From positions 1-60,413 of the forward strand of contig CACNCK010000007.1 of assembly GCA_902618945.1 (NCBI GenBank): a stretch of DNA of 60,413 nucleotides, given 5' to 3'. This DNA comes from an uncultured SAR86 cluster bacterium. Its GTDB lineage: Bacteria > Pseudomonadota > Gammaproteobacteria > Magnimaribacterales > Magnimaribacteraceae. The notes beneath the pieces are model-generated. The model was not told the origin of the DNA, made no database searches, and was given only the letters and a program-made list of their open reading frames with translations. A program made the translations under genes and the position numbers. Within the stretch, counting starts at the first letter, position 1, and each line of letters opens with the position of its first letter. This document shows, piece after piece, positions 1-60,413 of this stretch.

Positions 1-1
1 C

Positions 2-637
<636 letters not shown>

Positions 638-646
638 AGGAGAAAC

Positions 647-940
647 ATGGAACAAACACCAACTTTTTTTGATCCGACTTTATTTTTACTGTTTGGATTT
701 ATGATCTTAATTTATTTTTTGATGATACGCCCAGAAAATAAAAGAAGAAAAACTCATCAAGAGATGCTTGCAAGTTTGGACACCGGAGAGGAAATTGTCA
801 CGGCTGGAGGTATACTAGGGAAAGTGACGAAAATTTCCGATCAATTCATTGAACTTTCAATTTCCGATAATACAAAAATAAAAATACAAAAGAGTTCTAT
901 TTCTGCGATTCTACCAAAAGGAACACTCAAATCTATTTAG
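647..940 (+). CDS. yajC: Sec translocon accessory protein YajC
   Basis: Small single-pass inner-membrane partner of SecDF. The 97-residue protein has one hydrophobic helix at about residues 10-28 (LFLLFGFMILIYFLMIRP), then a basic, soluble domain with the family signature VTAGGILGKVTKI. Length matches the family (about 110). The start is supported by GAGGAGAA just upstream. It lies 2 bases before secD, so the two are almost certainly cotranscribed with tgt. Confidence 0.96.
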   Translation: MEQTPTFFDPTLFLLFGFMILIYFLMIRPENKRRKTHQEMLASLDTGEEIVTAGGILGKVTKISDQFIELSISDNTKIKIQKSSISAILPKGTLKSI

Positions 941-942
941 AT

Positions 943-2793
943 ATGAAACGTTATGGTCTCTGGAGATACTTGCTCATCCTTCTTATTTTAGGCCTGGGTA
1001 TAGTTTATTCATTACCAAATTTGTATGCACCTGATCCAGCTGTTCAGATATCTTATACAAGTAGCTCTCAAACAGCAGATGAATTCTTAGCTGAAAGGGT
1101 TGCCGATATTATCAAAAACGAAGATTTTGACGCCAAAATTCAATTAGAAAATGATTATGTTTTAGTTAGGACTGATAGCTACCAGAACCAACTTAAACTC
1201 AAAGAATTACTCTCCAGTAAGCTTATAAATGATGTGGTCATAGCTTTAAACTTAGCTCCGACTACTCCGAAATGGCTTGTAGACATTGGTGCAAATCCAA
1301 TGAAACTGGGTTTAGATCTTAGAGGGGGTGTACACTTTTTGATGCAGGTTGATACCGAAACTGCTCTAAGGAATAGGCAGGACGGAACTCTGCAGGATTT
1401 ACGAATAAGATTTAGAGAGGAGAAAATTAGATATAATCAGGCTTCAGTTGAAGATGATTCTTCAATTTTTCTTAAATTTAATAATTTTCAAATGAAAGAG
1501 AGAGCCGAGGAATTTATCATTGATAACTATGCTCAATTTAACTTTCCTTTAAGTACAAATGGTGAAAATACAATACAGCTTTATTTATCTGATGCTGAAA
1601 TAGATCAGATTGAATCTGATGCAATAGACCAAAATCTCACTACTTTAAGAAATCGAGTTAATGAACTTGGGGTCTCTGAGCCCATCGTACAAAGACAAGG
1701 TAAAAAAAGAATAGTTGTTCAATTGCCCGGCATACAAGATACAGCGTCAGCCAAAAATATTTTGGGTAAGACGGCAACTCTTGAATTTCATTTGGAAGCT
1801 CAAATGGATACCCCAAGATCAAGAAAAACTTCCTATCCTTACAGAAATGGAGGAGGTGCTCCTGCTTTCTTGCAAGATTCTATTATTTTAGGAGGAGATC
1901 AAGTTGCGACTGCTCAAGCTTCCTTCGATGAAAATGGCTTACCGCAAGTAAATATAACTTTAGATGGTGAGGGTGGATCAAAGATGCATAGAGCAACTAG
2001 AGGTAATATTGGTAAAAGACTTGGTGTATTGTTTGTAGAACAAAAAACTAAAACAATTTATGAAAGGGATGAGAGTGGACAACAAGTACCTGTTCAACAA
2101 TCATATGAAGTTAAGGAAATTATTAGTCTCGCTACAATAAGAGCGGCATTAGGAACAACTTTTAGGATAACTGGGTTAGATAGTCCCAGTGAGTCTTCTG
2201 AACTTGCTCTCTTGCTCAGAGCTGGTGCTCTAGCTGCACCAATGACATTTGTTGAAGAAAGAACAGTAGGTCCAAGCCTAGGAGCAGATAACATACAAGC
2301 TGGTGTTTTTTCTATGCAATTAGGATTATTTCTTGTTTTTAGTTTTATACTTTTTTATTACAGGGTATTTGGAGTAGCTGCTAGCTTGGCTTTGACTTTC
2401 AATATCATCTTATTGGTCGCAATAATGTCGACTCTTTCAGCCACCTTAACTTTACCTGGAATTGCTGGAATAGTTCTAACGGTGGGTATGGCCGTGGATG
2501 CAAATGTGTTGATTTTTTCAAGAATACGAGAAGAGTTAAATAGAGGCAGGGCGCCCTTAGATGCAATTGATGCTGGATATAATAGAGCCTTCCAAACAAT
2601 ATGGGATGCAAATATCACCACACTTATTGTTGCAGTCATTCTATTATCCTACGGAACAGGACCTGTTAAGGGATTTGCAATAACTTTATCAATTGGAATC
2701 ATCACTTCTATGTTTACCGCAATCATGGGAACAAGAGCCTTTGTAAACCTCATTTATGGTTCAAAGAAGAATCTTGAGGGACTATCAATATGA
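943..2793 (+). CDS. secD: Protein translocase subunit SecD
   Basis: Inner-membrane RND-type component that uses the proton-motive force to help release and pull secreted proteins on the periplasmic side. The 616 residues match the usual length. There is an N-terminal membrane helix (residues 7-27), [16 protein letters not shown] from about residue 123, a large periplasmic domain ([15 protein letters not shown], then IVVQLPGI), and a C-terminal membrane block with [17 protein letters not shown] near residue 515, the conserved D5 motif. The stop overlaps the secF start by ATGA, which suggests translational coupling. Confidence 0.98.
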
Positions 2794-3707
2794 CTTTTAA
2801 TATTGACTTCTTAGCATGGAGAAAGATTGCCATTATTTTTTCCTCTATTTTCTTAGTCTTATCTATTGGATCATTGCTGGTAAAAGAACTCAATTATGGT
2901 TTGGATTTTACGGGAGGAACTTTAGTTGAATTGAGTTATCCTGAAGAAGCAAATATAACCAATATACGAGAGACATTAGTTGATGGTGGGTTTAATGGAG
3001 CTCAAGTCGCTAATTTTGGATCCAGCACAGAAGTTCTTATTAAGCTACCAGGTACAGTGAGTGACAGCCTTGGTTCTGAAATTGTTTCCTTATTAAGTTC
3101 CGATAACTCTGATCAAGCTATTGATTTGCGAAGAATTGAATATGTAGGGCCACAGATTGGGAGTGAACTTAGAGATGATGGCGGGACTGCTATGCTTATA
3201 GCATTAGCCTTTATGATGCTTTATATAGCGTTTCGGTTTCAATCTATGTTTGCTGGTGCCGCTGTAGTGGCTCTTGTGCATGATGTCATTATTGTAGTTG
3301 GTATATTTTCTCTTATTCAAATCGAGTTTGATTTAACTGTTTTAGCTGCTTTATTGGCGGTAATTGGCTATTCACTGAATGACACTATTGTTGTATCGGA
3401 CAGAATTAGAGAAAATTTAAGATCTGCTGAATTAGATAGTACCGAAGAAATTATAAACCTATCCTTAAATCAAACATTAGGAAGAACTTTAATTACTTCC
3501 TTAACAACTCTGTTGGTATTATTTTCTCTGTATTTTCTTGGTGGGGAGCTTATTAAAAACTTTGCTTTGGCGTTAATTTTTGGTGTTGTGATCGGTACAT
3601 ATTCATCCATATATATAGCCGCAAATGCATTAGTTATTATGGGGTTAAATAAAGAGCATCTAAGAATAGAAGAACCTGAAAATGCCGATGATAATCCTTT
3701 GCCCTAG
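2790..3707 (+). CDS. secF: Protein translocase subunit SecF
   Basis: Partner of SecD in the SecDF-YajC complex. The 305-residue protein has a first helix at about residues 11-28, [15 protein letters not shown] (family D1-type motif), a short periplasmic domain, and a five-helix block containing [19 protein letters not shown], the SecF equivalent of the proton-path motif. It starts inside the secD stop codon region (4-base overlap). Its stop overlaps by 4 bases the stop of the convergent suhB gene, so there is no room for a terminator between them. Confidence 0.98.
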
Positions 3708-4513
3708 GACTCAACTATTGAAGTATAGGGTTTGATTGATTGAAGCATGGGTTTGAAACATTTATTTGTAGAGCAAATTATATTATCGCCAGCTAAGTAG
3801 TCTGGATTGCCAAAATAATCACTTACCAAGCCTCCTGCTTCTCTTACTAAAAGTCCACCAGCAGCTATATCCCATATGCCTAGTCCGCTGCCCCAAAATC
3901 CATCTAATCTCCCAGCCGCAACATTTGCCATATCTAGCGCTGCGGAGCCAGTTCTTCGTATTGTTAATCCATTTGAGTAAAGTGATCTGAAGGTCGACAT
4001 ATTATCATGTCTTACTCTGCCCTTATCAGTATCATGAGATGAATTGCTCAAGAGTGTGCCAGACAAACCTTTTGCTTTACTTACTCGAATTCTTCGATTG
4101 TTGAGATAGGCCCCTCTACCAAAACTAGCGGTAAATTCGTCTTGTCTTGGAACATCGATAATTGAAGCATGCAAAGTTTTACCTTTTTCTACATAGGCGA
4201 TTGAAATAGCATAATAAGGAAATCCATGAATAAAGTTTGTTGTTCCATCCAGAGGGTCAATAACCCACATGGATTCAATATCTTTTCCTGAACCCTCAAT
4301 TCTTCCAACTTCTTCGGATACATAAGTGTGTTTAGGATAAATTGATTTGAGTGAATCGATGATTATCGATTCAACTTTTCTGTCCAATTGAGTTACAAAA
4401 TTTGAAGGCCCTTTCTCTTTAATTTCAAGCTGATCGAGTCTATAGGCATAACTTAATAGCTCCTTACAGCCTGCACGAGCAGCTTCTAAAGCAATATTTA
4501 CTTTTGGTTCCAT
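3704..4513 (-). CDS. suhB: Inositol-1-monophosphatase SuhB
   Basis: Mg2+-dependent phosphatase of the IMPase family; in Enterobacteria the protein also joins rRNA antitermination complexes. The 269 residues carry E67-E68, the metal motif DPLDGT at 86-91 followed by NFIHGFP, and a C-terminal [15 protein letters not shown] motif supplying the third metal ligand. The ATG lies 47 bases from the divergent trmJ start, so a shared regulatory region is likely. suhB here is inverted relative to secDF; the two genes converge with a 4-base overlap. Confidence 0.95.
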
Positions 4514-4560
4514 AATTTAATGCGCATCGTAACATATTGCACTCAATCCCCTGATAGAAT

Positions 4561-5313
4561 ATGAGAATGGTAGAGAATAAAGGTGATTCTAACGATTTAT
4601 TCAGCTCAATAAAAGTTGTTTTGGTTGGTACAAGTCATCCCGGAAATATTGGTGCATCTGCTAGAGCTATGAAAAATATGGGTTTACTCAATCTTGCTTT
4701 AGTAACCCCTAAAGAGTTTCCAAGTGATGCAGCAACTTTTAGGTCTAAAGCTGCTAAGGATGTTTTAGAAAATGCACAAGTTTTTGAAGACTTAAAAGAT
4801 GCTGTAGCTGATTGTGAATTGGTTATAGGTACAAGCGCTCGAGATAGGAAGGTTCCATGGCCCGTTTTAAGTCCAAAAGAATCAGCGGAAGAGGTTGCAA
4901 AAAGTGTTCTACATCATCAAATAGCCATAGTATTTGGAAGAGAGGATAGGGGTCTAACCAATGAAGAGCTGGGCCTTTGCAATCTACATGTCCATATTCC
5001 CTCTGATCCAGAGTATTCTTCCTTAAACCTCTCACAAGCAGTTCAAATTCTGACATATGAAATACGACTTTGTTTATTAGAGCAACAGAAAAACCAAGAT
5101 AATTGGGACGTTGAACTTGCAAACAATGAACAGACAGAACGATTAATCGCACACATGGACGAGTTAATGCAAGAAGTTGAATTTTATGACATTGATAATC
5201 CAAGAAAACTCTTACTTAGAGTTAGAAGATTCTTTAAAAGAAGCAGAATTGATGTAATGGAAGCAAACATCTTTAGAGGATTATTTTCAACAATTCAAAA
5301 GAAGTTAAAGTGA
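4561..5313 (+). CDS. trmJ: tRNA (cytidine/uridine-2'-O-)-methyltransferase TrmJ
   Basis: SPOUT-class methyltransferase that modifies position 32 of the tRNA anticodon loop with SAM. It has 250 residues, as usual for TrmJ. The visible motifs are VVLVGTSHPGNIGASARAMKNMG (motif 1), GTSARDR, IVFGREDRGLTNEE (motif 2) and IPSDPEYSSLNLSQAVQ (motif 3, forming the trefoil knot). The C-terminal extension ends in the dimerising helical region. An ATG 6 bases further in (MVENKG) is an alternative start; neither has a strong ribosome-binding site. Confidence 0.95.
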   Translation: MRMVENKGDSNDLFSSIKVVLVGTSHPGNIGASARAMKNMGLLNLALVTPKEFPSDAATFRSKAAKDVLENAQVFEDLKDAVADCELVIGTSARDRKVPWPVLSPKESAEEVAKSVLHHQIAIVFGREDRGLTNEELGLCNLHVHIPSDPEYSSLNLSQAVQILTYEIRLCLLEQQKNQDNWDVELANNEQTERLIAHMDELMQEVEFYDIDNPRKLLLRVRRFFKRSRIDVMEANIFRGLFSTIQKKLK

Positions 5314-5324
5314 TGCTCTTGTAT

Positions 5325-5346
5325 GTGTATTAGTAAAGTAATACAC
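5325..5346. promoter_or_regulatory. Perfect inverted repeat, probable GntR/YtrA operator
   Basis: GTGTATTA (5325-5332) and TAATACAC (5339-5346) form a perfect 8-base inverted repeat around a 6-base centre, 19 bases before the start of the GntR-family gene. The spacing GTGTA-N12-TACAC resembles operators reported for YtrA-type repressors (AGTGTA...TACACT, from memory). Inference: autoregulation of the downstream GntR-ABC operon. It is not followed by a T-tract, so a trmJ terminator is less likely. Confidence 0.6.
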
Positions 5347-5365
5347 TTGCTTCGAGAATTGCATC

Positions 5366-5710
5366 ATGCAGTGGACAAACGATCAACCGATATACCAACA
5401 AGTTAGAGACCATGTCGTCTCATTAATAATCGATGGTGTTTTGAAGTCAGGTGATCCCATACCTTCAGTTCGGCAAATGGCAGTTGAAGGGGGGGTGAAT
5501 CCGCTTACTGTATCAAAAGCTTATCAAGAACTTGTTGATCTTCACATTGTCGAAAAAAGAAGAGGACTGGGTATGTTTATTACTGAAGATGCCAAAAAAG
5601 AATTGCTAAAACTAGAGAAATCTAAGTTTTTAGAAAACGAATGGCCAAATACATTAAAAAAAGCATCAAGCTTGGGTATAGATCTTAGCAAACTTATTAA
5701 CCAGAATTAA
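5366..5710 (+). CDS. GntR-family regulator, YtrA type
   Basis: Short transcriptional repressor. The 114 residues hold an N-terminal winged helix-turn-helix (about residues 8-75: PIYQQVRDHVVSLIIDG, then PSVRQMAVEGGVNPLTVSKAY and a wing ending GLGMFI) plus a short helical tail. There is no large ligand domain, which is the YtrA-subfamily layout. YtrA regulators typically sit at the head of ABC-exporter operons and repress them, and this gene ends 1 base before an ABC ATPase. The perfect palindrome just upstream is the expected operator. The inducer is unknown. Confidence 0.9.
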   Translation: MQWTNDQPIYQQVRDHVVSLIIDGVLKSGDPIPSVRQMAVEGGVNPLTVSKAYQELVDLHIVEKRRGLGMFITEDAKKELLKLEKSKFLENEWPNTLKKASSLGIDLSKLINQN

Positions 5711-5711
5711 G

Positions 5712-6584
5712 ATGAGTGAAATTATTATTAAAGCTGAATCTATCAAGAAGAACTATGATGCTAGCTACGCTCTTGATGGTATTGATATCGAGGTTTTATC
5801 TGGGCAAATATTAGGCCTTATTGGACCTAATGGAGCTGGTAAATCAACATTCTTACAATCTATACTTGGACTGATTCAGACTGAGGGGAATTTAGAAGTA
5901 CTAGGGATGGATCCTAGAAAGGATCGGCATCAACTACTTAAAGAGGTATGCTCAATTACAGATGTTGCTGTACTTCCAAAATGGATGACAGTTGATCAGG
6001 TCTTGCAATATGTTGATGGTGTTCATCCAAAATTTGATTTAAAAAAATGCTTATCAATACTTTCTAAAACAGACATAAAGAGGAGTTCTAAAATAAAAAT
6101 TCTTTCTCGTGGTTTAGTAGTACAGCTTCATCTGTCAATAGTTATGGCAATTGATGCGAAATTATTGGTTTTAGATGAACCCACTCTTGGACTAGATCTA
6201 GTATATCGAAAAGAATTTTATTCACAGCTCATCGAAGACTACTATGATGGAGATAGAACGATACTTATAAGCACTCATCAGGTAGAGGAGATTGAAGGTG
6301 TTCTCTCTGATGCGCTATTTATGAACCAAGGACGGGTTGTTATGCATGATTCAATAGAAGCAATTAATAAAAAGTTCCTGGAGTTACGCCCCAATATTGA
6401 CTCAATAGAAAAAGGGAGATCCTTAAAGCCTATCCATCAAAGAATAGAACTAGGTAGAGAAGTATTACTATTTGAAGATATAGATGAAGAAAAACTATTT
6501 GAACTAGGTGAAGTAAGACCACCTTTTATAGCCGATTTATTCATGGCAATAATGGATAAAACGAAAAGGGGAACTGAGTCATGA
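5712..6584 (+). CDS. ABC transporter ATP-binding protein
   Basis: Cytoplasmic nucleotide-binding subunit for the following membrane protein. The 290 residues include Walker A GPNGAGKST (38-46), a degenerate signature LSRGLVVQ (131-138, where LSGGQ is usual), Walker B LLVLDEPT (151-158) and the switch His at 189 (STHQ). A C-terminal extension of about 90 residues, common in YtrB-like ATPases, follows. It overlaps the permease gene by ATGA and lies 1 base after the regulator, so the three genes form a tight operon. The direction is probably export; the substrate is not readable from sequence. Confidence 0.93.
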   Translation: MSEIIIKAESIKKNYDASYALDGIDIEVLSGQILGLIGPNGAGKSTFLQSILGLIQTEGNLEVLGMDPRKDRHQLLKEVCSITDVAVLPKWMTVDQVLQYVDGVHPKFDLKKCLSILSKTDIKRSSKIKILSRGLVVQLHLSIVMAIDAKLLVLDEPTLGLDLVYRKEFYSQLIEDYYDGDRTILISTHQVEEIEGVLSDALFMNQGRVVMHDSIEAINKKFLELRPNIDSIEKGRSLKPIHQRIELGREVLLFEDIDEEKLFELGEVRPPFIADLFMAIMDKTKRGTES

Positions 6585-7495
6585 CAACTATTTTCTTCGC
6601 AATGTTAAGAAGAGAGGTTCAAGAACATAAGGTGGCCTTTATATATGCCCCTTTTATAGTAACAATTGTTCTATGTTTTGTAATTGTTTCAGTCTATTTC
6701 GGAATTACTAATATACAAACAGCTGAATTCAACTTTTCGACAGAGATTTATGATGAAGATTATCAAGAGGCAATGTTACAAGCTTCTCCAGAAGCAAAAG
6801 CAAGAGTTATTAGAGCAGGATTGACAGTATTAGCACTTCCAGTATTAATCACCGTTTGGTTCGGTCTTCTTGCTTACAATCTTTCAACTTTTGCCGATGA
6901 GCGTAAAGACCGCAGTTTAATATTTTGGAGATCTCTTCCAGTCTCTGACCTCACAACTGTAGTTTCAAAAATATTATTTGTTATATTGGTGGTACCTTTA
7001 ATGATACTTCCAAATATAATCCTATTACAGTTTGTAGCTGTGATGAGTGCTTCTATTTATTTTGTTTCAAATGATATTGTATCCTTTGGTTACCTATGGA
7101 ATAGCTACATCATAACTGATTGGTTTAGAGTAATTTTCAGCCTCTGGGCCCAAGCGCTATGGACCCTTCCCGTCTTTACTTGGTTAATGTTAGCCGGAAC
7201 TTATTCTAAGAAACCTGTTTTAGGAGCAGTAGTGCCCCTCGTAGCAACTGTAGTTCTTGAAGGCATCATCTTTAAAACTAATTATATTTTGGAATTCATC
7301 ATTGAAAGAATTGGTTTTTGGTCCAGATCCGAAAGTTTTCCTAAGAAATATGAGGAGATTAGAGTTGTAGATGTACCTGATATTTATCTTCTTTTTTCTA
7401 CACCAGAGTTTTGGATAGGAATAATTGTTAGCGCATTATTAGTATTCGGGATTGTTTATACTCGCTCAACAAATAATGATTATACGGTAGAATAA
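6581..7495 (+). CDS. ABC-2 type membrane permease
   Basis: Integral membrane partner of the preceding ATPase. The 304 residues show about six hydrophobic segments (first near 20-40, last near 280-298). The cytoplasmic motif FADERKDRSLIFWRSLPVSD is typical of ABC-2 permeases, where it is thought to contact the ATPase. A large non-membrane section lies between the first two helices. The operon with a YtrA-type repressor suggests a stress-inducible or lipid/peptide-antibiotic exporter, but that is inference. The gene ends just before the tRNA-Glu promoter. Confidence 0.88.
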   Translation: MTTIFFAMLRREVQEHKVAFIYAPFIVTIVLCFVIVSVYFGITNIQTAEFNFSTEIYDEDYQEAMLQASPEAKARVIRAGLTVLALPVLITVWFGLLAYNLSTFADERKDRSLIFWRSLPVSDLTTVVSKILFVILVVPLMILPNIILLQFVAVMSASIYFVSNDIVSFGYLWNSYIITDWFRVIFSLWAQALWTLPVFTWLMLAGTYSKKPVLGAVVPLVATVVLEGIIFKTNYILEFIIERIGFWSRSESFPKKYEEIRVVDVPDIYLLFSTPEFWIGIIVSALLVFGIVYTRSTNNDYTVE

Positions 7496-7503
7496 TAGTA
7501 CAA

Positions 7504-7532
7504 TTGACCTTGAAGCTTACCCCCCATACAAT
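7504..7532 (+). promoter_or_regulatory. sigma70-type promoter of tRNA-Glu
   Basis: TTGACC (7504-7509) and TACAAT (7527-7532) are separated by exactly 17 bases. The expected start is at about 7539, immediately before the tRNA at 7543. The segment after the -10 is G/C-rich (GCGACC), a discriminator typical of stringently controlled stable-RNA promoters. Confidence 0.72.
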
Positions 7533-7542
7533 GCGACCTTTC

Positions 7543-7617
7543 GGCCCGTTCGTCTAGTGGTTAGGACATCTGGTTTTCATCCAGGCAACAGGAGTTCGAT
7601 TCTCCTACGGGCTACCA
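7543..7617 (+). tRNA. tRNA-Glu (anticodon UUC)
   Basis: Full cloverleaf with encoded CCA. The acceptor stem is GGCCCGT/ACGGGCT (first pair G-U). The D arm is GTCTAGTGGTTAGGAC. The anticodon stem TCTGG/CCAGG flanks the loop TTTTCAT, giving anticodon TTC. The T arm is AGGAG-TTCGATT-CTCCT, the discriminator is A, and CCA is at 7615-7617. The body closely resembles enterobacterial tRNA-Glu. It appears to be a single-gene transcript. Confidence 0.97.
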
Positions 7618-7641
7618 ACCTTCTTATTTGCGTTTTATCTA

Positions 7642-8088
7642 ATGAGTTTTTTTGATTCAGTTATTTCAGGCTACTTAAGGTGTTTTGACTTTAAAGGAAG
7701 ATCTTCCAGGTCTGAATTTTGGTGGTTCTTTCTATTTTCTATAATGCTATGTCTTCTGGTATTAAATTTCACAGCTGAAAATTTAGAAAGTAAATTATCG
7801 TCACTCAATGAAGAAAATTTCTTTCAGGTCTTTTTCAACTCTTCAATTGGTTATGCCATCCTGGTGACAGCTATCCCTCAGATATCTTTATCAATTAGGA
7901 GATTTCATGATATCGGCAGGTCAGGTTGGTGGTATTTTGCTCTTCAAATAATACCTATTTTTCTTCCTCAAGCTTTAGCTTTCTTTTCAATTTTCACTCT
8001 CTTTGCATATATTTATTTTATGTGCGAAGCCGGAGGGCCCAAGAATGTCTATGGTCAGAACCCTTTAACTAAAAAGAACGAAAATTAA
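7642..8088 (+). CDS. DUF805 family membrane protein
   Basis: 148-residue inner-membrane protein of unknown biochemical function. The family signature is clear: an N-terminal FDFKGRSSRSEFWWFFLF motif leading into the first membrane helix, then SIRRFHDIGRSGWWYFALQIIP before the third and fourth helices, and a final GGPKNVYGQNP tail. About four membrane segments are visible. It lies 24 bases after tRNA-Glu and overlaps the convergent M20 gene by 4 bases at its stop. Confidence 0.9.
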   Translation: MSFFDSVISGYLRCFDFKGRSSRSEFWWFFLFSIMLCLLVLNFTAENLESKLSSLNEENFFQVFFNSSIGYAILVTAIPQISLSIRRFHDIGRSGWWYFALQIIPIFLPQALAFFSIFTLFAYIYFMCEAGGPKNVYGQNPLTKKNEN

Positions 8089-9257
8089 TTTATAGGAGAT
8101 AAAATCTCCTCTGCTATATTTGCCCAGTACGTCGCTCCAATAGGTAATATTTCATCATTAAAGTCATAACCCGGATTATGAAGCATGCAAGATCCTTCTC
8201 TATCTCCATTTCCAATCCAAATATAGCTACCTGGCTTCTCTTGGAGCATAAAGGCAAAATCTTCAGATCCCATACTTGGAGAAGGAGATGTATTGATCAT
8301 GCTCTCATCAGAGATTTCATTCATCACTTTTATAGAAGTTTCGACTTCTTCAGCGCTGTTTATTGTTGGAGGATATCTATGTTGATATTCAAATTCGTAT
8401 GTAGCGCCATAAGCAGAGCAAATTGATGACGTTAAATTTTCCATTTGTTTTTCTATAGAAGCTTGAACTTTTGTTGAGAAACATCTAACAGTTCCTTTAA
8501 TTTCAATTTCATTTGGAATTACATTATATGCATCTCCTCCATGGAATTGAGTCACACTCAGAACAACTGGTTCCTGAGGATCTATATATCTACTGATAAT
8601 AGATTGATAAGCATCAACAATTTTAGTTCCAATTATTATCGGATCGATTGTTGTTTGAGGCATTGCTGCATGACCACCTTTACCTATAATTTTTAAGTTA
8701 AAGATATCAAAGGAAGCCATGAAAGGCCCAGACTTTACGGCAAATGAACCTACTGGCATGCCTGGAATATTATGCATACCAAAAACAGCCTCTACAGGAT
8801 ACTTCTCAAAAAGCCCATCTTCTACCATAGCTTTCCCACCACCTTCATTCTCTTCAGCTGGCTGAAAAATAAAATTTATAGTTCCGTCAAAATTACCTTT
8901 TTCTGCTAAATATTTAGCCGCGCCCAAAAGCATCGTTGTATGTCCATCATGACCGCAGGCATGCATCTTTCCAGGTATTTTGGACTTGTGTTCAAAATCA
9001 TTAATTTCATTGATCAAAAGAGCATCCAGATCAGCTCTCAAACCAATAGATCTATTACCTTTGCCTTTTTTTAGCGTTCCTACAACTCCTGTACCAGCTA
9101 TTCCTGTCTCAACTTCTATACCAAAACTCTCTAATTTATCAGCAACAATTTTTGCGGTTCTGTGTTCTTCAAACGCTATTTCTGGATGAGCATGTATATC
9201 TCTTCTCCAATTCTGCATCTCGGGCTGCAAGTCCTCTAATTCTTTAATTATTTTCAT
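8085..9257 (-). CDS. M20-family amidohydrolase (hippurate hydrolase-like)
   Basis: Cytoplasmic metal-dependent amidohydrolase of the HipO/IAA-amino-acid hydrolase group, which releases acids from N-acyl amino acids. It has 390 residues. The motifs are RRDIHAHPEIAFEE at 18-31, IGLRADLDALLINE, the metal site HACGHDGHT (99-107), QPAEENEGGG (catalytic Glu), and a C-terminal GSEDFAFML. A lid domain lies at about 190-300. No signal peptide is seen. The exact substrate is not predictable. Confidence 0.9.
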   Translation of the reverse strand: MKIIKELEDLQPEMQNWRRDIHAHPEIAFEEHRTAKIVADKLESFGIEVETGIAGTGVVGTLKKGKGNRSIGLRADLDALLINEINDFEHKSKIPGKMHACGHDGHTTMLLGAAKYLAEKGNFDGTINFIFQPAEENEGGGKAMVEDGLFEKYPVEAVFGMHNIPGMPVGSFAVKSGPFMASFDIFNLKIIGKGGHAAMPQTTIDPIIIGTKIVDAYQSIISRYIDPQEPVVLSVTQFHGGDAYNVIPNEIEIKGTVRCFSTKVQASIEKQMENLTSSICSAYGATYEFEYQHRYPPTINSAEEVETSIKVMNEISDESMINTSPSPSMGSEDFAFMLQEKPGSYIWIGNGDREGSCMLHNPGYDFNDEILPIGATYWANIAEEILSPIN

Positions 9258-9333
9258 AAATTAACTCAATATTCATATATTCTTTAGACTAATAAATAAG
9301 TAATATAATCTATTATTAATAAAACTAAAAATT

Positions 9334-9624
9334 ATGACTATCACTATGAAAGATGTAAGAGAGGAAATAGATCTTCTCGACAAAGAACTGGTTTTACTCC
9401 TAGCTAGAAGACAAAAGTGTATTGAGATGGCTGCTTTAGTGAAAAATGATAAAAATTTGATAATTGATAAAGAGAGAATTGAAGATGTAATATCTAAAGT
9501 AACTAATTTTGGAGAATCTTGCGGACTAAGTTCTTCCATAGCAGAACCTTTATGGAGGAAATTGATAGACTTATCTATAGAACATGAATTTAGGGAATTA
9601 GAGTTAATCGAGAATTCAAACTAA
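9334..9624 (+). CDS. Chorismate mutase, AroQ class, monofunctional
   Basis: Converts chorismate to prephenate for Phe/Tyr synthesis. The 96 residues match a free AroQ domain. Helix 1 is VREEIDLLDKELVLLLARRQKCIEMAALVK, with R9, R25/R26 and K37 at the positions of the E. coli active-site Arg/Arg/Lys, followed by DKERIEDVI (the usual D-x-x-R-E region) and a C-terminal helix. There is no fused prephenate dehydratase or dehydrogenase. An alternative start is the internal ATG at residue 5. Confidence 0.85.
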   Translation: MTITMKDVREEIDLLDKELVLLLARRQKCIEMAALVKNDKNLIIDKERIEDVISKVTNFGESCGLSSSIAEPLWRKLIDLSIEHEFRELELIENSN

Positions 9625-9651
9625 AGCGATAATTTAGATCGCAAAAGCAAT

Positions 9652-10239
9652 ATGGAAAAAATACCTACTACATTTATAGGCGATACATACAGAGAGGACC
9701 TGAAAGAATTTGAGGAGCTTTTCAAAATAGTAGAATCTTTCATGGGATATCTACCAAATGCCCATTTAACTATGTCCGAAAGACCAGAGTTACTTAAGTC
9801 CTTTTCAGCTTTAGCAGGTGTGGTTTTTCAATCGGATGGTCTTGATGCAGGCACTAAACAATTAATTGCTTTAGCATCAAGCTTGTCAGCTGGATGTAAA
9901 TACTGTCAAGCACACACCTCACATGGCGCGGAAAGGGCTGGTATTGAAGAAAAGAAAATTGCCGATATTCTTAACTACTCGGAAAGTGAGAAATTTAGTA
10001 ACTCAGAAAAAGCTGTACTCGATTTAGCTTTTGCAGCAGGAAAGGTACCAAATAACTCTAATCAAGAGCACTTTGATAACTTAAGTAAGTACTATTCCAA
10101 AAAGGAGATTGTTGATATTGTTTCTGTAATTTCTTTATTTGGATTTTTGAATAGATGGAATGATACTCTAGGAACAGCTTTAGAAGAGGTTCCTGAGAGT
10201 TTCGTAAATGATAAGCTTAAACCATTAGGTTGGATATAG
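9652..10239 (+). CDS. Carboxymuconolactone decarboxylase/AhpD-like protein
   Basis: 195-residue all-helical protein of the AhpD/CMD superfamily, probably a thiol-dependent peroxidase-related enzyme. The redox motif C82-K-Y-C85 followed by H88 and H91 lies in SLSAGCKYCQAHTSHGAERAG, the signature of the peroxidase-type members rather than the true decarboxylase. FLNRWNDTLG near the end is typical of this subgroup. The stop lies 9 bases before the acyl-CoA synthetase start, so the two are cotranscribed. The physiological substrate is unknown. Confidence 0.88.
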   Translation: MEKIPTTFIGDTYREDLKEFEELFKIVESFMGYLPNAHLTMSERPELLKSFSALAGVVFQSDGLDAGTKQLIALASSLSAGCKYCQAHTSHGAERAGIEEKKIADILNYSESEKFSNSEKAVLDLAFAAGKVPNNSNQEHFDNLSKYYSKKEIVDIVSVISLFGFLNRWNDTLGTALEEVPESFVNDKLKPLGWI

Positions 10240-10248
10240 GAGAGAAAA

Positions 10249-11814
10249 GTGGAAATACCTTATGAAAAAACAATGGTTGAAATTTTTCGATGGAGAGTCG
10301 AAAAGTCTGGCGAGCAAATAGCTCATAAATTTGAAGATAAAGAAACAACCTTTAACGAATTAGATAGTTTCTCTAACAGAGTTGCTCAAGGATTGATAAA
10401 AGAGGGTTGTAAACCTGATTCAAGAGTAGCTTACTTAGGCAAGAACTCTGACATTTTTTTTGAATTTATGTATGGAACATTCAAATCAAGAACCGTTACA
10501 GTTGGAGTTAATTGGAGACTAGCTCCTCCTGAAGTTGCCTTCATCCTGAATGATTCTCAAAGTGAAGTTCTATTTGTAGGGCCAGAGTTTTTTGGATTAA
10601 TTGAGGAAATAAAAGATGAAATTCCGACAGTTAAGAAAATTATTACAGTAGGGGGAAATCATGATGAGTGGCAGGATTTTGCTAGTTGGAGAGATTCATT
10701 TGAGGATAAAGATCCAATGTTGGAGAGTGATGGCAATGATGATGTTATACAGCTTTATACCTCAGGCACCACGGGACATCCTAAGGGAGTTCAATTAACA
10801 AATGATAATTTTAGTGCTTGTTTTATTGTTAATGAAGAAGCTATGTATAGGGACATAGAAGAGGGTGGTGTAAACCTTGTATGCATGCCTATTTTCCATG
10901 TAGCCGGCACTAATATGGGTATAGCTGGTATGGTCACTGGGGCTAAAAGTATCATTATCCCTGAGGTTGATCCTGGTTTGATTCTTAAGCTTATTGAACA
11001 AGAGAAGATACAACATACTATCTTTGTGCCGGCAGTGATACTCTTCTTAATTCAACATCCTGAATCAGCTCATACTGATTTTTCTTCCTTGGAAACTGTA
11101 ATTTACGGTGCTTCCCCTATAACTGACGACACACTTCTAAAAGCTATGGATTTAATGAAATGTAACTTTTGGCAAGTTTATGGACTTACTGAGACCAACG
11201 GAGCAATAACCTTTTTATATCCAGAAGATCACGAAATCTCCAGAGGAAAGTTAAGATCTTGCGGCAAGGCTGCAAAGGGTGTTGGTTTGAGAGTTGTTGA
11301 TTCTGATGACAATGATGTGCCAGTCGGTGAGGTAGGGGAAGTAATTATCAAATCTGAGTTAAATATGAAAGGTTATTGGAATAGACCAGAAGCAACGGCG
11401 GAAGCTATAAAAGACGGTTGGTTTTATTCTGGGGATGTTGGTTATTTTGATGATGAAGGTTTCTTATATATTCATGATAGGGTCAAAGATATGATTGTTT
11501 CCGGTGGAGAAAATATCTATCCAGCTGAAGTTGAAAATGCACTACTCAGTCATCCGCAAATTGCAGATGCGGCTGTCATTGGAATACCTGATGATAAATG
11601 GGGTGAAGCAACTAAAGCATTTATTGTTCAAACTGAGGGAGATCCCCTTGATGAGGCAGAAGTAATTTCATTTGTAAGAACTCAAATAGCTGGTTACAAA
11701 TGCCCTAAAACGGTAGAGCATATTTCTGAATTGCCAAGAAATCCCTCTGGTAAAATTCTTAGAAAGGATTTGAGGGCTCCTTATTGGGAAGGCAAAGAAA
11801 GAAATGTTTCTTAG
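10249..11814 (+). CDS. Acyl-CoA synthetase (AMP-binding, class I)
   Basis: Activates a carboxylic acid to its CoA thioester through an acyl-AMP. The 521 residues carry P-loop YTSGTTGHPKG (170-180), VYGLTETNG, the hinge and C-domain motifs YSGDVGYFDDEG, DRVKDMIVSGGENIYPAEVE, and the catalytic Lys context PRNPSGKILRKDLR. The start is GTG, chosen because AGGAGA lies 6 bases ahead and the alignment begins there. It resembles medium/long-chain or fatty-acid-like CoA ligases; chain length cannot be read. It is paired with the AhpD-like gene. Confidence 0.92.
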   Translation: MEIPYEKTMVEIFRWRVEKSGEQIAHKFEDKETTFNELDSFSNRVAQGLIKEGCKPDSRVAYLGKNSDIFFEFMYGTFKSRTVTVGVNWRLAPPEVAFILNDSQSEVLFVGPEFFGLIEEIKDEIPTVKKIITVGGNHDEWQDFASWRDSFEDKDPMLESDGNDDVIQLYTSGTTGHPKGVQLTNDNFSACFIVNEEAMYRDIEEGGVNLVCMPIFHVAGTNMGIAGMVTGAKSIIIPEVDPGLILKLIEQEKIQHTIFVPAVILFLIQHPESAHTDFSSLETVIYGASPITDDTLLKAMDLMKCNFWQVYGLTETNGAITFLYPEDHEISRGKLRSCGKAAKGVGLRVVDSDDNDVPVGEVGEVIIKSELNMKGYWNRPEATAEAIKDGWFYSGDVGYFDDEGFLYIHDRVKDMIVSGGENIYPAEVENALLSHPQIADAAVIGIPDDKWGEATKAFIVQTEGDPLDEAEVISFVRTQIAGYKCPKTVEHISELPRNPSGKILRKDLRAPYWEGKERNVS

Positions 11815-11843
11815 TTACACTTGAACTTTCAATTAGATCCTAG

Positions 11844-12020
11844 ACCGAGCAAGATAGCTTCTCGGCTAGCTGTCTTGATTTAAGTTTTATTGATGAATTT
11901 TTCAAGGCATGCACAGGTCAGGTTAGGACATACCAGAATATACTTCCTTATACTGATGACGAATCTAAACTTCAGATTGACAAGTTGAGAAAGCTTGTTG
12001 ATTATTATGTAGGGAGATAA
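11844..12020 (+). pseudogene. Start-less coding remnant
   Basis: An open frame follows an in-frame TAG at 11841 and ends TAA at 12018-12020. It encodes about 58 residues with protein-like composition (ending LRKLVDYYVGR) but contains no ATG, GTG or TTG codon usable as a start. It fills the only unusual gap on this strand, between the acyl-CoA ligase and the TauD-like gene. I read it as the C-terminal remnant of a decayed gene; a genuine small gene with an ATT start is less likely. Family not recognised. Confidence 0.4.
11850..11877 (+). other. Hairpin after the acyl-CoA synthetase
   Basis: CAAGATAGC (11850-11858) pairs with GCTGTCTTG (11869-11877) with one G-T wobble. A competing 5-base stem CCGAG (11845-11849)/CTCGG (11861-11865) uses the loop of the first, so the two are mutually exclusive. 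No T-tract follows, so it is not a standard intrinsic terminator. Confidence 0.4.
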
Positions 12021-12022
12021 TT

Positions 12023-12889
12023 ATGATTGACTTTAATCCAGATGCATTTGAACAAAAAAACCTGCCATTTTTAGTGAATAGGTTGAGTCCAACAATAGGA
12101 GGTGAGATCCTTGGTATTGATTTATCCAAACCTATGCAGGAAGAGACAAAAGCCCTAATTTACGAGGCACTATTAGTTTATAAGGTTATTTTTTTTAGAG
12201 ATCAGGACATCTCAACAGAACAGCATATAAACTTTTCTAAAAATTTTGGGGAATTAGAAATTCATCCTTTCGCTCCAAAAAAAGAAAATTTTCCAGAGGT
12301 ATTGGTTATAACGCACAATGAAAAGAGCAGAGGTAGAGAGAATACCTGGCACTCTGATGTTACTTGGAGAATGGAACCGTCTTTAGGTTCAGTATTAAGA
12401 ATGATAGAAAAGCCAGAACATGGAGGAGATACATTGTTTGCAGATATGTATGCAGCTTATGACAATCTTAGTGAAGAAGTTAAAGAAAAACTTGAAGGTG
12501 CTATAGCGATTCATGATTTTGCAAATTTTAGAGATAGGCTCATTAAAGAGGGTAAATCTGATGAGGAGATAGAAGCCTTTAATAAGCAATATCCAATGCC
12601 AGAACATCCAGTAATAAGAACTCATCCGGATACAAAAAAGAAGGTCATCTACGTCAATGCGGCCTTTACACAATACATTAAAGATTGGGATCCTGAGGAA
12701 TCTCAACAGATGTTAAATTTCTTATATTCCAGAGCTTCTGTGCCTGAATACCAATGTCGATTTGCCTGGGAAGATAATTCAATAGCTTTTTGGGATAATC
12801 GAGCATGTCAACATTATGCAAATTCTGATTATTGGCCAAATGTCAGAAAGGTTGAAAGAGTAACTATCATTGGGGATCGGCCTTACTAG
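12023..12889 (+). CDS. TauD/TfdA-family Fe(II)/2-oxoglutarate dioxygenase
   Basis: Non-haem iron oxygenase that hydroxylates its substrate with 2-oxoglutarate as co-substrate. It has 288 residues, as usual. The facial triad is H110-x-D112 in NTWHSDVTW, with H264 in FWDNRACQH. R275, 11 residues later, is the expected 2-oxoglutarate carboxylate ligand. GEI.G.DL and the RDQDIS motif are also typical. Substrates in the family include taurine, alkyl sulfates and 2,4-D-like ethers; none can be singled out here. Confidence 0.93.
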   Translation: MIDFNPDAFEQKNLPFLVNRLSPTIGGEILGIDLSKPMQEETKALIYEALLVYKVIFFRDQDISTEQHINFSKNFGELEIHPFAPKKENFPEVLVITHNEKSRGRENTWHSDVTWRMEPSLGSVLRMIEKPEHGGDTLFADMYAAYDNLSEEVKEKLEGAIAIHDFANFRDRLIKEGKSDEEIEAFNKQYPMPEHPVIRTHPDTKKKVIYVNAAFTQYIKDWDPEESQQMLNFLYSRASVPEYQCRFAWEDNSIAFWDNRACQHYANSDYWPNVRKVERVTIIGDRPY

Positions 12890-12920
12890 GATCCTTTAGT
12901 AAGATAAATTAATTATATAA

Positions 12921-13790
12921 ATGAATAAAAGTGCAGTTATTGACTGGGCATTAATTATTGCAATTGGCATAGCATGGGGGTCATCCTTTCTTTTTATAAA
13001 GGTTTCTGCGCCAGAAGTAGGGCCCATAACCTTAGTTTTCTCAAGATTATTAATAGCCTCATTGATACTAAGTCCATTTTTTATCACTAGACAGCATCTC
13101 AGAAAGATAAGAGAAAATTTTCCTTCTATTCTCCTTCTAGCTTGTATCAATGCATCTGTTCCTTTTTATCTTTTTTCTAGAGCAGCTATTGATTTGAATG
13201 CGGGCACTATGTCTGTTCTGAATGGTACAACCCCTTTATTTGCTTTCATTATTGCTAGCCTTTGGTTGAAATTGCGTTCTAATCTCACTCAACTACTCGG
13301 GATAATAATAGGCATGGTAGGTTTATTTATATTTGTTGGATATGAATCATTAGAATTTTCATTAATAGCACTATTGCTATGTCTCATGGCATCTTTCTTT
13401 TATGCATTCAGTTCAAATTATATATTCACAACTAAAGAAATAGATGCAACTTATTTAGCTTCTATGACTTTATTGGTAGCTACTTTTCTGGTTTTTCCTT
13501 TTACTTTTTTAGAAAGTGGATTACATTTAAATCATCCAAATGAAGTTCTTTTAAGTGTTTTTCTTTTGGGCTTTTTATGTACCGGCTTGGCTTACATGGG
13601 TTATGTTATTTTGATAAAGAGAGTAGGGCCGGTTAAAGCTTCGACAGTTGTGCTTATTGTCCCTGTATCTGGAATGTTGTGGGCCAATCTCTTTTTAGAT
13701 GAGGCAATAACTTACACAATGCTAGTTGGGTGCCTTCTAATAATTACAGGTGTGGGCTTGATTAATTTTTTCAAGGACGACCTCAACTAG
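12921..13790 (+). CDS. EamA/DMT-family transporter
   Basis: 289-residue inner-membrane protein with ten predicted helices in two EamA repeats (about 8-135 and 150-283). The opening IAIGIAWGSSFLFIKVSAPEVGP and GVGLINFF at the end are family-typical. DMT members of this size usually export metabolites or amino acids; the substrate is unknown. Its 3' end overlaps the convergent GNAT gene by 8 bases. Confidence 0.88.
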   Translation: MNKSAVIDWALIIAIGIAWGSSFLFIKVSAPEVGPITLVFSRLLIASLILSPFFITRQHLRKIRENFPSILLLACINASVPFYLFSRAAIDLNAGTMSVLNGTTPLFAFIIASLWLKLRSNLTQLLGIIIGMVGLFIFVGYESLEFSLIALLLCLMASFFYAFSSNYIFTTKEIDATYLASMTLLVATFLVFPFTFLESGLHLNHPNEVLLSVFLLGFLCTGLAYMGYVILIKRVGPVKASTVVLIVPVSGMLWANLFLDEAITYTMLVGCLLIITGVGLINFFKDDLN

Positions 13791-14277
13791 GAGATTTCCT
13801 GAGGAAAACTACGCTATGGTCTTCATAGTCCTTAGTACCAACATCTTCAAAGCCAAACGAATCATGGAAAGCTAAAGAAGGTTCATTTTTTGGCAGGGTA
13901 TTAACTTCACAACATGTCGGTAAGTTTAACTCTTCAGCTATCTCAATAGTTTTTGAGTAAATCATGTGTCCCAATCCTTTACGTCGATGTTCCTCCTTAA
14001 TTGCAATTCTATCAACGTACAGAAAAGGATATCCTTGAGAATTGAAAAATTCATAATTAAGAGATTCGTAACTTTGATTTTCTCTCATCAAGATGATAAA
14101 TCCTGCTATTTCCTTGTCTCTTACAACAATTAAATGACAGCTCCAATCGATTAAACGTTTAAGTCTGTCGATATGATCAATGTTACCAACTTCAGGGATA
14201 TTAGCTTGATTGATAGCAAATATTTCCTCTAAATCAGTTGGGTTGTATGGATGATGGAGTATTTCTAGTTTGTACAA
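13783..14277 (-). CDS. GNAT-family N-acetyltransferase
   Basis: 164-residue acyltransferase. The acetyl-CoA pyrophosphate-binding loop is RRKGLG at about 98-103, within VDRIAIKEEHRRKGLGHMIYSKTIEIA, and the C-terminal strand LAFHDSFGFEDVGT is also typical. The acceptor is unknown. It is probably transcribed after the monooxygenase gene, whose stop lies 3 bases before this start on the minus strand. Confidence 0.88.
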   Translation of the reverse strand: MYKLEILHHPYNPTDLEEIFAINQANIPEVGNIDHIDRLKRLIDWSCHLIVVRDKEIAGFIILMRENQSYESLNYEFFNSQGYPFLYVDRIAIKEEHRRKGLGHMIYSKTIEIAEELNLPTCCEVNTLPKNEPSLAFHDSFGFEDVGTKDYEDHSVVFLRKSPS

Positions 14278-14280
14278 TAA

Positions 14281-16164
14281 TTAGCTCAGTTCTAGGCCTT
14301 CTAGATTTCCTTTAGATCTCCATTTTTCCATGAGAGCGAAGAACTCTATGGGACCGCCTCCGTAGGTATTGTTTTGAGGGGTTTGATTTACTTTACCTTC
14401 ATTATTGTAGTAGCCAGGAGTACAGTTCTCCTGAAAGTCAGCTGTCAGTCTAGCTTTTTCGATTATGGTATTAATCCAGTTTTCCTCTGCTTCTTGAGAA
14501 GCTTCAATTCTGGTTACACCTTTATCTTTTGCAGTTTTCAAAATGTGAGCTAAATGAATACTTTGCTCATCGAGAGAATATGTATAGGTAGCTGTGAAAC
14601 CTGATTGAGCTGGTCCGAAAAAGAAAGAATTTGGAAAACCTCTACTATGCATACCGTGAAAAGTAGCGAGACCATTTTCCCACTTCTTAGATACAGTCAT
14701 TCCATCTATTCCATGTATCTGATAACCCGCTCTTCTACTATAGTCAGTTCCAACTTCAAATCCGGTAGCAAAAATTATGCAATCAACCTCATATTCTTTA
14801 CCTTCGAATATTATGCCGTTTTCGGATATTTCTTCGAGACCTTTTCCATCAGTATCCACCAATTCAACATTGGGGTTATTGAAAGTATTGAGATATTCGT
14901 CATGAAAGCAGGGACGCTTACAGAATTGATTGTAGTAGGGTTTCAGTGATTCGGCGGTTTCTTTATCTTCCACCACTGCATCGGCTCTAGCTCTGACCTT
15001 TTCCATTTTCTGAAAATCAGCCATTTGCATAGCATTTCTTAAGTCCATAGCTTCTGTAACTTTTCCAGTCATGTAAGATTTGAAGCCGACTTTATACATT
15101 TTTGAAGAAAAAATACCTGATAATGCAAATCCAACCATCTTTAATTTGGAAGGTGCTTGCTGTCTAAGATTGCCAAAAAGAAGTCTAAATGCCTCTGTCC
15201 ATCCATCAGAAACTAAGTCTTCTTTGACCATTCCACCAGTGAGAAGAGTTTCAAAGTTCTTTCTCCTTTCATCATGCCATCCAGGTTTTTGTGTGGAAAT
15301 CCATTCGGGGTCTGTTGGTTGATTATTTCTTACATCAATAGAAGACGGAGTTCTTTGAAATACATATAGTTTTTCAGCTGCTGCACCAAGATGAGGTACG
15401 CATTGAACTGCAGTAGCCCCAGTTCCGATTATTGCTACTTTTTTATCTTTAAGCTCTGTTAGATCTCCATGCGAAGATCCTCCAGTATATTGATAGTCCC
15501 ATCTACTAGTATGGAATGTATGTCCTTTATAGTCATTTATACCTTTAATGGCTGGGAGTTTAGGCCTGTTAAGAGGGCCATTTGAATGAACCACGAACCT
15601 GGCTTTTAATTCATCACCTTTGTTAGTCTTAATAATCCATCTTAATGATTCTTCATCCCAATTTGTTGAAATCACCTCGGTTTGTAAAAGCGCATTTTCA
15701 TAAAGTTTGAACTTTTCACAAACAACTCTGCAATATTCTAGGGTTTCAGGTGCATTAGTATATTTCTGCCTTGGAACGAATCCTGTTTCTTCTAGTAATG
15801 GAAAGTAGATGTATGACTCGATATCACAAGAGGCGCCGGGATATCTATTCCAATACCAAGTTCCGCCAAAGTCGCCACCTTTCTCTATGATTTTGAAATC
15901 ATCTATGCCAGCTTCTCTTAGTCTAGCACCTGCTAGCATTCCTCCAAAACCACCACCAATAACAACGACCTCAATTTCATCTTTGATGGCCTCTCTTTCT
16001 ATTGCATCATCAATGTAGGGATCTTCAACGAAGTAAGAAAATTCTCCAGAAACTTCTTGATACTGCTCATTACCGTCTTGTCTAAGACGCTTATCTCTCT
16101 CTTCTCTGTACTTCCTCCTGAGATAATCAGGATCAAAATCAAAACTCTCTGTATTAATAGCCAT
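14281..16164 (-). CDS. Flavin-containing Baeyer-Villiger-type monooxygenase
   Basis: NADPH- and FAD-dependent monooxygenase, likely inserting oxygen next to a ketone. About 627 residues from the chosen ATG at 16164, which has AAGGTGG at the right distance; a TTG 18 bases upstream could extend it. FAD motif GGGFGG is at about 70-75, GGTWYWNRYPGASCD follows, the fingerprint YKGHTFHTSRWD matches FxGxxxHxxxW with Tyr for Phe, and a second Rossmann motif IIGTGATAVQ is present. The length and an N-terminal extension resemble the larger cyclopentadecanone/steroid-type enzymes. The actual ketone is unknown. Confidence 0.88.
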   Translation of the reverse strand: MAINTESFDFDPDYLRRKYREERDKRLRQDGNEQYQEVSGEFSYFVEDPYIDDAIEREAIKDEIEVVVIGGGFGGMLAGARLREAGIDDFKIIEKGGDFGGTWYWNRYPGASCDIESYIYFPLLEETGFVPRQKYTNAPETLEYCRVVCEKFKLYENALLQTEVISTNWDEESLRWIIKTNKGDELKARFVVHSNGPLNRPKLPAIKGINDYKGHTFHTSRWDYQYTGGSSHGDLTELKDKKVAIIGTGATAVQCVPHLGAAAEKLYVFQRTPSSIDVRNNQPTDPEWISTQKPGWHDERRKNFETLLTGGMVKEDLVSDGWTEAFRLLFGNLRQQAPSKLKMVGFALSGIFSSKMYKVGFKSYMTGKVTEAMDLRNAMQMADFQKMEKVRARADAVVEDKETAESLKPYYNQFCKRPCFHDEYLNTFNNPNVELVDTDGKGLEEISENGIIFEGKEYEVDCIIFATGFEVGTDYSRRAGYQIHGIDGMTVSKKWENGLATFHGMHSRGFPNSFFFGPAQSGFTATYTYSLDEQSIHLAHILKTAKDKGVTRIEASQEAEENWINTIIEKARLTADFQENCTPGYYNNEGKVNQTPQNNTYGGGPIEFFALMEKWRSKGNLEGLELS

Positions 16165-16221
16165 TAAATCCACCTTGACCAAATCTTAATGCAAATTTAT
16201 GTCTAAATCATCCAAAAAAAT

Positions 16222-16252
16222 GGTTAAAAAAATATATATATTTTTTTTAATC
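16222..16252 (-). terminator. AT-only hairpin after folE
   Basis: A near-perfect palindrome of A/T only (TTAAAAAAATATA...TATATTTTTTTTAA) immediately follows the folE stop on the minus strand. It could act as a weak factor-independent terminator, but without G/C pairs this is uncertain. Confidence 0.3.
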
Positions 16253-16870
16253 TTAAAAGTCCTTGGGACTGTTAATTAGATTCATAAATTCAGACCTAGT
16301 TTCGGGATTATCCCTAAAAGCACCAAGCATTCTGCTAGTAATGGTGCTAGATTCAGTTTTATGAATACCCCTAGTGGTCATGCATTGGTGACTTGCATCA
16401 ACAACTACTGCAACACCCTTCGGTTCTAGTACTTTTTGGATTGTATCCGCTATCTGGGCTGTCATTGTTTCTTGTGTCTGTAGACGTTTGCCAAAAATTT
16501 CAATAACTCTCGCAAGTTTACTTATTCCAACAACACGATTATTTGGTATGTAACCAACATGAGCTACGCCAATGATGGGAACGATGTGGTGTTCACAGTG
16601 TGACTCAACTCTAATATTTCTAACAATAACCGCATCATCATAACCTTTAACTTCCTCAAAAGTTTTTTGCATTACCTCTTCAGGATCCATATCATAACCT
16701 TCAAAAAATTCTTCGTATGCTTTTACAACTCTCTTGGGAGTTTCAATGAGACCCTCTCTGTCAGGATCATCTCCAGTCCAACATATCAGGGTTCTGACGG
16801 CTTCTTCAGCTTCTTCTCTGCTAGGTTTTATAACTGTAGTTGCCTGCTCTATTTTATTTTGTATACTCAT
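16253..16870 (-). CDS. folE: GTP cyclohydrolase I
   Basis: First enzyme of tetrahydrofolate and pterin synthesis, converting GTP to dihydroneopterin triphosphate as a decamer. The 205 residues include the zinc ligands C92 and H95 (ESHCEHH) and C163 ([11 protein letters not shown]), plus ETPKRV and GISKLARV. The length and motifs fit the type IA enzyme. The start ATG is 119 bases from the divergent SDR start. Two copies of TTTAGGTA face each other across the intergenic region (16873-16880 and 16918-16925), of unknown meaning. Confidence 0.96.
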
Positions 16871-16989
16871 AATTTAGGTATTTTCGTTGTTTAGTAGGGC
16901 GGGAATAGTGAACATAGTACCTAAAAGTAGAGATTTTGCATAATTTAGTGCGCATAAATTTTCTATATAGAAATAATAAGGGGACAAAT

Positions 16990-17769
16990 ATGAGTAAATT
17001 TTCAACACCAAACTTTTCTGTAGATCTTAGCGGTCAAGTTGCTTTAGTTACTGGAGCTTCCTCAGGCTTAGGATATCGTTTTTCTAAAGTTTTAGCGGGC
17101 TGTGGAGCAAAGGTAGCTCTAGCTGCAAGAAGAGTTGAGAAATTAGAAGCACTAGAGAGAGAAATAAGAAATGCAGGTGGAGAATGCGCTGTAGTTCCTT
17201 TGGATGTAATGGATCGTGACAGTATCCGTAACTGTATAGATATAGTTGAGAATCAACTTGGCTTGATTAACACGCTTATAAACAATGCCGGTATGGTTGA
17301 TGCTCAATGGGCGATCAAACAGGATGAAGCTTTGATTGATGGAGTCATAGATACAAATTTAGTGGGTCCTTATCTCCTATCAAATGAAGTTGCAAGAAGA
17401 CTTATAAAAAGTGAAAAACCAGGCAGGATGGTAAATATCTCCTCTATGGCGGCTTTTAATACCGGTCCTAATTCTGCAGCCGTTCTTTATTCAACTACAA
17501 AGTCGGCTATTGTCAGAATGACCGAATCTTTAGCTGTTGAGTGGGCTAAACATCATATAAATGTTAACGCCATAGCTCCAGGTATATTTCATTCAGAGAT
17601 GGCTGATAAAATGTTGGAAAGAATAGGAGATGTCAGTAAGGGTCTCCCCAGAAAAAGGATATGTGTTCCTGAGCAAATGGACTCTACATTATTGTTCTTA
17701 GTATCTCCATCATCTGAGTGCGTTACGGGAACTTGCATAAAAATTGATGATGGACAGACTGCGCGTTAA
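16990..17769 (+). CDS. Short-chain dehydrogenase/reductase
   Basis: NAD(P)-dependent oxidoreductase, classical SDR. It has 259 residues from the ATG at 16990, chosen because AAGGGGA precedes it; the frame is open 18 codons further upstream without a ribosome-binding site. TGASSGLG is at 21-28, NNAG at 98-101, and the catalytic Ser151/152, Tyr167 and Lys171 lie in NISSMAAF...YSTTK. An Arg-rich ARRVEKL turn suggests NADP preference. It lies 8 bases before matB and is probably cotranscribed with it. The substrate is unknown. Confidence 0.9.
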   Translation: MSKFSTPNFSVDLSGQVALVTGASSGLGYRFSKVLAGCGAKVALAARRVEKLEALEREIRNAGGECAVVPLDVMDRDSIRNCIDIVENQLGLINTLINNAGMVDAQWAIKQDEALIDGVIDTNLVGPYLLSNEVARRLIKSEKPGRMVNISSMAAFNTGPNSAAVLYSTTKSAIVRMTESLAVEWAKHHINVNAIAPGIFHSEMADKMLERIGDVSKGLPRKRICVPEQMDSTLLFLVSPSSECVTGTCIKIDDGQTAR

Positions 17770-17777
17770 AAATTGCC

Positions 17778-19286
17778 ATGGAGAATCTCTACTTAAGATA
17801 TAGAGAAGGCTTTCCGAAAGATTTGAGCACACCTTGTATCGAACTCAAGGATGGTTCAATTATTACTTATAAAGATTTAGAAGATCAGTCTTCCCAATAT
17901 GCAAACGGATTTTCAAATTTAGGTCTAAAACCTGGCGATAGAATATCAGTACAAGTTAATAAATCACCTGAGGTTTTATATATATATCTTGCATGTTTGC
18001 GTTCTAACTTAGTCTTCCATCCCCTTAATACTGCCTATAAAGATAATGAGCTATCCTTCCTATTAGAGGATGCTGATCCCTCGTTATTCATTTGCGAAAA
18101 AGAGGTCTATGAAAAAGTTGATTCTCTTGATCTAAAGCATCCACCTAATCATATTTTTACTATTCAAATTCAAGATAAAGATTCCATACAAGCTATAAAA
18201 TTAGCAGGCATTCACAAAGTTTTAGATTGTATGGAAGAGGATACAGCAGCTTTACTTTATTCTTCTGGAACAACTGGAAGGCCTAAAGGCATTATGTTGA
18301 CTCACGGAAATTTAGGTTCGAATGCCATGTCACTGAAAGAAGCTTGGGAATTTACAGCAAATGATTGCTTACTTCATGCTCTTCCTATTTATCACGTGCA
18401 TGGTTTGTTTGTTGCTCTTGGTTGTGTATTTTTATCAGGTTCTAAGATGTTATGGTTAGATAACTTTGAAGTTAATGAGGTTTTGACTCAATTGCCTAAG
18501 TGCACGGTTATGATGGGTGTTCCAACTTACTACACTAGATTAATTAAAAATAAAGGTCTTACTTCAAAAGTAACCCAAAATTTGAGGATCTTTATTTCAG
18601 GTTCTGCTCCACTTTTAGAAGAAACATTTATGGACTTTAACTCCATAACTGGTCATAAAATTCTTGAAAGATATGGCATGACTGAAACAAACATAATTAG
18701 CTCTAATCCTATAAATGGTAAAAGAAAATCTGGAACTGTTGGATTACCTCTTGAAGGGCAACAGGTTAGAATAGTTAATAATGATAGTGAGCCAGTTGGA
18801 GCGGACGAAATTGGAAATATTCAAGTAAAAGGGCCAAATGTATTTAAAGGTTATTGGAAACTCGCTGAAAAATCTAAGGAAGATTTTAGTTTTGATAATT
18901 ATTTCAATACTGGAGATCAAGGTTATTTTGATGAAGATGGTTATTTAATTATTGTTGGAAGAAATAAAGACATGATTATTACTGGAGGATTGAATGTTTA
19001 TCCCAAAGAGATTGAATCATTTATTGATAAAATAGAAGGAGTTCATGAGTCTGCAGTTATCGGTCTAGAAGATGCTGATTTTGGCGAGCGTGTCGTTGCA
19101 GTGATTGTTAAGGATGAAAACTCAAAAGTGATAGAAGAAAATATCATTAGTGATATGAAACTAAAGATGGCAGGATACAAGGTCCCAAAACAAATTTTCT
19201 TTACCAACGAACTGCCAAGAAATGCCATGGGAAAAGTTCAAAAAAATTTTTTAAGAGATAAATATAATCAGGAAAGAAATGAATAA
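17778..19286 (+). CDS. matB: Malonyl-CoA synthetase
   Basis: AMP-forming ligase making malonyl-CoA from malonate, ATP and CoA. The 502 residues match MatB length, and the distinctive MatB segments are recognisable: VQVNKSPEVLYIYLACLRSNLVFHPLNTAY, YSSGTTGRPKG (161-171), ERYGMTETN, GPNVFKGYWK, and GLNVYPKEIESFID with a final NAMGKVQKNFLRDKY. The gene overlaps the next ORF by 8 bases. The window also encodes MadL-MadM malonate transport at about 32 kb, which supports the assignment. A close relative acting on methylmalonate cannot be excluded. Confidence 0.86.
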   Translation: MENLYLRYREGFPKDLSTPCIELKDGSIITYKDLEDQSSQYANGFSNLGLKPGDRISVQVNKSPEVLYIYLACLRSNLVFHPLNTAYKDNELSFLLEDADPSLFICEKEVYEKVDSLDLKHPPNHIFTIQIQDKDSIQAIKLAGIHKVLDCMEEDTAALLYSSGTTGRPKGIMLTHGNLGSNAMSLKEAWEFTANDCLLHALPIYHVHGLFVALGCVFLSGSKMLWLDNFEVNEVLTQLPKCTVMMGVPTYYTRLIKNKGLTSKVTQNLRIFISGSAPLLEETFMDFNSITGHKILERYGMTETNIISSNPINGKRKSGTVGLPLEGQQVRIVNNDSEPVGADEIGNIQVKGPNVFKGYWKLAEKSKEDFSFDNYFNTGDQGYFDEDGYLIIVGRNKDMIITGGLNVYPKEIESFIDKIEGVHESAVIGLEDADFGERVVAVIVKDENSKVIEENIISDMKLKMAGYKVPKQIFFTNELPRNAMGKVQKNFLRDKYNQERNE

Positions 19287-19794
19287 AGGTGATAAAAAAC
19301 AGAGAAATTCTCTAATAAAACAGCTTGAAAAAAAGGGCATTAATCCCTTAACACAATCTTTAGACTCAACTGAATATAATCAAATAATAAAATCTATTTT
19401 AGATCATATGAACAATGTGGGTGGGTATTCTTCCGATCAAGTCAGAGAGGATATCGAATCCATAATAAATTTAAAATCTGTGAATGACAGATTTTATGAA
19501 GTTAATAGAGTCCAGAGCAATAGTAAAAAAAATATCATCGTTATACCTATTCTATTCACTATCCTATTATTATTTTTTATCTTGGTTTTATTGAACAATG
19601 CTCAAAACGAATTTACTTATGGGCTAGGCTTTTTGACATTTTTATTTGGAGGTTTAGGGCTTGCCTTCCGTCAAGATTATAAGAAAAATGAAGAGACCCT
19701 TGATCACTTAATACATGAGTTTATGAATGCAAATGAAAAAGCCGAAGAGGTCAAAGCGAGATTGGGAATAAAGGAAGTTTATAAATCTGATTAA
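19279..19794 (+). CDS. Hypothetical membrane protein
   Basis: 171 residues, family not recognised. A charged N-terminal region of about 85 residues is followed by two adjacent membrane helices (about 90-112 and 115-133), then a basic/acidic C-terminal tail rich in E and K. Both ends are probably cytoplasmic. The start overlaps the matB stop region by 8 bases, pointing to translational coupling with malonyl-CoA synthetase, but no functional link can be read from the sequence. Confidence 0.75.
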   Translation: MNKGDKKQRNSLIKQLEKKGINPLTQSLDSTEYNQIIKSILDHMNNVGGYSSDQVREDIESIINLKSVNDRFYEVNRVQSNSKKNIIVIPILFTILLLFFILVLLNNAQNEFTYGLGFLTFLFGGLGLAFRQDYKKNEETLDHLIHEFMNANEKAEEVKARLGIKEVYKSD

Positions 19795-19870
19795 TGTCTT
19801 TTTAAAGAACCTAGAAAATCAAAAAATCTTTCGTGTATACTTCACTTCCTGTTAAACAGAGATTCGTCAA

Positions 19871-19944
19871 GCGAGATTGGTATAGTGGTATTACGCAACC
19901 TTGCCAAGGTTGAGAGACGAGTTCAATTCTCGTATCTCGCTCCA
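19871..19944 (+). tRNA. tRNA-Gly (anticodon GCC)
   Basis: Complete cloverleaf with encoded CCA. Acceptor GCGAGAT/ATCTCGC, short D arm GGTATAGTGGTATTAC, anticodon stem CAACC/GGTTG with loop TTGCCAA (anticodon GCC), T arm ACGAG-TTCAATT-CTCGT, discriminator T, CCA 19942-19944. A -10-like TATACT is at 19836-19841, but I see no convincing -35. Confidence 0.97.
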
Positions 19945-19992
19945 TTATTTTTAGTTTTATAAATTATCTAAAAAGCATTTACACTTTATAAA

Positions 19993-21429
19993 TTGCAAGA
20001 CCTTCAAAAGAAGTACCTAAATACATTTGCTGTCAGTTCTGCGGGCGGTGCAGCTTCAGAGGCTTTCTTATCAATGTTTCTGCTTTATTTTTATAATCAA
20101 GTTTTAGGTTTAGATCCTTTTTTATGTGGCTTGGGGATAGCTTTATCATTATTTGTAGATGCTTTTACAGACCCCATGATTGGAGGAATATCTGATAGAA
20201 GTGCTACTCGTTTTGGTAGAAGAATTCCCTATATGGCATTTGGGTTATTTGGTTTCGCTCTGGGCATATTCCTACTCTTTAATGTCCGTCTGGGAAGCAG
20301 TCAATTTGCTTTGTTTTTTCAACTTTTACTTTTCATTATCATTACTAGGATTAGCAGTACTATGTTTTTTATTCCAAGAGCATCTTTAGGAATAGAAATG
20401 ATAAAGGGGTATGAGCAAAGAAATTTACTTCATGCCAGAGATAATAACTTTGGAATTTTAGGTACTGTCATATTTTACTCCTCCATTGCTACTATATTTG
20501 GAGACAATTGGAATCAAGAGAATGGCTACAAAGCCGTATCTTTGATCGTCATTACTCTTTTTTTGGTAACAAGCCTATATTCAGTTTTTAGATTACGAAA
20601 TATTGAATCTCAGTTTGAAAAGACTACATTAAATGACGAAACAAGAAATATAGGTGTTATGAAAGGACTCATTTCACTTTGGAAAAATGATTCTTGGCGT
20701 AATTTAATTATCGGTACATCTTTATTCGGAATAGTAGGATCTTTATCAAGTGTCTTTAGTATTTATATGATTAATTTCTTTTGGTTATGGAAGCCAGACG
20801 TGTTTACTTTAATTTTAGCTTTGACTATTCCTGGAGCTTTCATAGCAGCATTAAGCGCAAATAAACTCCTAAAAAATAAGGATAAGAAGAGAACGGTCCT
20901 TGTTCTTACTTGTATTATGATAACAATAGGACCTTCCTTGACTATCTTAAGAATAATCGACATTGAATTTGGAACCAATATACTTCCAGAAGCAGGACTT
21001 GCCTTACCTCTGCTAGGTTTACTTTTTTATCTATATGCGACGCATTCAGCCTTCATGGCAGGTGTCCGGGTAATAAATGGTATTGTTTTTAGTTCTATGT
21101 TTTCTGATGTAGTAGAGGATCATCAAAAAAATACTCATGCTAGATCCGAGGGATTGATCATTTCTGTTAATGGTCTGTCAGGTAAAATTCTTGGAGGAGT
21201 CGGTATTTTATTATCAGGAGTACTCCTTTCATTGGCTGGCTTTGGAGAGGAGACCTCTATTGAAGAGAAGAGAGAAGCAGTAACCTCTCTTGCAATCTTT
21301 TCAACTTCTTTACTCTTTGTTATCGCTCCTATTTCTTTGCTCTTTATTTCAAAATATAGAATTAATAAATCTATCCATGAAGATAACCTTCAAGACCTTG
21401 GCTATGAAACCGGAAATGTAAAATTATGA
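19993..21429 (+). CDS. MFS transporter, GPH (MelB-like) family
   Basis: 478-residue symporter with twelve predicted helices. GPH features include the N-terminal AASEAFLSMFLLYFYNQVLGLDPFLCG, then DAFTDPMIGGISDRSATRFGRRIPYM, the cytoplasmic loop signature of the family. Members take up sugars and other solutes with Na+ or H+. The only sensible start is TTG at 19993, without a strong ribosome-binding site; no ATG lies near the conserved N-terminus. It stands alone between tRNA-Gly and rmuC, so context gives no substrate. Confidence 0.86.
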   Translation: MQDLQKKYLNTFAVSSAGGAASEAFLSMFLLYFYNQVLGLDPFLCGLGIALSLFVDAFTDPMIGGISDRSATRFGRRIPYMAFGLFGFALGIFLLFNVRLGSSQFALFFQLLLFIIITRISSTMFFIPRASLGIEMIKGYEQRNLLHARDNNFGILGTVIFYSSIATIFGDNWNQENGYKAVSLIVITLFLVTSLYSVFRLRNIESQFEKTTLNDETRNIGVMKGLISLWKNDSWRNLIIGTSLFGIVGSLSSVFSIYMINFFWLWKPDVFTLILALTIPGAFIAALSANKLLKNKDKKRTVLVLTCIMITIGPSLTILRIIDIEFGTNILPEAGLALPLLGLLFYLYATHSAFMAGVRVINGIVFSSMFSDVVEDHQKNTHARSEGLIISVNGLSGKILGGVGILLSGVLLSLAGFGEETSIEEKREAVTSLAIFSTSLLFVIAPISLLFISKYRINKSIHEDNLQDLGYETGNVKL

Positions 21430-21518
21430 TATTTGATTCAAAAAAAATTTTTATTCTGGTCTATTAAGAACTGTTGAGCTAATTGATTTTTTAGATAGTA
21501 ACTTTTAGGCTTATAAGC

Positions 21519-22403
21519 ATGGATATCTTAATTGTCATTTTATTAATAATCGTAATTGGTTTAATCTTTTTTAACACTTTTAAAAATAGTAATGACACTA
21601 ATCAGTCTAGTGACTTTCTCAAAGGGCTAGACCACTCAATAGAAACCCAGAGAACCACGATTGGTGAACTCTCTAAAGATATCCAGTCTTTCAATGAACC
21701 ACTTAGTAAATTAAATCGTTATTTATCTGGCGGAACCTTAGCGGGAAAATTTGGAGAATGGTCTTTAGAATCAATCATCAAAGATATTTTTCATTCTAAT
21801 CAGTATGAGAGTAATGCTGAGGTCATTCCTGGTAGTGGTAAACGCGTTGAATTTATCATAAAGCTACCTGAAGGTCTTGTTCTCCCTATAGACGCAAAAT
21901 TCCCCTCAGCCCTTTTTGATAACTTTCTAAATGCTAGCGATTCAGGTGATGAGAAACTAGTTAAAAAAACCAGAGATGATATTCGAAGACATGTACTTAA
22001 AGATGCTTCAGATATAAAAGAAAAGTATGTTCAATCGGGTATTACCGTTGATCTTGGTGTTATGTATATTCCCAGCGAGAGTCTAATGCAAACTATAGAT
22101 TCTTTGGATAATATAAGAGAGATAATTTTTCGAGATTACAGAGTCCTTGTAATGGGACCTAATTCTCTTGCGGCCTATCTTATAAGTGTGCATATGGGAT
22201 TTAGAACTTTAGCCCTTAATGAGAGAGCTGGAGAAATCATGAATGAGTTTGGAAAATTGAAAAAAGAATTTGAAAAGTTTAGCGGTTCTACCGAGGATCT
22301 TATGAAAAAAGTCGATGCGTTGCAGAAATCTGTAAATGATTATTCAACACGTGAAAGACAAATGGAAAGGGCAATCGATAGTATGGATAAATTAGATTCA
22401 TAA
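21519..22403 (+). CDS. rmuC: DNA recombination protein RmuC
   Basis: Predicted membrane-anchored nuclease-fold protein that limits recombination at inverted repeats. The 294 residues are shorter than E. coli RmuC (about 475): one N-terminal helix (residues 3-22), little of the usual coiled coil, then the conserved core GKFGEWSLESIIKDIF, VEFIIKLPEGLVLPIDAKFP and GVMYIPSESL, and a short C-terminal coil. The stop lies 7 bases before the PIF1-like helicase, so the pair is likely an operon for DNA repair or rearrangement control. Confidence 0.92.
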   Translation: MDILIVILLIIVIGLIFFNTFKNSNDTNQSSDFLKGLDHSIETQRTTIGELSKDIQSFNEPLSKLNRYLSGGTLAGKFGEWSLESIIKDIFHSNQYESNAEVIPGSGKRVEFIIKLPEGLVLPIDAKFPSALFDNFLNASDSGDEKLVKKTRDDIRRHVLKDASDIKEKYVQSGITVDLGVMYIPSESLMQTIDSLDNIREIIFRDYRVLVMGPNSLAAYLISVHMGFRTLALNERAGEIMNEFGKLKKEFEKFSGSTEDLMKKVDALQKSVNDYSTRERQMERAIDSMDKLDS

Positions 22404-22410
22404 GGTCAAT

Positions 22411-23694
22411 ATGTCATTTGATAAAGTTCAGGATGAAATAATAGATTTGCTTTCAGATGACTCTGAACAACAATTTATTTTTTTAACAGGTGCCGCTGGC
22501 ACTGGAAAGACAACTCTTCTTGAAAGAGTAAAAAATCAATTGTCATTAAAAAAAATGGTTGTAGCTCCTACCGGGATTGCTGCTTTAAACATAGGTGGTA
22601 CAACAATTAATTCCGCCTTTAGGATTGGTTTTGAGACTATTCCTTTGATTACAAAATCTAAAGATCCTAGATTTGGAAAACTACTCAGGAATTTAGAATT
22701 ATTGATAATTGATGAAGTTTCTATGGTTCGAGCACCAATGCTTGATGCAATATCTCAATCTCTTCAAATACATAGAAACTCTGAAGAGCCGTTTGGAGGT
22801 ATTCATGTGCTGGCTTGCGGTGACCTATTTCAACTACCACCCATAATTAAAGAGAGTGAAGAGAGGATAATTTATGAGAAGTACAATTCAATTTATTTCT
22901 TTGATGCGCATTCATTTAAAGATATGAAAATGATAAGTTATTTTGAACTTACAGAATCTTTTAGACAGGAAGAAGATCAAAGGTTTTGTGAACTTTTAAA
23001 TAATATCCGAATTGGAAAAGATCTAGATGCAACTATCGATAAAATTAATTCAAATTGTTTTGATCCAACGCTCGAGTCAGAATTTTTCATGACACTTACC
23101 TCGAGAAAAAAAAGAGCAGAAGAATTAAATGAATATAAATTGGGTCATATTGAAGGAGAAGAGGAAATTATAAAATCTAAAGAAACTGGAGAGCTAAATG
23201 AAAATGATTTACCTGCCCCAAGAGAGCTCAAGATAAAAGTTGGTGCAAATGTAATGTTCATAAAAAATGATTCTGAAGGCCGATGGGTAAATGGAACCCT
23301 TGGGACAATATCTGAGTGCCTGGATAAGAAGAAAAAATATATCAAAGTAAAAATAAATAAAAAAACACACAAAGTAGAACGTGAAGCTTGGAACAAAGTT
23401 AGATTTACTTACGATGAGGATTCTGATGAGGTTTTAGAGGAAGTCATCTCATCATTTAAACAGTTTCCTATCAAATTAGGATGGGCAGTTACTATTCATA
23501 AGTCTCAGGGTTTAACCCTTGAAAGCTGTTCTGTAGATTTAGGTGCTGGAGCCTTTGCAACGGGACAAGCCTATGTTGCCCTGAGTCGCTGTAAGAATCT
23601 AAGTTCTTTGCATCTGCAACGAGAGCTAAAAGTTTCCGATGCGCTAGTGGATCCTGATATTATTGAATTTCATCAAAAATTTATAAGTAACTAG
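22411..23694 (+). CDS. PIF1/RecD2-like DNA helicase
   Basis: Superfamily 1B 5'-3' helicase. The 427 residues contain Walker A GAAGTGKTT (27-35), Walker B IIDEVS (99-104), GDLFQLPPI (motif III), ELTESFRQ (motif IV), a KVGANVMFIKND...WVNGTLGTI beta-rich insert, and VTIHKSQGLTL with YVALSRCKNL (motifs V-VI). This is the layout of PIF1-type helicases, here without nuclease or other extra domains. It is translationally close to rmuC upstream and the peptidase gene downstream (1-base gap). Confidence 0.9.
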   Translation: MSFDKVQDEIIDLLSDDSEQQFIFLTGAAGTGKTTLLERVKNQLSLKKMVVAPTGIAALNIGGTTINSAFRIGFETIPLITKSKDPRFGKLLRNLELLIIDEVSMVRAPMLDAISQSLQIHRNSEEPFGGIHVLACGDLFQLPPIIKESEERIIYEKYNSIYFFDAHSFKDMKMISYFELTESFRQEEDQRFCELLNNIRIGKDLDATIDKINSNCFDPTLESEFFMTLTSRKKRAEELNEYKLGHIEGEEEIIKSKETGELNENDLPAPRELKIKVGANVMFIKNDSEGRWVNGTLGTISECLDKKKKYIKVKINKKTHKVEREAWNKVRFTYDEDSDEVLEEVISSFKQFPIKLGWAVTIHKSQGLTLESCSVDLGAGAFATGQAYVALSRCKNLSSLHLQRELKVSDALVDPDIIEFHQKFISN

Positions 23695-23695
23695 T

Positions 23696-25066
23696 ATGAT
23701 AAAAATAATTTTTTCGATACTTACCCTTTATGTCTTTTCTACCTTAATTCTTGCAGATGAAGACTTAGAAAATGAAGCGGTTAAATTGCTTCAAGCATAC
23801 CTAAAAGTAGATACCATTAGCCCTCCGGGCAATGAATCAAGAGCAGTAGATTTCTTGGCAAAAATATTCGATGAGGAAGGTATTGAATATGATTCTGCAG
23901 AAAGTGCTCCTACAAGAGGAAATATCTGGGCGCGAATAAAGGGAGGTGATAAACCAGCTCTTATCCTTTTACATCATTCAGATGTTGTACCTGTAAATGA
24001 AGAATATTGGGATTTTGATCCTCTATCTGGTGAGATAGTAGATGGTTACATACAGGGTAGAGGCGCTTTAGATATGAAGGGATTAGGCATCTCGCACTTA
24101 GCCAACTTTCTTAAACTGCACAGATCAAACAAGCCTCTCAATAGGGATATAATTTATATAGCCGCAGCCGATGAAGAGTCAGGTGGAAAGTACGGAATGG
24201 GATGGCTTGTTGAGAATAGACCAAAAGCTTTTGAAGGTGCTGAATTATTACTGAACGAAGGCGGTAGTGGTTTTAGATCTAAAGACGGGATTGGATTTAA
24301 CATCGAGGTAACTCAGAAGATTCCTGTCTGGCTGAGACTTAATTCAGTTGACCAGCCTGGTCACGGCTCTTCACCAAGGACAACAAGTTCAGTTTCAAGA
24401 ATAGTAGAGGCTTTGAATATTATATGGAACAGTCCTTTTGATCCTAGAATCATACCTGAAGTTGATAGAGTATTTTCAGATAGGTCTGAAGGCTTAGAAG
24501 AACCTTTTAAAAGTAAATATAAAGATATAAAGAATATGATCCAAGATCCAATCTTTATGAAGGAGCTGCAAGAGTTTTCACCTTCTTCTCATGCACTTAC
24601 TAGAAATACTTGTTCGCTTACAAGAATGAATGGAGGCGTAAAAATAAATGTAGTTCCTCCAACTGCGTGGGCCGAAATAGATTGCAGAATATTGCCGGAT
24701 AATAAACCTGAAGAATTTATAGAACAGATAGAGGATCTTATAAAAGATACTGGAGTTGAGGTTGAACCTCTAATGTTAGGTTTTCCAGGCTCATCGCCTA
24801 CCAACTCCGAGCTTTATCTAGCAATTGAGGAATTTATAAGTACGAATTACCCTGGTTCAAAACTCTCACCATCTGTTAGCACAGGATTTACAGATAGTAG
24901 ATTTTCAAGAGGTATAGGCATAGCAAGCTATGGATTTAATACTTATATTTATGAAGGAAATGAAAGTTCAGGCATACATGGTAATAATGAGCGTATACAC
25001 GAGGATCGTTATAGGCAAAGCGTAAGTGATTTAAGTCTCATCCTTGAAAAGGTTGTATACGACTAG
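23696..25066 (+). CDS. Secreted M20-family peptidase
   Basis: Zinc carboxypeptidase or dipeptidase-like enzyme. The 456 residues begin with a signal peptide (residues 1-20, ending LILA-DEDLE), so it acts in the periplasm or outside. Metal site: LLHHSDVVPV (His and Asp ligands), GRGALDMKG, and AADEESGG with the catalytic Glu. DQPGHGS marks the start of the lid domain. It resembles the M20A/ArgE-like group. The stop overlaps the convergent amidase by 4 bases. Confidence 0.88.
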   Translation: MIKIIFSILTLYVFSTLILADEDLENEAVKLLQAYLKVDTISPPGNESRAVDFLAKIFDEEGIEYDSAESAPTRGNIWARIKGGDKPALILLHHSDVVPVNEEYWDFDPLSGEIVDGYIQGRGALDMKGLGISHLANFLKLHRSNKPLNRDIIYIAAADEESGGKYGMGWLVENRPKAFEGAELLLNEGGSGFRSKDGIGFNIEVTQKIPVWLRLNSVDQPGHGSSPRTTSSVSRIVEALNIIWNSPFDPRIIPEVDRVFSDRSEGLEEPFKSKYKDIKNMIQDPIFMKELQEFSPSSHALTRNTCSLTRMNGGVKINVVPPTAWAEIDCRILPDNKPEEFIEQIEDLIKDTGVEVEPLMLGFPGSSPTNSELYLAIEEFISTNYPGSKLSPSVSTGFTDSRFSRGIGIASYGFNTYIYEGNESSGIHGNNERIHEDRYRQSVSDLSLILEKVVYD

Positions 25067-26445
25067 ACTGGATCGATAGGAGAAGGGCATGGAACTTGTT
25101 TTTGTATAAGTTCAGCTGCACCTAAACACAGATCCTCTCTATATAATTCTGAATAAATCTGAATACCTGTAGGCAGACCATTGTCCACTCCCATTGGCAA
25201 TGCAACGGAAGGAATTCCTAAGCAGTTTCCTGGAGCAATAAACATAAAACTCTGTCTTAATGCTTCGTCTCCCTTATCAGGATCTAGGTCGGTATCAATT
25301 GGCCATTGTAAATTAGACCAAGTAGGCCCAATACAGACAGTATATTTTGTTAAGAAAGCTGACCATAATCTTCTTAATCTTCTTCTTTCAAGTAAGGCTT
25401 GATCAAGTGTCATCTCCAATAAATTAGCCTCATTGGTTCTTTTTAGATAGGCAACTGTTTCCGGTTTAAATATTTCTTCTGGTAATACTTCTATCAAACC
25501 TTGATTTAAGATAGTTCCCCAAATTTCATGCACTCTCTCTACTTCAGGTGCCTCCACTTCATCAACTTGCCAACCTTCCGATATCAAAACTTCACCGGCT
25601 TTATCTATTTCTTTTAGTGTAGCTTCTGGTAATTTGATATCACTTACCTTTTTAACTAAGGCTGCTTTTGGCTGGATAGGAAAATCACCAATTAACGGAC
25701 TATTGATTGATTGAGGATCATCTATGTGTCTACCTGACATAACCGATAATCCCATTCTCAAATCCTCTACAGACCTAGCCATAGGTCCATCACTTAAAAA
25801 AGCACCGGATATACCCATATCCTCAAAAGGGGCTATGGTTCTGACAAATGGGATTCTGCCTATCGAAGGTTTTATAGATGCGATGCCACAACAATAGGCT
25901 GGGTTTCTTAATGAACCGCCGATATCATTTCCTATTCCAAAAGGACTCATCCCTGATGCAATAGCAGCACCTTCACCCCCACTAGAACCTCCTGGTGTTA
26001 TTGCCTTATTCCAAGGGTTAAAGGTCCTACCTCTAAGCGGATTATCCGTATCTAAGCGCATGCCCATTTCAGGCATATTCGTCCTGCCAATTGGAATTGC
26101 ACCGGCATTTAACATTCTATCCACCAAAGGAGCATTTCTAGGAGGCATAGATTCAGCCAGCAAAGGAAGACCATTCGTTGTTGGAGTTCCAACAAAATCT
26201 ATATTTTCTTTTATGGTAATTGGAACGCCATGAAAAGGCTTGTCCTCGATATCGGTATTAGAACTATCGGCTTTATCCGCCATCTCGAGTGCTGATTCTT
26301 CGAGTGTTATTGTTATGGCGTTAATTTCAGGATTAACTTCTTTAATTCTGTCTAAGTGAGCTTCAACCACTTCCTTGCTGGAAACTTCTTTTCTTTTGAT
26401 AAGGTGCGCAAGTTCTCCCGCACTTTTTTGGGTAAGTTCATTCAC
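25063..26445 (-). CDS. Amidase (amidase signature family)
   Basis: Ser-cisSer-Lys amidohydrolase. The 460 residues show K79 (TIKENIDF), cis-Ser154 (TPGGSSGGEG) and nucleophile Ser178 (NDIGGSLRNP). It starts at GTG 26445 with AGGA about 8 bases ahead. It follows the beta-oxidation gene by 9 bases on the same strand and is probably cotranscribed. There is no GatB/GatC neighbour, so it is a free-standing amide hydrolase rather than the Glu-tRNA amidotransferase subunit. The substrate is unknown. Confidence 0.9.
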   Translation of the reverse strand: MNELTQKSAGELAHLIKRKEVSSKEVVEAHLDRIKEVNPEINAITITLEESALEMADKADSSNTDIEDKPFHGVPITIKENIDFVGTPTTNGLPLLAESMPPRNAPLVDRMLNAGAIPIGRTNMPEMGMRLDTDNPLRGRTFNPWNKAITPGGSSGGEGAAIASGMSPFGIGNDIGGSLRNPAYCCGIASIKPSIGRIPFVRTIAPFEDMGISGAFLSDGPMARSVEDLRMGLSVMSGRHIDDPQSINSPLIGDFPIQPKAALVKKVSDIKLPEATLKEIDKAGEVLISEGWQVDEVEAPEVERVHEIWGTILNQGLIEVLPEEIFKPETVAYLKRTNEANLLEMTLDQALLERRRLRRLWSAFLTKYTVCIGPTWSNLQWPIDTDLDPDKGDEALRQSFMFIAPGNCLGIPSVALPMGVDNGLPTGIQIYSELYREDLCLGAAELIQKQVPCPSPIDPV

Positions 26446-26454
26446 ATTTAATTC

Positions 26455-28527
26455 CTAAAGAATATTTATTTTTTCAGCTACAACCCTTTCTAGGTATGGT
26501 GAAGGTTTAAATTCAGGACCTAACTCTTTTTCAGCTTTTTGTAACCAATCAAGCACTTTGTCGTAACCTACTAGGTTGCCATAAAACATAGGTCCACCTT
26601 CATATACCGGCCATCCGTAACCATTAGTCCAAACAATATCTATATCACTTGCTCTAATAGCCATCCCTTCTTCTAAGATTTTGAATCCTTCGTTAATCAT
26701 TGGATACAGACATCTTTGAAGAATTTCTTCTTTTGAAACCTCTCTCATTTGTATTTGTCTATCTTCTCCAAATTTCTTGATTAATGCTTCGACTTCTGGG
26801 TCCGGAGATTTATTTCTATTTTCGTCATAGACATAAAAACCCTTTCCTGATTTTTGGCCTAATCTTCCTGCTTCGCATAAAACATCTCTTAGAGTTTCTC
26901 CATTAGAAGTTTCTTTATTCCAGCCTATATCTAGACCAGCCAGATCAGACATAGCAAAAGGACCCATGGGAAAACCAAATTCAAATAAAGCATCATCTAT
27001 ATCCCAGGGAAGTGCGCCTTCTAGTATCAATTTATTGGCCTCTCTCTGTCTTTGAGCAAGGATCCTATTTCCAACAAACCCAGGACATACACCTACCACA
27101 GCAGCAATCTTTTGAATCTTTTTAGCTATTGCTAGCGAACTCGCTACAACTGATTTAGATGTTTTATCACCTCTAACAATTTCTAAGAGTTTCATAACAT
27201 TAGCTGGACTGAAGAAATGAAGCCCTATTACATCTTCAGGTCTACTAGTTTCGGCAGCAATTTCATTCACATCTAATGCAGAAGTGTTTGAAGCCAAGAT
27301 AGCACCATCTTTACATATACCATCTAATTGTTTGAATATGTCTTTTTTTAGATCCATATTTTCAAATACAGCTTCAATAATAAGATCTTGCGAATCAAGA
27401 GCATCTAGAGAAGTTTGACCATTTATGAGAGCCATTCTTTCTTCGACTTGTTCATTCGAGATGCGACCTTTTGCAGCTGTGTTCTCATAATTTTTTCTGA
27501 TAATGCCTAAGCCTTTATCTAATCTTTCCTGACTCTGCTCGATAATTGTTACTGGGATACCAACATTGGCAAAATTCATTGAGATGCCACCACCCATAGT
27601 TCCTGCGCCTATCACACCTACTGAATTGATTTCTTTTAAAGGAGTCTCTTTTTCAATATCAGGAATTTTTGTAACTTGCCTTTGAGCAAAGAATATATAT
27701 CTCTGAGCTGCAGATTGAGAACCTGTCATGAGTTTCATGAATAAATCTTGTTCAACTTTAATGCCTTCTTCGAAGGGAAGATTAACTGCAGCCTCTACAC
27801 ATTGGATGTTGTATTCAGGAGCTAAAAATCCTCTAGTTTTTCTTAAAATTGATTTTCTAAATTCAGAAAAAAGATCATCATTTCCCTTATCTGATTTAAT
27901 TTTTTCATCTGCATCTCTAACCTTCACTAATGGTCTACCTTCAGAAACTATCTTATTAGCAAAAGAAATAGCATCATTTTCTAACTGTGCTTCATTTGCA
28001 AGTTCATCAACTAAGCCCATATCAAGACATTCATTGGCAGGGACATGCTCTCCACTAGTCATCATTACAAGAGCTTTTTGGGCACCTACAATTCTAGGTA
28101 GTCTTTGTGTGCCCCCAGCGCCTGGAAGTAAACCTAGATTAACTTCTGGAAGGCCGCATTTTGCTGAAGGAACAGCTATTCTGTAATGACAAGTTAGAGC
28201 AACTTCTAAGCCGCCACCCAAGGCAGTTCCATGTATGGCAGCTATTACAGGTTTAGTTGAGTTTTCTATCATATCTTGAACTTCATAAAGTGAAGGCCCT
28301 TTAGGGGCTTGACCAAACTCAGTAATATCCGCTCCAGCTATGAAAGTTCTTCCATCGCATATAATGACAATTGATTTTACGGAGTCATCCTTTAGAGCAT
28401 CGCTTATACCATTATTCAAGCCTTCTCTTACATTTGCCGATAAGGCATTTACTGGAGGTGAGTTCAAAGTTAAAACTGCTACTTCATCTTTAACTTCTAA
28501 AGTAGTCACTTCATTTATAGTTGGCAT
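26455..28527 (-). CDS. Bifunctional enoyl-CoA hydratase/3-hydroxyacyl-CoA dehydrogenase
   Basis: Two successive steps of beta-oxidation in one chain. The 690 residues start with a crotonase domain (GADI 65-68, E108 in GGGLEVAL, E128 in PEVNLGLLPGAGGTQR), followed by the dehydrogenase Rossmann motif GAGTMGGG (307-314), LHFFSPANVMKLLEIV with the catalytic His, and a duplicated C-terminal domain. The arrangement and the sequence style are like the peroxisomal-type/FadN group rather than classical FadB, and no fadA thiolase is adjacent. AAGGGGA precedes the ATG. Confidence 0.9.
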   Translation of the reverse strand: MPTINEVTTLEVKDEVAVLTLNSPPVNALSANVREGLNNGISDALKDDSVKSIVIICDGRTFIAGADITEFGQAPKGPSLYEVQDMIENSTKPVIAAIHGTALGGGLEVALTCHYRIAVPSAKCGLPEVNLGLLPGAGGTQRLPRIVGAQKALVMMTSGEHVPANECLDMGLVDELANEAQLENDAISFANKIVSEGRPLVKVRDADEKIKSDKGNDDLFSEFRKSILRKTRGFLAPEYNIQCVEAAVNLPFEEGIKVEQDLFMKLMTGSQSAAQRYIFFAQRQVTKIPDIEKETPLKEINSVGVIGAGTMGGGISMNFANVGIPVTIIEQSQERLDKGLGIIRKNYENTAAKGRISNEQVEERMALINGQTSLDALDSQDLIIEAVFENMDLKKDIFKQLDGICKDGAILASNTSALDVNEIAAETSRPEDVIGLHFFSPANVMKLLEIVRGDKTSKSVVASSLAIAKKIQKIAAVVGVCPGFVGNRILAQRQREANKLILEGALPWDIDDALFEFGFPMGPFAMSDLAGLDIGWNKETSNGETLRDVLCEAGRLGQKSGKGFYVYDENRNKSPDPEVEALIKKFGEDRQIQMREVSKEEILQRCLYPMINEGFKILEEGMAIRASDIDIVWTNGYGWPVYEGGPMFYGNLVGYDKVLDWLQKAEKELGPEFKPSPYLERVVAEKINIL

Positions 28528-28671
28528 ATTTAGTTCCCCTTATTCTTTTGAATTGATTCGCTATGCTATCGCAAAATATCATTAAAAAAAATATTATTTA
28601 TATATGCCCTTTATCACTGTAATATTCCTCATACTTACATAGATACATAAGTACGATAGATAAGGAAATAA

Positions 28672-30837
28672 ATGTCAAAAAGAATTACACATGGTAGTCT
28701 GAAGGTATCACAAGAACTTGATAATTTTTTAACAGACGAACTTCTTCCAGGTTTGGATATTAACCCCGATGCTTTTTGGGGATCTTTTGAGCGAGTTCTT
28801 GATGAGTTTGGTCCTCGCAATAAGGAACTCTTAGCAAAAAGGACTGAGATTCAAAAAACAATCGATAATTGGCACATTTCAAAAAAAGGCTCTCCACATA
28901 ATCATGATGAATATGTAAATTTCCTAAAAGAAATAGGTTATTTATTGGAAGAAGGAGATGATTTTGAAATAACCACTCAAAATGTAGATGAAGAAATCGC
29001 ACTCGTTGCTGGTGCTCAATTAGTCGTACCTATTATGAATGCAAGGTTTTCTTTAAATGCTACTAATGCAAGATGGGGTAGTCTCTATGATGCTCTTTAT
29101 GGAACAGATATGATTTCGGAAGAGGAAGGTGCTGAAAAATCAGGACCTTATAATCCTGTTAGAGGAAATAAAGTCATAGAATTTTCAAAAAATTTCTTAG
29201 ATGAGTCTGTACCATTATCTTCAGGAAAATACGCTGATGTAACAGGCTTTAAGATAAACAAGGGAAGTCTTGAGATAAGTACCAGCGATCAATCTTTTAC
29301 TGAATTAAAGGATGAATCTCAGTTTATAGGTTTTACAGGAGACTCTGATAATCCTAGTAGTATTTTATTTAAAAACAATAACTTACACATAGAAATTGAA
29401 ATCGACTCTGAAGACTCTATAGGCAAAGATGATCCTGCAAACATAAAGGATATTTGTGTTGAATCGGCTGTAACTGCCATACAAGATCTTGAAGATTCTG
29501 TTGCGGCTGTAGATGCGGAAGATAAATCCTTAGGTTATCGGAACTGGTTAGGTTTAATGAAAGGAGATCTCAAAGAAACATTTTTTAAGGGCGGAGAAGA
29601 GATGACAAGGACTCTGAATGAGGATAGAAATTATTCAGACAAAAATGGTCAAGAAATTACTCTTCCCGGAAGAAGTGTTCTTTTGGTGAGAAATGTCGGT
29701 CATTTAATGACAAATCCTGCAATCCTCGATGGAAACAATAATGAGGTCCCCGAAGGAATTATGGATGCCATGTTTACTATCTGTATAGGCAAACATGATC
29801 TTTTAAAGGAAGGAAAACAATCAAATTCAAGAACTGGAAGTATTTATATAGTAAAACCAAAAATGCACGGACCTGAAGAAGTTAAGTTTACGTGTGATTT
29901 GTTTGCAAAAGTAGAACAGGAATTGGGCTTAGATCCTCTAACCGTAAAAATTGGCATTATGGACGAGGAAAGACGAACCACTGTTAACCTTAAAGAATGC
30001 ATCAGAGTGGCAAGTGACAGAGTTATATTTATAAATACAGGTTTCTTAGACAGAACGGGTGACGAAATTCATACCAGCATGGAAGCTGGGCCTGTAGTAC
30101 CAAAAGCAGAGATGAAGCAGCAATCTTGGATTGCTGCTTATGAGGATTGGAATGTTGACATTGGTCTTGAGACTGGGTTCAAAGGTAAGGCGCAAATAGG
30201 TAAAGGAATGTGGGCAATGCCTGATGAGATGTTAGGAATGTATGAAAATAAATCTACGCATCCTGAAGCTGGTGCAAATTGTGCGTGGGTTCCATCTCCC
30301 ACTGCCGCAACTTTGCATGCTATTCATTATCACAAAGTTTCCGTTTTAGAACGTCAAGAGGAATTAGCATCCAGACCAAGGGCTGATTTAAAAGATATTC
30401 TTTCTATTCCATTGCTGGAAAATCCTGAAAGCTTAACACCTGAAGTGATACAAACTGAACTTGATAATAATTGCCAAGGCATACTTGGTTATGTTGTCAG
30501 GTGGGTAGATTTAGGGGTAGGTTGCTCCAAGGTCCCTGATATAAATAATGTTGGTTTGATGGAAGATAGAGCCACGTGCAGAATTTCGAGTCAACATATA
30601 GCAAATTGGATACATCACAATCTTATTACAGAAAACCAAGTTGAAGAGACGATGAAAAAAATGGCACTTGTAGTTGATCAGCAAAACGCTGGGGACCCTG
30701 AATATATTGCAATGGGCCCTAACTTTAATGGGATATCTTTTTCTGCTGCACTAGATTTAGCTGTGAAAGGACGAACTCAACCGAGTGGCTATACAGAGCC
30801 AATTCTTCACTCCAAAAGATTACAAGTTAAATCATAA
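28672..30837 (+). CDS. glcB: Malate synthase G
   Basis: Condenses glyoxylate with acetyl-CoA to malate. The 721 residues are near the 723 of E. coli GlcB. The G-type is recognised by [98 protein letters not shown] and [17 protein letters not shown]-like C-terminal blocks (here [18 protein letters not shown], holding the catalytic Asp). AAGGAAA lies upstream. No isocitrate lyase or glycolate oxidase gene is seen in the window. Confidence 0.97.
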
Positions 30838-30887
30838 TAACTCTAAATTTGACCTTTAAGGCCTGTTCTTTAGACTAAGAGTCAACT

Positions 30888-31172
30888 ATGAAAGGATACT
30901 GGATAACATTATGTCACGTTACAGACAGCGAAACTTACGGGGAATACATAAAACTTGCAGGACCAGCTATACAAAAATATGGAGGTAAATTTTTAGCTAG
31001 AGGTGGGGAGCAAGTAAAATACGAAGGATCTTCGTATGATAGAACAGTAGTTGTAGAATTTGATTCTCTTCAAAGTGCGAAAGATGCATATAATTCAGAG
31101 GAATATAAAAGGGCACTAAAGTATTCTTCAATTTCCTCCGAGAGACACTTAGTTATTGTTGAAGGTCTCTAA
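30888..31172 (+). CDS. DUF1330 family protein
   Basis: 94-residue ferredoxin-like (dimeric alpha-beta barrel) protein. The signature stretches are GYWITLCHVTDSETYGEYIKLAGPAIQKYGGKFLARGG and VVVEFDSLQSAKDAYNSEEYKRALKYSS, with a final HLVIVEG. No biochemical activity is established for the family. It opens a run of same-strand genes reaching the malonate transporter, with 8 bases to the next gene. Confidence 0.9.
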   Translation: MKGYWITLCHVTDSETYGEYIKLAGPAIQKYGGKFLARGGEQVKYEGSSYDRTVVVEFDSLQSAKDAYNSEEYKRALKYSSISSERHLVIVEGL

Positions 31173-31180
31173 AGGTTGAT

Positions 31181-31930
31181 GTGGAACTATCAAGTTTATT
31201 TTTAGTCTGTTTAGCTGCATTTTTTGCAGGAGGTCTAAATTCTCTGGCTGGCGGAGGCAGCTTCATAACACTTCCAGCACTACTGTATGTTGGTATATCT
31301 CCCGTCTTAGCCAATACCACCAGTGCAGCAGCGATATTGCCGGGGTATTTTGGATCTGTGGCAGGGTTCAAGAAAACTTTTACAACCATCAGCCTGAATA
31401 AAATAATGCCTTTGATATTTTTAGTAACAATTTTTTCAGTCTGCGGGGCTTTCTTTTTAATAAATACATCCGATGAATTTTTTACAAAGGCCTTGCCTTT
31501 TTTAATTTTTATGGCAACTCTATTATTTATATTTAATCCACAAAATGTGCGAGAGAAATCTCAAAGCCCTAGAGGCGTATATCAAAAAATTGGCCTGTCT
31601 TTTGTTAGTACCTATGGTGGATATTTCAATGGAGGACTTGGTTTGGCGTTGTTATCTGTTCTTTCAATAGATAAAGACTTTTCTTTAAAACAGCTCTCAG
31701 CGATAAAGTCTTTATTATCATTATTTATAACCCTCGTTTCTGTAAGTGTATTTTTTTTAAATAATTTTATAGTTTGGTCATTTGTTTTTTATATGATGTT
31801 TTTCTCAATTTTAGGAGGGTTTATGGGAGCAAAACTCACTGAAATATTACCCAATCAATTATTGAGAATATTTATTATCTTAGTAGGAATTTCTTTAAGC
31901 ATTTCTCTACTCATACTTAATTATTTATAA
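31181..31930 (+). CDS. TauE/SafE-family membrane transporter
   Basis: 249 residues, seven to eight predicted helices in two repeats. The N-terminal GGLNSLAGGGSFITLPALLYVGISPVLANTTSAAAILPGYFGS is the family hallmark, and GGYFNGGLGLALLSVL marks the second repeat. Members carry sulfoacetate, sulfite or other small organic anions. The start is GTG 31181; the ATG 2 bases earlier is out of frame. It stands just before madL with 4 bases between, so a role in organic-anion flux with the malonate carrier is a fair inference. Confidence 0.88.
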   Translation: MELSSLFLVCLAAFFAGGLNSLAGGGSFITLPALLYVGISPVLANTTSAAAILPGYFGSVAGFKKTFTTISLNKIMPLIFLVTIFSVCGAFFLINTSDEFFTKALPFLIFMATLLFIFNPQNVREKSQSPRGVYQKIGLSFVSTYGGYFNGGLGLALLSVLSIDKDFSLKQLSAIKSLLSLFITLVSVSVFFLNNFIVWSFVFYMMFFSILGGFMGAKLTEILPNQLLRIFIILVGISLSISLLILNYL

Positions 31931-31934
31931 AAAT

Positions 31935-32291
31935 ATGGTTATTTACGGAATAGCTTTACTTGGTGTCTGTACATTACTTGGTTTATTTGCAGGCGAGTTA
32001 CTTGGATCTTTATTCGGTATCGACGCTAATGTTGGTGGCATTGGGATAGCAATGTTTCTTTTAATGTGCGCTACAAGTTTCTTCAAAGGAAGATTCGAGA
32101 TAGGAAACGTATCTGAAAAAGGAATTACTTTTTGGAGTATGATTTATATTCCGATAGTAGTTGCAATGGCAGCAAAACAAAATGTAGTTGGTGCAATTGA
32201 TGGAGGATTTATGGCTCTAATGGCAGGTCTATTGGTTGTCACAGTTTCTTTTATTTTCGTTCCAATAATTTCTAACTTTAAGAGAAAGTAG
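31935..32291 (+). CDS. madL: Malonate transporter subunit MadL
   Basis: Small membrane subunit of the MadL-MadM malonate carrier (Na+ symporter in Malonomonas). The 118 residues hold about four helices. The segments IYGIALLGVCTLLGLFAGELLG, ANVGGIGIAMFLLM and ITFWSMIYIPIVVAMAAKQNVVGAIDGG match MadL closely. It abuts madM with no intergenic base. No malonate decarboxylase genes are nearby; MatB at 17.8 kb could use the imported malonate. Confidence 0.9.
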   Translation: MVIYGIALLGVCTLLGLFAGELLGSLFGIDANVGGIGIAMFLLMCATSFFKGRFEIGNVSEKGITFWSMIYIPIVVAMAAKQNVVGAIDGGFMALMAGLLVVTVSFIFVPIISNFKRK

Positions 32292-33050
32292 ATGGAGATA
32301 CTCAACGAAGTTCTAATAAGTAACAATCTTATTACTGCCTTTGTCTTTGTAGGATTGATTGTCTATTTATCTTATTTTTTCTCCAATCATTTCACTGGTG
32401 GTCGATTCCACGGATCCGCAATTGCAATTATCCTCGGCTTGATCTTTGCTTATTCAGCAGGATTATTTACAGATGGTCAAAAAGGAGTTGCAGATTTTGC
32501 AATACTATCAGGAGTAGGTATTCTTGGCGGCTCCATGTTGCGTGATTTTGCTATCGTCGCCACAGCTTATGGAGCTAACTTCAATGACTTGAGATCTTCC
32601 GGCAAAGCAGGAGTATTTTCTTTATTATTTGGAGTAATATTATCTTTTAGTTTTGGAGCGCTTGTAGCGATTTCTTTTGGATATGATGATCCAAGAAGCA
32701 TTACAACCATAGGAGCAGGTACTGTGACATTTGTAGTAGGACCAATTACTGGTTCTGCAATTGGAGCTGAGAGCGAAGTAATTGCACTAAGTATTGCTGC
32801 TGGTTTAGTTAAATCAATTTTGGTGATGACCATTACCCCTTTAGTAGCAGGACGCATCGGTCTTAATAATCCAAAATCAGCTATGGTTTTCGGAGGATTA
32901 ATGGGAACAAATAGCGGTGTAGCCGCCGGTTTGGCTGCTGTTGATCCTAAACTAGTTCCTTATGGAGCTATGACTGCTACTTTTTACACTGCAGTTGGTT
33001 GTTTACTTGTGCCTTCAGTTTTATTTTTCTTAGTTAGCGCACTTTATTAA
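32292..33050 (+). CDS. madM: Malonate transporter subunit MadM
   Basis: Large membrane subunit of the malonate carrier. The 252 residues hold about eight helices. GGRFHGSAIAIILGLIFAYSAG, MLRDFAIVATAYGA, TTIGAGTVTFVVGPITGSAIGAESEVIALSIAAGLVKSILVM and NPKSAMVFGGLMGTNSGVAAGLAAVDPKLVPYGAMTATFYTAVGCLLVPSVLFF are characteristic of MadM along the whole length. It begins directly after the madL stop, and a small lipoprotein gene follows after 1 base. Confidence 0.92.
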   Translation: MEILNEVLISNNLITAFVFVGLIVYLSYFFSNHFTGGRFHGSAIAIILGLIFAYSAGLFTDGQKGVADFAILSGVGILGGSMLRDFAIVATAYGANFNDLRSSGKAGVFSLLFGVILSFSFGALVAISFGYDDPRSITTIGAGTVTFVVGPITGSAIGAESEVIALSIAAGLVKSILVMTITPLVAGRIGLNNPKSAMVFGGLMGTNSGVAAGLAAVDPKLVPYGAMTATFYTAVGCLLVPSVLFFLVSALY

Positions 33051-33051
33051 A

Positions 33052-33372
33052 ATGCAGAAAATAGCTCTAATAATCATTTTTGCTCTTTTAGCCTCTTGTT
33101 CTTTATTACGAACAAATATTTCATCTATAGAAAGTGCTGATAATTTATTTCTTTGTTTTCCAGATACTGATATTGAATATTCTTCACTAGAACTAAATGA
33201 AAAACTTTCTGTACAAAAACAGATTTTCCAAGAGAAGCAAAGAAGGCAGCTACAATGCGATAACTATGAGAATTATGCAGGTGCAGAGAAGAGTTTAGAC
33301 AAAATAAATGAAGAAGAGATGAGATCAAAATTAGGAAAATGTCCTAGAAGGGAGTTTTGTATCTATAAATAA
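33052..33372 (+). CDS. Small putative lipoprotein
   Basis: 106 residues, no family recognised. An N-terminal signal (IALIIIFALLASC) ends in a lipobox with Cys16, so it is probably anchored in a membrane facing the periplasm. The mature part is charged, with a central coiled-coil-like helix (EKLSVQKQIFQEKQRRQLQ) and four further Cys, two of them near the C-terminus (C96 and C103 region, KCPRREFC). It is 1 base after madM and shares its stop with the next start (TAATG). Confidence 0.7.
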   Translation: MQKIALIIIFALLASCSLLRTNISSIESADNLFLCFPDTDIEYSSLELNEKLSVQKQIFQEKQRRQLQCDNYENYAGAEKSLDKINEEEMRSKLGKCPRREFCIYK

Positions 33373-33710
33373 TGAAGTACTTAAGTTTAATTTTGATAAT
33401 CTTGATTTCATCTTCCTTAAGGTCGGAGATGATAAATTTAGAATGTAAAACTCAAAGTCAAAATAGTGAAAGAATTAATACTTTTAGTTTGTTGCTAGGA
33501 ACAGAGACAAAAAAAGCAGTTCAAATATTAAAGAAGGGACAATTGACAATGGACCTTTCAATTCAAGAAGAATATTTTGAAGTAGGTCAGTTTACAGACG
33601 CATCTCAAACAGATTTGATAGTTGTTTTAAGAATTAACAAAACAACGCTTGAAATTGAATACGCAAAATATATGGAATTAGTAGAGCCAATCTTATGCGT
33701 AAAGTTATAA
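33372..33710 (+). CDS. Hypothetical secreted protein
   Basis: 112 residues with a signal peptide (about 1-19, ending SLRSE). The mature domain has a Cys near each end (C25 and C109), which could form a disulfide, and alternating strands such as LIVVLRINKTTLEIEY, suggesting a small beta-rich periplasmic domain. It overlaps the previous gene by one base. No function is assigned. Confidence 0.68.
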   Translation: MKYLSLILIILISSSLRSEMINLECKTQSQNSERINTFSLLLGTETKKAVQILKKGQLTMDLSIQEEYFEVGQFTDASQTDLIVVLRINKTTLEIEYAKYMELVEPILCVKL

Positions 33711-33719
33711 AATAATAGT

Positions 33720-33938
33720 ATGTTTAGTTATTGTGTTACTAAAGATAAAGATAATGAGAAAGTCTATCTCGTAAGTTATCACGAAGAAGAGATTGACGCT
33801 TATTGCAAAGAAAATGATCTAGAAGTCTTAAGTAAACCTAAGTATGTAGAGCCTGCCATGGTCTCTCATCATTTTCTATGGGTTGGAAAAGATCAAAAGC
33901 CACCGATTCTTGAAATTTCAAGACCTTACAAATATTAG
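33720..33938 (+). CDS. Small hypothetical protein
   Basis: 72 residues without signal peptide or membrane helix. It starts MFSYCVTKDKDNEKVYLVSYHEEEIDAYCKEN, then a Pro-rich end (KPPILEISRPYKY). It has two Cys and two adjacent His (SHHFLWVG). It has no strong ribosome-binding site but lies in line with its neighbours (9 and 21 bases away), and its composition is protein-like. Function unknown. Confidence 0.6.
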   Translation: MFSYCVTKDKDNEKVYLVSYHEEEIDAYCKENDLEVLSKPKYVEPAMVSHHFLWVGKDQKPPILEISRPYKY

Positions 33939-33959
33939 TAAAATTCTTTTATTAAAATC

Positions 33960-34502
33960 ATGAAAAAATTTCTTTTTTTGGCCCTCACCTTCCTTATATC
34001 TAAGAATATAATTGCTGATCTACCAGAAATGATAATTTCTAAAGAGGAAATATCTCCTGGTATAACTTTTGTTTTCGAGGCCGCTATAAAAGATGAAGTA
34101 TATCCATCTGCAAAATTTGGTAACGAGGAAGACTCTGATATTCATATAGAAGTTTTGGCAAATTGGAATGAATCTGCACCTCCAGGAGCGCCTCTAGGTG
34201 GTTTTGTAGCTTATCTTGATATTTCAGCTGAAATTACAAATCAGATTACTTCTGAAAAGAAATCTACAAAGCTACTTCCTCACTTAAATATGTCGGATAA
34301 TTTGCATTACGCTCTAAATGTAAAACTTCCGGGGAAAAGAGAAGATATTTATAAGGTAAAGTTCATAATTGCACCACCGAATGTTGAATTGGGATTGCAC
34401 TTCGATTGGCGAAAGGAAGTAGGCGATTATTTATCTCAAACTTATTCTTTTGAGTACCCGAATTTAGATTTCACGGAAATCGCTAATTCAACTAGAAGAT
34501 AA
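33960..34502 (+). CDS. Periplasmic P19/Tp34-type metal-binding protein
   Basis: 180 residues with a signal peptide (1-19, cleavage after IIA). The domain matches the P19/Tp34 fold used for periplasmic iron or copper handling. The metal-ligand pattern is intact: H62 and E64 in DIHIE, M111, D113 and H116 in HLNMSDNLHYA, and H147 in GLHFDW, all as in that family from memory. The family usually partners with an FTR1-type iron permease or similar, but none is nearby. It ends directly against the convergent oxidoreductase gene. The assignment rests on motif recall, not on a search. Confidence 0.72.
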   Translation: MKKFLFLALTFLISKNIIADLPEMIISKEEISPGITFVFEAAIKDEVYPSAKFGNEEDSDIHIEVLANWNESAPPGAPLGGFVAYLDISAEITNQITSEKKSTKLLPHLNMSDNLHYALNVKLPGKREDIYKVKFIIAPPNVELGLHFDWRKEVGDYLSQTYSFEYPNLDFTEIANSTRR

Positions 34503-35501
34503 CTAGTTTGTCTTGATTATTACTTTGCCTACGAGTTTCCTTTCAGATAAAAATTTAATAGCATCTTTTGCATCTTTGAGATCAAATTCTTTGCATATAT
34601 AAGGAGAAAAATGACCTTCCTCACAAATTTTTCTGATAGCATTATTATTCTCTATTCCTGCTTTGGGATCTTTACGACCATATTCACCAGCTCGAACTCC
34701 AATAACTGAAAAGCCTTTAATCAAAGCCATATTTATAGGAAGGTTAGGTATACGTCCACTTGCAAATCCAACAACTAAAAGTCTTCCACCCCAATTAATG
34801 CAGCGTATTGAGTGATCAAACACATCACCTCCAACTGGGTCATAGATAACATCTGCACCTTTACCATTAGTAATGTCTTTCACCTCATCGCGAAAATCTA
34901 CTATATTATCTTTATGTGTTAGAAGGGTGTGGTCTGCTCCCCATTTTTTTGTAAATTCTAATTTTTCTTCTGAGGTCCCCGTTGCTATAACCGTTGCTCC
35001 AAGATATTTTCCTAACTGGACTGCAGCCATGCCAACTCCGCCTGTAGAGCCATGGACCAAAAGTGCCTCTCCTTTAGTAAGATTTCCTCTTCTGACAAGA
35101 GAAACATATGCAGTTAGATAGGCAGTGTGAAATGCAGCGGCTTGTTCAAAGGTTAAGTTATTTGGTTTAGGGTTTATGGCTCTCTCATCAACAAGAACAT
35201 AATCTGAAAAAGCTCCCTGACCAAGAGCTCCAAAGGTTACTTCATCTGAAATTGCATAACCCTCAACACTTGATCCTATTTTTTCTATTATTCCTGAACC
35301 TTCCATGCCTAGACCAAAAGGGAGTTCTGGTTTGTGTTGATATTTTCCTTGAGTCATTAGGTAATCGGGAAAATTAACCGAACTAGCTTTAACTCTTATT
35401 AGGACTTCTCTTGGTCCTGCTTCCGGAATGACTCTCTGAACTAATTTAACTCCAGACATATCATCACTTAAGAACTCACACTGAAGTGTTCTGGATTCCA
35501 T
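34503..35501 (-). CDS. NADPH:quinone oxidoreductase-like (MDR family)
   Basis: Zinc-independent medium-chain reductase. About 332 residues from the ATG at 35501, which lies 4 bases after the GST stop; the frame is open further upstream but would run into the GST gene. It has a GroES-like N-domain (VKASSVNFPDYLMTQGKY, GMEGSGIIEKIG), then the Rossmann part (LVHGSTGGVGMAAVQLGKYLGATVIATG) and GGDVFDHSIRCINWGGRLLVVGFASG. No structural zinc Cys cluster is present. It is likely cotranscribed with the GST gene for detoxification of enones or quinones. Confidence 0.88.
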   Translation of the reverse strand: MESRTLQCEFLSDDMSGVKLVQRVIPEAGPREVLIRVKASSVNFPDYLMTQGKYQHKPELPFGLGMEGSGIIEKIGSSVEGYAISDEVTFGALGQGAFSDYVLVDERAINPKPNNLTFEQAAAFHTAYLTAYVSLVRRGNLTKGEALLVHGSTGGVGMAAVQLGKYLGATVIATGTSEEKLEFTKKWGADHTLLTHKDNIVDFRDEVKDITNGKGADVIYDPVGGDVFDHSIRCINWGGRLLVVGFASGRIPNLPINMALIKGFSVIGVRAGEYGRKDPKAGIENNNAIRKICEEGHFSPYICKEFDLKDAKDAIKFLSERKLVGKVIIKTN

Positions 35502-35505
35502 ATGA

Positions 35506-36153
35506 TTACTTGAGTTCTTCAGGACCGGAAGGTCCAGGCCCATCATATTTGTAAGCTATTATCTTTTTAAAGGCTTCTCTTTCAAATAGCATATCAGTCC
35601 ATCTTTTAATGTTAGGTTTAAATGCTTGTTCTATACCTAATGTCCCGGCTAAATAAATGGCGTAGCTCACACAGATATCTGCAATCGTAAATCTATTCGA
35701 ACAGAGATATTCTCTATCATTAAGGGTAGCCTCCAAAAGCTTAAGTCTAGATACAAACCATCTTTTATAACCCTCTGCAGCTGCGTCAGCCACACCTGGT
35801 TCTTGCAGGGTGTACCTAATGAATACTGTTTGTGGAAAAGTCAGAGTAGCATCTGCATGAGTTAACCAATTCAAATAGGCCCCATAATCTTCTTCATCTA
35901 CATTAACTTTCAAATCAGTTGGACCATATTTATCTACTAAGTACTGACTAATACCTACAGATTCTGTCATTTTGGTATTGCCATCAATCATACAAGGAAT
36001 AGTTCCTAGGACATTTACTTCCAAATATTCTGGTTTTAAAAATCTTGGAGGGAAGGGCATCATATCTATTTCATAATCTAGACCCATCTCTTCTGCGGTC
36101 CAAATTGGTCTAACTCCTCTTGACCCCTCAGTACTGTAAATTTTGATTGCCAT
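35506..36153 (-). CDS. Glutathione S-transferase family protein
   Basis: About 215 residues from ATG 36153 (GAGGA 9 bases ahead; a TTG two codons upstream is the alternative). There is an N-terminal thioredoxin-like domain (KIYSTEGSRGVRPIWTAEEMGLDYE, TIPCMIDGNTKMTESVGISQYLVDKYG, with the cis-Pro and the E-S pair that bind glutathione) and an all-helical C-domain (NRFTIADICVSYAIYLAG). It belongs to a bacterial GST class; the substrate is unknown. Confidence 0.9.
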   Translation of the reverse strand: MAIKIYSTEGSRGVRPIWTAEEMGLDYEIDMMPFPPRFLKPEYLEVNVLGTIPCMIDGNTKMTESVGISQYLVDKYGPTDLKVNVDEEDYGAYLNWLTHADATLTFPQTVFIRYTLQEPGVADAAAEGYKRWFVSRLKLLEATLNDREYLCSNRFTIADICVSYAIYLAGTLGIEQAFKPNIKRWTDMLFEREAFKKIIAYKYDGPGPSGPEELK

Positions 36154-36202
36154 ATTCAATATTCCTCTTTGTTACATACTATACAAGAGATATCACTTTC
36201 AC

Positions 36203-36233
36203 AAAAAAAGGGAGCTAAAAGCTCCCTTTTTTT
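36203..36233. terminator. Bidirectional intrinsic terminator
   Basis: GGGAGCT (36210-36216) pairs perfectly with AGCTCCC (36220-36226) around an AAA loop, flanked by seven A before and seven T after. It lies just after the stop of the minus-strand gene 36242-36661 and can stop transcription from either side. It separates that gene from the GST operon. Confidence 0.9.
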
Positions 36234-36241
36234 AAAAGGTA

Positions 36242-36661
36242 TTATTTTTTTGTCATCCAGATACCACCCAATTGTATTAATAGCAAAGATAATATCAATA
36301 ATCCTTGAGCTACATTAGGCACAATTGAGAATCCTTCTGAGCTACCATTAGCTTCTGCAAAGGCAATAAAATTTTGTGCTGCAGGAGTAAGTGGTTCAGT
36401 TAATGCAGACATTGCTGCAGCTGTACCAGCTAAGTTCCAGGCAGATAAGCCAAAATTGAATAACATGAAATACGCAATGATAAGACAAAATACTGTTCCA
36501 GATACTTTTACTAGCATATTAGAATCACCACTATTGTAGATTGATGAAGAAATTCTCAACCCCACCCAAGCGAGAAAAGCTATACCCAAAAATTGTATTC
36601 CATTAGACATATTTGAGACTTGTAGTAAGTTCCACAAATCCAGTTCAGTTGTTCCATTCAT
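36242..36661 (-). CDS. Hypothetical membrane protein
   Basis: 139 residues, no family recognised. Hydrophobic segments lie at about 19-38, 50-70 and 113-134, with an Ala-rich, Ser-rich stretch between the second and third. It is monocistronic: a strong terminator follows, and it diverges from a secreted-protein gene across 158 bases. The promoter region between the two genes contains TTGTGA-N8-TCACAA (36735-36754). A membrane location is all that can be said. Confidence 0.78.
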   Translation of the reverse strand: MNGTTELDLWNLLQVSNMSNGIQFLGIAFLAWVGLRISSSIYNSGDSNMLVKVSGTVFCLIIAYFMLFNFGLSAWNLAGTAAAMSALTEPLTPAAQNFIAFAEANGSSEGFSIVPNVAQGLLILSLLLIQLGGIWMTKK

Positions 36662-36734
36662 AATTATCTCTCCAAGATTGTTTAATAAATAATAACTATC
36701 TCCATTTTCTCATAAAACGTAACTAAAATTTAAT

Positions 36735-36754
36735 TTGTGACAAAATATTCACAA
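36735..36754. promoter_or_regulatory. Inverted repeat in divergent promoter region
   Basis: TTGTGA (36735-36740) and TCACAA (36749-36754) form a perfect 6-base inverted repeat separated by 8 bases. The half-sites are those of a CRP site, but the spacer is 8 rather than the standard 6, so a different dimeric regulator or chance is possible. Confidence 0.35.
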
Positions 36755-36819
36755 TTAATTACAGACTTTAATTATTGAATAAGGATAATAAATATTTATT
36801 AAATATATAAGGAGGTTTT

Positions 36820-37563
36820 ATGAAGTATTTAAGTATTTTTATCCTTTCAATTTCAGCTTTTTTGACTGCTGCTGACTATAAATATCAGCCAGAACCAAAT
36901 AAGGCTGAGTACTATATTGGAAAATTCAATTCAGGAAAGGACATGGATGCTCTAGTTTCTTGGGGAGAAATGTTTGTTGATTGGAGTGCGGAGAATAATT
37001 GGAGACAATCTACTACTACAGTCATAATGAGCACATATTTTGATGATTCTATATCTGAATCTGATTATGTATGGCTCAATATTATTCCAAATGCCAAAGA
37101 GCAATATACTTCTCTAGAAACATGGTTAGAAGTAGGCACGGATATGCTTAGTACACTTCCAGTAACAAATGAACGTGTTATAGACACAATACAGTGGCCT
37201 ATATCATCTCCAGCTAATACTGATTCAGATAATGGAATTGTAAGATTCTCTGATTGCAAAATGAATGAAGGTGTAACGGCTAGGGACATGTTCGATGCGT
37301 ATAAAGAATTTGATGCAAAGGCAAAATCAATGGGGGACAACCTAGGACGAAAAATGATTTTCCCTTTTGCAGGAGCTGGAACAATAGATTATGATTTCGT
37401 CTACTCCCTTTACGGAAGTTCAATGGAAGATTTTGGATTTGCGGTAGATAATTATGGTGAAAACCTCGCTCTAACTGATGAAGCTATGAAGATGAACTCT
37501 ATGGTGGAGTGCGGAAACTCTAGAGTTTTGACAACAAATCGTATTCAAAGAGGAGAACTTTAA
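36820..37563 (+). CDS. Hypothetical secreted protein
   Basis: 247 residues with a signal peptide (1-18, ending LTAAD). A perfect AAGGAGG lies 7 bases before the ATG, the strongest ribosome-binding site noted in the window, so it may be highly expressed. The mature protein is acidic, with Trp-rich blocks (WGEMFVDWSAENNWR) and two Cys (about residues 147 and 230). Family not recognised, though it has the feel of a stand-alone marine-bacterial periplasmic domain. It is followed by a clear terminator. Confidence 0.8.
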   Translation: MKYLSIFILSISAFLTAADYKYQPEPNKAEYYIGKFNSGKDMDALVSWGEMFVDWSAENNWRQSTTTVIMSTYFDDSISESDYVWLNIIPNAKEQYTSLETWLEVGTDMLSTLPVTNERVIDTIQWPISSPANTDSDNGIVRFSDCKMNEGVTARDMFDAYKEFDAKAKSMGDNLGRKMIFPFAGAGTIDYDFVYSLYGSSMEDFGFAVDNYGENLALTDEAMKMNSMVECGNSRVLTTNRIQRGEL

Positions 37564-37566
37564 AAG

Positions 37567-37589
37567 AGGGCCCGAAAGGGCCTTTTTTT
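37567..37589. terminator. Intrinsic terminator
   Basis: GGCCC (37569-37573) and GGGCC (37578-37582) close a GAAA tetraloop, extended by a G-T pair, and are followed by seven T. It terminates the secreted-protein gene; its T-tract runs into the stop codon of the convergent phosphatase gene. Confidence 0.88.
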
Positions 37590-38589
37590 ACATCACTTTA
37601 TATTTTGAAATCGTTAGGCCATCTAAATCTTTGAGTATTATCTCAACATTCTTATCATCATTAAAAATGATTAAACCATAGTTTTCTGACTCATAGATGT
37701 CGCTAATTAGGTATTTATCGCTCTCACTAAAGATAAGATTAGAGAAAAAAGAAAGAGGCTTAGAAACTGGTTTATTCATTGATGAGGATGTCATTTCTAT
37801 TAAATTACCCTTTTTATAGATTGCAGCCTTATGTCTATCTCCAGATAAGATAATTGTTGGTTTACTTTGCGCGTTTAGTAAATCAATTAATCTTTTTCTT
37901 TCATGCGGTAAATTATGCCATTTTTCAAATATGTGATCTGTTGGCAGGACCTGAATAGATGAAACGATGATATTAAGATCATTTTTGTTATTTAAAACCT
38001 TTTCTAACCACGCCCATTGCTCATCTCCCAACATGGTTTTCGTTGTATCGGTTGAAGGATAATAGGGTTTGCTTTGTTGATCCAGCGGGGATCTATGATA
38101 CCTAGTATCAAGCCCAATAAGATTAACTCTTAGTCCAGATATAATTTTTTCTTCATTAAAATAAATTCCTTTTCTTTTATGCCTCGGATCATTAGCATCA
38201 ATATTCCAAAATTCTAAAAATAGTCTCTGAGCTTCATCTTTCAGGGGATATTCAGTTCCACCATCATTTTTTCCATAATCATGGTCATCCCAAATTGCAT
38301 TTAATTTTTTATTAGAGAGCCATTCTGGAAACATTTTCTTTTGTTTGTCATATGAAGCTCTCATTCCATCTAGGAGACCATCTTTAGTATCACCATAAAC
38401 GTTGTCTCCCATAAAAAAGAATTCATTTATATTTTCTTTCTCTATAGCTTTCCATATAGGTTGATCTCTTTTTTCGGTTATGCAAGAACCAAATCCCAAT
38501 ATGTAACTATCATCTAATTGATCTGCATAAACAGAGGAGGAGATTGTGATAAATGCAAATATGAACGCTTTACAAATTAATTTAGTCAT
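37588..38589 (-). CDS. PhoD-like alkaline phosphatase family protein
   Basis: Secreted metallophosphoesterase. The 333 residues begin with a signal peptide (1-22, ending SSVYA). Motifs: GFGSCI near the start, FFMGDNVYGDT (metal-binding Asp), AIWDDHDYGKNDGG (Asp-Asp-His), LGLDTRYHR-like NLIGLDTRYHRSPL, and IILSGDRHKAAI (metal-binding His). This is the compact PhoD-type domain acting on phosphodiesters or monoesters. It is probably used to obtain phosphate from organic sources. Convergent with the upstream gene, divergent from the S9A peptidase. Confidence 0.9.
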   Translation of the reverse strand: MTKLICKAFIFAFITISSSVYADQLDDSYILGFGSCITEKRDQPIWKAIEKENINEFFFMGDNVYGDTKDGLLDGMRASYDKQKKMFPEWLSNKKLNAIWDDHDYGKNDGGTEYPLKDEAQRLFLEFWNIDANDPRHKRKGIYFNEEKIISGLRVNLIGLDTRYHRSPLDQQSKPYYPSTDTTKTMLGDEQWAWLEKVLNNKNDLNIIVSSIQVLPTDHIFEKWHNLPHERKRLIDLLNAQSKPTIILSGDRHKAAIYKKGNLIEMTSSSMNKPVSKPLSFFSNLIFSESDKYLISDIYESENYGLIIFNDDKNVEIILKDLDGLTISKYKVM

Positions 38590-38634
38590 ACGATTCCTAA
38601 AGGATATTTTGTTTTATACTTATTATATTAATTA

Positions 38635-40743
38635 ATGGGGATTATATTGATAAGAGTAGTAAATTATTTATGCCTTATCTTACTTATAGGGTGTGTCTCA
38701 GAGAACAAATATATGCAATATCCGGAAACAAAAAAGGATGACATCCAAGAAGTAATTTTTGGAAAAACTATCACTGATCCTTATCGTTGGTTAGAAGACT
38801 TTACCAGCGAAGAAGCTTCTGCTTGGGTCTATAAACAAAATGAGCTCACAAATACTTTTCTTGAAAATAAATATCAAAGAAAAATAAAAAAAGAACTTGA
38901 GGAAATATGGATCACTGAAGATATCAGCATACCTTTTAAAAGAGGAGATAAAACTTTTTATTATTTTAATGATGGAGAGCAACAGCAAGCTGTCTTTATG
39001 ATGAAGGCTTGTGACAATTGTGAAGCCAAAGTTCTACTGGACCCTAATAAATTCTCATCGGATGGCACTATGTCTTTGTCTGATATTAGCGTTAGTCCAG
39101 ATGGTAAATACCTTGCTTATTCTATCTCTGATGGTGGCTCTGATTGGCGTAAATGGAAAGTTTTTAATATTGACGATGATCGAGAAACAGATGATCTTAT
39201 TGAGTGGTCTAAGTTTTCTTATGCTGTATGGGAGTCAGATAGTTCAGGCTTTTATTATCAAAAATATAGCCAACCCGATGAAGAGTTATCAGATATTAAT
39301 AGAAGTCCCCAATTATTTTTCCATAAATTAGGACAAAGCCAACTCGAAGATCAGCTTATTTATGAAGATCAACAAAATCCTGATTTCTCGTGGTCTATTA
39401 ATGTCCCTGAAAAAGGCGACTACAGAGTTTTATTTATAGGGGAGGGTACAGATGAAAGGAACTTTCTTTACATCAGTCTGGATAGATCTCTTAATTTTAT
39501 TCCTTTAATAGATAAATTTGAGGCAAGTTATAGATTTCTTGGGGGTGATGCGGAAACACTCTGGTTTTTTTCTAACTTAGATGCCCCAAATGGCAAAATT
39601 CTTACTCTTAATATTTCAGATAAGAAGTTTCAATGGAAAGAATTGATAGGAGAAAAAGCTTACCCGATATCAGGTGCCTCTATAGCTGGTGATAAACTAA
39701 TCATTAATTACCTTAAAGATACAATATCTCAAGTTGAATTTTATAATCTTCAAGGAAAATTTCTTAAAGAATTACCTTATGAAAACATTGGGACTTTATC
39801 CGGCTTCAATGGCAGATTTGATAGCAATACAACCTATTTCGAATTTTCAAACTTTACTTCCCCTCAACGTATATACGAATTAGATCTCAAGTCCCTCGAA
39901 TATTCTTTGTATTGGGAGACAACTATCAAAAATTTAAATATAAAAAACTATGTCAGTAAATTAGACTTCTACCAATCAAAAGATGGTACAAAAATTCCTA
40001 TTCACATAGCCCATACAAAAGATTTAGAAATAGACAAGGATACTCCAGTTTTACTTTATGGATATGGAGGTTTCAACATTCCAATTCTTCCTTACTTCAG
40101 CAAAACCTTTTATATGTGGATTAAATCCGGCGGCGTTCTGGCAGTAGCCAATCTGAGAGGTGGCTCAGAATATGGAGATTCATGGCATAAAGAGGGAATG
40201 CTTTTAAATAAGCAAAATGTTTTCGATGATTTTGCATACGGGGCAAAATATCTGCATTCCAAAGACATAGGATCTCCAGACACTACTACTTCTCTTGGAA
40301 GATCAAACGGTGGATTACTAGTCGCGGCAACAATGCTCCAAAACCATGAATTATTCAAAGTAGCAATTCCTCAAGTAGGTGTTTTGGACATGCTTAGATT
40401 CCATAAGTTCACAATTGGGTGGGCTTGGGAGAGTGATTATGGAGATCCAGAAAAAGAAGAAGATTTTCTAAATCTATTAGAATACTCGCCATATCACAAT
40501 ATCAAAGAAGACATGTGTTACCCCACCACTTTAATTACCACTTCGGCTAGAGATGATAGGGTGGTTCCTGCACACTCATATAAATTTGCAGCTAGACTTC
40601 AAGATCTGCAATCATGCTCTAATCCTATTTTACTCAGAGTAGAGTCTAGAGCTGGTCATGGCGCAGGAACTTCACGAGATAAGCAAATTGATGAAATAGC
40701 TGATATATTTGGATACGCATTGCAAACAATTTCGGAAGATTAA
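38635..40743 (+). CDS. Prolyl oligopeptidase family S9A, lipoprotein
   Basis: Serine oligopeptidase cutting after Pro in short peptides. The 702 residues match the family. A lipobox (LILLIGC) in the first 25 residues suggests lipid anchoring outside the cytoplasm. A seven-bladed propeller spans about 75-420. The hydrolase domain has GYGGFNI, SGGVLAVANLRGGSEYGDSWHKEG, nucleophile S557 in GRSNGG, D640/D641 in ARDDRV and H675 in GHGAGT. The downstream amidohydrolase follows after 1 base. Confidence 0.93.
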   Translation: MGIILIRVVNYLCLILLIGCVSENKYMQYPETKKDDIQEVIFGKTITDPYRWLEDFTSEEASAWVYKQNELTNTFLENKYQRKIKKELEEIWITEDISIPFKRGDKTFYYFNDGEQQQAVFMMKACDNCEAKVLLDPNKFSSDGTMSLSDISVSPDGKYLAYSISDGGSDWRKWKVFNIDDDRETDDLIEWSKFSYAVWESDSSGFYYQKYSQPDEELSDINRSPQLFFHKLGQSQLEDQLIYEDQQNPDFSWSINVPEKGDYRVLFIGEGTDERNFLYISLDRSLNFIPLIDKFEASYRFLGGDAETLWFFSNLDAPNGKILTLNISDKKFQWKELIGEKAYPISGASIAGDKLIINYLKDTISQVEFYNLQGKFLKELPYENIGTLSGFNGRFDSNTTYFEFSNFTSPQRIYELDLKSLEYSLYWETTIKNLNIKNYVSKLDFYQSKDGTKIPIHIAHTKDLEIDKDTPVLLYGYGGFNIPILPYFSKTFYMWIKSGGVLAVANLRGGSEYGDSWHKEGMLLNKQNVFDDFAYGAKYLHSKDIGSPDTTTSLGRSNGGLLVAATMLQNHELFKVAIPQVGVLDMLRFHKFTIGWAWESDYGDPEKEEDFLNLLEYSPYHNIKEDMCYPTTLITTSARDDRVVPAHSYKFAARLQDLQSCSNPILLRVESRAGHGAGTSRDKQIDEIADIFGYALQTISED

Positions 40744-40744
40744 A

Positions 40745-41779
40745 ATGGCGAAGATTCATGAAATAGAAGGGTGGATAGAAATAGTAAAAGAAGATGTAAT
40801 TGATCCTGAAAGACCAATAATAGATCCTCATCATCATCTCTGGAAAGGTCCTAAAAATCCCCCTGGTATTAAAGAATCTTATAGATACATGCTTGAAGAT
40901 CTATGGAGAGATACGTCAAGTGGTCATAATATTGAAAAAACAGTTTTTATTGATTGCGGTCAAGAATATTACACGAGTGGTCCAGAACAATTTAAGCCAG
41001 TCGGTGAAACAGAGTTTGTTGTTGGTATTGCAAAAGAGGCTGAGAAAGACAAGTCCAAGGCCCAAATTGCTGGCATTATCGGGCATGCTAATATGATGTT
41101 AGGTACATCCGTTAGAGAAGTTTTAGAATTACATAAAGAGAGAGGTGAGGGACTATTCAGAGGAATTCGACATGCTGGTGGATGGGATGAAGATGAGAGA
41201 GTGAAAAATGCTCACTCCCATCCAACACCTCACATTTATCTAGAAGATGATTTTCAGTTAGGTTTACAAGAATTATCTTCGATGAATCTAGTCTTCGATA
41301 CATGGCATTATCATAATCAAATAGGAGATTTAACTAAATTAGCTAAAAACTTACCTGACCTTATTATCATTCATGATCACTTTGGTGGCCCTTTGGGTAT
41401 AGGTCCTTATGAAGGAAAAAGAGAGGAGATCTTTGAGCAATGGAAGGAAGATATTTATGAATTAAGTCAATGTAAAAATGTTTATGCAAAGTTGGGAGGT
41501 TTGGCTATGCCAGTTAATGGTTGGGCTTGGCATAAAAATGAATATCCTGCCTCGTCGGACGACATTATTACAGAACAATCTAGATATTATCTATATACAA
41601 TTGATTGTTTTGGTTCTAAAAGGAGCATGTTTGAGAGTAATTTCCCAGTAGATAAACAGTCAGTTAGCTACCATGTGATATGGAATGCCTTTAAAAAACT
41701 AGTTAAAGACTTTGACGAACAAGATAAACATAACCTTTTCTATGGAACGGCAGAAAAAGTTTATAAGCTAACTAATTAG
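40745..41779 (+). CDS. Amidohydrolase family protein (TIM-barrel, COG3618-like)
   Basis: Metal-dependent hydrolase. 344 residues from the ATG at 40745, 1 base after the S9A stop; the frame is open into the preceding gene but the real start is clear. Metal motif DPHHHLW (27-33), then FIDCGQEYY, GIIGHANMMLG, FRGIRHAGGWD and IIHDHFGGP, ending with MFESNFPVDKQS. This is the pattern of lactonase/2-pyrone-dicarboxylate-hydrolase-like members. No signal peptide. The substrate is unknown. Confidence 0.88.
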   Translation: MAKIHEIEGWIEIVKEDVIDPERPIIDPHHHLWKGPKNPPGIKESYRYMLEDLWRDTSSGHNIEKTVFIDCGQEYYTSGPEQFKPVGETEFVVGIAKEAEKDKSKAQIAGIIGHANMMLGTSVREVLELHKERGEGLFRGIRHAGGWDEDERVKNAHSHPTPHIYLEDDFQLGLQELSSMNLVFDTWHYHNQIGDLTKLAKNLPDLIIIHDHFGGPLGIGPYEGKREEIFEQWKEDIYELSQCKNVYAKLGGLAMPVNGWAWHKNEYPASSDDIITEQSRYYLYTIDCFGSKRSMFESNFPVDKQSVSYHVIWNAFKKLVKDFDEQDKHNLFYGTAEKVYKLTN

Positions 41780-41781
41780 TT

Positions 41782-42870
41782 TTACTGATCAAATCCTTGT
41801 AATTTACCAGCTTCTTCTCTGACTAGTTCAGGAGATCCTAGAAGCTGTCTATTTAGTCCAATTCTCTTGAACCAATAATGTAAACCTAGCTCATCAGTAA
41901 AACCCATACCGCCGTGGACTTCAGTTGCAGTTTTTGAAACTTGTTTTCCAACCTCCGATATATGTGCCTTAGTTTGACATGCCATTAGTCTTGCCTCTTC
42001 AGGTACATTATCTTGGCAATGGGCAGCATGCCATATCATTGAATGGCAAGGTTCAAGATCAGCGGCCATTTCGGCACACATATGTTTTACTGCCTGAAAT
42101 GAACCGATAAGCCTTCCAAATTGCTTTCTTTCCAGCGAATAAGCTACAGATTTATCCAACATCACTTGAGCAGCTCCAACAGTATCAGCAGCTAACATAA
42201 GCCTTCCTGCATCTAAAACCTTTTCTATAATAGCCTTATCCTTCGATCCTTCTAAGAATTCTGCATCCACATCATTAAGTATTAATTCAATTGAGGTTCT
42301 AGTTTTATCCACGGTTGTTAGCTCTACAACTTCAATACCCGAATTGTTGCTATCAATTAGATAGAGTTCACCAGATTTATTCGCAAGAATATAGGCATCC
42401 GCACCCTTACCATCTATAACGAAAAGAGATCTTCCACTAACTTTTCCATTGGTAAATTCTATCCCTGCATCTTCTCTTGCACCAACATACTCAGAGATAC
42501 CTACTCCAACTTGAACTTCACCTCCAGCTATCTTTGGCAGCCAATTATTTTTTTGCTCTGCATTGCCGGCTAAATTTATAGCCATAGGCGACATAATATA
42601 AGATCCTGCAAAAGGTACGGGCGCCGTTCCTGAGCCTAAAGCAGCAGAAACAACGGTTGCAAAAAGCATATTAAGTTCTAACCCTCCATATTCTTCTGGA
42701 ACAATTAGGCCGCTTAGCCCAAGTTCAATGATACCTTTATGAACTTCTTTAGCTTTATCTTCATCTCCATTTGCCACTGCTTTGATTATGTCCAAAGAGG
42801 CATTGTCAGAAAGAAATCTTTGGATATTTTCTTCTAGGCTTTTTTGTTCTTCAGATAGACCAAAATACAT
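41782..42870 (-). CDS. Acyl-CoA dehydrogenase, probable non-catalytic subunit
   Basis: 362 residues of the acyl-CoA dehydrogenase fold (FAD flavoprotein). FAD/fold motifs include GLIVPEEYGGLELN, SYIMSPMAINLAG, RKQFGRLIGSFQAVKHMCAEM and VHGGMGFTDELGLHYWFKR. The helix-G region reads LDAGRLMLAAD (221-223 A-G-R) where catalytic members have E-R, so the base is missing. It is 2 bases from the 395-residue partner that keeps the Glu. This is the arrangement of alpha2beta2 dehydrogenases known from steroid side-chain degradation. Confidence 0.88.
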   Translation of the reverse strand: MYFGLSEEQKSLEENIQRFLSDNASLDIIKAVANGDEDKAKEVHKGIIELGLSGLIVPEEYGGLELNMLFATVVSAALGSGTAPVPFAGSYIMSPMAINLAGNAEQKNNWLPKIAGGEVQVGVGISEYVGAREDAGIEFTNGKVSGRSLFVIDGKGADAYILANKSGELYLIDSNNSGIEVVELTTVDKTRTSIELILNDVDAEFLEGSKDKAIIEKVLDAGRLMLAADTVGAAQVMLDKSVAYSLERKQFGRLIGSFQAVKHMCAEMAADLEPCHSMIWHAAHCQDNVPEEARLMACQTKAHISEVGKQVSKTATEVHGGMGFTDELGLHYWFKRIGLNRQLLGSPELVREEAGKLQGFDQ

Positions 42871-42872
42871 AA

Positions 42873-44060
42873 TTAAGCTCCTTGAATTTTTGGTTCTTTA
42901 GGCATTCCTAAAGCTCTTTCACTGATAATATTTTTTTGTATCTGATTTGTTCCACCACCTATGATCAGACCAAGGAAATACATATACGTCATTTGCCAAG
43001 CTCCTTCGTCTCTTAAGTGTGGACTATCTTCATAAAGTGTTCCTAATTCACCCATTGCGTCAATCGCTAGTCCCTCAAGTTCATGTCTCAATTCAGTTCC
43101 TTGAAGCTTAACAATAGATTTTGCTAAGTTTGCATCTTGATCTTTATTAATTTGAGAGGAAAGAATTCTAAGAGCATTTGATTGCTGGGCCATCAATCTT
43201 CCTTGAATGGATAAAAGTCTATCTCTGAATATTGGTTTATCTATTACCCTTTGACCATCTATAGTTTCGCTCTTCATAAGATCAATGAGAGAATTCAATC
43301 TATTCTGAGTAACGTTTGGATCTGCTAAAGAGCCTCTTTCATGTCCAAGAGTTGCATTCGCAACTTTCCAACCTTCTCCTCTTTTTCCGACAATGTTTTC
43401 TGCAGGTATTCTGACATCAGTAAGAAATAGTTCATTAAAATCTGAATCTCCAGTCATCTGCTTAATCGGTCTTCTATCGATACCTTCAGCATCCATAGGC
43501 ATCAGAAGATAGCTTATTCCTTGATGTTTCGGTGCATCTGGTTCCGTCCTAACTAGGATAAAACACATTTGCGAGAGATGTGCAGTACTAGTCCAAATCT
43601 TCTGTCCATTTATAACCCATTCATCTCCATCAAGTTCAGCCTTAGTTTGCAAACTCGCTAGATCACTTCCTGAATTTGGTTCTGAATAACCCTGACACCA
43701 TAATATTTCACCTCTTAGGGTGGGTTTAATATATTTTTGTTTTTGCTCTTCTGTGCCTAAAGATAATAAAGTCGGAACAAGCATTTGAATACCTTGACCT
43801 CCAGCTGGTTTAGGAATTGGAGATTTAGCAAACTCCTCTGCGATAATTCTTAATTTGATTATGTCCATGTCTCCGCCATAACCACCATATTCTTTGGGTA
43901 TAGATCTTGCGAAGTAACCGTGGTCAATCAATTTCTGTTGCCATGCAACTCTACTCTCACTTCTTGCAGGACCAGTTAATTTTGTATTTTCATTTTCTTT
44001 TACAAAGTTAATAACCTCAGCCCTAAAGTCGTCATATTGAGGTCCGTATTCTAGATCCAT
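42873..44060 (-). CDS. Acyl-CoA dehydrogenase, catalytic subunit
   Basis: 395 residues. It introduces a 2,3-double bond into an acyl-CoA, passing electrons to ETF. GYSEPNSGSDLASLQTKA and VINGQKIWTSTAH bind FAD and substrate, and LGHERGSL (E241-R242) is at the position of the catalytic Glu of isovaleryl-CoA-type and steroid-type enzymes. The usual YEGT loop is GGGTNQIQ, without Glu. It is transcribed first, followed after 2 bases by the subunit lacking the base. Bulky or branched substrates are inferred. Confidence 0.9.
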   Translation of the reverse strand: MDLEYGPQYDDFRAEVINFVKENENTKLTGPARSESRVAWQQKLIDHGYFARSIPKEYGGYGGDMDIIKLRIIAEEFAKSPIPKPAGGQGIQMLVPTLLSLGTEEQKQKYIKPTLRGEILWCQGYSEPNSGSDLASLQTKAELDGDEWVINGQKIWTSTAHLSQMCFILVRTEPDAPKHQGISYLLMPMDAEGIDRRPIKQMTGDSDFNELFLTDVRIPAENIVGKRGEGWKVANATLGHERGSLADPNVTQNRLNSLIDLMKSETIDGQRVIDKPIFRDRLLSIQGRLMAQQSNALRILSSQINKDQDANLAKSIVKLQGTELRHELEGLAIDAMGELGTLYEDSPHLRDEGAWQMTYMYFLGLIIGGGTNQIQKNIISERALGMPKEPKIQGA

Positions 44061-44140
44061 GAATATCTCCTTTTACATAAATAATTCTCATAGAATAAAG
44101 TTTGTCTTAATAAGAAACAAGCGGATTTGTATGACCTTGA

Positions 44141-44899
44141 TTAATAAATATAAGGAAATATCGCTTTTCTGTTCTTTGGATAATTAGGGATATTAGATTT
44201 AGACCAATTATGATTTGATCTAGCTCTTGGAACTAAGTTTGCAAATGTCCAAATAAAAAAAACTAAACCAGAAGGACTTAAAGTAAGAATTGCCCATCCA
44301 AGCCACTCAATAATCTCTCCAAAATAATTTGGACAACTTATATATCTATACAAGAACCCTTGAGGAGAATAGTAACCTTCACCATTATTTTTGCGTAATT
44401 TAATCAATATATCATCTGATTTAATATTGATGACCATGCCCGAAAAAAATAAAATTATGCCAACTATAAATGGTATGGATATCAGCCAGTCGTCGTTGTA
44501 ATTTCCAAATATAAATATCCATATGCATTGCAAAGAGATATTTACTGAATTAAAAAATAAGGCCATAGAAACCACACCAACTGCCATTGACTTACCTTTC
44601 AATTGTGCCCTGAAAGGCCAAATCATTGTTCTATGAATATAGTGAGATAACCATAATAAGCAAAAGATGATTTCAGTTTGTCCTATTTTGTTGCGAAATA
44701 GGACTATAAATATAAGCATTCCAATTATTGTTGGAGATTCCATAATAATCCATCCAATTCTAGAAGGAATTTTGTAATTGGAATCTAAAGTAAAGTATCT
44801 TCCATAAGGAGCATTTTTATAGAACAAGGCGATAAAAACTAGAACAGCAATTGTCGACCAAAGAAATAAGAAAGGGAAGAAGATATCCTCTAAATTCAT
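44141..44899 (-). CDS. Steroid 5-alpha-reductase-like membrane enzyme
   Basis: 252-residue, six-to-seven-helix membrane protein of the SRD5A family (NADPH-dependent reduction of delta-4 double bonds). Equivalents of the SRD5A catalytic pair are E54 (IIMESPTI) and Y87 (HYIHRT). The C-terminal NADPH/substrate block is nearly canonical: INIKSDDILIKLRK, then YRYISCPNYFGEIIEWLGWA, FANLVPRARSNHNW and YPKNRKAIFPYI. Eukaryote-like SRD5A1/2 proteins occur in some marine Gammaproteobacteria. The substrate could be a steroid or another enone lipid. It adjoins the ACAD pair. Confidence 0.88.
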   Translation of the reverse strand: MNLEDIFFPFLFLWSTIAVLVFIALFYKNAPYGRYFTLDSNYKIPSRIGWIIMESPTIIGMLIFIVLFRNKIGQTEIIFCLLWLSHYIHRTMIWPFRAQLKGKSMAVGVVSMALFFNSVNISLQCIWIFIFGNYNDDWLISIPFIVGIILFFSGMVINIKSDDILIKLRKNNGEGYYSPQGFLYRYISCPNYFGEIIEWLGWAILTLSPSGLVFFIWTFANLVPRARSNHNWSKSNIPNYPKNRKAIFPYIY

Positions 44900-44940
44900 A
44901 TTAAGAGAATAACAGGATAAAAACTATTCAGGTATTCTTA

Positions 44941-45129
44941 TTAAATTGAAATGCCTAGCATTAATGCAAAAGAAATGATGGTCAATGAAACTGATAAGAC
45001 TATGTATAACGAGGTTATCAATCTATCTATCCACAGATAATTGAATGTCTCTGTAAACTCTATTGTGTCAATGCTTTTTACTGCCATCGGCTGGCCTGAA
45101 TGTTTATTTTTTCTATATATATCTTTCAT
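44941..45129 (-). CDS. SOS-box-controlled small single-pass membrane protein (putative)
   Basis: 62 residues from ATG 45129, or 48 from an internal ATG at 45087. The N-terminal half is soluble (SIDTIEFTETFNYLWIDR) and one membrane helix (about 39-60, TSLYIVLSVSLTIISFALML) ends the protein. A perfect LexA box abuts the first ATG and overlaps a promoter whose start would make that ATG leaderless; the internal ATG would have a leader of about 40 bases but only a weak AGG. Family not recognised. Size and topology recall SOS-induced division inhibitors (SidA, YneA-like) or toxins (TisB), by analogy only. Confidence 0.6.
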   Translation of the reverse strand: MKDIYRKNKHSGQPMAVKSIDTIEFTETFNYLWIDRLITSLYIVLSVSLTIISFALMLGISI

Positions 45130-45148
45130 ACTGTATAAATATACAGTA
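45129..45148. promoter_or_regulatory. Perfect LexA (SOS) box
   Basis: TACTGTATAAATATACAGTA is a perfect palindrome with 9-base arms (45129-45137, 45140-45148) and fits the gammaproteobacterial LexA consensus CTGT-N8-ACAG at every fixed position. On the minus strand it covers a -10 TATATT (45138-45143). Confidence 0.9.
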
Positions 45149-45165
45149 CTTATGATTTTTTACAA
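45138..45165 (-). promoter_or_regulatory. Promoter overlapping the LexA box
   Basis: Read on the minus strand: -35 TTGTAA (45160-45165), 16-base spacer, -10 TATATT (45138-45143). Transcription would start at about 45130, beside the first ATG of the small membrane protein. LexA bound at the box would block it. Confidence 0.6.
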
Positions 45166-45252
45166 TACTTAATAATAAATGTTTGAAATATAGGCTTTTC
45201 GTGGGAACATAAATTCTCATATTTAAAGGTAAACAATACTGGGGAGAATTGA
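45149..45252. other. Intergenic region before the DUF3604 genes
   Basis: About 100 AT-rich bases between the LexA box and the first DUF3604 gene. Apart from the minus-strand -35 element, only the ribosome-binding site GGGGAGAA at about 45240-45247 is evident. The LexA box lies 105 bases from the plus-strand start and could in principle also affect that gene. Confidence 0.5.
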
Positions 45253-47319
45253 ATGAGCGTAATAATAAGAACCTTTCTGATAGCTCTTTTGTTTGCTGCA
45301 ATAATTTTTATTTTAGGTGCAAATAATATTTTTTCCATAAAAGATGATGTTGTAGATTTCTCTATAGAAAAAACCCCAAGGATCAAAGAAATTTCAAGTA
45401 ATCAGAATAAAGATGCTTTCTTTGGTGATCTTCATGTTCACACGATGTATTCTTTCGATGCCTTTATATTTGGAACAACCGCATCACCTGATGATGCATA
45501 CAGATATGCTAAAGGAGGTGCAATTAAACATCCTCTGGGATTTGACATGCAACTTGATGATCCTTTGGATTTTTATGCTGTTACAGATCATGCTGCTTGG
45601 CTGGGGATGTTGCCGGCATATGCGGATCCCTCTTCTAGACCGGGTAAGTTAGATTTTGCTTCAGATCTTCATGGATTAAATGATCCTGAAAATTTAAACA
45701 CGAACACATTTGTTAGGCGAGCTGGATTATTCGCTAACCTAATAACAAATGAATTAATTGAACCCTCAAAGAATCCTATAAAAATGCTCGGTGCTTATTT
45801 GCAGGAGGACACGGTTTATGGGACAAGGGCATACGATAGAGAAACTCATCACACTGCTTGGAGAGATATAGCAGAAGCTGCTGAAAGGCATAACAACCCT
45901 GGAGAATTTACTACGTTCATAGCATATGAATTTACTTCAAGCGGCCCAGGGCAAAGTAATCTTCATAGAAATGTTATTTTCCGAGATAACAAGGCTCCCA
46001 TTCAGCCTTTCTCAATCATAGATTCTAGTAATCCTGAGGATTTATGGGATTGGATGGATAACCTAAGAAACCTTGGAGTTGAAAGTCTTGCAATTCCTCA
46101 TAACTCAAATGGATCAAATGGACAAATGTTCCAACTTGTAGATTGGGCAGGAAATCCAATGGACGACGACTATGCTTCGAAAAGAATGAGAAACGAACCA
46201 TTAGTCGAGATTACGCAAGTTAAGGGGACATCGGATACTCATCCACTTCTTTCACCAGGAGATAAATGGGCAGATTTTGGAATTATGAATAATAGAGTAG
46301 CATCTCCATTTTATTCCAGCCCAACAGGCAGTTATGTAAGGAACGCTTACTTAAGAGGCCTTTCATTAGATTCTGAATATAAAATAAATCCCTATAAATT
46401 TGGTCTTGTGGGTGCGAGCGATACTCATACTGGGGCAATATCTGATAAGGAATCAGATTTCCATTCAAAAATAGGTATTCTCGATGGTACACCAGAATTG
46501 AGAGGTGCAGCCCCTCTTACGAAATCTTTTAAAGAGCAAATAGAAGGCTCCGGAGCGAATGTAATTATTAATGGATATAAAGAAATTGGTGGTCAAGAAT
46601 ATATTGATACAGGCTATACTGAATGGGGTGCATCTGGTCTTGCAGCTGTATGGGCTGAAGATAACACCAGAGAATCTATCTATAACGCATTCAGAAGAAA
46701 AGAAACTTTTGCTACAACCGGAAGCAGAATTAAAGTGAGATTTTTTGGAGGATATGAAATAGATGATGTCTTTAATAAGGAAGATCCTATAAATTATGCA
46801 TACTTAAATGGGGTAACAATGGGTTCTGATTTATTTCAGTCTGAGAATAAAATTCCTCAATTCATGGTTTGGGCATTAAGAGACTTAAAAAGGGCACCTT
46901 TAGACAGGGTTCAGATAATTAAAGGATGGACTGAGTTGAGTGGAAAGCCTCACGAAAAGATATATGACGTAGCATGCGCAGATGGCAGAAGGCCTGATTC
47001 AAAGACAAAACTTTGTAGGGATACTCGAGCTAAGGTTAACTTAAATAACTGTAGGATATCTAAAAATTTGGGTGCCGACGAACTTAAAGCAGTATGGCAA
47101 GATCCTGATTTTGATCCAAACTTGAAAGCTTTTTATTATGTGCGAGTTTTAGAAAATCCTACTTGTAGATGGTCGTCATGGGATGCAATAAAATCTGGAG
47201 AGATTCCCAGAGCAGACCTCCCTGCCACGATACAAGAAAGAGCTTGGAGTTCACCTATCTGGTACATTCCAGACAATGAAGGTATCACAATAGGTAATAT
47301 TTTACCTGATGATATTTAA
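45253..47319 (+). CDS. DUF3604 protein (PHP-like), membrane-anchored paralogue 1
   Basis: 688 residues. An N-terminal hydrophobic helix (about 5-26) without a lipobox suggests a signal anchor. The domain is PHP-like metallohydrolase: FFGDLHVHTMYSFDAFIFGT (HxH), FYAVTDHAAWLG, IPHNSNGSNGQMF, LVGASDTHTGA and ATTGSRIKVRFF. The C-terminal part has four conserved Cys (CADGRRPDSKTKLC and two more). Biochemical activity of DUF3604 is not established. It is followed after about 100 bases by a close paralogue. Confidence 0.9.
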   Translation: MSVIIRTFLIALLFAAIIFILGANNIFSIKDDVVDFSIEKTPRIKEISSNQNKDAFFGDLHVHTMYSFDAFIFGTTASPDDAYRYAKGGAIKHPLGFDMQLDDPLDFYAVTDHAAWLGMLPAYADPSSRPGKLDFASDLHGLNDPENLNTNTFVRRAGLFANLITNELIEPSKNPIKMLGAYLQEDTVYGTRAYDRETHHTAWRDIAEAAERHNNPGEFTTFIAYEFTSSGPGQSNLHRNVIFRDNKAPIQPFSIIDSSNPEDLWDWMDNLRNLGVESLAIPHNSNGSNGQMFQLVDWAGNPMDDDYASKRMRNEPLVEITQVKGTSDTHPLLSPGDKWADFGIMNNRVASPFYSSPTGSYVRNAYLRGLSLDSEYKINPYKFGLVGASDTHTGAISDKESDFHSKIGILDGTPELRGAAPLTKSFKEQIEGSGANVIINGYKEIGGQEYIDTGYTEWGASGLAAVWAEDNTRESIYNAFRRKETFATTGSRIKVRFFGGYEIDDVFNKEDPINYAYLNGVTMGSDLFQSENKIPQFMVWALRDLKRAPLDRVQIIKGWTELSGKPHEKIYDVACADGRRPDSKTKLCRDTRAKVNLNNCRISKNLGADELKAVWQDPDFDPNLKAFYYVRVLENPTCRWSSWDAIKSGEIPRADLPATIQERAWSSPIWYIPDNEGITIGNILPDDI

Positions 47320-47418
47320 TCCTTAATTTAATTGAATTTTTTTCTATAAATTTTTTGATGATTACCTTTCCAAGCTCTAAGTAAATTGTTAAATTAATCT
47401 CTCTTTGTGGGGAGATTT

Positions 47419-49500
47419 ATGGGTAACTTTCAAAAAGTCATTTTTGGCTTATTTTTAATTTTTGGCCTTTGGAGCTGTACTTCTCCTGACAGTGTAGTTG
47501 ATTACACGAATGACCTTGTTGTTCCTGACCCTGAGCCTGGATCTACTCCTGGATATAATCCGAATAGAAATGTTTATTTTGGAGACCTTCATGTACATAC
47601 AAAACATTCATTTGATGCATATATTTTTGGAACTACAGCAACACCTGATGATGCATACGAATACGCCAAAGGAAATGCCATACAGCATCCTTTAGGTTAT
47701 GACATGCAACTCAGAGAGCCTTTAGATTTTTATGCAGTGACTGATCATGGATTTTTATTGGGAAGTGTCGAAGATTGGGCAAATCCAAATAATGGTAAAG
47801 AAGGCACTGAACCATTCCATAACTTAAATGCTCCTGAGAATTTAAACCAAGAATCAGTAGCCGCCCGATCTAGGCTTTTTCAAGACTATGTCAGAAATAT
47901 TGCACAATTCAGCAATATCTGGACACGCACGATAGCTTACTTCACAGGAGATACAGCAAGAGGTTCAACTCTCTATGATGTAGATGTTCACAGATCTGCA
48001 TGGAAAGATGTGATATTGAGTGCACAAAGACACAATGATCCTGGGAAATTCACTACCTTTGTTGCATATGAATATACAGCTTCAACTACTAGATCATCCA
48101 ATACTCAAGGTGCTTCAGACCTTACTTGTTGGTTAACTGGCACATGTGGATCTGATGGTTTTCCTCCATTTGAAAATGCTAATTTACATAGAAACGTAAT
48201 TTATAAAGGAAACAAATTTACCGTAGAGCCATACACCCGACTTAAGTCAGTTAATCCAGAAAAGCTTTGGACTTGGATGGATGATCTAAGAGACAGAGGA
48301 GTTGATACGATTGCCATACCCCATAACTCGAATGGATCAAATGGACAAATGTTTGAAATGGAAAACTGGGAAGGTCTTCCAATTAGTACTCAATATGCAG
48401 ACTTTAGAATGAGGAATGAACCATTAGTTGAGATGACTCAAGTTAAGGGAACTTCTGAAACTCATCCGATCCTATCGCCTGATGATGAATGGGCTGACTT
48501 TGAAATCATGTGGCAAAGAGTTGGAAACTCATCTTACAGCCGTCCGTTCGGAAGTTATGTTAGGCAGGCTTACTTAGATGGATTAGGTTTGGAAGAAGAA
48601 AGAAGAGGTAATCCATATAAATTCGGTATGGTCGGAGCCAGTGATACTCATACAGGAGCGATATCTGATGATGAATCTGACTTCCATTCTAAAGTTGGTA
48701 TCTTGGATGGAACGGCAGTAGCAAGAGGATCAGTTCCAATATCTGATCAGCAAGTGCAAGACTTAACTGGCGGTAATGCGATTAGGCAACTAGCTTTCAA
48801 GAAAATAGGAGAGAGAAATTTTAATAATGCTGTCTTTAATACATGGGGAGCCTCAGGCTTAGCTGCAGTTTGGGCAGAAGAAAATACAAGAGATTCTATT
48901 TTTGATGCCTTCCGCAGAAAAGAGACTTACGCTACATCCGGCAGCAGAATTAAGCTTAGATTCTTCGGAGGTTACAATTTTGATAAGTCTTTATTAGATA
49001 GAGCTGATCTTGTAAAGGAGGCTTATAAAAAAGGAGTGCCCATGGGACAAGATTTGGAAGCCTCTCAAGGCACTGCTCCTTCTTTCCTTATATGGGCAAT
49101 GAGAGACAAAAATGCAGCTCCTTTACAAAGAGTACAAATCATAAAAGGTTGGGTAGATAGAATATCCGGACGTCCACATGAACAAGTTATAGATGTGGCA
49201 TGTTCAGATGGTTTAACCCCTGATCCTATTACGAAAAGATGCCCAGATAATGATGCTTTAGTGGATATTTCTGATTGCTCTATAAGCTCAGATAGGGGAG
49301 CCAATGAAATTAAAACTGTTTGGACTGACGATTCTTTTGACTCTACAGTCAAGTCTTTTTATTATGTAAGAGTATTAGAGAACCCTAGCTGCAGATGGTC
49401 TACTTGGGATGCCGTAAAAAATGGTACGAGACCAAGAGAAGATTTACAACCAACGATACAGGAGCGGGCGTGGTCCTCTCCAATTTGGTATTCATATTAA
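47419..49500 (+). CDS. DUF3604 protein (PHP-like), lipoprotein paralogue 2
   Basis: About 693 residues from ATG 47419 (GGGGAGA ahead; an in-frame GTG lies 12 bases upstream). A lipobox ending in Cys (GLWSC) implies lipid anchoring. The same metal motifs as paralogue 1 occur: GDLHVHTKHSFDAYIFGT, TDHGFLLG, IPHNSNGSNGQMF, GASDTHTGA. Relative to paralogue 1 it has an insert around residues 235-260 containing two Cys (LTCWLTGTCGSDG). The stop lies 27 bases before an acyl-CoA dehydrogenase gene, suggesting cotranscription. Confidence 0.9.
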   Translation: MGNFQKVIFGLFLIFGLWSCTSPDSVVDYTNDLVVPDPEPGSTPGYNPNRNVYFGDLHVHTKHSFDAYIFGTTATPDDAYEYAKGNAIQHPLGYDMQLREPLDFYAVTDHGFLLGSVEDWANPNNGKEGTEPFHNLNAPENLNQESVAARSRLFQDYVRNIAQFSNIWTRTIAYFTGDTARGSTLYDVDVHRSAWKDVILSAQRHNDPGKFTTFVAYEYTASTTRSSNTQGASDLTCWLTGTCGSDGFPPFENANLHRNVIYKGNKFTVEPYTRLKSVNPEKLWTWMDDLRDRGVDTIAIPHNSNGSNGQMFEMENWEGLPISTQYADFRMRNEPLVEMTQVKGTSETHPILSPDDEWADFEIMWQRVGNSSYSRPFGSYVRQAYLDGLGLEEERRGNPYKFGMVGASDTHTGAISDDESDFHSKVGILDGTAVARGSVPISDQQVQDLTGGNAIRQLAFKKIGERNFNNAVFNTWGASGLAAVWAEENTRDSIFDAFRRKETYATSGSRIKLRFFGGYNFDKSLLDRADLVKEAYKKGVPMGQDLEASQGTAPSFLIWAMRDKNAAPLQRVQIIKGWVDRISGRPHEQVIDVACSDGLTPDPITKRCPDNDALVDISDCSISSDRGANEIKTVWTDDSFDSTVKSFYYVRVLENPSCRWSTWDAVKNGTRPREDLQPTIQERAWSSPIWYSY

Positions 49501-49527
49501 TTTATTCGTTATTAAAGGAGAAATAAC

Positions 49528-50781
49528 ATGTTACAAAATGACCCAGAACTTTTTGAACTATCCATGTCCAAAAAAACTCAACCGCTTATGGATTTGGTAA
49601 AAAAGCATTGCGAAGAAAACGTTAAGCCCATACAGGCTGAATACTCAGCTTTGCAAAATGAGAAGGAGGATAGGTGGTCCTGGCATCCCAGACAAATTGA
49701 ACTTATGGAAGGCGCCAAAGAAAAAGCTAAAGAGTTAGGTTTATGGAACTTCTTTTTACCTGATCCAGATGGAAATATCGGCGACGGATTAACTAACCTA
49801 GATTATACGTACGTAGCTACTGAAATAGGTAAGTATCCCTTGGCATCAGAAAGCATGAATTGCTCCGCTCCAGATACTGGAAATATGGAGGTACTTGAGA
49901 GAGTTGGCACCGAAGAACAAAAGAAACAATGGCTAGAACCGTTACTGAATGGAGAAATTAGATCGGCATATGCGATGACCGAACCAAATTTAGCCTCTTC
50001 AGATGCAAAGAATATCAGTACTAGCGCTGTTCTTGACGGCGATGAGTGGGTAATTAATGGAGAAAAGTTTTATATTTCTGGTGCAGGTGACCCAAGGTGC
50101 AAAATTATGATTGTGATGGTCAAAACGAGTCCTGATGCTCATCCTTCAAAGCAACAATCTCAAATATTAGTTCCAAAAGACACTCCTGGAGTTCACATAC
50201 TTGAAGGTATGCAAGTCTTTGGTCATGATCATGCCCCCCATGGCCATATGCACATAAAGTTTGATAATGTAAGAGTACCGAAAGAGAATATACTTCTTGG
50301 TGAAGGTCGAGGATTTGAAATATCACAAGTAAGACTTGGACCAGGTCGAATTCATCACTGTATGAGAACTATAGGTAAGGCTGAAGTTGCACTTGAGTTA
50401 ATGGTGAAGAGAGCTGGTAATAGAGAGGCTTTTGGAAAACCTATAGCAAAACTTGGAGGAAATTTAGAAATTATTTCTAGAGCGCGAATAGAAATAAACG
50501 CTATGAGATTAGCTGTTCTTCAAGCTGCTAAAGCTATGGATGTTCTAGGAAATAAAGAGGCGAGAGTATATGTTAGTGCTATAAAAGCCATGGTACCTGA
50601 GAAGGCTTGTAAAATTATTGATCAAGCCATTCAGATGCATGGTGCTGCTGGTATATCTCAATGGACACCTCTTGCAGGACTTTATACCGATATAAGGCAT
50701 TTGAGATTTGCCGATGGCCCTGATGAAGTTCATCACATGGTCGTCGGAAGAGCTGAAATGCAAAAATATGATCTATGGTAA
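49528..50781 (+). CDS. Acyl-CoA dehydrogenase, ACAD10/11-like
   Basis: 417 residues. AYAMTEPNLASSDAKNIST and WVINGEKFYISGAGDPRC mark the FAD/substrate region; RAGNREAFGKPIAKLGGN and MHGAAGISQWTPLAGLYTDIRHLRFADGPDEVHHMVVGR at the end are the pattern of the ACAD10/11 group. The usual Glu-Arg of helix G is replaced (LGPGRIHH). Members of this group act on long or 4-hydroxy acyl-CoAs. AAAGGAGA precedes the ATG, and the fused carboxylase follows after 31 bases. Confidence 0.92.
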   Translation: MLQNDPELFELSMSKKTQPLMDLVKKHCEENVKPIQAEYSALQNEKEDRWSWHPRQIELMEGAKEKAKELGLWNFFLPDPDGNIGDGLTNLDYTYVATEIGKYPLASESMNCSAPDTGNMEVLERVGTEEQKKQWLEPLLNGEIRSAYAMTEPNLASSDAKNISTSAVLDGDEWVINGEKFYISGAGDPRCKIMIVMVKTSPDAHPSKQQSQILVPKDTPGVHILEGMQVFGHDHAPHGHMHIKFDNVRVPKENILLGEGRGFEISQVRLGPGRIHHCMRTIGKAEVALELMVKRAGNREAFGKPIAKLGGNLEIISRARIEINAMRLAVLQAAKAMDVLGNKEARVYVSAIKAMVPEKACKIIDQAIQMHGAAGISQWTPLAGLYTDIRHLRFADGPDEVHHMVVGRAEMQKYDLW

Positions 50782-50812
50782 AAACTAGTTTCTAGACTTT
50801 AGAAATAAGTTC

Positions 50813-53800
50813 ATGAAAAAAGTCTTAATAGCCAATAGAGGTGAGATTGCAATTCGTATAGCTAGGACTTGTAGTGATTTAGGCATTAAAACTGTTGGCA
50901 TTTATTCAGAGGATGATGCCAACTGTTTGCATCTTTCAAAAGTAGATGAAGCTTATCCGATTCAAGGAAAAGGGGCTCAAGCTTATCTCGATATCAAGCA
51001 AATCATATCAATAGCTAAAGAGTCCAAGGCAGATTTCATCCATCCTGGATATGGCTTTCTCAGTGAAAACTCGGCTTTAGCTGCATCAGCTAAAAGAGCC
51101 AAGATCAAATTTATTGGCCCTAGTGAAAAGACTTTAAAAATATTCGGTGACAAGACCACTGCCAAAGAATTAGCTTTGAGTTTAGATATTCCCACGATAT
51201 CAGGAACACATCAGAAAACTTCTCTGAAACAAGCTCAAAACTTTATGAAGTCATTAAATAAGAATTCATCTATTTTGATTAAGGCTATTTCAGGTGGAGG
51301 AGGCAGAGGCATGAGAGTTGTCTCTAAGCTAGAAGAATTAAAAGAATCCTATGATAGAGCATCATCAGAGGCTAAGGCAGCTTTTGATTCCCCTGACTTG
51401 TATCTAGAAGAGTATCTAAAAAATTATAGGCATATCGAATTCCAAATCATAGGGGATGGGACAGGAGCAGTGAGTCATTTACATGAAAGAGAATGCTCCA
51501 TTCAAAGACGCCATCAAAAGCTTATCGAAATAGCTCCTAGTCCAAGCCTAGGTCCTGAATTAAAAAATAAAATGATTGATGCATCTATGGCTCTAGCTAA
51601 GAAATTAAAATATGAGGGCTTGGCCACTATAGAATTTTTAGTCAATGTAGAAAAAAATGACTTCAGGTTTATTGAATGCAATCCTAGGTTACAAGTCGAG
51701 CACACAGTAACTGAGTCAGTATTATTTATTGATATAGTTAAGGCTCAAATTCAAATAGCTTCAGGTAAAACTTTAAAGCAAATTAAACTTGAGCAGAAAA
51801 ATATTCCAGATCCTAAAGGATATGCAGTTCAATCGCGAGTGAATATGGAAACTATTGATTCTAAAGGTAATGCCAATCCAAGTGGAGGCGTTTTCACAAA
51901 ATTCGACCTTCCATCTGGTCCTGGAGTGCGAGTTGATAGTTATGGATATGTAGGGTACGAAACTAGTCCTCTTTTTGATTCATTAATTGCAAAAATAATT
52001 ACTTATTCTTCTGAAGATAACTTCAAACAGGCGATAAAAAGAAATTATAGATCTCTTTGTGAATTCAAAATTGATGGAGTTACAACTAATTTAGACTTAT
52101 TAAAAAATATTTTAATCAACCAAGATTTTAAAAATAATAAAGTTCATACTAACTTTTTTGAGAACAATTTAGAGACCTTAATTTCAGTAAAGACTCATTC
52201 TGACCTCTCTGACATAAGTAGAAGTATTATTGCCAAAGATAAACCTAAAAAAGGAAAGATAGAGAACCTAGATCCTTTGGCAGTTCTTGATCATGGCAAA
52301 TCTGGTGGCATGTTCGTCGATCAATCAGAAAATATTCTAGAGCTTCAACAAGAAGAAATAAGAGATGGTTATCGAAGTATTACTGCTCCTATGCAAGGAA
52401 TGATTGTTAAGTTTGATGTTGAAATAGGAGACAGCGTTTGGGAAGGTAAAACTTTAGGAATTATGGAAGCCATGAAAATGGAGCATGAAATTATCTCTGA
52501 AGTAAGCGGTATTGTGGAAGATATATCTGTCTCAAGTCTAGATACAGTTTTTGAAGGTCATTCATTGATGACAATTCGACTTGAGGAAGTCGAAAAACAA
52601 ACTTCTAACAAAGATGAAGAAATTGATTTAGATTGGATAAGACCTGATCTCAGAGAGGCTTTAGATCGAAAAGAGGCTAGTCATGATGTTAATCGTCCTG
52701 AAGCAGTGAAAAAAAGGTATGGCACTGGCCATAGAACAGCAAGGGAAAATATTGAACATCTTTGTGATGAAGGAAGTTTTCTTGAGTATGGCTCGGTTGT
52801 GATGGCTGCCCAAAGGCGCAGAAGAAGCGAGGAAGATTTAATTAAAAATACCACTGGTGATGGAATGGTTTGTGGATTAGGTCATGTTAATGGTGATTTA
52901 TTTCCTGAAAATGCTTCTAGAGTAATGGCTATGTCATATGATTATATGGTTTTAGCTGGCACTCAAGGAAAAATGAATCATGCTAAGAAAGACAGAATGT
53001 TCGAAATAGCTGAACAGAATGAATTACCCACTATTTTATTTGCAGAAGGAGGAGGGGGAAGGCCAGGAGATACTGACACCTCTGGCGTGGCAGGTTTAGA
53101 CTGTTTAGCATTTACTTATTTTGCTCAATTGTCTGGATTAGTTCCAGTTATTGGAATAACAACTGGACGATGCTTTGCAGGAAATGCAGTTCTGTTGGGC
53201 TGTTGTGATGTAATCATTGCTACGGAAGATTCGAATATCGGCGTCGGCGGACCCGCCATGATTGAAGGTGGAGGATTAGGAGTATTTACTCCAGATGAAG
53301 TTGGGCCAATGGACGTTCAAGTACCAAATGGTGTTGTTGACATTGCTGTTAAAGATGAAGAAGAAGCAGTTGAAGTAGCAAAAAAATATCTTTCCTATTT
53401 CCAAGGACCAATAAAAAAATGGAAAGAACCAGATGCAAGAAAACTTAGGTTTGCAGTACCAGAAAACAGGCTTAGGTATTATGATATGAGAGATATTATT
53501 GATGGAATTGCTGACATAGATTCAGTACTCGAAATCAGAAAAGACTGGGCACCTGGAATAATAACTAGTTTCGTAAGAATTGAAGGTAAGCCTGTTGGAG
53601 TTATTGCAAATAATCCAGGTCATCTCTCGGGTGCTATTGACTCTCCTGGTGCTGATAAAGGATCAAGATTCATTCAACTATGTGATGCGTTTGATATTCC
53701 GATATTATCCTTAATAGATTGCCCGGGAATTATGGTTGGACCTGAAAGTGAAAAATCTGCTCTAATCAGACATGCTGCAAGAATGTTTGTAGTTGGTGCT

Positions 53801-54190
53801 AATATTGAAACTCCTCTTATGTCAGTTGTCATTAGAAAAGCTTATGGTTTAGGAGCGCAGGCTATGGCAGGAGGAAGTTTTAAAATACCTTTATTTACGG
53901 TTACTTGGCCAACAGGAGAATTTGGGGGCATGGGTTTAGAAGGTGCAGTTAAGCTTGGATATAGAAAAGAATTAGAAGCCATTAAGGATCCTAAGAAAAG
54001 GATAGAAACATATGAGAAGATGGTAGCGGATAGCTATCACAGAGGTAGGGCCGTAAATATGGCATCTCATTTTGAACTTGATGATGTTATTGATCCAGCA
54101 GAAACTAGAAATTGGGTATCTAGCGCCCTCAAGTCACTCCCCCCAAAATCAAAATCCGGTAAGAAAAGGCCTAATATAGATACTTGGTAA
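50813..54190 (+). CDS. Single-chain biotin-dependent acyl-CoA carboxylase (BC-BCCP-CT)
   Basis: 1125 residues combining three enzymes usually on two or three chains. Biotin carboxylase at about 1-450 (ANRGEIAIRIART, ISGGGGRGMRVV, HERECSIQRRHQKLIE, ECNPRLQVEHTVTE); biotin carrier at about 530-595 with biotinylated K555 in EAMKMEH; carboxyltransferase at about 610-1125 (RTARENIEHLCDEGSF, GITTGRCFAGNAVLLGCCD, IDCPGIMVGPESEKSALIRHAARM). The order is that of the single-chain long-chain acyl-CoA carboxylases. The acyl substrate (acetyl, propionyl, methylcrotonyl or long-chain) is not decided by what I can see. Confidence 0.9.
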   Translation: MKKVLIANRGEIAIRIARTCSDLGIKTVGIYSEDDANCLHLSKVDEAYPIQGKGAQAYLDIKQIISIAKESKADFIHPGYGFLSENSALAASAKRAKIKFIGPSEKTLKIFGDKTTAKELALSLDIPTISGTHQKTSLKQAQNFMKSLNKNSSILIKAISGGGGRGMRVVSKLEELKESYDRASSEAKAAFDSPDLYLEEYLKNYRHIEFQIIGDGTGAVSHLHERECSIQRRHQKLIEIAPSPSLGPELKNKMIDASMALAKKLKYEGLATIEFLVNVEKNDFRFIECNPRLQVEHTVTESVLFIDIVKAQIQIASGKTLKQIKLEQKNIPDPKGYAVQSRVNMETIDSKGNANPSGGVFTKFDLPSGPGVRVDSYGYVGYETSPLFDSLIAKIITYSSEDNFKQAIKRNYRSLCEFKIDGVTTNLDLLKNILINQDFKNNKVHTNFFENNLETLISVKTHSDLSDISRSIIAKDKPKKGKIENLDPLAVLDHGKSGGMFVDQSENILELQQEEIRDGYRSITAPMQGMIVKFDVEIGDSVWEGKTLGIMEAMKMEHEIISEVSGIVEDISVSSLDTVFEGHSLMTIRLEEVEKQTSNKDEEIDLDWIRPDLREALDRKEASHDVNRPEAVKKRYGTGHRTARENIEHLCDEGSFLEYGSVVMAAQRRRRSEEDLIKNTTGDGMVCGLGHVNGDLFPENASRVMAMSYDYMVLAGTQGKMNHAKKDRMFEIAEQNELPTILFAEGGGGRPGDTDTSGVAGLDCLAFTYFAQLSGLVPVIGITTGRCFAGNAVLLGCCDVIIATEDSNIGVGGPAMIEGGGLGVFTPDEVGPMDVQVPNGVVDIAVKDEEEAVEVAKKYLSYFQGPIKKWKEPDARKLRFAVPENRLRYYDMRDIIDGIADIDSVLEIRKDWAPGIITSFVRIEGKPVGVIANNPGHLSGAIDSPGADKGSRFIQLCDAFDIPILSLIDCPGIMVGPESEKSALIRHAARMFVVGANIETPLMSVVIRKAYGLGAQAMAGGSFKIPLFTVTWPTGEFGGMGLEGAVKLGYRKELEAIKDPKKRIETYEKMVADSYHRGRAVNMASHFELDDVIDPAETRNWVSSALKSLPPKSKSGKKRPNIDTW

Positions 54191-54243
54191 ATACTTTAAT
54201 TTTCTCAAGTATATATATGATTTTATGGTAATTTTTATTAATT

Positions 54244-55053
54244 ATGAAACAAAGACTTCTTATTTTTTTTATTTTAGGAATAGTGATTCTTATCGCGGAT
54301 TTATTTTTTAATAATGAGGACGATAACAAAATAACTATATTTGAATCAGAAGTTAACTCATTGATAAACACCTGGGTCACTCAAGTGGGAAGAGAGCCTA
54401 CAATGTCAGAAGTAGACGGCATTATCAAACAACTCCTTGATGAAGAGATACTATATCGAGAAGCAATAAAGTTGGGATTGGATAAGAACGATATAATCAT
54501 AAAAAGAAGATTGGCTCAGAAAATTGGTTTCTTAAGACAAGAGGGAGATACCTCTCTGCCGACAGAGAGCGAGGTAAATGATTTTTATAATCGAAATTTA
54601 GATAAGTACTATGTAGAAAAAAGAATAACGTTCTCTCATATTTATTTTAGTTCGAGCAAGACAGATGAGGATGATTCTTCTAAAGCTTTAAATCTAATAA
54701 AAAATGGTTCTTCTGATGCTAATTTTGGTGAACCATTTTTACTGGGAAAGAACTTTTCTTCTAAAACTATTAGAGAAATTGAAAGATCTTTTGGAAAAAC
54801 ATTTTCGCAAGATATTCAAAATTTAACCATCAAGGAATGGTCAGGACCTTTAAAGTCTGAATATGGATCGCACCTTGTATTTATTAACTCTATCGCAGAA
54901 TCTTTCACTCCAAATCTAGAGGAAATAAAAAATATTGTTATTAATGATGTAGTCCTTGAAAAACAAAATAATTCTGTGAAGAACTATTTGAAGGAATTGA
55001 GAAATAAATATCAAATCGAGATTTTGGCAGATTTAAATGAAACAACTAAATAA
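54244..55053 (+). CDS. Membrane-anchored PpiC-type peptidyl-prolyl isomerase
   Basis: 269 residues. One N-terminal helix (5-22) anchors it with the rest in the periplasm. SurA-N-like helices (IIKQLLDEEILYREAIKLGLDKNDIIIKRRLAQKI) are followed by a parvulin domain at about 120-230 (RITFSHIYFS, FGEPFLLG, WSGPLKSEYGSHLVFI), with a shortened parvulin core. The 3' end overlaps the HupE/UreJ gene by 17 bases. That pairing is one I recall from other Gammaproteobacteria, which suggests a chaperone for the membrane protein. Confidence 0.85.
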   Translation: MKQRLLIFFILGIVILIADLFFNNEDDNKITIFESEVNSLINTWVTQVGREPTMSEVDGIIKQLLDEEILYREAIKLGLDKNDIIIKRRLAQKIGFLRQEGDTSLPTESEVNDFYNRNLDKYYVEKRITFSHIYFSSSKTDEDDSSKALNLIKNGSSDANFGEPFLLGKNFSSKTIREIERSFGKTFSQDIQNLTIKEWSGPLKSEYGSHLVFINSIAESFTPNLEEIKNIVINDVVLEKQNNSVKNYLKELRNKYQIEILADLNETTK

Positions 55054-55990
55054 ATTTATTTTTGTTCTTTTCAGCCTATCTCTTGGTGCATTTATACAAA
55101 CTCATGAAATGAATCCTGCAAGATTGTCTTTGGAGGAAACATCAGACGGATTTTATTCAGGTTTATGGATGTTTCCAACTAACACAGGTGGACTTCCTGC
55201 AGAGGTAAGCTTTACAGACTGTAAGGAGGAGCAAAGAAAATTACCAGAAGCCCAAGGTAAATATTTAGTCACGAATATTGCAATTACTTGCGAAGAATCT
55301 TTAAAAGGTAAAGAAATAGCATTTAAGGGTCTCACAAGGCTTACGGATGCACTAGTAAGTGTAAAATTTTTAGATGAGACCACTTTTGAAGGGTTAGCAA
55401 CAATAAGTAGTTCCAAGTTAGATGTACCAGAGGAAGTAAGCATCTATCCAATCAATTATTTTTGGCTTGGTGTAGAGCATTTACTCGGTGGCATAGACCA
55501 TATGCTATTTGTTTTTGGCCTTTTATTTCTTGTTTCAGGAACTTTAAATCTCGTTAAAACAATCACTGCCTTCACTCTAGCGCATAGCATCACTTTGGCT
55601 TTATCTGTGCTGGATGTTGTTAGCGTACCCCAAGCTTCAACAGAGGCTTTTATAGCATTAACAATTATATATTTAGCTTTGGAGGTAGGCGATGAGCACA
55701 AATATGATTCTACCCCTTGGTTGATAGCCTTTGGATTTGGATTATTACATGGACTAGGTTTTGCGGGAGCTCTTACAGAAATTGGAATAAATAATGAAAA
55801 TCTCCTTCTTTCTCTATTATTTTTTAATGCAGGAATCGAGATGGGACAATTAGCTATCCTTCCTTTCTTTGGATTAGTTATATATTTTCTTAAATCGAAT
55901 AAAATAAAGATTGAGGTTCATGCTTTTGCAAGCTATTTTATAGGTGGGCTTGGAACTTACTGGTTAATTGAAAGAGTATCGTCAATATAA
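55037..55990 (+). CDS. HupE/UreJ-2 family membrane protein
   Basis: 317 residues: signal peptide (1-23), periplasmic domain of about 120 residues, then six or so helices. The family core is GVEHLLGGIDHMLFVFGLLFLV with the conserved His/Asp, followed by HSITLALS and GFGLLHGLGFAGAL. HupE/UreJ relatives are thought to carry nickel or related metals; no hydrogenase or urease is in the window, so the cargo is open. It is translationally coupled to the PpiC-like gene. Confidence 0.88.
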   Translation: MKQLNKFIFVLFSLSLGAFIQTHEMNPARLSLEETSDGFYSGLWMFPTNTGGLPAEVSFTDCKEEQRKLPEAQGKYLVTNIAITCEESLKGKEIAFKGLTRLTDALVSVKFLDETTFEGLATISSSKLDVPEEVSIYPINYFWLGVEHLLGGIDHMLFVFGLLFLVSGTLNLVKTITAFTLAHSITLALSVLDVVSVPQASTEAFIALTIIYLALEVGDEHKYDSTPWLIAFGFGLLHGLGFAGALTEIGINNENLLLSLLFFNAGIEMGQLAILPFFGLVIYFLKSNKIKIEVHAFASYFIGGLGTYWLIERVSSI

Positions 55991-56005
55991 AATCTAGAGG
56001 TAAAA

Positions 56006-56995
56006 ATGAATGACATAGAGTTTAAACATGTAGAAAGCAATGGAATTAAATTAAGACTAGCAATGATGGGGGATGGTCCCTTAGTTATATTTTGCCATGG
56101 CTGGCCTGAGAGCTGGTATAGTTATAGACATCAGCTTCCTGCTGTCGCTGCCGCTGGCTTCAAAGCAGTTGCTTATGACGTTCGTGGTTATGGAGAGTCA
56201 GACAAACCTCACGAGATAGAAGCATATTCTATGAAGAATATGACCGATGATGTAATTGGTATTGTTGATGCTTTAGGTTATGATACAGCTATAACAATTG
56301 GACATGATTGGGGTGGACCAATTGCTCTAAACACAGCAGCTTTAAATGAACATAGAATAACTGCAACCGGTTCTATGTCAGTTCCTTTTACTGGAAGAGG
56401 TCCGATGCCAACCTTAGATCTTTGGAGAGAGATATACAAAGACAAATTTTTCTACCAACTTTACTTTCAGAAAGAGGGTATTGCGGAGGAGGAATTTGAG
56501 TCAGATTTAAAAAGATCACTTTTCATGACTTATACGAATAGTGATGGACGGGGCATGAAACATAATCTTGAAAAAGGTCAAAGTGGTTTGATGCCTCAAA
56601 AAGATAAGCATTCCAGTTTTCTTGATGGGATGGAGAGATTTGAAGACTTTCCTGATTGGTTTACACCTGAGGATCTTGATTATTTTGTAAGTCAATTTGA
56701 AATGAGTGGATTAAGAGGTCCTTTCAATAGATATAGAGCTCAAAATATTGATTGGCATGAACTTACAGAATTAGAAGATAAGGTTCTTGAGCAGCCAGCA
56801 TTTTTTATTACTGGAAGCTTAGATCCCGTAAACTTTTTTATTCCTTCAGACCAGACTCTAATAGAAAGAATCTCACCAAATTATAAAGAACTTAAATTTG
56901 CAGAAGAGTTTGAAGGTATTGGTCATTGGACTCAACAAGAGATACCAAATGAGGTTAACGAGCTAATAATTAAATTTTTAAAAGAAGTCTCTTAA
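56006..56995 (+). CDS. Alpha/beta hydrolase, epoxide hydrolase-like
   Basis: 329 residues, no signal peptide. Oxyanion motif HGWPES (31-36), nucleophile D101 in GHDWGG, a cap domain at about 140-250, and the base His at about 311 in EGIGHWTQQE. This matches soluble epoxide hydrolases that open epoxides to diols; a related dehalogenase or ester hydrolase is less likely. The stop overlaps the convergent metalloprotease by 4 bases. Confidence 0.9.
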   Translation: MNDIEFKHVESNGIKLRLAMMGDGPLVIFCHGWPESWYSYRHQLPAVAAAGFKAVAYDVRGYGESDKPHEIEAYSMKNMTDDVIGIVDALGYDTAITIGHDWGGPIALNTAALNEHRITATGSMSVPFTGRGPMPTLDLWREIYKDKFFYQLYFQKEGIAEEEFESDLKRSLFMTYTNSDGRGMKHNLEKGQSGLMPQKDKHSSFLDGMERFEDFPDWFTPEDLDYFVSQFEMSGLRGPFNRYRAQNIDWHELTELEDKVLEQPAFFITGSLDPVNFFIPSDQTLIERISPNYKELKFAEEFEGIGHWTQQEIPNEVNELIIKFLKEVS

Positions 56996-59484
56996 TTGGC
57001 TCGATCAAGACCGGATTCTATAATCCATGAAATAAGTTTTCTATGTGATCTAGTAGGAATATCGGTAGAAGTTTTCCTGGCAAGTTTCTGAATCTGCCTT
57101 AAGGAGTCATAAGCAGCAGCCGTAGCCAATTCGTCATAATAATCTTGAGCTAATAAGTTTATTAGTCGCCTTACGTATGAAGTTTGAAGATTACGTCTCA
57201 CAGAAGATACCTTATTATTTGTATCTCCAACGAAGATAGCCTTTGTCATATCATTTAACACCTCATTAACAGAGTAATCATTGCCATAAAGTTCGGTATC
57301 TGAAATCCTGTAGAGTGTCCATGGACTTAAAATATGATCTAACACTCTATTCTGAATACCAAGAATAATTTTGTGCATCTGAGGATCTTCGTGTTCTCCA
57401 GAGAGATCAAACATCCTTCTCTCAACTTGTACCAATTGAAGTAAATCAGAATTTATTGGAAATGCTTCTGGTGAAAATGCATGCTCACTTAGAAGCTTCA
57501 TAGCTCTTCTTTGTTCATTAGACGGAGCAGGGGTGTATGGTTTATTTTCATTGATATTTTTAGGATCATATCTTTCTATGTAAACCCCACCAATGTGTCT
57601 TGAGATGACCTCTAATGCTCTTGAATACTCTCTCATAAAGATTGCATGAGCTAATCTAAATTCCTCAAAGGTCTCAATTGAGCCTGATAATTTTTGAACC
57701 AACTTAGCCTGAGTATCATTCACTAATTCAATTCTTTGTTCTGCATAAGTCATTGGATCATTTGTAAGATCATTGATCATAGCGCGTGGATCAATTCCTC
57801 TACCTGGGGATCTCATATCTTCTGAATCATTTGCAAACATATGCTCGGGTTTATGTTGCTCAGAAATAATATCTTCTAAATCAGATTCAGTTAAATCGGG
57901 TGTATATCCATATCTTATAGCCCATATGTCATAGGGCCCAGGTATTGTGTCGTAATAATCTCCTTGTTTAACTCCTAAAGGAGCAAGGTTTATAGCCGGA
58001 TATTCCATTACCGAGGCGGTCACTCCAATTTTACTGGTTATTTCTGGATTATGTACATCTTCAATATTATGTAAGTAACTCCCTTTAAAATTATGATTCA
58101 GACCAAGAGTATGTCCAACTTCATGAAGCGTTAATCTGATTATTGCTTGCTCAATTATTTTGGGGTCATTTAATTCAATAGCTTGAGCTAGAATCATTCC
58201 ATCCTGAATGTAGCTGGAAGATGAACAGTTGTCATGACTCGAATGTTCATTAAATATACCGTCATAATTTACTCTATTTGTTAAGTAAACCCATTCGAGC
58301 ATTATATCTGCTCCAATTATTTCTCCTGTTCTGGGATTTGTGAAGCTCGGTCCATATCCACCAAAAACCGGATCTGGGGACGATGTCCATCTGAGTACAT
58401 TATATCTAATGTCTCCTGCATCCCATTCTGCATCATCTGGTTGAATTTTGACCTCTATGGCATTTATAAAACCTGCAGCTTCGAAGGCAATATTCCATGC
58501 TAGAACTCCTTCTTTGATATAGTCTCTCAATTCATAAGGGGTTGTATTTTCTATCCAGAAAGTAATGGGTTTGATTGGTTCTGAAAGCTCTTCATCAGGA
58601 TTCTTTTTCTTAAGATTCCATTTCCCGATAAGATCTTTATAAGGTGTTATATCTGTGGACGTAAGGTCAGTTATTCTTTCTGAAAAATATCCTATTGATT
58701 GATTTGCTACACGAGGTTCAAAATCATTTTTTGGCATCTCAATAAAGCTATATCTAATATTTACGTTAACATTCCTTGGATCCGCAACATCTTCAGCTTC
58801 GTATCCATAAGAAGGTGCACTTTCTATGACATACTCAACTTCAAAATCTGTATTTTTCTCGTAGTTGAAGACTCCTTTGATTCTTGATTTAGATGGGCTT
58901 ACTTGACCCCAACTAAATCCTGACGGGGGACCATCTGGAGAGTAGATAGGCATTATGGGTGTTAATGCCTCAGACAAAAGCATACTTGTTATATCTATTA
59001 AATATTCGTCTTCAGCTTCATTCATTCCCATGATTTCAAATACTTTGAAAGTTGAATCCGATACGTTTGCTCCTTCCGATTTTGCGAGAGGACTGGTTTC
59101 ATCAAAAAAATAATTTGTTAAAACTCTAGAAAATCTGAGATTGTTATAGTCTTTTTCAATTTTAAAAACACCTTCATCTAAATATGAACCCTTAACTTTT
59201 CCCACGCTCGCAACTCCATTCAAAGCATGTGCAAAATAAATAAACTCACTTTTTAATTGATTATTAGTAATTTTTAAGAAAACTTGATTTGTCTTTGGAT
59301 CTCTGAATGTTGTAAAAAAACCCGGAATTTCGTCAAAGTCCTCTACTAATTCTTCTATATAGACCTTTTTTTCTTCTTCAGAAACAACATCTTCATTTTC
59401 CTTTGTTGATTTCTCTTCCTCAGCAATTAAGACCTGAGAGGACAGAAGAAGAAAAATAAATAGATTAAATAAGTGTTTTTTCAT
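56992..59484 (-). CDS. Secreted zinc-dependent metalloprotease (DUF5117/DUF4953 type)
   Basis: 830 residues. Signal peptide 1-21 (ending VLIAEEE). The central domain with the gluzincin/metzincin-like zinc motif HEVGHTLGLNHNF starts near residue 453. The N-terminal beta-rich section (DEIPGFFTTFRDPKTNQVFLKI) is typical of the DUF5117 part, and the C-terminal helical part (MKLLSEHAFSPEAFPIN) is DUF4953-like. It probably acts outside the cytoplasm on protein or peptide. It diverges from the deacylase gene across 88 bases. Confidence 0.9.
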   Translation of the reverse strand: MKKHLFNLFIFLLLSSQVLIAEEEKSTKENEDVVSEEEKKVYIEELVEDFDEIPGFFTTFRDPKTNQVFLKITNNQLKSEFIYFAHALNGVASVGKVKGSYLDEGVFKIEKDYNNLRFSRVLTNYFFDETSPLAKSEGANVSDSTFKVFEIMGMNEAEDEYLIDITSMLLSEALTPIMPIYSPDGPPSGFSWGQVSPSKSRIKGVFNYEKNTDFEVEYVIESAPSYGYEAEDVADPRNVNVNIRYSFIEMPKNDFEPRVANQSIGYFSERITDLTSTDITPYKDLIGKWNLKKKNPDEELSEPIKPITFWIENTTPYELRDYIKEGVLAWNIAFEAAGFINAIEVKIQPDDAEWDAGDIRYNVLRWTSSPDPVFGGYGPSFTNPRTGEIIGADIMLEWVYLTNRVNYDGIFNEHSSHDNCSSSSYIQDGMILAQAIELNDPKIIEQAIIRLTLHEVGHTLGLNHNFKGSYLHNIEDVHNPEITSKIGVTASVMEYPAINLAPLGVKQGDYYDTIPGPYDIWAIRYGYTPDLTESDLEDIISEQHKPEHMFANDSEDMRSPGRGIDPRAMINDLTNDPMTYAEQRIELVNDTQAKLVQKLSGSIETFEEFRLAHAIFMREYSRALEVISRHIGGVYIERYDPKNINENKPYTPAPSNEQRRAMKLLSEHAFSPEAFPINSDLLQLVQVERRMFDLSGEHEDPQMHKIILGIQNRVLDHILSPWTLYRISDTELYGNDYSVNEVLNDMTKAIFVGDTNNKVSSVRRNLQTSYVRRLINLLAQDYYDELATAAAYDSLRQIQKLARKTSTDIPTRSHRKLISWIIESGLDRAN

Positions 59485-59497
59485 GAAGTTTTTATAT

Positions 59498-59520
59498 ATT
59501 TTTACTATTATGGTAAAAAT
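59498..59520. promoter_or_regulatory. Inverted repeat in divergent promoter region
   Basis: ATTTTTAC (59498-59505) and GTAAAAAT (59513-59520) are perfect 8-base complements across a 7-base spacer, between the divergent metalloprotease and deacylase genes. It may be a regulator site; AT-richness makes chance plausible. Confidence 0.3.
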
Positions 59521-59572
59521 TAATACGATTATCTATATCGCATAGATCATTTAAATGTTTTAGGTTTTTAAT

Positions 59573-60413
59573 ATGTTCGATCTAATAATAAAAAATGGTT
59601 CAATTTATGATGGAAAGGGAAGCAAGCCCTATCAAGCAGATTTAGCCATATCAAATGAAAAAATTGTTGAAATTGGTGATATCAAAGGTGAAGCTAAAAA
59701 GGTCATCGATGCTGAAGGGAAAATTGTTACTCCTGGCTTCGTTGATATTCATACTCACTATGACGGTCAGGTAACTTGGGATCCATATTTAAGGCCTTCG
59801 ACTTATCACGGAGTTACAACGGTAGTAATGGGAAATTGTGGTGTTGGGTTTTCTCCATGTAAACCGGATCAAAGAGATTGGTTGATAGGTCTTATGGAAG
59901 GTGTAGAAGATATTCCTGGAACTGCTTTACATGAAGGTATAGATTGGGAATGGGAAAGTTTTCCTGAATATCTAGATGCACTCGAAAAGAAGCCACTCGC
60001 AATAGATGTTGGTACACAAATTCCTCATGGAGCTGTGAGGGCTTATGTCATGGGAGAGAGAGGTATTAATCACGAGGAAGCGTCGCAAGAAGAAATCGAT
60101 AGAATGAAAGAAATTGTGCAGGAGGCAATAAAGGCGGGCGCTTTTGGATTTAGCACCTCTAGGACTGAGAAACATAATGATGTTAATGGTAATTTGACTC
60201 CAAGCATTACTGCTCACAAAAATGAATTAGTAGAAATAGCCAAATCTTTAGGTGAAATAAATCAGGGTGTCTTGCAAGGGATATCAGATTTTTATGATTT
60301 TGACTCTGAGTTTGATATCTTCAAAGCAATGTCAAAAGAATCTGGAAGACCAATATCAATAACAGTAGAACAACAAGATGCACGTCCAGAATGGTGGCAG
60401 CAATTACTTGATG
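59573..60413 (+). CDS. N-acyl-D-amino-acid deacylase family amidohydrolase, 5' part
   Basis: The start ATG is at 59573 and the frame is open to the end of the window (280 codons, truncated). MFDLIIKNGSIYDGKG, then VTPGFVDIHTHYDGQVTWDPYLRPSTYHGVTTVVMGNCGVGFSP is the signature of the D-aminoacylase/dihydropyrimidinase-like group, with the HTH metal pair and the conserved Cys. GAFGFSTSRTEKHND is also typical. It would release carboxylic acids from N-acyl-D-amino acids. No signal peptide. The remainder lies outside the window. Confidence 0.88.
   Translation, partial: MFDLIIKNGSIYDGKGSKPYQADLAISNEKIVEIGDIKGEAKKVIDAEGKIVTPGFVDIHTHYDGQVTWDPYLRPSTYHGVTTVVMGNCGVGFSPCKPDQRDWLIGLMEGVEDIPGTALHEGIDWEWESFPEYLDALEKKPLAIDVGTQIPHGAVRAYVMGERGINHEEASQEEIDRMKEIVQEAIKAGAFGFSTSRTEKHNDVNGNLTPSITAHKNELVEIAKSLGEINQGVLQGISDFYDFDSEFDIFKAMSKESGRPISITVEQQDARPEWWQQLLD

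What the first reader, a model, noticed from the sequence alone, without database searches (positions are those of the whole stretch)
44941..45165. SOS-controlled single-pass membrane micro-protein
A perfect 20-base LexA palindrome overlaps a TTGTAA-N16-TATATT promoter on the minus strand and abuts a 62-codon ORF that ends in one membrane helix. The ORF is not a family I recognise. The layout (LexA box on the promoter, tiny membrane protein) is that of SOS division inhibitors or TisB-type peptides. Two starts are possible: the first would be leaderless, the internal one (45087) gives 48 residues.
Basis: partly seen in the sequence, partly recalled or inferred. Interest (0 to 1): 0.72.

Follow-up and report, generated by a model that had tools for sequence, protein, structure and literature searches.

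The report
SAR86 SOS-controlled tail-anchored membrane microprotein
A tiny, unnamed membrane protein of ocean bacteria of the SAR86 group sits directly under the DNA-damage switch LexA, and may pause cell division while damaged DNA is repaired.

Summary
The box 45129-45148 is TACTGT-N8-ACAGTA with symmetric 9-bp arms (the central AA breaks the palindrome). The host assembly (82% complete) has four exact sites, against 0.04 expected: before lexA, recA, umuD and this ORF. The 62-aa protein is real: 24 of 35 genomes of its SAR86 family hold it full length, with pN/pS 0.06-0.32 in eight chosen pairs. In 24 of 24 the box's last base is the A of the first ATG, and a TTG-N16-18-TATAWW promoter puts the transcription start within a few bases of it. 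So the first start is used and the mRNA is probably (nearly) leaderless. The protein has a conserved 18-residue N-terminal motif, a variable linker and one C-terminal membrane helix; no accepted Pfam, NCBIfam, PHROG or PDB relative was found. SulA was found in 0 of 203 SAR86 genomes. Two other SAR86 families have a different SOS-boxed small protein instead. Most likely function, inferred only: a lineage-specific SOS division inhibitor working like SidA, SosA or YneA; homology to these was not tested directly. A TisB/DinQ-type toxin is less likely.

The parts
45129..45148 (.). LexA (SOS) box TACTGTATAAATATACAGTA; overlaps the start codon by one base
   Evidence: half-sites invariant in 24 of 24 homologues
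45160..45165 (-). -35 hexamer TTGTAA
   Evidence: a TTG-starting hexamer at spacer 16-18 in 24 of 24 homologues, taken as the best of spacers 15-19
45138..45143 (-). -10 hexamer TATATT inside the LexA box
   Evidence: A of ATG is the 9th base after the -10 in 24 of 24
44941..45129 (-). 62-aa microprotein ORF, first ATG at 45129
45076..45129 (-). conserved N-terminal motif, residues 1-18 (M[KN]DxYxxN[KR]xSGxPMAx[RK]), 5 positive and 1 negative residue in the window protein
44947..45021 (-). C-terminal membrane helix, about residues 37-61, preceded by conserved W33, D35, R36
44141..44899 (-). downstream gene, Steroid_dh family (PF02544), 41 bases after the ORF; possible second cistron
45253..47319 (+). 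divergent DUF3604 gene; no sign that the box serves it

Best explanation
Shown by sequence: a short conserved gene with one of the four exact SOS boxes of its genome (the others: lexA, recA, umuD). Inferred with high confidence: LexA bound to 45129-45148 covers the -10 and the start site and silences it; after DNA damage RecA triggers LexA cleavage, and a leaderless or nearly leaderless mRNA (0-4 bases) is made and translated from ATG 45129. Inferred with moderate confidence: the protein is anchored in the inner membrane by its C-terminal helix, with the N-terminal part in the cytosol. Inferred as most likely function (about 50%): it binds a divisome membrane protein (FtsW or a partner is the first candidate) and delays division until LexA is restored, doing the job of SulA, which was not found in SAR86.
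For: Four exact extended boxes against 0.04 expected, the other three before lexA, recA and umuD. Box and ATG fused in 24 of 24 homologues, half-sites invariant, while the 30 bases at -50 to -21 before the box keep only 52% mean identity. pN/pS pooled 0.24 for codons 2-15 and 0.45 for 16-62 (pS near saturation); 0.06-0.32 over the whole ORF in eight chosen pairs. Gene order conserved; box and ORF persist without the Steroid_dh neighbour in 2 of 24 loci (L032, L033). SulA in 0 of 203 SAR86 genomes, with E. coli ringing among the 14 control genomes. Membrane helix: block means of pLDDT 89-95 over residues 31-60. Precedent: small SOS membrane proteins SidA (two-hybrid with FtsW and FtsN) and YneA (FtsW) block late division; ChiZ and SosA act late and are predicted, not shown, to bind FtsW (PMC4211646 and PMC13396833, passages only).
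Against: No direct evidence for a division target. In YneA and SosA the part needed for toxicity lies beyond the helix; here almost nothing follows the helix. Conservation round the membrane helix is not significantly one-sided (p 0.07). Nine of 35 family genomes show neither the gene nor its Steroid_dh neighbour; loss and incompleteness cannot be told apart. Transcription start and LexA binding are not measured. The net charge before the helix is only 0 to +3, so the N-in topology rests on the near lack of charges behind it. The model is weak outside the helix (pTM 0.40; residues 1-30 at pLDDT 57-66).
Confidence: 0.5

Rival explanations
1. A TisB/DinQ-like SOS peptide that inserts in the inner membrane, lowers proton motive force and promotes dormancy.
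For: Small, SOS-boxed, one hydrophobic helix. DinQ (27 aa) depolarises the membrane (PMC3567139, passages).
Against: TisB and DinQ depend on transcript processing and antisense RNAs acting upstream of the coding part; here the predicted leader is 0-4 bases and no Rfam RNA reaches its threshold on either strand of 44000-46500. Residues 1-18, outside the helix, are as strictly conserved as the helix start. No Pfam toxin family at E <= 1.
Confidence: 0.13
2. A membrane anchor or adaptor for the repair or translesion machinery, or for a protease or replication factor, not a divisome inhibitor.
For: Strictly conserved N-terminal motif outside the helix; the other exact boxes of the genome lie before lexA, recA and umuD. 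In other SAR86 families a boxed small protein is soluble, and 19 of 21 scored sequences of family f2 end in a QLEFSF-like motif that looks like a sliding-clamp motif (resemblance recalled).
Against: No partner known; the anchor points to a membrane target; no homology between the f2/f4 protein and this one was detected (profiles of each found nothing convincing in the other's families), so its role need not be the same.
Confidence: 0.25
3. A leader cistron whose role is to put the downstream Steroid_dh and acyl-CoA dehydrogenase genes under SOS control.
For: Downstream gene 41 bases away, same strand; no terminator-like site found in 44050-45400.
Against: In 2 of 24 loci Steroid_dh is missing but box and ORF stay; the protein itself is under selection; I know of no link of these enzymes to DNA damage (not searched).
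Confidence: 0.07
4. The 48-residue product from the internal ATG at 45087 is the functional protein and residues 1-14 are untranslated.
For: M15 is invariant in 24 of 24.
Against: Codons 2-15 have the lower pN/pS (0.24 pooled, against 0.45); P14 uses all four codons with the residue invariant; the distance from the -10 to ATG1 is fixed in 24 of 24.
Confidence: 0.03

Closest known systems
SidA of Caulobacter crescentus
   Same: SOS-controlled small inner-membrane protein
   Different: 29 aa; interaction with FtsW and FtsN shown for SidA, nothing shown here; sequence relation not tested (SidA sequence not fetched)
SosA (Staphylococcus), YneA (Bacillus), ChiZ (Mycobacterium)
   Same: small single-TM proteins induced by DNA damage
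   Different: YneA and ChiZ carry a LysM domain beyond the helix and SosA an extension needed for toxicity; here almost nothing follows the helix and the conserved motif precedes it
TisB and DinQ of E. coli
   Same: SOS-controlled, hydrophobic, tiny
   Different: 29 aa (TisB, recalled) and 27 aa (DinQ), processed transcripts and antisense RNAs; here a predicted leader of 0-4 bases, 62 aa, conserved part outside the helix
SulA of E. coli
   Same: role proposed: SOS division arrest
   Different: SulA is soluble and targets FtsZ (recalled); no SulA match in 203 SAR86 genomes
leaderless lexA mRNA of Mycobacterium tuberculosis
   Same: SOS gene whose translation start equals the transcription start (PMC2897130, passages)
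   Different: there lexA of an actinobacterium, measured; here a microprotein, predicted, with the operator running into the start codon

Membership tests
LexA/SOS regulon | operator of the type found before lexA and recA of the same genome, over the promoter | tested here: met
   same TACTGT-N8-ACAGTA as lexA, recA, umuD; -10 inside the box
LexA/SOS regulon | operator conserved with the gene in relatives | tested here: met
   24 of 24 full-length homologues
LexA/SOS regulon | LexA binding and induction by DNA damage | not testable with these tools
   needs binding assay and RNA data
Small membrane SOS division inhibitor (SidA/SosA/YneA kind) | short protein with a single membrane helix | tested here: met
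   61-62 aa; maximal 19-residue hydropathy 2.0-2.6 in all 24; one long helix 15-61 in the model
Small membrane SOS division inhibitor (SidA/SosA/YneA kind) | blocks division, binds FtsW/FtsN or partner | not testable with these tools
   no complex prediction on hand; no experiment
SulA (PF03846) | match to the family model | tested here: not met
   not among the Pfam matches of the ORF; 0 of 203 genomes
TisB/DinQ type I toxin-antitoxin | antisense RNA against a processed leader | tested here: inconclusive
   predicted leader 0-4 bases; no Rfam match at gathering score; an undescribed antisense RNA cannot be excluded
Known protein family | match in Pfam, NCBIfam, PHROGs or PDB | tested here: not met
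   NCBIfam and PDB none; Pfam Imm58 best E 0.035 in 7 of 21 members, under its cut-off; PHROGs phrog_6743 E 0.0046 in 1 of 21 members

The most novel reading that the evidence does not exclude
SAR86 has a minimal SOS regulon (lexA, recA, umuDC and one lineage-specific small effector). In this family the effector is a tail-anchored, leaderless division-arrest protein of a new family; in other SAR86 families a non-homologous soluble small protein, perhaps a sliding-clamp binder, fills the same slot, so the target of the SOS checkpoint was switched within one order.
Probability: 0.35. Interest if true: 0.8.

Novelty: new member of a known kind. Interest (0 to 1): 0.58.

Why it matters
SAR86 is among the common surface-ocean bacteria, lives under sunlight and is hardly cultured (recalled). 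In the held open-access library, SAR86 with 'SOS response' gave 0 papers, SAR86 with 'leaderless' 0, and SAR86 with LexA 1 paper, on Novosphingobium (listing only); subscription papers are mostly not held. A set of exact SOS boxes before three textbook genes and one unknown membrane microprotein gives a direct candidate for the checkpoint effector. The fixed overlap of operator, -10 and start codon is a very tight way to make a damage-induced mRNA that is probably leaderless.

Tried and rejected
Weak tblastn matches with a stop inside (G026, G029, G009, G033, G007, G021, G013, G011; E 2.9e-4 to 0.07) were not recovered by the profile at E <= 0.1 and were rejected. The profile search of the order also gave matches at E 0.0017-0.093 in 9 of the 168 genomes of the other families (7 of f2, 2 of f4), partial or with stops in the frame for the most part; rejected. 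The class-level search (369 genomes, own included) gave 3 genomes outside the order at E 0.0055-0.0081, all to the helix part inside frames of 300-363 aa; rejected. Viral contigs: 39 stretches matched a pattern, none a relative (one scan). One-sided conservation of the membrane helix was tested and is not significant (p 0.07). The box serving the DUF3604 gene: no plus-strand promoter-like site at the box. A second partial copy in G020 (L126) looks by eye like the g2 sequence L027 and may be contamination (G020 is listed at 4%). Fold search and the PADLOC library were not run.

Full report
Check of the observation. The minus-strand ORF 44941-45129 encodes 62 residues. The box at 45129-45148 has both half-sites TACTGT and ACAGTA and symmetric 9-bp arms; its centre AA is not self-complementary, so it is not a perfect 20-base palindrome. 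Its last base is the A of the ATG. In the host assembly (1.37 Mb in 30 contigs, 82% complete) the exact extended pattern occurs four times, against 0.04 expected from a first-order model. The other three sites lie before lexA, recA and umuD: the ORFs were read, and NCBIfam gives lexA 8e-57, recA 6e-168 and the UmuD-type Pol V subunit 1.5e-42. Against this: the shorter core CTGT-N8-ACAG is not enriched (9 found, 5 for the backward control; about 11 expected), and with up to two mismatches the extended pattern is rarer than its backward control (37 against 83). So only exact sites are telling. In 10 family relatives the exact pattern occurs 2-4 times each, its backward control 0 times in 9 and once in 1.

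Relatives. tblastn in 101 genomes (own and 100 relatives) found 24 full-length homologues, all in the host's family f1 (35 genomes held), over 7 genera, 44-100% identical to the window protein; G031 has a piece cut by a contig end, and G020 a second, partial copy at a contig end. A profile search of the 203 genomes of the order gave the same set; in the 168 genomes of the other three families the best match has E 0.0017, which I do not accept. Of 19 named loci, 15 are titled SAR86 cluster and 4 Gammaproteobacteria bacterium. In the 11 family genomes without a full gene, the Steroid_dh neighbour was found in 2, and both loci are cut by a contig end: G031 and G014, judged from the locus length. 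So no intact locus without the gene was seen, but 9 genomes show neither, and loss cannot be excluded there.

The box-start fusion. In 24 of 24 homologues the half-sites are invariant and the box overlaps the ATG by one base; on the coding strand the centre is ATATTTAT in 21 and ATAAATAT in 3, which both give a TATAWW -10. A hexamer beginning TTG lies 16-18 bases before it in 24 of 24, chosen as the best match among spacers 15-19, so somewhat favoured by the choice. Mean identity is 99% in the box, 67% in the 20 bases before it and 52% in the 30 bases before those (the printed label says -50..-1 but the script averaged -50..-21). The A of the ATG is the 9th base after the -10; with the usual start 5-9 bases after the -10 (recalled rule) the leader is 0-4 bases (inference). 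In the same genome lexA has 6, umuD 18 and recA 40 bases between box and ATG. In two genera of family f3 the box is fused to the ATG of what is by eye lexA (14 loci, 7 of 7 genomes of g9 and 7 of 9 of g13; none of the 24 genomes of g12 and g17).

The protein. Selection acts on the protein: pN/pS pooled over all pairs is 0.24 for codons 2-15 and 0.45 for codons 16-62 (pS near saturation); for the whole ORF in the eight pairs that I chose it is 0.06-0.32. Invariant residues are M1, D3, N8, P14, M15, A16, W33, D35, L37 and Y42; residues 19-32 are variable. AlphaFold2 from 19 sequences gives one helix from residue 15 to 61, block means of pLDDT 89-95 over residues 31-60, but only 57-66 over residues 1-30, pTM 0.40. 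Hydropathy maxima are 2.0-2.6 in all 24; at least 22 of 24 have no charged residue behind the most hydrophobic stretch (one has a K/R, one a D/E). N-in, C-out is inferred. No accepted relative in Pfam, NCBIfam, PHROGs or PDB (best sub-threshold hits in the membership table), none in viral contigs.

Neighbours. In 24 of 24 loci a DUF3604-like gene lies upstream and divergent, at varied distance; in L032 another 239-residue ORF lies between. Downstream, Steroid_dh is seen in 21 of 24 (missing in L032 and L033; L031 ends too early), and an acyl-CoA dehydrogenase-like ORF, named by its likeness to the window gene, in 21 of 24 (L031 ends too early; in L023 and L025 my script kept another ORF there). 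In some loci a short basic ORF lies between; one such peptide matches DUF7230 at 1e-15. No terminator-like site was found in 44050-45400, so read-through is possible.

Other SAR86 families. Boxes in f4 and f2 precede a different small soluble protein with the motif AF[KEQ]YF. Its profile (10 seed sequences) matched 81 of 203 genomes at E <= 0.01 (72 f2, 8 f4, 1 weak f3) and 0 of 35 of f1. Of 30 loci read, 28 have an exact box near the start and 2 were not scored by my filter. Of the 30, 10 are the seeds and L192 was also first found through its box; the other 19 came in through the profile, and 17 of these were scored, all with a box. In 19 of 21 scored f2 sequences the protein ends in a QLEFSF-like motif, in 0 of 7 of f4. 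From memory this resembles sliding-clamp motifs of Hda and Pol IV; not tested. So the f1 membrane protein and the f2/f4 soluble protein were not seen together in any of these genomes. For f3 no boxed small protein was seen in the few genomes read (G036, G039, G045).

Function. SulA is found in 0 of 203 SAR86 genomes, while E. coli rings among the 14 control genomes. [quoted passage not shown] YneA binds FtsW TM7, and ChiZ, SosA and SidA are predicted, not with high confidence, to bind FtsW (PMC13396833, passages). By this analogy a division inhibitor is my best reading, at about 50%. A TisB/DinQ-type toxin is less likely, because those rely on transcript processing and antisense RNA (PMC3567139, passages) and this gene has almost no predicted leader. 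A repair or replication adaptor at the membrane is the main rival.

Verdict. An SOS-boxed, conserved, unnamed single-pass membrane protein; by sequence I put SOS control and coding at about 0.95. Its action is inferred.

Noticed in passing
L190-L219 (SAR86 families f2 and f4), also L144, L145, L147, L156: A second SOS-boxed small soluble protein (49-79 aa as listed, motif AF[KEQ]YF) without detected homology to the first; 19 of 21 scored f2 sequences end in a QLEFSF-like, clamp-motif-like tail (resemblance recalled). Matched in 81 of 203 genomes, 0 of 35 of the host family.
   Followed up: partly
L062-L075 (family f3); L116, L120 (family f4): What is by eye lexA has the box fused to its start codon (probably leaderless lexA).
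   Followed up: partly
f1 genomes: Box centres look gene-specific: TATATAAT type for lexA, TATATATATA for umuD, TATAAATAAA or TATAAATGAA for recA, TATATTTATA for the microprotein; genes were read only for part of the sites.
   Followed up: partly
G035, G038, G056, G044 (family f2): Exact boxes were read before recA, umuD and the soluble small protein but none before lexA (one further site in G035 was not read); whether lexA has an imperfect box or is missing was not checked.
   Followed up: no
L032 and L033 (G020, G024): Steroid_dh is absent between microprotein and acyl-CoA dehydrogenase.
   Followed up: no
window 45253-49500: Two tandem DUF3604-like genes; the second (47407-49500) resembles the first by eye.
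   Followed up: no
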